From the IMG/VR virus record IMGVR_UViG_3300010885_002384, positions 1 through 20,082 of that record: a stretch of 20,082 nt of DNA. One strand, 5' to 3'. Shown here piece by piece: positions 1 to 20,082 of this stretch. Under the pieces are notes generated by a model that worked only from the letters and a program-made list of their open reading frames with translations, was not told the DNA's origin and searched no databases. The stretch comes from a virus. How positions within the stretch are numbered: position 1 is the stretch's first letter; every line of letters begins with the position of its first letter. Made by a program: the position numbers and the translations under genes.

Positions 1-2418
1 AAAAGATTAGTACGAGATTCAATTAGAAACTATGCTCGTAAAGGAACTTTAAAAGGACTGCAGGACTATGTTCAAGATGTCACCAACTACTCAGCTACTA
101 TAACCGAATCTGGAAATAAAGTACTGGGCCATGAAAACAGTACGTTTGATATTCAAGGATGGAAAGACGGGGATGCTGTTGGAGATTGGATTCCAACTAG
201 TTACTCAGGCACAACACCTACAGCTACCATCACTGTAGATGCTACTCAAACAACTGCTACAGGTGCTACAGGTGCTACTTCAAACGGCACTATCACTATC
301 GGGGCGGGGTTAAAAACTTTTCCTCTTGTTTTAGCTAATCCTGTTGCTGGTATTGCTGGTGTGCGTATTAGGGCTATCGCCCGTGATACACCTACATATT
401 TCATGGAAGGCCCAGCAAATCTTTGGTATAACGGCAATTCAAATTCGATTACAAACAATAATTTTGACACTGATACTTCTGGATGGACTTTTGGTTCAAA
501 TGCTTCTATCAGCAGGTCAACTTCCAGAGCATATTCAGGCGCTGGTTCACTAAAAGTTTCTTCAAATACTGGAAATGCTGATTATTGGGCTAATAGCACT
601 GTTTATTCTGCTGTAACGGCAGGTAATAGTTATTTGGTTTCAGCATATGTTCAATCAGAAACATATTCAACTAAAGTTCATATTCGTATTGACTGGTATA
701 ACAGTTCAAATACCCTTATCAGTACTTCTGAATCTGAAGATTTTGCAGTAAATGCAAGTTCTTGGACTAGAGCAGTTGTTTCAGCTGATGCACCAGTTGG
801 AGCTGTAAATGCGATTGTCACTTTTCGTAATTTTAGTGCTGGTAGCGGTTCAGAAAGTATGTTTTGGGATGCAGTTTCTTTACAGTCTAATGATTCTGCA
901 AACTATGTTAATGGTGGCACTCTTGAAATTACTGTTGACAAGTTCAATGGAAGTGGTTCACCCAATAACTGGAACTTTGCTGTATCAGGTGAAGTAGGTC
1001 AAACAGGTGATACAATTGCAACAGCTATTGATACTACCTACTCAGCCAAGGTAGTTACTACTGCCTCTAATGCGGCTGTTGCTTTAGGTGCAGGAGCTCC
1101 TATAACTAAGGGAATACCTGTTGTTGGTGGAGTCAATTACAAACTTTCTTACCAAGGTAAGAGGTCAGGTTCTAGTGGAAGTATTTCCCCGACTATAACT
1201 TGGTACGACAATTTAGGAACAGTAGTAGTACCTGCTGCTGGTGAGTTTCCTACTAGTCCTTCCGTAGCTGTTACTACATCATTTGTTAGATACGAGTCCT
1301 CTTGGATTGCCCCAATGACGGCTGCCTATGCAACTATTCAATTCTTGTTTAGTGTTGCCAATACTTACTGGATTGATATGGTCATGCTTTATGAGCCTAA
1401 GTATTCAACCGTTACTTTTGCGTCAGGGGATGGAACCAGAGTCTCTTACGAAGGAGTAAATTCCTACGTAGTAGGAGACGTAATATCTGTTCGCGGAGTT
1501 GTCCCAACTTCCTATAACCTTTCTAGAGCTACTGTAAATACAGTTACTTACAACGGTAGAGGAAAACAAACTGGGTTTACTGTGCTTTCTAACATCGCAG
1601 ATACGTTTGTTTCAGGTGGAACTGTAAGTAAGTATGAGGCTAGACCTACGTATGCCGAAGCAAGGGGAGTCCTCGTGTCTCTTAATCCTTCAAAAACTAA
1701 CTATATTTATAATCCTTCTTTTGAAGGTAGTGGAAATTGGGACAATGCTGCTGTTACAGTAGAAAGAATTTCTAATGGTGTTGGGGCACTGTACGACGGT
1801 CCTGTAGGAGCTAGGACTAGTGCCTATAGATTTAAAGTCACAGGAATAGTATCAGGGTTAACAAGTCCTCAAATATACCAACAGGTAGGTGTGGGAAGTG
1901 CTAACCAGCTTCCTAAAAATAAAACGTATACGTTCTCTATTTACATCAGAAGCAATACGGGTACTACGACTAACCCTTTAGTAATTCCTAATGGATTAGG
2001 ACTTGCCTATTTAGACAGCGTTGATGGCACAGTCTCTACAGCTAAAACTTTAAAATTAACAACTGATTGGCAAAGGGTAAGCTTATCTTTGTGGGTTCCA
2101 GACAACAAAGTCGATAACTTTTTATATGTAGGCATAACCCCTTCAATAGGGCAGGTCATTGAAATTGACGCCGCTCAACTTGAAATTGGAAACGTTGCTA
2201 CGGATTATTTTGATGGAACAATGACTTCCAGCGGATGTGCATGGACTAAGGGAAGTGCTAATTCTAGCTCGTCTTCTTCCATTAAGTACACAAATCTTAG
2301 CTATAGATTAAGTCGTTTACGTCAGGGAATTACTGGATTCTTGCCCATAAATACTCCTTGGGCAATTGAATATATTGATAATGATGCAAGTCCGCAACAA
2401 TACTCTGGAATTTCGTAG
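1..2418 (+). CDS. Phage tail/appendage protein with carbohydrate-binding-like modules, 5' partial
   Basis: The frame is open from the first base to the TAG at 2416-2418, giving 805 codons, so the true start lies upstream. The first residues (RNYARKGTLKGLQDYVQDVT) resemble the amphipathic segment of actinophage tail and baseplate-periphery proteins. The rest is rich in Ser, Thr, Gly and Asn. At least three beta-sandwich modules with the look of CBM4/9-type jelly rolls follow one another: about residues 150-296 (opening with an Asn-rich stretch, then Phe and Gly-Trp, ending FWDAVSLQ), 304-466 (ending YWIDMVMLYEP) and 567-730 (opening NPSFEGSGNW, ending IDAAQLEIG). The likely role is binding host-surface glycans from the virion. 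The fold assignment is by eye; tail location is inferred from the N-terminal segment and the composition. An internal GTG at 361 is in the same frame and is not the real start. Confidence 0.75.
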   Translation, partial: KRLVRDSIRNYARKGTLKGLQDYVQDVTNYSATITESGNKVLGHENSTFDIQGWKDGDAVGDWIPTSYSGTTPTATITVDATQTTATGATGATSNGTITIGAGLKTFPLVLANPVAGIAGVRIRAIARDTPTYFMEGPANLWYNGNSNSITNNNFDTDTSGWTFGSNASISRSTSRAYSGAGSLKVSSNTGNADYWANSTVYSAVTAGNSYLVSAYVQSETYSTKVHIRIDWYNSSNTLISTSESEDFAVNASSWTRAVVSADAPVGAVNAIVTFRNFSAGSGSESMFWDAVSLQSNDSANYVNGGTLEITVDKFNGSGSPNNWNFAVSGEVGQTGDTIATAIDTTYSAKVVTTASNAAVALGAGAPITKGIPVVGGVNYKLSYQGKRSGSSGSISPTITWYDNLGTVVVPAAGEFPTSPSVAVTTSFVRYESSWIAPMTAAYATIQFLFSVANTYWIDMVMLYEPKYSTVTFASGDGTRVSYEGVNSYVVGDVISVRGVVPTSYNLSRATVNTVTYNGRGKQTGFTVLSNIADTFVSGGTVSKYEARPTYAEARGVLVSLNPSKTNYIYNPSFEGSGNWDNAAVTVERISNGVGALYDGPVGARTSAYRFKVTGIVSGLTSPQIYQQVGVGSANQLPKNKTYTFSIYIRSNTGTTTNPLVIPNGLGLAYLDSVDGTVSTAKTLKLTTDWQRVSLSLWVPDNKVDNFLYVGITPSIGQVIEIDAAQLEIGNVATDYFDGTMTSSGCAWTKGSANSSSSSSIKYTNLSYRLSRLRQGITGFLPINTPWAIEYIDNDASPQQYSGIS

Positions 2419-2422
2419 TATC

Positions 2423-2438
2423 ATGTCCGTATGGACAT
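2423..2438 (+). promoter_or_regulatory. Short inverted repeat over the start codon of the membrane-protein gene
   Basis: ATGTCC (2423-2428) and GGACAT (2433-2438) form a perfect 6-bp stem with a 4-base loop. The ATG of the downstream gene (2431-2433) sits in the loop and the edge of the stem. The first ATG of the repeat (2423) opens an out-of-frame 6-codon ORF that ends at 2443. No Shine-Dalgarno is visible, so expression may depend on ribosomes finishing the tail gene just upstream. The function is inference. Confidence 0.3.
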
Positions 2439-2682
2439 ATTAATTTCGATTATCATTTCGGGCATGGCGGTGGGTTACGTTACGGAGATTCTCTCCACCT
2501 TAGCAAACCCTCGCATCATAAAGCTATCACTCACCCTGCCACTCAGCTATCTTGCGTGTTGGCTTCTTGGCCTTATTGGCCCCACTCTCATCGTGGCAGG
2601 ACTTGCGGCGGCCTTTTTTTCCTTGGCCACCTTGCAACTTTTGAATCGACCTGTTAGCATTCAACCTATCAATAGACGATAG
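2431..2682 (+). CDS. Small multi-spanning membrane protein (possible holin)
   Basis: This 83-residue protein is largely hydrophobic, with probable membrane segments at about residues 2-20, 29-50 and 51-72, and a short polar basic C-terminus (QPINRR). It starts 12 bases after the tail-gene stop, and no other in-frame ATG, GTG or TTG lies between that stop and this ATG. Its position just after a tail gene, its size and its two or three membrane segments would fit a holin. However, no endolysin is present in the window, and many phage membrane proteins of this size have other roles. There is no clear Shine-Dalgarno, and the start codon lies in a small inverted repeat, so translation may be coupled or repressed. 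Confidence 0.6.
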   Translation: MDILISIIISGMAVGYVTEILSTLANPRIIKLSLTLPLSYLACWLLGLIGPTLIVAGLAAAFFSLATLQLLNRPVSIQPINRR

Positions 2683-2688
2683 GGAAAC

Positions 2689-3615
2689 ATGCAAATACCT
2701 GATGAGGTGTTAGACAAAGGTCTGACACCAAGAGAGTTCTTTCTGCTGGCTGTGCTATTCCGCAACGTAGACCGTTGGGGAGACGTCAACCTTACTCAAG
2801 AAGAACTTACTGAACTCACTGGCTCGTCCCGTACAACTCTCTGGCGTGACATGACTGCGCTTGAAGGTCACGGTCTTGTAGATGTTTCACGTACGAAACG
2901 TAACTACGGTAAGCTTTATAAGAACCGCTATAAACTTCTATGTCTCACACGGGAAACATCCACACTTAGTGAAGTAGACTTAACTACTACTAAGCTAAGT
3001 ACTACTAGTACTACACTTACTAAAGAAAAGAATACTACGTATTCTTTATGGGGCTCCGCCCCGAAGGAGGAAAAAGAAATGGTTAATAACTGGCAAGATG
3101 ACGACAACATTGGTGGCTTTGGGCTACTCGATGGTGAGGTTCCCGCTTCACAACGACAAAAGCCTGCAAGCAAGCGTGACCCTAAGACTCGTTCACAACG
3201 TCCACAGCACGAGTGGACTCCAAACGACGTAGCTTCAGAGTTTGCATCGCAGCTCTACGGCAAGATTCGCGGTATTCCTGGGCTACTGAACATCAGCCGT
3301 TTAGCGCCTATCCTAGGCAAGTACCGTAAGGAACGCGGCACTACCGCACTGTTTGAGATTCAGGTCATTGACATGCTCATGAACGACGACACCCGTCTGC
3401 ATGAGATTAAGAAAGACCCAGCTAATGCTTGGAAGATTTTCCTTCGCATGTTGGCTACTCACGGCAAGCAAGCACAAGAAAACTTGGGTCAGACAGACGA
3501 GGAACTTGACGAACCAATCATGGAGCGTTATATTTATGCTTCAGACGGACGAAAGTTTGACAACTCAATGCCAGGGCGAGCAGCCCTAGAGCGCTGGGAA
3601 GAAAAGTTACAGTAA
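2689..3615 (+). CDS. Winged-helix phage replication initiator
   Basis: This is a 308-residue protein. Residues 1-84 form a winged helix: after LTPREFFLLAVLF come LTQEELTELTGSSRTTLWRD as the helix-turn-helix and LEGHGLVDVSR as the wing strand. This matches phage and plasmid replication initiators and DnaD-like proteins. Residues about 95-175 are a polar Thr/Ser/Lys-rich linker. Residues 178-280 form a helical C-terminal domain (LLNISRLAPILGKYRKERG, then DPANAWKIFLRML), likely the part that contacts the helicase loader. A helicase-loader ATPase follows 26 bases downstream, as expected for a lambda O/P-type or DnaD/DnaC-type pair. A modest ribosome site (AGGGAAAC) precedes the ATG. The linker DNA carries repeats and dyads, plus a strong internal ribosome site leading to an in-frame ATG at 3079 (residue 131), so a C-terminal-only product is possible. 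Confidence 0.72.
   Translation: MQIPDEVLDKGLTPREFFLLAVLFRNVDRWGDVNLTQEELTELTGSSRTTLWRDMTALEGHGLVDVSRTKRNYGKLYKNRYKLLCLTRETSTLSEVDLTTTKLSTTSTTLTKEKNTTYSLWGSAPKEEKEMVNNWQDDDNIGGFGLLDGEVPASQRQKPASKRDPKTRSQRPQHEWTPNDVASEFASQLYGKIRGIPGLLNISRLAPILGKYRKERGTTALFEIQVIDMLMNDDTRLHEIKKDPANAWKIFLRMLATHGKQAQENLGQTDEELDEPIMERYIYASDGRKFDNSMPGRAALERWEEKLQ
2965..3062 (+). repeat. Repeat and dyad cluster inside the initiator gene, candidate replication origin
   Basis: Three dyads lie in a row: AGTACT-act-AGTACT (2998-3012); AAAGAATAC-tac-GTATTCTTT, a perfect 9-bp inverted repeat (3027-3047); and GGGGC-tcc-GCCCC (3050-3062). Just upstream are several ACT/CTAAG-type repeats, with CTTAGT (2965-2970) as the inverse of ACTAAG (2989-2994). 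The stretch encodes the low-complexity Thr/Ser linker of the initiator. Lambda and related phages place the origin iterons inside the initiator gene between its two domains. Assigning an origin here is inference from that parallel. Confidence 0.4.
3064..3081 (+). promoter_or_regulatory. Strong internal ribosome binding site with in-frame ATG in the initiator gene
   Basis: AAGGAGG (3064-3070) lies 8 bases before ATG at 3079-3081, which is codon 131 of the initiator frame. This is a better Shine-Dalgarno than the one at the gene's own start. Initiation here would give a protein of about 178 residues lacking the winged helix. The GGGGC/GCCCC hairpin sits immediately upstream. The sequence shows the site; use in the cell is inferred. 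Confidence 0.45.
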
Positions 3616-3641
3616 ACTAGTTACAAGACAGGAGGGCAAAA

Positions 3642-4358
3642 ATGTACGACATCAAAATAATTCCTTACATGGAACGACACTGGATTCTCAGCGGGGCAAA
3701 CATCCCTGGTCGATTCATCGGTATGGAACCAACAGATATTGTCAAGAAAAAGGGCGAGTTTCCAATTGACATTGAAGAATGGATTGAGGAAGTTCTCAGC
3801 GGCAAAGTTATTCAACGTCTGGGTGGCTTAGGAACCACTGGAGTTGGGCTTTTGTTTGACGGTGAGCCAGGTTTAGGAAAGACCACTCATGCAGTAGTGG
3901 CAATGATGGAGCTTATCCGTCGTCTGCCAGATGATGAAGCATCTATACGTAAAATATTTAACTACAAGGGAGACACCCTTGGGTCTCAAGCACGCCCTAT
4001 TTATTACATGACATACCCTGAGTTTTTGTCACGTAAAAAAGCGTTGATTGATGCAGACCCTGACGCTAAGAAGAACATGTTCTTAGAGATGGAAGGCTTC
4101 CACGGTCGTGCTACCGAGGACTGGATGAACGTTCGCGTTCTAGTCCTTGACGACCTTGGTAAGGAGTATGGCACTAAGTACGAGGACACTTCGTTTGACG
4201 AAATCCTTCGTTCGCGATACGATAAAGGTCTACCAACTATCATTACTACAAACGTAGAGCGTGACAAGTGGAAGACAAAGTACGGAGCTGCAATGGGTAG
4301 CTTTGTTTATGAGGCGTTCCGACGCGTCGAGGTTACGGGAAAGGACCTAAGAAAATAA
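3642..4358 (+). CDS. DnaC/IstB-type helicase loader ATPase
   Basis: This 238-residue AAA+ protein has a Walker A motif GEPGLGKT (residues 74-81), a Walker B motif ending in Asp170-Asp171 (VLVLDDLG) and a sensor-I strand TIITTN (about residues 200-205). DnaC, DnaI and IstB proteins share this core and load the replicative helicase onto DNA at the origin. The initiator just upstream and the DnaB-type helicase 0.7 kb downstream support the same role here. The start is well set by GGAGGG a few bases before the ATG. The stop overlaps the next start by one base (TAATG), so the SWIM protein is probably translated with it. Confidence 0.85.
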   Translation: MYDIKIIPYMERHWILSGANIPGRFIGMEPTDIVKKKGEFPIDIEEWIEEVLSGKVIQRLGGLGTTGVGLLFDGEPGLGKTTHAVVAMMELIRRLPDDEASIRKIFNYKGDTLGSQARPIYYMTYPEFLSRKKALIDADPDAKKNMFLEMEGFHGRATEDWMNVRVLVLDDLGKEYGTKYEDTSFDEILRSRYDKGLPTIITTNVERDKWKTKYGAAMGSFVYEAFRRVEVTGKDLRK

Positions 4359-4669
4359 TGAAAGATTTAGACATGGAAATTGAGTGGCGTACCATCCAGT
4401 TCTTTATTGGTGAAGAGGGTATCTCAGAGGTTGAAATCGACCACGAGAACCGTAAGAAAGTTCGCTGCACCTGCGCGCTATTCTCCAAACGTGGTGGCTG
4501 CCCTCATGCTCAAATAGTTCGTAAAGAGATGGATGAGAACTTTGGTCACTACACAATTGCTGTTCCTGAGTATGTAGAGGACGAAGAAGCTTTTAATGCT
4601 TTGTCAGACCCAGATAACTTCCGAGACTTCATACTGAAGTACGGCAAGGTAAAGGTTTTAGGAGAGTGA
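4358..4669 (+). CDS. Small SWIM-type zinc-finger protein
   Basis: The protein has 103 residues and a clear SWIM signature, C-x-C-x8-C-x-H, at Cys37, Cys39, Cys48 and His50. SWIM fingers bind DNA or partner proteins and are found in SWI2/SNF2 ATPases, transposases and recombination cofactors. Here the finger forms the core of a very small protein, with an acidic C-terminal part. It lies between the helicase loader and the helicase and is coupled to the loader by a one-base TAATG overlap, which suggests an accessory role in replication start or in the function of the SNF2-type helicase encoded further down. The motif is seen directly; the role is inferred. Confidence 0.7.
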   Translation: MKDLDMEIEWRTIQFFIGEEGISEVEIDHENRKKVRCTCALFSKRGGCPHAQIVRKEMDENFGHYTIAVPEYVEDEEAFNALSDPDNFRDFILKYGKVKVLGE

Positions 4670-5085
4670 AAGGCGGGGACATCTCAAATGAGAGCCCGCC
4701 ACGCATCATCGTCAATATAGACGTAGTTGCAACGTCGGAAATCGGAGAGACTCGCAAGAGCTTTCTTCGCAGTACTACAGAGCGACAAGTACTAAAGTTA
4801 AATAACATGGAGCTATCCCATCTATGGACACTCTCCATGAAGTATGGGCTGTCAGTTGAACTAGCTGCATTTAAAGACGAGCTTTGGACTCAAGAACTTT
4901 TGGAAGAACTTATGGAAAGACTTGAGCGACGAGGTGGCAATCCATTTAACTACGCAGAGCTATACAATGACATCGATGATTTTATTTCCGAACTACCTTA
5001 CAGAAATAATCTAAAAGGTGTGGTAGATTTGCGTGAGCGAGTTGCACGATACGGTTCTTATGGAATCGAACTGAATAACTTATAG
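4666..5085 (+). CDS. Hypothetical protein in the replication module
   Basis: I do not recognise this 139-residue protein. It starts with GTG at 4666, overlapping the previous stop in GTGA, with AGGAG directly upstream at short spacing. No other start allows the N-terminal strand (PRIIVNIDVVATSE) to be kept. The N-terminal third looks like beta strands; residues from about 45 onward are helical, with an acidic amphipathic segment (LLEELMERLERRGG) and a Tyr-rich tail (NPFNYAELYNDIDDF). There are no Cys pairs, nuclease motifs or membrane segments. Its place between loader and helicase, in a coupled run, suggests a replication accessory protein, without direct evidence. Confidence 0.6.
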   Translation: MKGGDISNESPPRIIVNIDVVATSEIGETRKSFLRSTTERQVLKLNNMELSHLWTLSMKYGLSVELAAFKDELWTQELLEELMERLERRGGNPFNYAELYNDIDDFISELPYRNNLKGVVDLRERVARYGSYGIELNNL

Positions 5086-5094
5086 GAGGAAACA

Positions 5095-6342
5095 ATGGCA
5101 TTCGATAATGAATACCGCTTGGTCAGCAAGGTAATAACTGAACGAAATATTATTCCAGTCATTGAACGAGGCATCAAGGATGACTGGTTTGTAGACGACG
5201 ACCTACGCCGTGTCTGGAAGTTTGTTCGAGAGCACTATACGACTTACCGTGAGGTTCCATCAGACGTTGCAGTCAATGATAATTTTCCAAACTTCAAGCC
5301 CTTTCCCGTAAAGGATAATCTTGAGTATCTTATTGACAAGATGGTTGAGTTCCGCCGTAACAAGCTGACTCGTGGTGGTGCAGAAGCTGTGCTTACAAAG
5401 ATGCAGATGAACGACCATGAAGGTGCTCTTACTGAAATGGGTAAGGCTATCTCAATTGTTAACGAGCAAGGCGTAATTGGAACAACGCATGTTGACCTAG
5501 CTAAAGACCCCGACAAGCGCTGGGAGCAGTACCAGAACATTCAGAATCAAAAACTATTAGGTATTCCTACAGGCTTTGAGAAGATTGATGAAGCTACTGC
5601 AGGTCTTCAAGGCGGCCAATTAATTACGTTGATTGCTCCACCTAAGACAGGTAAGTCACAGATTGCCTTACGTATTGCAAACAACGTTCATGAGGCTGGG
5701 TACATTCCGATGTTCCAGTCCTTTGAGATGAACAACCATGAGCAGTCTCAGCGTTCAGATGCCATGAGAGCGCACATATCTAGCAATCGCCTACGTCGTG
5801 GAAAACTTCAGGCAGCTGAAGAAGACCGCTACTTAGATTTGCTTGACTACATGAAGACCGCAAACCCATTTCACCTAGTAGACGCTGTGAATGGTTTGAC
5901 TATTGACTCGTTGGTAGCTAAGGCAGAGCAGTTGAAACCAGACATTCTATTTGTTGATGGTGTGTACCTGATGCTTGACCAAGTAACTGGTGACGCCAAC
6001 ACTCCGCAGGCTTTGACAAATATTACGCGTGGTCTTAAGCGTGTTGCCCAGTCGCTGGACATTCCAGTAATCATTACTACACAGACTCTTCTATGGAAGA
6101 TGAAGGGTGGCAAAGTTTCTGCTGACTCTATTGGTTATTCATCCTCCTTCTTCCAGGACTCTGACGTTATCCTAGGACTTGAACCAATTGAAGAAGATGA
6201 CGAGATTCGTCTTCTTAAAATTGTTCAGTCTCGTAACTGTCCTCCATCAGAAACAGCAATTACTTGGAAGTGGGACACTGGTTGTTTCCACGATGAGTCT
6301 AAAGCGGCTCTGTGCAAATACTGCACCACTTGGGGGGTCTAG
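5095..6342 (+). CDS. dnaB: DnaB-type replicative helicase
   Basis: This 415-residue protein has a shortened DnaB-like N-terminal helical domain (about residues 1-130) and a RecA-fold helicase domain from about residue 155 (GIPTGFEKIDEATAGLQGGQ). Walker A is APPKTGKS (residues 181-188), with the Ala/Pro variation usual for DnaB proteins. Walker B ends ILFVDG with Asp288. Later, VIITTQT and DSIGYSSSFFQDSDVILGLE match helicase motifs 3 and 4. It would unwind the fork as a hexamer. A strong ribosome site (TAGGAGGAAACA) precedes the ATG. It sits between the loader and the primase, the expected context. Confidence 0.88.
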   Translation: MAFDNEYRLVSKVITERNIIPVIERGIKDDWFVDDDLRRVWKFVREHYTTYREVPSDVAVNDNFPNFKPFPVKDNLEYLIDKMVEFRRNKLTRGGAEAVLTKMQMNDHEGALTEMGKAISIVNEQGVIGTTHVDLAKDPDKRWEQYQNIQNQKLLGIPTGFEKIDEATAGLQGGQLITLIAPPKTGKSQIALRIANNVHEAGYIPMFQSFEMNNHEQSQRSDAMRAHISSNRLRRGKLQAAEEDRYLDLLDYMKTANPFHLVDAVNGLTIDSLVAKAEQLKPDILFVDGVYLMLDQVTGDANTPQALTNITRGLKRVAQSLDIPVIITTQTLLWKMKGGKVSADSIGYSSSFFQDSDVILGLEPIEEDDEIRLLKIVQSRNCPPSETAITWKWDTGCFHDESKAALCKYCTTWGV

Positions 6343-7325
6343 TGATTCTTGATGTCCCTACAGCTCTAGACGCACTAGGCATTGATTACTCAGAGCGAGC
6401 CCATGAAGCTCAGGCTCTTTGTCCAATGCACCATGTGCGTACGGGAAAAGAAGACCACTCTCCTTCTTGGTATATCAATCTTGATACTGGGATGCACATC
6501 TGCTTTTCTTGTGGGTATAAAGGAAACCTAGTCCAGTTAGTCTGTGATGTAAATGAGTTTTACAAACAGGCTTGGGGAGTAAAAGAATCTTACGTATATG
6601 ATTACGACGCTGCTCAGAACTGGCTAGCCACTGTATCTTCTATTCCTTTAGACAAACTTGTAGAGATGATTAAGAATCTTCCTACACGTATAGAGGAGAT
6701 TCCTAAACCACTAGAGATGTCTGAGGCCCGCCTTGCAGTTTTTGTTGAGCCTCCTGAAGAGGAACTTACTAAACGAGAACTCACTGCAGTAGCTGCAACT
6801 GCCTACGGAGTTATGTGGGATTCAAAAAAGTCAACGTGGATTCTTCCTTTAAGAGAGCCCCACTTTAATAAACTCCTGGGCTGGCAGGAAAAAGGAACAG
6901 TACACCGTACCTTCTTTAATCGTCCAACTGGACTCCAGCGTTCTAAAACACTATTTGGAATCGAGAACCAAAATGAACATACAGCAATTGTTGTTGAGTC
7001 TCCTCTTGATTGCCTGCGGATTCATGCTGCTGGCATTCCTGGTGCGGTAGCAGTCTGTGGCTCCTCAATATCAGAGGAACAGATAAAGCTCCTTCGCTAC
7101 TCAGAGAAGATTATTTGTGCGTTTGATAACCCTAAACTAGATAAAGCTGGAGCCAAAGCATCTAAAGAAATGCTCGAGTGGGGCCGTAAATACGCTTTAA
7201 ATCTGTTCTATTTCAACTATGGTAGTAGTGGTAAGAAAGACCCAGGAGAGATGACCGACGAGGAAATCGCATGGGGAATTCAAAACGCACAATCGTCCAT
7301 ACTTGGTGAACAGGCATATGTTTAA
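6342..7325 (+). CDS. dnaG: DnaG-type primase with zinc finger and TOPRIM domain
   Basis: This compact primase of 327 residues starts at GTG 6342, whose G is shared with the helicase TAG; GGGGGG just upstream can serve as ribosome site. An upstream in-frame GTG at 6312 would add ten residues lying inside the helicase gene. The CHC2-type zinc ribbon uses Cys27, His30, Cys54 and Cys57. A TOPRIM domain follows, with Glu219 in VVESPLDCL and Asp262/Asp267 in FDNPKLDKAG. These are the metal-binding acidic residues of DnaG and T7 gp4-type primases. It lacks a fused helicase, which is supplied by the preceding gene. Priming of lagging-strand synthesis is the likely role. Confidence 0.82.
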   Translation: MILDVPTALDALGIDYSERAHEAQALCPMHHVRTGKEDHSPSWYINLDTGMHICFSCGYKGNLVQLVCDVNEFYKQAWGVKESYVYDYDAAQNWLATVSSIPLDKLVEMIKNLPTRIEEIPKPLEMSEARLAVFVEPPEEELTKRELTAVAATAYGVMWDSKKSTWILPLREPHFNKLLGWQEKGTVHRTFFNRPTGLQRSKTLFGIENQNEHTAIVVESPLDCLRIHAAGIPGAVAVCGSSISEEQIKLLRYSEKIICAFDNPKLDKAGAKASKEMLEWGRKYALNLFYFNYGSSGKKDPGEMTDEEIAWGIQNAQSSILGEQAYV

Positions 7326-8871
7326 AGGCACACTCAAACCGTATCAAGTCAAAGCCGTTGAAAAAATGGTGGAGAAACAAAGGATTCTCGTAGCGTACGA
7401 GATGGGTCTAGGAAAAACTCCTATGACCATTTCTGCTATTGAAGAGCTTGCTCCTAAGAGGACATTAGTCCTTTGCCTTGCCAGCCTAAAGTACCAGTGG
7501 CAAAAAGAGATATCTAAATTCTCTGACAAGACCGCGATAGTAATCGACGGCACAGCAACCCAAAGAACCGCTCAGTATAAAGACGCTAAAAATTACGACT
7601 ACATTATTATGAACTACGAACAGGTGGTGAATGACTGGGATGCTATTAAAACTTTTTCTTTTGATGCTATTGTTTGCGACGAAGCTACCGCTATTAAAGG
7701 ATTCAGGGCCAAGCGAGCAAAGAAAGTAAAGGAGCTTGCTAAGAGTGTGCCGATTAGGTTTGCTCTAACAGGAACTCCAGTTGAAAACGGCAGGCCTGAA
7801 GAGGTGTTCTCCATCATGCAGTTTGTTGAACCAAAAGCCCTAGGCAGGTTTGACCTATTTGATAAGACGTTTATAGTTCGTAACCACTATGGTGGCGTAG
7901 ACCGTTACAGAAACCTTCCTACACTGCACAAAGTATTACAAGAGTACACCGTTCGTAAGTCCCAGAAAGACGAAGATGTTAAGCCGTATCTACCTGACGC
8001 AGTGTACCGAGAACCGCTGTTAATACCCCTAGACAGGGGCTCAAAGAAACTGTACGACTACATTGCCACTGACTTACACCAAGTCCTCCTAGAGGCGCGT
8101 GAGGCCTTTGGGACAGGGTTTAACTTAGCTGCTCACTACGGACAATCTTTTGACCCAGGCGACCCTGCAAATGAACTACGGGGGCAAATTATGTCAAGAA
8201 TTGGGGCCATGAGAATGCTTTGTTCTAACCCCTCAGTTCTCCAGGCAAGCTATAAAAACTTTGAAGAACATACGGGTAAAGGAAGCGCATACATCCACTC
8301 CTTAGGAGAGCTTCTTGAAGGCGTAGCTAAAACCCCTAAGCTTGATGCCGCTATCTCTTACTTAAAAGAGCACCTAGATATTGACAGCTCCTACAAAGCA
8401 GTAGTATTCTCTTCTTACCTTGATTCCGTTAGTCAAATTGTTGACCGACTTGCGTTATCGGGAGTACAAGCAGTAGGATATACAGGAGAAATGAATGCTA
8501 AACAAAAAGAAGAAGCCAAAGTCAGATTTCAAACGACAGCTGATGTTCGCGTACTGGTTAGTTCCGACGCAGGTGGTTACGGTGTTGATTTGCCTCAAGC
8601 TAATCTTTTGGTAAACTATGACCAGCCATGGAGCTCTGGACTTGCAGTGCAACGTAATGGTAGAATCAATAGAGCATCATCAGAGTGGCCTCAAATCACT
8701 ATCCAAGATATACTTGTCAAGGATTCGATTGAGCAGCGTCAATATGATATGCTCAAACAGAAAGGAAACATTGCAGGAGCAATCCTTGATGGTTCTGGAA
8801 TTAATTCTAGAGGCGGAGTTGACTTAACGGTCGGAAGTCTGTTAGAATTTTTAACAACAAAGTTAATTTAG
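7318..8871 (+). CDS. SNF2-family DNA helicase/translocase
   Basis: This is a superfamily 2 protein of 517 residues. Motif I MGLGKT lies at residues 29-34, motif II is DEAT (121-124), motif III is TGTP (151-154) and motif VI is QRNGRINR (445-452). A Q-like opening, LKPYQVKAVEKM, stands at the N-terminus. This is the SNF2/RapA arrangement common in phages, where such proteins probably remodel DNA-bound proteins or recombination intermediates. The ATG at 7318 overlaps the primase stop by eight bases; an upstream in-frame TTG (7303) and GTG (7306) are possible but poorer. The family assignment is firm, the cellular task less so. Confidence 0.86.
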   Translation: MFKGTLKPYQVKAVEKMVEKQRILVAYEMGLGKTPMTISAIEELAPKRTLVLCLASLKYQWQKEISKFSDKTAIVIDGTATQRTAQYKDAKNYDYIIMNYEQVVNDWDAIKTFSFDAIVCDEATAIKGFRAKRAKKVKELAKSVPIRFALTGTPVENGRPEEVFSIMQFVEPKALGRFDLFDKTFIVRNHYGGVDRYRNLPTLHKVLQEYTVRKSQKDEDVKPYLPDAVYREPLLIPLDRGSKKLYDYIATDLHQVLLEAREAFGTGFNLAAHYGQSFDPGDPANELRGQIMSRIGAMRMLCSNPSVLQASYKNFEEHTGKGSAYIHSLGELLEGVAKTPKLDAAISYLKEHLDIDSSYKAVVFSSYLDSVSQIVDRLALSGVQAVGYTGEMNAKQKEEAKVRFQTTADVRVLVSSDAGGYGVDLPQANLLVNYDQPWSSGLAVQRNGRINRASSEWPQITIQDILVKDSIEQRQYDMLKQKGNIAGAILDGSGINSRGGVDLTVGSLLEFLTTKLI

Positions 8872-8881
8872 GAGGAAACAA

Positions 8882-9325
8882 ATGGCAAATATCATTCCAG
8901 AAGAAGGCACTCGCTTTAGCGACCCTAACGATTTTGCAACTCAGGTTCGTGAGTTTGTAAAACTTAAGAGCACAATGGAAATTCTAGAGGCTCGTCAAAA
9001 AGAACTTCGTGAGAAACTTTTTGAGCAGCTTGACCAAAATGGTGAAGAAGACAACAAGGGCAACATTCAACTTGACCTTGGGTTTGACGCAGACGGCGTT
9101 GTTCGTCTAGAGAAACAGCGTCGCACTACACGTAAACTTAATGAGTTAGTAGCAGACGGTATCATTGAAACTGCTGCTCTATCTGATGAAGTGTATGAGA
9201 TGAAGCGCGTTATTAACGAGGATGCTTTGATGGCTGCTTACTACGAAGGTAAGATAACCGAAGAGCAACTTGACGAAATGTTCCCTGTTACTGTAACATG
9301 GGCATTAAGAACACTTAAGAAGTAA
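8882..9325 (+). CDS. Hypothetical helical protein
   Basis: This 147-residue protein has an excellent ribosome site (TAGGAGGAAACAA) and is not recognised. Residues 15-55 form a long, heptad-like helix (FVKLKSTMEILEARQKELRE), followed by an acidic loop, a beta segment with DLGFDADGVV, and a helical C-terminal half with two regulator-like helices. The layout recalls small coiled-coil phage proteins such as Gam-type nuclease inhibitors, but no diagnostic motif is present. Its place between the SNF2 helicase and a MerR-like protein points to DNA metabolism. Confidence 0.62.
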   Translation: MANIIPEEGTRFSDPNDFATQVREFVKLKSTMEILEARQKELREKLFEQLDQNGEEDNKGNIQLDLGFDADGVVRLEKQRRTTRKLNELVADGIIETAALSDEVYEMKRVINEDALMAAYYEGKITEEQLDEMFPVTVTWALRTLKK

Positions 9326-9327
9326 TT

Positions 9328-9804
9328 GTGGCTGGACTACGTGGCGAAGATGAAATCCTCAAAGCATTTGAGGGTCTTGACTTCGCACCTGGTTCAAAGC
9401 AAAAGCGTCGCGAACCTTCTGAGAAATCAGATAAACGTCGCAGACAAATTCTTGGTGAGTCTAACGGATGGGATGCAAATCCAATTCTTAAGACTCTCAA
9501 GGGAGTGGAAACAGAAGTCTTTACCATCTCAGCTCTAGCAGTTGCTTTGGATAAGAAGATTGTTACCATTCGCCTCTGGGAAAAGAAAGGCTACCTGCCA
9601 ATCGCTCCCTACCGTTTACGTTCAAAAAATTTAAACGGGAAGAAAGTAAATGGCAATCGAGTATATACTCGTGAGCTAATTGAAATCACAATCGAGGAGT
9701 TCGCAAAGCGTGGACTTCTTGGCTCTGCTCGTGTAGAGTGGAGTCATCTTGAAGATTTGACTGAAGCACTTGTTGTGCGTTGGAAAGAGTCTTTAGGAAA
9801 CTGA
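9328..9804 (+). CDS. MerR-like helix-turn-helix DNA-binding protein
   Basis: The 158-residue protein starts with GTG two bases after the previous stop, with AAGAAG upstream. Its first 60 residues are basic and probably flexible (KQKRREPSEKSDKRRRQ). Residues about 66-118 resemble the winged helix of MerR or excisionase proteins: VFTISALAVALDKKIVTIRL, then WEKKGYLPIAPYR as the turn and wing, and a long loop before RVYTRELIE. The C-terminal helix is short; no effector domain or Cys sensor is seen. It could act as a transcription regulator or DNA-bending factor for the replication genes. No integrase is present to support an excisionase role. Confidence 0.65.
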   Translation: MAGLRGEDEILKAFEGLDFAPGSKQKRREPSEKSDKRRRQILGESNGWDANPILKTLKGVETEVFTISALAVALDKKIVTIRLWEKKGYLPIAPYRLRSKNLNGKKVNGNRVYTRELIEITIEEFAKRGLLGSARVEWSHLEDLTEALVVRWKESLGN

Positions 9805-9815
9805 GAGCCGTATGG

Positions 9816-9852
9816 CCTCATTACCAACCGAGAGTCGAAAGACCTCACTACC
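9816..9852 (+). repeat. Imperfect 10-bp direct repeat upstream of the ssDNA-binding protein gene
   Basis: CCTCATTACC (9816-9825) and CCTCACTACC (9843-9852) differ at one base and are 27 bases apart in the 62-base gap between the MerR-like gene and the ssDNA-binding protein gene. A third CCTCA occurs at 9863-9867 where the next gene starts. The site could be an operator, possibly for the adjacent MerR-like protein. This is weak evidence, and chance is possible. Confidence 0.25.
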
Positions 9853-9866
9853 GAAAGGATAGCCTC

Positions 9867-10523
9867 ATGGCTATTAACAACCCTGCCGTTGACGCAGACG
9901 ACTACGATGTAGACTCTGTCGAGGCCAAACCAAAGCACGGTACTACTGTCCAGTCTGGATGGGATGCTGCTGCTGCCAAACTAAAGCCAAAGGAAAAGTC
10001 AAGCGAGTACGCTTCAGACTTTAAGATTGGTGACCAGCCACAGCTCGTACGCTTCTTGGAGGACGCCCCGTTCGCCATTTACGAGCAGCACTGGGTAGAC
10101 CGCATCACTGAAGGCAAGCGTTCATTCGTATGTCTTGGTGCTGACTGCCCGTTGTGTACTATCGCAAATGAAAAGCCACGCGCTAAGTTTGCTTTCAACA
10201 TTCTCAACCTTTCTGAGGAAGAGCCAACTGTACAAATCCTGACTGCTGCAACCGTTCTTGGTCGCCAGCTACAGGCTGCGAATGAGGACCCACGCCGTGG
10301 ACCTTTGACCAAGTACTACTGGGCAATTTCTCGTCAAGGCTCAGGACCTAGCACTTCTTACACGCTTGACCGTGTTCGTGCTAGCGACCTTGCGGATGAG
10401 TGGGAACTAGATGCCGAGCAGATTGAAGACATCGCGTCTGCCTCTGTCAAGTATGACGAATCAGTAGTTTATGTGAGCCCTCGCGAAGAACTGCTGAAGG
10501 TTGCGCGACAGCTCGTTTCCTAA
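9867..10523 (+). CDS. ssb: Zinc-containing single-stranded DNA-binding protein (gp32-like)
   Basis: The 218-residue protein starts at ATG 9867 with AAAGGAT upstream; a longer in-frame reading from 9780 would overlap the previous gene and has no ribosome site. After a disordered acidic N-terminus, residues 50-180 look like an OB fold. It contains a probable zinc site His75, Cys89, Cys94 and Cys97 (FVCLGADCPLCTIAN), as in T4 gp32 and related phage ssDNA-binding proteins. The C-terminus is less acidic than in gp32 or bacterial SSB. It lies next to DNA polymerase, where an SSB would protect template strands and stimulate synthesis. The assignment rests on zinc-site spacing and neighbours, not on a full fold match. 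Confidence 0.65.
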   Translation: MAINNPAVDADDYDVDSVEAKPKHGTTVQSGWDAAAAKLKPKEKSSEYASDFKIGDQPQLVRFLEDAPFAIYEQHWVDRITEGKRSFVCLGADCPLCTIANEKPRAKFAFNILNLSEEEPTVQILTAATVLGRQLQAANEDPRRGPLTKYYWAISRQGSGPSTSYTLDRVRASDLADEWELDAEQIEDIASASVKYDESVVYVSPREELLKVARQLVS

Positions 10524-10534
10524 CCAACTCATCT

Positions 10535-10586
10535 AGTATAGGGAGCCAGGACTTTCCTCCCCCTTTCGTTCCTGGCTCCCTATACT
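10535..10586 (+). terminator. 17-bp perfect hairpin between the ssDNA-binding protein and polymerase genes
   Basis: AGTATAGGGAGCCAGGA (10535-10551) is exactly complementary to 10570-10586, with an 18-base pyrimidine-rich loop (10552-10569). No run of T follows the stem (TATCTCTAAAGG), so it is not a textbook intrinsic terminator. It may be a terminator, attenuator, RNA-processing site or mRNA-stabilising structure that sets the ratio of ssDNA-binding protein to polymerase. The structure is certain; the function is inferred. Confidence 0.6.
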
Positions 10587-10605
10587 TATCTCTAAAGGGG
10601 CAACA

Positions 10606-12609
10606 ATGAACATTATTACTACTGAGCAACAACTCAAAGACTTTGTAGAGTACTACTCCAAAGTAGATTCTTTTGCATGGGACACAGAAACCATTGGAGA
10701 GAATCGCCTATACCCAGTCATCAACGATGTCTGTTGGATTTCTTTTGCTACTGACGACCGTGTCGACGTTATTCCTATGGGTCACCCTAATGGTGAGTTT
10801 GAATCTTGGGAGAAGCCACTACTACTACAGGGCCAACGCCGTGTTGAAGAAGGCAAGCCAATTCTTGACTCACATTACTCAAAAGATATGCGTAAGTGGG
10901 TAGCTATGTTTGGCGAGGCACCCTCCCAGCTAACTCCAGCGCAGGTATTTGCAGCAATTAAACCATTGATGTTTAGCGACAAGTTAAAGATTGCACACAA
11001 TGCAAAGTTTGACCTTAAATCTGTAGCCAAATACTACGGTGGACAAGTTCCATCAAAGCCATACTTTGACACACTAACCGCGTCATTTGTAATAAACAAC
11101 CTAAACAAGAACGCATTAAATCTAGCTGCTTGCGTCAAGCGTGAACTAAACATTGATGTAGAAAAAGGTGTAGGAGAAAATGTTGCCTTACACTCCTTCT
11201 CTGACGTAGCAAAATACTCAGGCATAGACGCTGAGGTCACCTGGAAGTTATACAAGTCTTTGGCTCCAAAGATTACTGGGAACCTAAACAAGGTTTGGAA
11301 ACTCGAGATGGACGTGACTGCTGCTTTATGTGACATGGAGCTTACTGGTGCGTACATTGACATGGAAGAGCTAGGTAACCTTGACGCCAAGATTGGCGAA
11401 GACAAAGAAGAGGCCAAGGCTAAGGCGTTTCGTATTGCAGGAGAAGCGTTTGCCATCAACTCAGTCCCAGCAAAGCAGAAGCTTTTGTTTACTCCTCAAA
11501 CTGAAGGAGGTAAGCCACGCCTTGTTCCTAATACCAAGTTTAAGAACGTCTTAACTACCAAAGGATTTGAAGCACAAAAAGCTGGAGAAGAACTTACTGC
11601 TTCTCATTTCTCCTGCTCAGCAGAGGCTCTGGAATACTATCGTGGCAAAGATGACCTTGTCGATGCCCTTCTGGAATACCAGGACTTGAACAAGTTGATG
11701 ACTACTTACGTCACTCCTTATGCAGGGGGGATGGTAGAGCGAGAGACAAACGGTAAGAAGACTTTAGTACAGCGTGATAGCCTCCTTATCAATGGCCGAG
11801 TCCACACTAACTTTAAAAGCCATGGTGCTGAAACAGGTCGCTTCTCTTCATCCGAGCCAAACCTACAGAACATCCCTTCATCTGGAGACTACGGCAAACT
11901 TGTTCGTAACCTGTTTGTTGCACCTCCAGGACATAAGTTAGTTGTTGCTGACTATTCCCAGATTGAACCGCGTGTTATTGCGTCCTTCTCTGCAGACCCA
12001 ATTCTTATGGAGAACTATCGCACAGGCGGCGACATATACACCACCATCGGTGACCGTATGAATGTAAACCGTCAAGCAGGTAAGGTTCTTGTTCTAGCAA
12101 TCTCCTACGGTGTAGGTCCTGACAAGATTGCTGCAAGCATTGGCTGTTCGGTAAAGGAAGCAAAGGACTTGCTTGCTCGATTTGAAAAAGAGTTCTCATC
12201 TATTCCTAAATACAAAGCTAAAGTTGTCCGTCAAGCCAAAGAGTCTGGACCAATACCTTTTGTTGAAACACTGTTCGGTCGACGTCGCTATATACCTGAC
12301 CTTAAACTTCAAGACAGAGGTCTTTTAGCTCGTGCAGAACGTCAGGCTTTCAACACTATGATTCAGGGCTCAGCTGCTGACATCATGAAGTTGGCTTTGG
12401 TTCGTGCGCATTCTTGTTTCATTAATGAGCCTGACATCAATGTTGTTCTAACCGTGCATGACGAACTTGTTACTATTGCTCCCGAAGACCGCGCTGTAGA
12501 AGCAGCAGAGGCTATTCGCAAATCAATGGAGGGGATTACTCTTAAAGCAATGACTGTACCCTTAATTGCCGATGTAAAGATTGTAGATAAATGGGGTGAA
12601 GCAAAGTAA
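10606..12609 (+). CDS. polA: Family A DNA polymerase with 3'-5' exonuclease, no 5' nuclease domain
   Basis: This is a Klenow-like enzyme of 667 residues. The proofreading domain has all three exonuclease motifs: DTET (26-29), NAKFD ending at Asp136, and YSGID ending at Asp208. The polymerase domain has motif A DYSQIEPR (449-456), an O-helix with Arg489 and Lys493, and motif C VHDE with Asp619. The O-helix residue matching E. coli Phe762 is Leu497, and the usual following Gly is Ala. The N-terminal 5' nuclease of bacterial Pol I is absent, which is usual for phage replicases. AAAGGGG precedes the ATG. It is the phage's replicative polymerase, working with the helicase, primase and ssDNA-binding protein encoded just upstream. 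Confidence 0.93.
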   Translation: MNIITTEQQLKDFVEYYSKVDSFAWDTETIGENRLYPVINDVCWISFATDDRVDVIPMGHPNGEFESWEKPLLLQGQRRVEEGKPILDSHYSKDMRKWVAMFGEAPSQLTPAQVFAAIKPLMFSDKLKIAHNAKFDLKSVAKYYGGQVPSKPYFDTLTASFVINNLNKNALNLAACVKRELNIDVEKGVGENVALHSFSDVAKYSGIDAEVTWKLYKSLAPKITGNLNKVWKLEMDVTAALCDMELTGAYIDMEELGNLDAKIGEDKEEAKAKAFRIAGEAFAINSVPAKQKLLFTPQTEGGKPRLVPNTKFKNVLTTKGFEAQKAGEELTASHFSCSAEALEYYRGKDDLVDALLEYQDLNKLMTTYVTPYAGGMVERETNGKKTLVQRDSLLINGRVHTNFKSHGAETGRFSSSEPNLQNIPSSGDYGKLVRNLFVAPPGHKLVVADYSQIEPRVIASFSADPILMENYRTGGDIYTTIGDRMNVNRQAGKVLVLAISYGVGPDKIAASIGCSVKEAKDLLARFEKEFSSIPKYKAKVVRQAKESGPIPFVETLFGRRRYIPDLKLQDRGLLARAERQAFNTMIQGSAADIMKLALVRAHSCFINEPDINVVLTVHDELVTIAPEDRAVEAAEAIRKSMEGITLKAMTVPLIADVKIVDKWGEAK

Positions 12610-12755
12610 TGCCATATAAAGTTATTCTTCTTTTGATATCAGTAGCATTAATGCTTGGCGTGGTTATCTTTAACCTCCTCCAACAACCCAAAAACTGCTG
12701 GGACCAATACACTACAGAGAACGAAGCCATTACAAACTGTGAGGTTCACCCATGA
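12609..12755 (+). CDS. Small single-span membrane protein with two conserved-looking Cys
   Basis: The 48-residue ORF starts in a TAATG overlap with the polymerase stop and ends in an ATGA overlap with the next gene, strong signs that it is translated. Residues 4-23 are one membrane helix (KVILLLISVALMLGVVIF). The C-terminal part, NCWDQYTTENEAITNCEVHP, carries Cys30 and Cys44, spaced so that a disulfide or metal site outside the membrane is possible. I associate CWxxYxTExxAIxxCE-like segments with small phage membrane proteins, but cannot name a function. Confidence 0.68.
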   Translation: MPYKVILLLISVALMLGVVIFNLLQQPKNCWDQYTTENEAITNCEVHP

Positions 12756-13168
12756 TACGTAAGAAAAAGAAAAAGAATAATCTCAGCATTGCGGAAGTTA
12801 CTGCAAGACTTCGTGGGTTTATTTTAGACTCTCAAGTACAGAACGGTCACGAGCTAAGCGTCATCCTTGGCTGCAGTGCCATTAGCGATGAGATAGCAGA
12901 AAAAGAAGAAGAAGAAAGCGACAAGCGTACAGAAAAGATTTCCTACCTGGTACCTATGCTTTATGCTCATGCTCACGCTTTAGCTGAAGGAGCAACGGAG
13001 TATCAAAGAAGCCAAGCTCCAAAAGAATTACAAGACCTTCCTGATGATATTTGGTGGGATAGCAAAAACATGATGACAAAGTTGGCAGTCTCTGCACTAC
13101 TGGGGTCTGTGTCGCAGCTAGTTGATATGGGATTGCTTGAAGTTCCTAAGAGAAAGAAAAAACGATGA
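12752..13168 (+). CDS. Hypothetical protein with basic ends
   Basis: The 138-residue protein overlaps its neighbours by ATGA at both ends. Both termini are strongly basic (MIRKKKKKNN at the start, PKRKKKR at the end). The middle is helical, with an acidic stretch (EIAEKEEEESDKR) and an aromatic motif DDIWWDSKNMM. The helix around LVPMLYAHAHALAEGATE and the one around LAVSALLGSVSQLVDMGLLE look amphipathic rather than membrane-spanning. I do not recognise it. Basic ends suggest nucleic-acid contact, by inference only. Confidence 0.62.
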   Translation: MIRKKKKKNNLSIAEVTARLRGFILDSQVQNGHELSVILGCSAISDEIAEKEEEESDKRTEKISYLVPMLYAHAHALAEGATEYQRSQAPKELQDLPDDIWWDSKNMMTKLAVSALLGSVSQLVDMGLLEVPKRKKKR

Positions 13169-13443
13169 GCACGTTCTTTCATACAGCTACTCTTCCAGAC
13201 GGTGCGACCTTTACTCGACGTAATAAGAAGAAGCCTTTTACATACTTTATTGCTGTTAAATACCTAGACGCCTGGTTTCCAGGTGATGACCGTGTAGGAG
13301 AATGGCAAGCGTTTAAATGGACTTCCTGGTTTGAATATCAAGTAGATGTCGTATTAGACTGGAAAGAACACTGTGAAAAGAATGGTGTACGAACCGAGTT
13401 TGAGTTTGTAGAACCAACAGTGACAGTAGAGGAGACACGATGA
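13165..13443 (+). CDS. Hypothetical small protein rich in aromatic residues
   Basis: This 92-residue protein, starting in an ATGA overlap, is unrecognised. It has a beta-rich look, with many aromatics (FTYFIAVKYLDAWF, WQAFKWTSWFEYQ) and an acidic C-terminus. The central part, in which a Trp-rich segment is followed by VDVVLDWKEHCEKNG, resembles a small alpha/beta fold. It belongs to a coupled run of short genes and ends in an ATGA overlap with the next one. Confidence 0.6.
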   Translation: MSTFFHTATLPDGATFTRRNKKKPFTYFIAVKYLDAWFPGDDRVGEWQAFKWTSWFEYQVDVVLDWKEHCEKNGVRTEFEFVEPTVTVEETR

Positions 13444-13580
13444 AGTCTAAGTTTAAAGGAGAATGCAAGGCGTGCCTTAACGCTATTGCAGTAGGAGAAG
13501 AAATAGTGTACGATGAGTTTAGTGAGGGTTGGGTACATCCCGACTGTAGCGTAACTCTTCCAGAAGGACTACTAAAATGA
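13440..13580 (+). CDS. 46-residue zinc-finger-like protein
   Basis: This ORF begins in the ATGA overlap with the preceding gene and ends in an ATGA overlap with the next. It has the pattern Cys9-x2-Cys12 ... His33-x2-Cys36 (ECKAC, then WVHPDC), with IAVGEEIVYDE between. The layout resembles the small CxxC...HxxC treble-clef/PARP-type zinc fingers common in actinophage genomes, where CxxC is followed by an 'I..GE.I' strand and a 'W.H..C' end. It probably binds zinc and perhaps DNA. Coupling at both ends supports it as a real gene despite its size. Confidence 0.68.
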   Translation: MKSKFKGECKACLNAIAVGEEIVYDEFSEGWVHPDCSVTLPEGLLK

Positions 13581-13654
13581 GCTTTGTAACATTTTGGTGG
13601 ATACTTTTTATGGGGTTAGCACTGGCAGCGTTAATTCAAGGAGCCGATAAATGA
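13577..13654 (+). CDS. 25-residue membrane micro-protein
   Basis: The ORF encodes 25 residues that are almost all one hydrophobic helix (FWWILFMGLALAALI), ending in a polar QGADK. It begins in ATGA with the zinc-finger gene and ends in ATGA with the next gene, so it fills the space between them exactly. That fit is the main reason to call it. Its role is unknown; a short span may insert in the membrane or simply couple translation along the transcript. Confidence 0.55.
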   Translation: MSFVTFWWILFMGLALAALIQGADK

Positions 13655-14052
13655 ACAATGCAAATTGGTGGGCAGAAAAACTAGCTCAACAAATTGGCCA
13701 ACCACCTGCACAACAGGGGAGACCAGACCCTAGCCCTGCCATGCCTCCTTCTCTGCAACCAATGCAGGCGATGCCTTCGTTTCAACCACAAGTTGACCAA
13801 ACCAAAGCGCAATCTGCTAAACAAAGCGCTTCTTGCCCTGACTGCGGGTCGGGCAATTACTTTTCTGCTTCAGCTCAAACGGCACTCCGTTGTTACGACT
13901 GCGGCTATCCCGTACAACAATCTGGTTCACGTTTCGGTGGCCTCGCTGGTGCACACGTTCAAGGAGCGGCGAAACCAGCGCACGGTAACAGCGGAACCAG
14001 TGGGTTTAATCCAATGCCAGACGGCTACGGACCCAACGGACAAAAGTTATAA
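13651..14052 (+). CDS. Zinc-ribbon protein with Pro/Gln-rich region
   Basis: The 133-residue protein starts in an ATGA overlap. Residues 17-60 are Pro, Gln and Met rich and probably disordered. Residues 62-84 form a zinc ribbon with Cys62-x2-Cys65 and Cys81-x2-Cys84 (CPDCGSGNYF, RCYDCGYPV). The C-terminus is Gly-rich with NPMPDGYGPNGQKL. Such zinc ribbons occur in many actinophage accessory proteins, sometimes in RNA-polymerase-contacting factors, but no specific function can be named. It has no catalytic motif. Confidence 0.66.
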   Translation: MNNANWWAEKLAQQIGQPPAQQGRPDPSPAMPPSLQPMQAMPSFQPQVDQTKAQSAKQSASCPDCGSGNYFSASAQTALRCYDCGYPVQQSGSRFGGLAGAHVQGAAKPAHGNSGTSGFNPMPDGYGPNGQKL

Positions 14053-14074
14053 CAAATAAACGAAAGGAATACAA

Positions 14075-14275
14075 ATGGAATCACTAACCACATCACAAAT
14101 CGAATCAATTAAAGAACAGGCATGGATTCAAGCACGTACAGCAATGACTGACACTCTTGTGTCTTATGGAATCCTAGAGAAACGTAATGACATTGCAGGC
14201 TTCTGGGCTCATGACGTAAGTGGCAATGCTACTTGGCTATCTGTCTATGATGTCTTGGAGAACTCACGTGTATAG
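14075..14275 (+). CDS. Hypothetical 66-residue protein
   Basis: The gene has a good ribosome site (GAAAGGAATACAA) before ATG. The product is not recognised. It is mostly helical (SQIESIKEQAWIQARTAMTD) with a short C-terminal part rich in Trp and Val (GFWAHDVSGNATWLSVYDV). It is the first gene after a 22-base gap and overlaps the next small ORF by eight bases. Confidence 0.58.
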   Translation: MESLTTSQIESIKEQAWIQARTAMTDTLVSYGILEKRNDIAGFWAHDVSGNATWLSVYDVLENSRV

Positions 14276-14405
14276 CATTGAAGATGTTTTTGGCGCAGTA
14301 ATGCTTACCGCCATTATTGTAATACTGGGTATAGGACTTGTATGGTCTATTGCAACTAACGAACGACTACGAAACGAACTACGAAAGAAGGACCAAAATG
14401 ATTAA
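14268..14405 (+). CDS. Small single-span membrane protein (45 residues)
   Basis: Starting with GTG 14268, the ORF encodes 45 residues: a short N-terminus (MYSIEDVF), one hydrophobic span (about residues 9-28, VMLTAIIVILGIGLVWSI) and a basic tail (NERLRNELRKKDQND). It overlaps the preceding stop by eight bases and recA by eight bases. An earlier in-frame ATG at 14220 would lie inside the preceding gene, so the GTG is preferred. The basic tail would face the cytoplasm. Function unknown. Confidence 0.55.
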   Translation: MYSIEDVFGAVMLTAIIVILGIGLVWSIATNERLRNELRKKDQND

Positions 14406-15444
14406 TGCTGAAGCCCGAAAGATTATGGCGCAGATTAATAAGCGCTTTGGAGAAAACGTTGTTGTTCTAGGAGAGGATATTAGAAGTGACCTCATTCAAC
14501 GTGTTACTACTGGTTCTACTACTTTTGATTACATTCTGGGTGGTGGCTTTCCTACTAACCAGTGGAACGAGCTCGTGGGTGAGCCGTCGCATGGTAAGAC
14601 AGCGATTGCTCTCAAAACCATTGCCGCAAACCAAGCACTAGACCCTGAGTTTACTGCTGTTTGGGTAGCCGCTGAGCAGTGGGTACCTGAGTACGCTGCA
14701 ATGTGTGGGGTGGACATCTCCCGAGTCATTGTAATTGAAACTAATATTATGGAGGAAGCTTATGATGCGGTTCTTGCTTTTGCTGAATCAAAGTCAGTTG
14801 ACGCTATCGTTATTGATTCTCTTCCTGCCCTAGTTCCTGGGCCAGAAGATGAAAAGAGCATGGATGAAATGACCGTTGGTCGTGGAGCTCTAATCACTAA
14901 CAAGTTCTTCCGTAAAGCTGGAGCTGCTATGAAACGCAGCCTTGTTGAGAACGAGCGACCTATTCTAGGCATCATTATCAATCAGTACCGCATGAAGATT
15001 GGTGTAATGCATGGAGACCCACGCACTACTCCAGGTGGTCAAGGTAAAGACTACGCATACTTTACTCGCTCTGAGGTTCGTCGTGACGAATGGATTGAAG
15101 CAGGTACAGGCGTAAACAAAACGCGTGTAGGACAGCGTATCAAGATTCGTAATCTAAAGAACAAGACAGCCCCACCATCACAGGTTGCCTATATTGATTA
15201 CTACTTTGCTAGCCACAGCATTTATGAAGCAGGAGACTATGACACTTCTAAAGAAGTTGCAGCCATGGCTATTGTAAAGCAGATAGTAGACCGCAAGGGT
15301 GGTTGGATTTATTACGGCGAACGCAAGTGGCAGGGTCAGGAAAACCTGGTTAACTCACTTAGAGAAGAACCAGACTTCTTTGAAGAGCTGCGCCAGAAGG
15401 TACTTTCCACTCCAGATTCCTTTGTAGGAGTATCGGAAGAGTGA
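14398..15444 (+). CDS. recA: RecA recombinase
   Basis: The 348-residue protein starts at ATG 14398 with AGAAGGACC upstream; a TTG at 14338 in the same frame lies within the preceding small gene. It has the RecA core: Walker A GEPSHGKT (61-68), catalytic Glu93 in AAEQ, Walker B VDAIVIDSLPAL, and the L2 region NQYRMKIGVMHGDPRTTPGG, which matches the bacterial NQIRMKIGVM-type loop closely. The C-terminal domain (GGWIYYGERKWQGQENLV) matches bacterial RecA in order. The very acidic tail of E. coli RecA is short here. It would coat ssDNA and drive strand exchange, with the nucleases that follow. The next gene overlaps it by GTGA. Confidence 0.92.
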   Translation: MINAEARKIMAQINKRFGENVVVLGEDIRSDLIQRVTTGSTTFDYILGGGFPTNQWNELVGEPSHGKTAIALKTIAANQALDPEFTAVWVAAEQWVPEYAAMCGVDISRVIVIETNIMEEAYDAVLAFAESKSVDAIVIDSLPALVPGPEDEKSMDEMTVGRGALITNKFFRKAGAAMKRSLVENERPILGIIINQYRMKIGVMHGDPRTTPGGQGKDYAYFTRSEVRRDEWIEAGTGVNKTRVGQRIKIRNLKNKTAPPSQVAYIDYYFASHSIYEAGDYDTSKEVAAMAIVKQIVDRKGGWIYYGERKWQGQENLVNSLREEPDFFEELRQKVLSTPDSFVGVSEE

Positions 15445-15761
15445 AAAGCGAAGGACAGAAGCAGTCTCAGAAGCACGAGAAGCGTCTCGCCAAGGCAGTC
15501 GGAGGGCAAACCACTGCTGCTTCTGGGGCCTTCTGGTCCCGTAAAGGAGATGTTAGAAGCACTACACTTCTTATAGAACATAAGTGGACAGGCAAGCTAA
15601 GCAAAACAATCAGTTCAAAGGAACTAAAAAAGATTACAAATGAAGCCATTATGGATGGGCGACTACCTGTTTTTGGTATTCATCTAGATGGCGAAGACTA
15701 TGTCATTCTTATGGAGACTGACTTCTTAGAACTGTGGGATAAACTTCATGGACCTGAATAG
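15441..15761 (+). CDS. Small PD-(D/E)XK nuclease, Holliday-junction-resolvase-like
   Basis: The 106-residue protein starts with GTG in a GTGA overlap with recA. It has Glu13 in a basic first helix (KHEKRLAKAVGG), Asp37 in GDVR and a Glu46-x-Lys48 pair in LLIEHKW, the order E...D...ExK seen in PD-(D/E)XK enzymes and archaeal Hjc-like resolvases. Its small size and direct coupling to recA fit a junction or branch nuclease. A VRR-NUC or restriction-like endonuclease remains possible. The catalytic layout is seen; substrate is inferred. Confidence 0.7.
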   Translation: MKSEGQKQSQKHEKRLAKAVGGQTTAASGAFWSRKGDVRSTTLLIEHKWTGKLSKTISSKELKKITNEAIMDGRLPVFGIHLDGEDYVILMETDFLELWDKLHGPE

Positions 15762-16095
15762 TCTTTACGGACAAAAAGATGTGTCATGGATGGATGACTC
15801 AGCTTGCTTAAATCTACCTAACCCTGATATATTTTTTCCACCAAGAGATAAAGTTCTTTATAAGGAAACTGCAGACAAGGCAAAGGAGTACTGTCTAGGA
15901 ACAGCTGAGACTGCTCCTTGTCCTGTTAGAAATAAATGTCTGTGGTATGCAGTAGACTCAGATGAAAGTCACGGAATTTGGGGAGGCCTAAGTCACCGTG
16001 AAAGAAACGCACTTGTACGCAAGTGGCAACGACAACATAAAGCTAGCATGACCCTGAAGGACTATATTCTTCAGTCAAAAACGAAAGGTAAATAA
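15748..16095 (+). CDS. whiB: WhiB-family protein with unusual Cys spacing
   Basis: This 115-residue protein has the WhiB GIWGG turn (residues 76-80, then LSHRER), CPVRNKC, and the four Cys expected of the Fe-S cluster: Cys20, Cys49, Cys58 and Cys64. In typical Wbl proteins the second and third Cys are spaced C-x2-C; here they are C-x8-C, with a six-residue insert (LGTAETAP). The C-terminal basic part (RKWQRQHK) would bind DNA or sigma factor. Wbl proteins act with the primary sigma factor in Actinobacteria, and phage-encoded copies can interfere with host WhiB control. It overlaps the nuclease gene by 14 bases. This gene is the best single clue to an actinobacterial host. Confidence 0.88.
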   Translation: MDLNSLYGQKDVSWMDDSACLNLPNPDIFFPPRDKVLYKETADKAKEYCLGTAETAPCPVRNKCLWYAVDSDESHGIWGGLSHRERNALVRKWQRQHKASMTLKDYILQSKTKGK

Positions 16096-16965
16096 ATGAG
16101 CGTTACAAATAAGTCGGACCTATGGAAGTTCCTTGATGCTAAGAAGGCCCCATCTCGTTTGCTGGGTGACCTAGAGCGTCACCTACAAAAGCGTCCAGTA
16201 GGAGACCGAAGCACAACCGTGCTGCACCCATCAGAAATTATTAAACCTAGCTTCTGTCGTCGTGCATCCTATTTCCTACTAAGCGGGCACACCAAGATTG
16301 CTGAGAAGCCTAACCTGCGCTTGCAGTCTATCTTTGATGAGGGCCATGCCATTCACGCTAAGTGGCAGAACTGGTTCCAAGAGATGGGTGTACTACATGG
16401 TCGCTTTACCTGTACCTCCTGTCTATTTAGCCTATTTGGTACTGGACCAGTTAAGTGCCCACAGTGCGACAAAAACACCATGGAATATCGTGAGGTAACT
16501 TTGATTGATAATGACCTACGTATTGCAGGGCACACTGACGGTTGGATTAAAGGCATTGGTAATGACACTCTGATTGAAATTAAATCAATTGGTCCAGGAA
16601 CTATCCGTAATGAAGCTCCTTCTCTAATGCAGGAATCTAATGGAGACTTCATGAAAGCTTGGGGATTAGTTCGTAAACCTTTTGGCCCTCACATCCTGCA
16701 GGGTCAGGTATATCTAGAGCTAATGAACCGCATGGGGTATGTAGGCGAAGATGGTGAGCCAATCAACGAGATTGTATTCCTTTACGAGTTAAAGGCAGAC
16801 CAATCCTACAAGGAGTTCTCAGTCAAGCGTGACTTTGAGCTTGTTCGCCATGTATTTGACCTTGCAGAAACCGTGGTAAAGTCTGTAGAAGACAAGATTG
16901 CACCAGTCTGTAACAACAACCCAGCAGGTACCTGTAAGGACTGCGCACCATACAAGGAGGAGTAA
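16096..16965 (+). CDS. Cas4/RecB-like PD-(D/E)XK exonuclease with inserted zinc finger
   Basis: The 289-residue protein starts directly after the WhiB stop (GAAAGGTAAATAAATG). It has the RecB-family core: GHTDG with Asp148, then EIKS with Glu161 and Lys163, and QGQVYLEL as the following helix motif. Cys54 (FCRR) plus Cys272, Cys280 and Cys283 near the C-terminus are spaced as the [4Fe-4S] site of Cas4 and AddB-type nucleases. Between residues 106 and 124 is an added finger, C-x2-C ... C-x2-C (CTSC, CPQC). It likely resects DNA ends for RecA-dependent recombination. No cas genes or arrays are nearby, so a CRISPR role is not suggested. Confidence 0.82.
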   Translation: MSVTNKSDLWKFLDAKKAPSRLLGDLERHLQKRPVGDRSTTVLHPSEIIKPSFCRRASYFLLSGHTKIAEKPNLRLQSIFDEGHAIHAKWQNWFQEMGVLHGRFTCTSCLFSLFGTGPVKCPQCDKNTMEYREVTLIDNDLRIAGHTDGWIKGIGNDTLIEIKSIGPGTIRNEAPSLMQESNGDFMKAWGLVRKPFGPHILQGQVYLELMNRMGYVGEDGEPINEIVFLYELKADQSYKEFSVKRDFELVRHVFDLAETVVKSVEDKIAPVCNNNPAGTCKDCAPYKEE

Positions 16966-17414
16966 TGTCAGCATTACAAAAGTTTGAAGGTTGGGGTTTG
17001 ACTTTTAAAAAGCCAGGCTTTGACCAAGTTCACTTACCTTCAGACATTACAGCAATAGGTTCCGAAGATATTGGGGAGCTTTTTACAAAGCTAACCGCAT
17101 GGACAGACTATATTGCTTCGCAGCACACTTTAGCTATTCTGGAGGAACGTGCTGCTTTAAAGAAGAAAGACTACCTTGAGAATACTATGCTAATTAAACG
17201 CATGGGGGCTTCAGTCAAAGGCGAAAGAGTTACCACAGTCAAGGCAGAGATTGCTGTGCATCAAGATGTAGTGGACCTTGACAATGATTACGAAGAGAAG
17301 TACGCTTATCGTAAGCTAGTTGAAATGCTACTCACTAACCACGAGCGTGACTTACAGCTAGTCTCAAGAGAAATTACACGGCGTTCAAACGATTCAAGAA
17401 AGGCATATCTATAA
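16965..17414 (+). CDS. Hypothetical helical protein
   Basis: Starting in a TAATG overlap, this 149-residue protein is unrecognised. After a short N-terminus (GWGLTFKKPGFDQVHLPSDI) it is nearly all helix with many charged residues, including EERAALKKKDYLENTMLIKR, and coiled-coil-like heptads. It is flanked by the Cas4-like nuclease and a DUF1599-type gene, both coupled by overlap, so a recombination-linked role is possible. No motif of a known enzyme is visible. Confidence 0.62.
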   Translation: MSALQKFEGWGLTFKKPGFDQVHLPSDITAIGSEDIGELFTKLTAWTDYIASQHTLAILEERAALKKKDYLENTMLIKRMGASVKGERVTTVKAEIAVHQDVVDLDNDYEEKYAYRKLVEMLLTNHERDLQLVSREITRRSNDSRKAYL

Positions 17415-17878
17415 TGGGAAAAATGAAAGACATCTTTACACAAATGCAAGAACTAGGGATTGACCCGAACACACCAGAAGGTCAAGCTAAATTTGAAGAA
17501 ATAGTTGAGGGAATGTACCCAGGTCGCATCCCTTCAAAAGGAACTTTTCAAAGCCTGCCACTAGTTACACAAGAACAAATACGTAAAGCTAATCCAAATG
17601 CACAATTTGAAGAGGCTGTACAACAGAAGTTTCAACATGCTAAGCACGTGTTGCTATCTAAGCACAAAGACTACGGACCAAAGAATATAGCACACAGCCC
17701 AGGAGGGCCTCTAAATGGTCTTCGTGTTCGTATGTGGGATAAGTTTGCACGTATTAACAATTTAATTGATTCAAATAAAAAGCCAGAACACGAAAGTCTA
17801 CGTGACTCATTCTTGGACATGGCTAACTACGCTATTATTGCAATGCTAGTACTAGATGGAGAGTGGCCAAATGAATAA
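17414..17878 (+). CDS. DUF1599-type (nucleotide modification associated) protein
   Basis: The 154-residue protein has a variable N-terminal 70 residues and then the DUF1599 signature: HKDYGPKN (84-91), GLRVRMWDKFARI (102-114) and ESLRDSFLDMANYAIIAM (127-144). These carry the acidic and basic residues of the all-helical NTP-pyrophosphohydrolase-like fold. DUF1599 proteins are often linked with phage nucleotide metabolism or DNA base modification. No modifying enzyme is visible in the window, so it may act on a nucleotide pool or work with a gene elsewhere in the genome. ATG overlaps the previous stop by one base. Confidence 0.78.
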   Translation: MGKMKDIFTQMQELGIDPNTPEGQAKFEEIVEGMYPGRIPSKGTFQSLPLVTQEQIRKANPNAQFEEAVQQKFQHAKHVLLSKHKDYGPKNIAHSPGGPLNGLRVRMWDKFARINNLIDSNKKPEHESLRDSFLDMANYAIIAMLVLDGEWPNE

Positions 17879-17969
17879 CATAATACTGCTTATAGTAGGA
17901 TTTGTTATAGGGTTTATAGTTATGAAGTTAGCTATGAAATTAGTAGACAAGTATGGAGATAAAGAATGA
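17871..17969 (+). CDS. 32-residue membrane micro-protein
   Basis: The ORF begins 8 bases before the DUF1599 gene ends and stops in an ATGA overlap with the next gene. It encodes a single hydrophobic span (NIILLIVGFVIGFIVMKLAM) and a short charged tail (LVDKYGDKE). The tight fit between two genes supports it; no function is suggested. Confidence 0.55.
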   Translation: MNNIILLIVGFVIGFIVMKLAMKLVDKYGDKE

Positions 17970-18397
17970 AAGCATCAGGATTTGAACCACGTTTTGACCG
18001 CGACATGGAACGCGGAGAAGTAGGAGAGCAACTACTCGACCTACTGTTTGAAGACAGCAAAGACCCAACAGTAATGATTGAAGTCAAGACTGACTACAAA
18101 GCAGGACAGACTGGCAACTTCTACATAGAAACTGACAAGTACCGTAAGCCAGACCAAAGCGACATAGTACCTTCAGGAATTAATGGGACCCATTCTAAGT
18201 GGTGGGGCCAGGCATCTCCCGATGGCTCAGCTATCCTACTAATTAAAACGGAAGTACTACGTGACTACATTGACCTTGTAGAACCCCCACGTAGCGCACA
18301 GCCTCGTATGAACCCACAGTCAGCAGCAAGCCTTGGAGTTTTAGTATCTATCAAGGGACTGATGAAGTACCTAAAGATGTGGAATAGCAACGAATAA
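17966..18397 (+). CDS. Second small PD-(D/E)XK nuclease-like protein
   Basis: The 143-residue protein starts in ATGA. A helix with acidic residues (ERGEVGEQLLDLLFED, Glu18 and Glu21) is followed by a strand carrying Glu39-x-Lys41 (MIEVKTD) and a second acidic strand with Glu55 (NFYIET). This is the order expected of a PD-(D/E)XK fold, though a clear separate Asp before the ExK is less obvious than in the nuclease beside recA. The C-terminal 60 residues hold several Pro/Arg turns. It may cut branched or mismatched DNA, or recognise it without cutting. Lower confidence than the upstream nuclease. Confidence 0.6.
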   Translation: MKASGFEPRFDRDMERGEVGEQLLDLLFEDSKDPTVMIEVKTDYKAGQTGNFYIETDKYRKPDQSDIVPSGINGTHSKWWGQASPDGSAILLIKTEVLRDYIDLVEPPRSAQPRMNPQSAASLGVLVSIKGLMKYLKMWNSNE

Positions 18398-18399
18398 CA

Positions 18400-18729
18400 A
18401 TGGCAAGAAAAAAAGCGGCCACACCAGCTGTCCCTAAACCCAACGACCTATGGCAGGTCAAAGAAGAAATGCAAATCAATGGGCGCAATGTTTCTAAAGG
18501 AACAGAGCTAAAAATAAAGGGACAGCGTGGCCGCTTTCGTTTTGTAAAGCACGTGTTAACTGAAAAAAATAAAGAGTGGATTGATGTAATAGGTGGTCCA
18601 AAAGGACAAGAGCAATGGAGAAGCTATTCTCCTACAGATGTAAAGACTGTCCACGTTAAGAATCAAACCGATGCTAACTTAGCCAAGGTATATAAGAAAA
18701 AACAGAAAGATAAGAAAAATGGCCTTTGA
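18400..18729 (+). CDS. Small basic protein, possible SH3-like fold
   Basis: The 109-residue protein is strongly basic at both ends (MARKKAATPAVPK, then KVYKKKQKDKKNG). The middle is strand-rich (ELKIKGQRGRFRFVKHVLTE, then EWIDVIGGPKGQEQWRSY) and could be a small beta-barrel that binds nucleic acid. It lies two bases after the previous stop and has no obvious Shine-Dalgarno, so translation may be coupled. The RuvC-like gene overlaps its end by 11 bases. I do not recognise a named family with certainty. Confidence 0.6.
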   Translation: MARKKAATPAVPKPNDLWQVKEEMQINGRNVSKGTELKIKGQRGRFRFVKHVLTEKNKEWIDVIGGPKGQEQWRSYSPTDVKTVHVKNQTDANLAKVYKKKQKDKKNGL

Positions 18730-19327
18730 GAAAAATTTTTCTGAAGGAATTTTGGAAGGTGCAGTAGCCATTGGTATTGACCAATCGCTAACAGGGTTTG
18801 CCTTTACCGCAGTTGTTGTTGCTAATCCATCAATTTATGAGACTTGGGTATATAGGTCCCCGTTTAATGGCGTTCAAAGGTTAGACGATATTCAAACGTT
18901 TATGTTTGACAAATTTGAATACCTAAAAGCAAAAAAGTGCAATATTACAGAAATTGCCATGGAATCCCCTTTTCTAGGGTCCCCCTCTACTCTTCTTCTC
19001 TCTGAGCTTGCTGCCGCAGTCAAACTTTTCCTTTATACCCATTTTGACGATTCAAATAACTACACCTCTGAAACCCTTAACCACTTAAGAACCCCCCTAG
19101 TTGTACCTCCAATGACTTTGAAGAAATACGCTACAGGTAAAGGAACCTCTAAAAAGCAGGAGATGCTCCTACAGATGTACAAGCGTTGGGGCGTAGAATT
19201 TAACGATGACAACGCTGCTGATTCCTATGCTCTGGCCAGACTGGCTTCAGGAGCCACTTTAGGTGCTATAGAGGCAGAAATAATTGAAAAGCTAAAAGAC
19301 GTTAAATACCGAGATATTATCCAATAA
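18719..19327 (+). CDS. ruvC: RuvC-like Holliday junction resolvase
   Basis: The 202-residue protein has the RNase-H fold of RuvC: IGIDQSLTG with Asp21, IAMESPF with Glu82, a GKGTSKKQEML segment matching the RuvC GKGxADKxQ loop, and DDNAADSYALARL with Asp164/Asp168. These are the four acidic metal ligands of RuvC resolvases. It would cut junctions left by RecA-driven recombination or replication. The ATG overlaps the previous gene by 11 bases. It is a second possible junction nuclease along with the small PD-(D/E)XK protein beside recA. Confidence 0.82.
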   Translation: MAFEKNFSEGILEGAVAIGIDQSLTGFAFTAVVVANPSIYETWVYRSPFNGVQRLDDIQTFMFDKFEYLKAKKCNITEIAMESPFLGSPSTLLLSELAAAVKLFLYTHFDDSNNYTSETLNHLRTPLVVPPMTLKKYATGKGTSKKQEMLLQMYKRWGVEFNDDNAADSYALARLASGATLGAIEAEIIEKLKDVKYRDIIQ

Positions 19328-19339
19328 CTAAGGTAATCT

Positions 19340-19370
19340 AATTGATGAGGATGGCACGAAACCGTCAATT
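19340..19370 (+). promoter_or_regulatory. Stem-loop between the RuvC-like and SpoVS genes
   Basis: AATTGATG (19340-19347) pairs with CGTCAATT (19363-19370) in an 8-bp stem with one T-G pair and a 15-base loop (19348-19362). No T-run follows, so it is not a typical terminator. It lies just before the SpoVS ribosome site (AAGGA at 19372-19376) and may affect SpoVS translation. The structure is seen; use is inferred. Confidence 0.35.
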
Positions 19371-19386
19371 TAAGGATTAAAATATC

Positions 19387-19683
19387 GTGACCGAAGAAAA
19401 CATCAGCCTACCATCGACCGAGGAACCATTCCTTAGGGTCAGTGCAGGTTCAAACCCACAATCAGTAGCATCAGCAATAGCACACGCACTACAAGAAAAC
19501 GGGTCTGTGAAGCTCCGAGCTGTAGGAGCAGGTGCAGTAAACCAAGCTGTTAAGGCTATGGCCATCGCTCGTGGGTTCGTAGCCCCAAAGGGTAAGGACC
19601 TAACCGTAATTCCAGGGTTTACCACAATTGAGTCTCGCGATGGTGAGATTTCTGCAATTGTGTTTATCATTTCAGCAAGCTAA
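19387..19683 (+). CDS. spoVS: SpoVS-family protein
   Basis: The 98-residue product matches the stage V sporulation protein S family closely: FLRVSAGSNPQSVASAIAHA, then GAGAVNQAVKAMAIARGFVA and DLTVIPGFTTIE. It has a short N-terminal extension of about 14 residues. SpoVS has an Alba-like fold and affects sporulation, septum formation and morphology in Bacillus; nucleic-acid binding is suspected. A phage copy may alter host division or bind DNA or RNA. Start is GTG 19387, the only one allowed by the upstream in-frame stop at 19378; AAGGA lies ten bases upstream. It follows the RuvC-like gene after a 59-base gap. Confidence 0.9.
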   Translation: MTEENISLPSTEEPFLRVSAGSNPQSVASAIAHALQENGSVKLRAVGAGAVNQAVKAMAIARGFVAPKGKDLTVIPGFTTIESRDGEISAIVFIISAS

Positions 19684-19721
19684 AAAAGATTTACTCTTAA
19701 GATAGAGAAAAAGGAGTCCTC

Positions 19722-20082
19722 ATGGCAGCATGGGCATCAATGGGACACGGTATGAGACGTCGTACTGGAACCCCTTCAAACCACCTAGAAGCGGCAGGAA
19801 AGAAAATGGCACGTAATCACCAGACCTCAAATGAGGCATACTCAGACGCAGCAGCAGCAGGAAGCGTTCGCATTCCTATTGGAGCAGCAGCACCAGCACC
19901 AGTTCTAAAGGGAACCCTAATTCCTAAGAAGAACGTTCAAGCTGGAGACCCAACTGCTGGTGGCAAGGCTAACCGAGTCAACCGACTTGACACTGAAAAA
20001 ACTGGAGCTACTTACCGCGTTCAGCCTAAGTCAACTTTTGTTCAGCTTGACCCTGCAGCAGGCCCAACTATGGCTAGCGCAA
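19722..20082 (+). CDS. Ala-rich unknown protein, 3' partial
   Basis: ATG 19722 with a strong ribosome site (AAAAAGGAGTCCTC) opens a frame that runs to the end of the window, with 120 codons seen. The visible part is rich in Ala, Gly, Pro, Thr and Lys: a basic N-terminus (GMRRRTGTP, LEAAGKKMARNHQ), an Ala run (AAAAGSVRIPIGAAAPAPV) and basic turns (GKANRVNRLDTEK). No catalytic motif is visible. Such low-complexity proteins occur among phage structural and DNA-associated proteins. The C-terminus is outside the window, so a role cannot be assigned. Confidence 0.6.
   Translation, partial: MAAWASMGHGMRRRTGTPSNHLEAAGKKMARNHQTSNEAYSDAAAAGSVRIPIGAAAPAPVLKGTLIPKKNVQAGDPTAGGKANRVNRLDTEKTGATYRVQPKSTFVQLDPAAGPTMASA

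Follow-up and report, generated by a model that had tools for sequence, protein, structure and literature searches.

An O-like initiator gene in a replication gene cluster

Can the DNA that encodes the linker of a phage replication initiator also be the place where replication starts? This question is raised by a stretch of viral DNA of 20,082 nucleotides (IMG/VR record IMGVR_UViG_3300010885_002384; the window), in which a sequence-only reading had placed a candidate origin inside the initiator gene. The window differs from a contig of 43,819 bases (L001/G001) at 1 of 8,612 compared positions and is therefore a fragment of a longer genome. An origin inside the initiator gene was the best explanation that we found, given the kept linker DNA and a lambda-like order of elements: with a probability of roughly 70%, the linker DNA is a lambda-type intragenic origin that carries a strand-polarised DNA hairpin. 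The features on which this reading is built are the following (strand given where one was assigned).

2689–3615, plus strand: O-like replication initiator gene, 308 aa; phrog_270 and phrog_678 matches
2689–2943, plus strand: N-terminal winged-helix domain, residues 1–85 (AlphaFold model)
2883–2900: iteron-like dyad TGTTTC-N6-GAAACG, codons 65–71, at the edge of the winged helix
2941–2958: iteron-like dyad TGTCTC-N6-GAAACA, codons 85–90
2965–3026: A+T-rich stretch with the AGTACT pair; presumed unwinding element
3027–3047: hairpin 1, AAAGAATAC-TAC-GTATTCTTT; perfect arms, conserved loop, covariation
3050–3062: hairpin 2, GGGGC-TCC-GCCCC; adjoins hairpin 1, conserved in clusters
3064–3070, plus strand: Shine-Dalgarno AAGGAGG of an in-frame internal start; match across clusters
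3079–3615, plus strand: predicted short product, 178 aa, the C-terminal part alone, from an internal ATG
3166–3612, plus strand: helical C-terminal domain, residues 160–308 (AlphaFold model)
3642–4358, plus strand: DnaC-like helicase loader (phrog_50, E 1.1e-25)
5095–6342, plus strand: DnaB-like helicase (PF03796, E 8.9e-29)
6312–7325, plus strand: Toprim DNA primase (PF13155, E 9.7e-11; phrog_47, E 3.3e-33)

The gene at 2689–3615 matched two PHROG families, phrog_270, a replication initiation protein (E 9.5e-10), and the O-like phrog_678 (E 1.9e-4), and all 7 members of A1 matched both with E values of at most 0.01; the HTH matches of the window gene were all sub-threshold. In the AlphaFold model (mean pLDDT 74.5, pTM 0.41), helices and strands of the N-terminal domain run until residue 83, with ten-residue pLDDT means of 69–90, and linker residues 89–146 fall below pLDDT 50 and are predicted to be disordered. 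The gene is an O-like initiator with a winged helix, a disordered linker, and a helical C-domain, and the linker, as modeled, spans the DNA elements from the second dyad (2941–2958) onward. The nearest predicted viral structure was A0A6J5KQG4 from an uncultured Caudovirales phage (E 2.1e-28, 44% identity), and a search of PDB structures with the model gave no match at E 0.001. An SNF2-type helicase gene is also found downstream of the initiator, besides the loader, DnaB, and primase genes. The initiator family and this replication gene cluster support the origin reading. A WhiB-like regulator gene at 15748–16095 (PF02467, E 1.7e-16) suggests an actinobacterial host.

Other genes of the locus deserve a brief record. 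The window encodes a RecA-like protein (PF00154) at 14395–15444 and, upstream of the initiator, a small hydrophobic protein (2431–2682) that has no Pfam or PHROG match and is 39% identical to one encoded at 1563–1841 of the relative L157. In L157, a stand-alone winged-helix ORF (1965–2234, 89 aa, with sub-threshold HTH matches) overlaps the start of the full-length initiator (2231–3301) and is apparently a duplicated DNA-binding domain.

Relatives were gathered by protein-based IMG/VR scans, which left 48 loci with the window (47 others) in 34 clusters at 90% amino-acid identity. Left out of the 48 were same-contig repeats, L024 (residues 1–68 only, where the contig ends), and L167, whose protein is 100% identical to that of L166. 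Contig ends cut L163, L164, and L165, and three members of the family known via a DNA motif only (L028, L064, and L069) stand outside the 48. L002 is 78% identical to the window. Cultured relatives were sought by tblastn against INPHARED with the window initiator, L057, L063, L027, and L159, all without a match; the window initiator likewise had no INPHARED match at E 0.01 and none in one GTDB scan. Three contigs of 91–93 kb (G002, G003, and G005) carry the initiator family and have their first 50–100 bases repeated close to the opposite end, as circular assemblies do.

A hairpin with a fixed loop type is kept within the initiator gene

The sequence-only reading had described three successive dyads, and all three are present: the AGTACT pair (2998–3003 and 3007–3012), 3027–3047, and 3050–3062. 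As elements of an origin they did not fare alike. The segment 3027–3062 is a conserved pair of hairpins, and the AGTACT pair was not kept in nine aligned relatives.

A 9-bp arm with a 3-base loop, the form of hairpin 1, arose in none of 500 dinucleotide-preserving shuffles of 2940–3062. Across the 20 kb, this form occurred in 2 of 499 segments (123 nt, step 40), which should be hairpin 1 itself, their positions not being listed. In each cluster, the whole gene was searched for its best hairpin with a loop of 3 bases, whatever the loop letters. Hairpin 1 with perfect arms of 8–11 bp was present in 30 of the 34 clusters and in 30 of the 33 evaluable ones; the contig of L165 ends before the site, and L146, L168, and L169 do not have the hairpin. 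Synonymous-codon shuffles of the same genes reached an 8-bp arm in 33 of 2040 cases.

The loops in the 30 clusters were TTC (17), TAC (12), and TCC (1), all closed by C-G. The loop thus reads C(TNC)G on the coding strand and C(GNA)G on the opposite strand in 30/30 clusters with hairpin 1, the opposite strand of the window having C(GTA)G. The arms varied among relatives (AAAGAATAC, TAATAAATAC, CAAGAAATAC, CTTTAGGTAC, TAAATAAGAC, AAAGAGTAC, and more). C(TNC)G-type hairpins with arms of at least 8 bp occurred once per contig in 5 contigs, and G002 has one further hairpin of that loop type with 7-bp arms. Because folding parameters gave identical energy for both strands of hairpin 1, a difference in stability between the strands rests on the literature considered below.

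The arms of hairpin 1 covary

Conservation of the linker DNA at synonymous sites among homologous initiator genes had been proposed as a check on the candidate origin; we replaced it with the stronger measure of two-sided covariation. Of the 30 rows, 21 were distinct and were used, with perfect arms of at least 8 required and the loop left unconstrained. Change on both sides was seen at 8 of 10 stem pairs. Two-sided change amounted to 49 cells versus 10.8 ± 3.1 in shuffles (reached in 0/500), and the covariation score was 0.657 versus 0.163 in shuffles (0/500) and was lost when the partner was slid. Two measures were weaker: shuffles reached the count of pairs changing on both sides in 8/500 cases and the count of further pair types in 94/500. 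Paired cells made up 97.6%, a value that is inflated because every row had to have perfect arms of at least 8. That requirement does not by itself create two-sided change at a single homologous position. On a 29-row tree, there were at least 18 changes among 14 arm/loop states, with "none" counted as one state. The commonest arm state recurred in distant rows (8 rows, 7 changes), and this recurrence may reflect origin exchange between phages.

Single relatives show how the stem is maintained at the expense of the peptide. In L002, the first stem codon changed from AAG to GAG and was compensated by a change from TTA to CTA, and in L022 the peptide KNTTYSL became LNTSYLI with hairpin 1 still perfect. 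These data bear on the explanation that a conserved peptide, KNTSYSL, accounts for the repeated DNA. KNT[TS]YS is common among close relatives, as such an explanation would have it, but LNTSYLI, SKTSSYL, NKTTSYL, INTTYLL, and LGTSYLK all occur with a perfect hairpin 1, and the linker that contains them is predicted to be disordered. The covariation already refutes a peptide origin of the repeats, to which we assign practically no probability. As far as sequence comparison can tell, it is the DNA elements, not the peptide, that are kept in this predicted-disordered linker, and its residues follow DNA needs, as the sequence-only reading had supposed.

Variable iteron-like dyads and an A+T-rich stretch precede the hairpin

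The same reading had drawn a parallel to the iterons of lambda O and had pointed to ACT/CTAAG-type repeats. Iteron-like elements do exist here, but they are the TGTYTC-N6-GAAACR dyads and not the ACT repeats. Ahead of hairpin 1, CTA/TAG triplets numbered 153, compared with a dinucleotide expectation of 164.9, and these repeats are not special. A DnaA-trio-like or ACT-triplet unwinding element was rejected, CTA/TAG not lying above dinucleotide shuffles.

The two dyads of the window sit in different codon frames. The dyad at 2883–2900 is found at the same place in L002 and is absent there in L003-type relatives, in which dyads start at gene nucleotides 259 and 313; the dyad at 2941–2958 aligns with the second of these. 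Other clades have different dyads, likewise before hairpin 1 (CCCACA-N4-TGTGGG, ATGCCTC-N6-GAGGCAT, and CACCCCTC-N6-GAGGGGTG), and many relatives have two or more. For several clusters, such as L135, L140, and L174, no clear dyad iterons were listed.

The iterons of the window are imperfect dyads, unlike the perfect hairpin 1 arms of 8–11 pairs, and iterons vary between clades whereas hairpin 1 keeps its AC-TNC-GT core, its loop, and its polarity. Because the iterons change while the form of hairpin 1 is constant, these data suggest that the iteron-binding domain of the initiator is not the reader of the hairpin. They also speak to the possibility that a dimeric protein uses hairpin 1 as a symmetric operator, whose half-site drifts with the protein as iterons do. 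That the iterons of the same genes are dyads changing between clades would fit an operator. A symmetric dimer, however, does not need a fixed loop polarity, and TNC stands on the coding strand in 30/30 clusters and in the 17/17 plasmid loci described below; arms perfect over 8–11 pairs beside imperfect window iterons, and an AC-TNC-GT core that is constant while the arms change, argue in the same direction. We consider a symmetric operator improbable.

The intragenic origin reading includes an unwinding element, and the 50 bases before hairpin 1 are 0.68 A+T in the window versus a gene mean of 0.52. This enrichment is moderate, 1020 of 20,032 50-mers being at least as A+T-rich, and it recurs: the same 50 bases are 0.50–0.76 A+T and exceed the gene mean in 30/30 clusters. 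Against the origin reading, GC skew, of which a switch near 3.0 kb had been expected, gave no support in 4 of 5 contigs, these having no extreme near hairpin 1; the exception was G002, with a minimum 599 bp from hairpin 1 (P about 0.026). As a separate observation, CAACAG occurs after the iterons, ∼35–75 nt before hairpin 1, in 23/30 clusters although the iterons differ.

A second hairpin and a predicted internal start follow hairpin 1

Taken alone, hairpin 2 is unremarkable, because 10/200 coding-strand and 16/200 other-strand shuffles fold as well. Its recurrence among relatives is a different matter. A second perfect stem of 5–9 bp, beginning between −2 and +5 bases from hairpin 1, is present in 26 of the 28 clusters long enough for the analysis (27/28 under looser settings), with 20 different arm sequences and no fixed loop type, and synonymous shuffles give such a stem in 236 of 2700 cases.

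The Shine-Dalgarno sequence and an in-frame ATG lie together at 3064–3081 and, like the dyads at 2883–2900 and 2941–2958, had escaped the sequence-only reading. A Shine-Dalgarno match of at least 5 bases was found in 26/31 clusters versus 17/372 other in-frame ATG/GTG codons, in a scoring that used the best match among nearby starts and thereby somewhat favours the internal start. The start codons picked in the 31 clusters were ATG (18), GTG (10), TTG (2), and none (1); L166 was mis-picked and L170 missed, and their candidate starts are visible in the sequences. Most clusters have hairpin 2, then the Shine-Dalgarno sequence and in-frame start, and then a conserved N-K/R-W motif. The C-domain may therefore also be translated alone, from ATG 3079. 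L146, L168, and L169 keep the Shine-Dalgarno sequence and a GTG without hairpin 1, and the two features are therefore separable.

This arrangement raises the alternative that the hairpins act in mRNA, as two stem-loops before an internal ribosome site that set the level of the short C-terminal product. The order of hairpins, Shine-Dalgarno sequence, and start codon in most relatives is in keeping with such control. Against it, the three clusters just named have the Shine-Dalgarno sequence and start without hairpin 1 and, judged by eye, show no G-U version of it, and the single G-U cell among 210 lies at the outermost pair, in rows chosen for perfect arms. In addition, the stable GNA loop sits on the non-coding strand, and in plasmids this hairpin type stands downstream of repA, not inside it. 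In 2400–3700, neither hairpin was called as an intrinsic terminator (GC stem and T run), two calls being made elsewhere in this segment where shuffles give 1.2 ± 1.0; no promoter covered the hairpins, and Rfam gave 0 matches up to E 1. We regard an mRNA function of the pair as unlikely, and it may still hold for hairpin 2.

Comparison with lambda ori, N4 promoters, and plasmid initiation sites

The DNA reading of these hairpins was compared with known systems. In the accessible accounts, lambda ori in gene O and the Stx-phage origins share with the window an O-class initiator and inverted-repeat iterons in mid-gene, and lambda shares an A+T-rich stretch after the iterons, then a palindrome, and a helicase-loader gene next; those accounts place the inverted-repeat iterons and the A+T-rich tract inside O and describe an unwinding that needs supercoiling. 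Features of lambda's own are four 18-bp iterons inside O, an A-rich stretch, and an imperfect palindrome (read by eye). The lambda O region, in the part scanned, gave no C(TNC)G hairpin that has a loop of 3 bases and arms of at least 6; the strict 3-base-loop hairpin, the adjoining second hairpin, and the internal start set the window apart from lambda. An intragenic origin of the lambda type is a known kind of element. The variant seen here adds a strict, covarying, strand-polarised GNA hairpin with a second one beside it, a predicted internal start, and a recurrence of the hairpin type at RepA loci. Neither an origin with such a hairpin nor an internal start in an O-like initiator was found in the literature, mostly apart from subscription papers.

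The form of hairpin 1 resembles the promoter hairpins of the N4 virion RNA polymerase, for which available descriptions give a short stem and a 3-base loop closed by C:G, with G..A on one of the strands; stem letters outside the conserved ones can vary there as long as they still pair, as in hairpin 1. According to the available portion of a review, the loop-closing C:G pair and the loop G and A are needed for extrusion and stability of the N4 hairpins. On the evidence of its letters, the non-coding strand of hairpin 1 carries the sequence part of this extrusion signature in 30/30 clusters. N4 hairpins are early promoters for the virion polymerase, whereas hairpin 1 has one copy per contig and is a presumed origin element. 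An N4-like promoter array was rejected, as there is one copy with arms of at least 8 per contig (5 contigs) rather than several. A T7-type RNA polymerase (PF00940) was matched in 0/5 contigs, but control genomes, where a match was expected, gave none either. Plasmid ssi/Frpo sites, likened here by description, are in partial accounts single-stranded DNA promoters that make primer RNA; they act on strands entering by conjugation, unlike hairpin 1.

A proposed role for the polarised hairpin

Because the order of elements matches lambda and hairpin 1 matches the N4 loop signature, we propose that the hairpin is a polarised landmark of the origin. The winged-helix domain would bind the dyad iterons at 2883–2900 and 2941–2958, and this binding, together with negative supercoiling, would open the A+T-rich stretch as far as 3026. 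At the right edge of that stretch, the palindrome 3027–3047 could then extrude as a hairpin. The non-coding strand bears a C(GNA)G mini-loop, a DNA loop of unusual stability, and the C(TNC)G hairpin of the coding strand would melt more easily, so that one strand would keep its hairpin. The polarised hairpin and the second hairpin would together mark the site and the strand for the start of the loader, DnaB, and primase, or of an RNA polymerase. By analogy with N4, rightward synthesis would be expected with the non-coding strand as template. The C-domain is probably translated alone as well, and this short product could bind the loader without binding DNA.

The hairpin type recurs beside other initiators

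A search of IMG/VR for the exact palindrome with a free loop gave 52 stretches, 21 of which belong to this initiator family (one being the window's own phage). L057 and L063 are phrog_270-type initiators of other lineages in which the palindrome lies in frame after the N-terminal part; relatives of both were sought, and only their own contigs were found. In L048, the palindrome is inside a large ORF with no PHROG match. Three further viral stretches (L030, L044, and L068) show AAGAATAC-NNN-GTATTCTT beside GATATTTCACT, with short ORFs only and other loops.

Among GTDB contigs, 40 stretches had the exact palindrome with a TNC loop. Twelve of these (11 titled sphingomonads and 1 Alphaproteobacteria MAG) share with L110 (Rhodobacteraceae MAG) a context of tandem repeats and then the hairpin, and exact TTGTGGATAA follows the hairpin in 6 of the 12 GTDB loci. 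We take TTGTGGATAA to be DnaA-box-like. A PF10134 RepA gene was present where checked (L105, L112, and the genome of L110). The RepA family was then searched in 79 and 81 genomes and the 500 nt after repA were scanned, which gave 61 loci, 47 of them orientable; the 14 dropped loci, in which repA was not orientable, show no 8-bp hairpin of the C(TNC)G type. A C(TNC)G hairpin with covarying arms was found in 17/47 loci, its loop 134–146 nt after the repA stop and TNC on the initiator coding strand in 17/17, and 30/47 had no hairpin at that place. Elsewhere in the same 500-nt stretches there were two more C(TNC)G hairpins, and opposite polarity was seen in 2/47. Four of the 17 positives had first been reached by motif (the L177, L179, and L180 genomes plus L188, which looks identical to L097, one of the 40 GTDB stretches), and in the other 13 the arms differ or are shorter. 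A hairpin of this type, AGAATCC-TAC-GGATTCT, stands 149 nt downstream of repA in plasmid Lpl of Novosphingobium PP1Y, and plasmid pKAZ5 has no such hairpin. The oriV region of Alphaproteobacteria PF10134 RepA plasmids and ICEs thus can contain, behind tandem repeats, a hairpin that agrees in type and polarity, but PF10134 RepA is a different initiator family and the hairpin lies downstream of repA, not inside the gene.

In mycobacteriophage HyRo and four more actinophages, the stretches examined around the DnaC-like loader had no C(TNC)G/C(GNA)G hairpin with arms of at least 7, and the small ORFs before those loaders do not align as one family. BLAST with a 31-base hairpin query returned 156 phage records, mostly 16-base matches in portal genes among the 60 listed, and 5 plasmid records, one a 95%/21-base match inside a Carnobacterium plasmid replication gene.

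These loci also bear on whether the palindrome serves some other process of phage DNA, such as resolution, packaging, or partition, the initiator gene being incidental. The origin role is read from sequence, and the exact palindrome is also dispersed in a bacterial genome; both leave room for another process. Yet the palindrome adjoins initiator repeats in phages and in those PF10134 loci that have it, and we judge an incidental position very improbable.

Within the origin reading, we tentatively entertain, at somewhat less than even odds, that the C(GNA)G mini-hairpin is a recurrent origin module of unrelated initiator families, which fixes the primed strand independently of iterons. Such a module would have been arrived at by, or exchanged between, O-like phage initiators and PF10134 RepA plasmids and ICEs, with the iterons giving replicon specificity.

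For phages and plasmids that replicate by the theta mode, an origin is usually defined by iterons specific to the initiator. In hairpin 1, what is conserved is the fold and the type of loop rather more than the letters of the arms, and hairpins of this type recur beside iterons across many phage lineages and in some members of the unrelated RepA plasmid family. If the hairpin fixes the priming strand, the choice of strand and direction at iteron origins becomes directly testable. It would also supply a sequence signature by which the origins of uncultured phages could be found, supercoil-extruded GNA hairpins would extend from N4 promoters to origins, and the initiator gene would carry three overlapping messages: protein, origin, and second start.

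Two minor observations concern repeats elsewhere. The Lachnospiraceae MAG Pal332_bin6 holds the exact palindrome at least 7 times (L076, L078, L079, L080, L083, L096, and L108); the left flanks of these copies are similar, and they resemble a dispersed repeat. G005 (92,341 bases) has, near 89,421 and thus at a great distance from its initiator gene, the inverted pair AAGTTATCCACA-gcc-TGTGGATAACTT, which is perfect over 12 bp and presumably DnaA-box-like.
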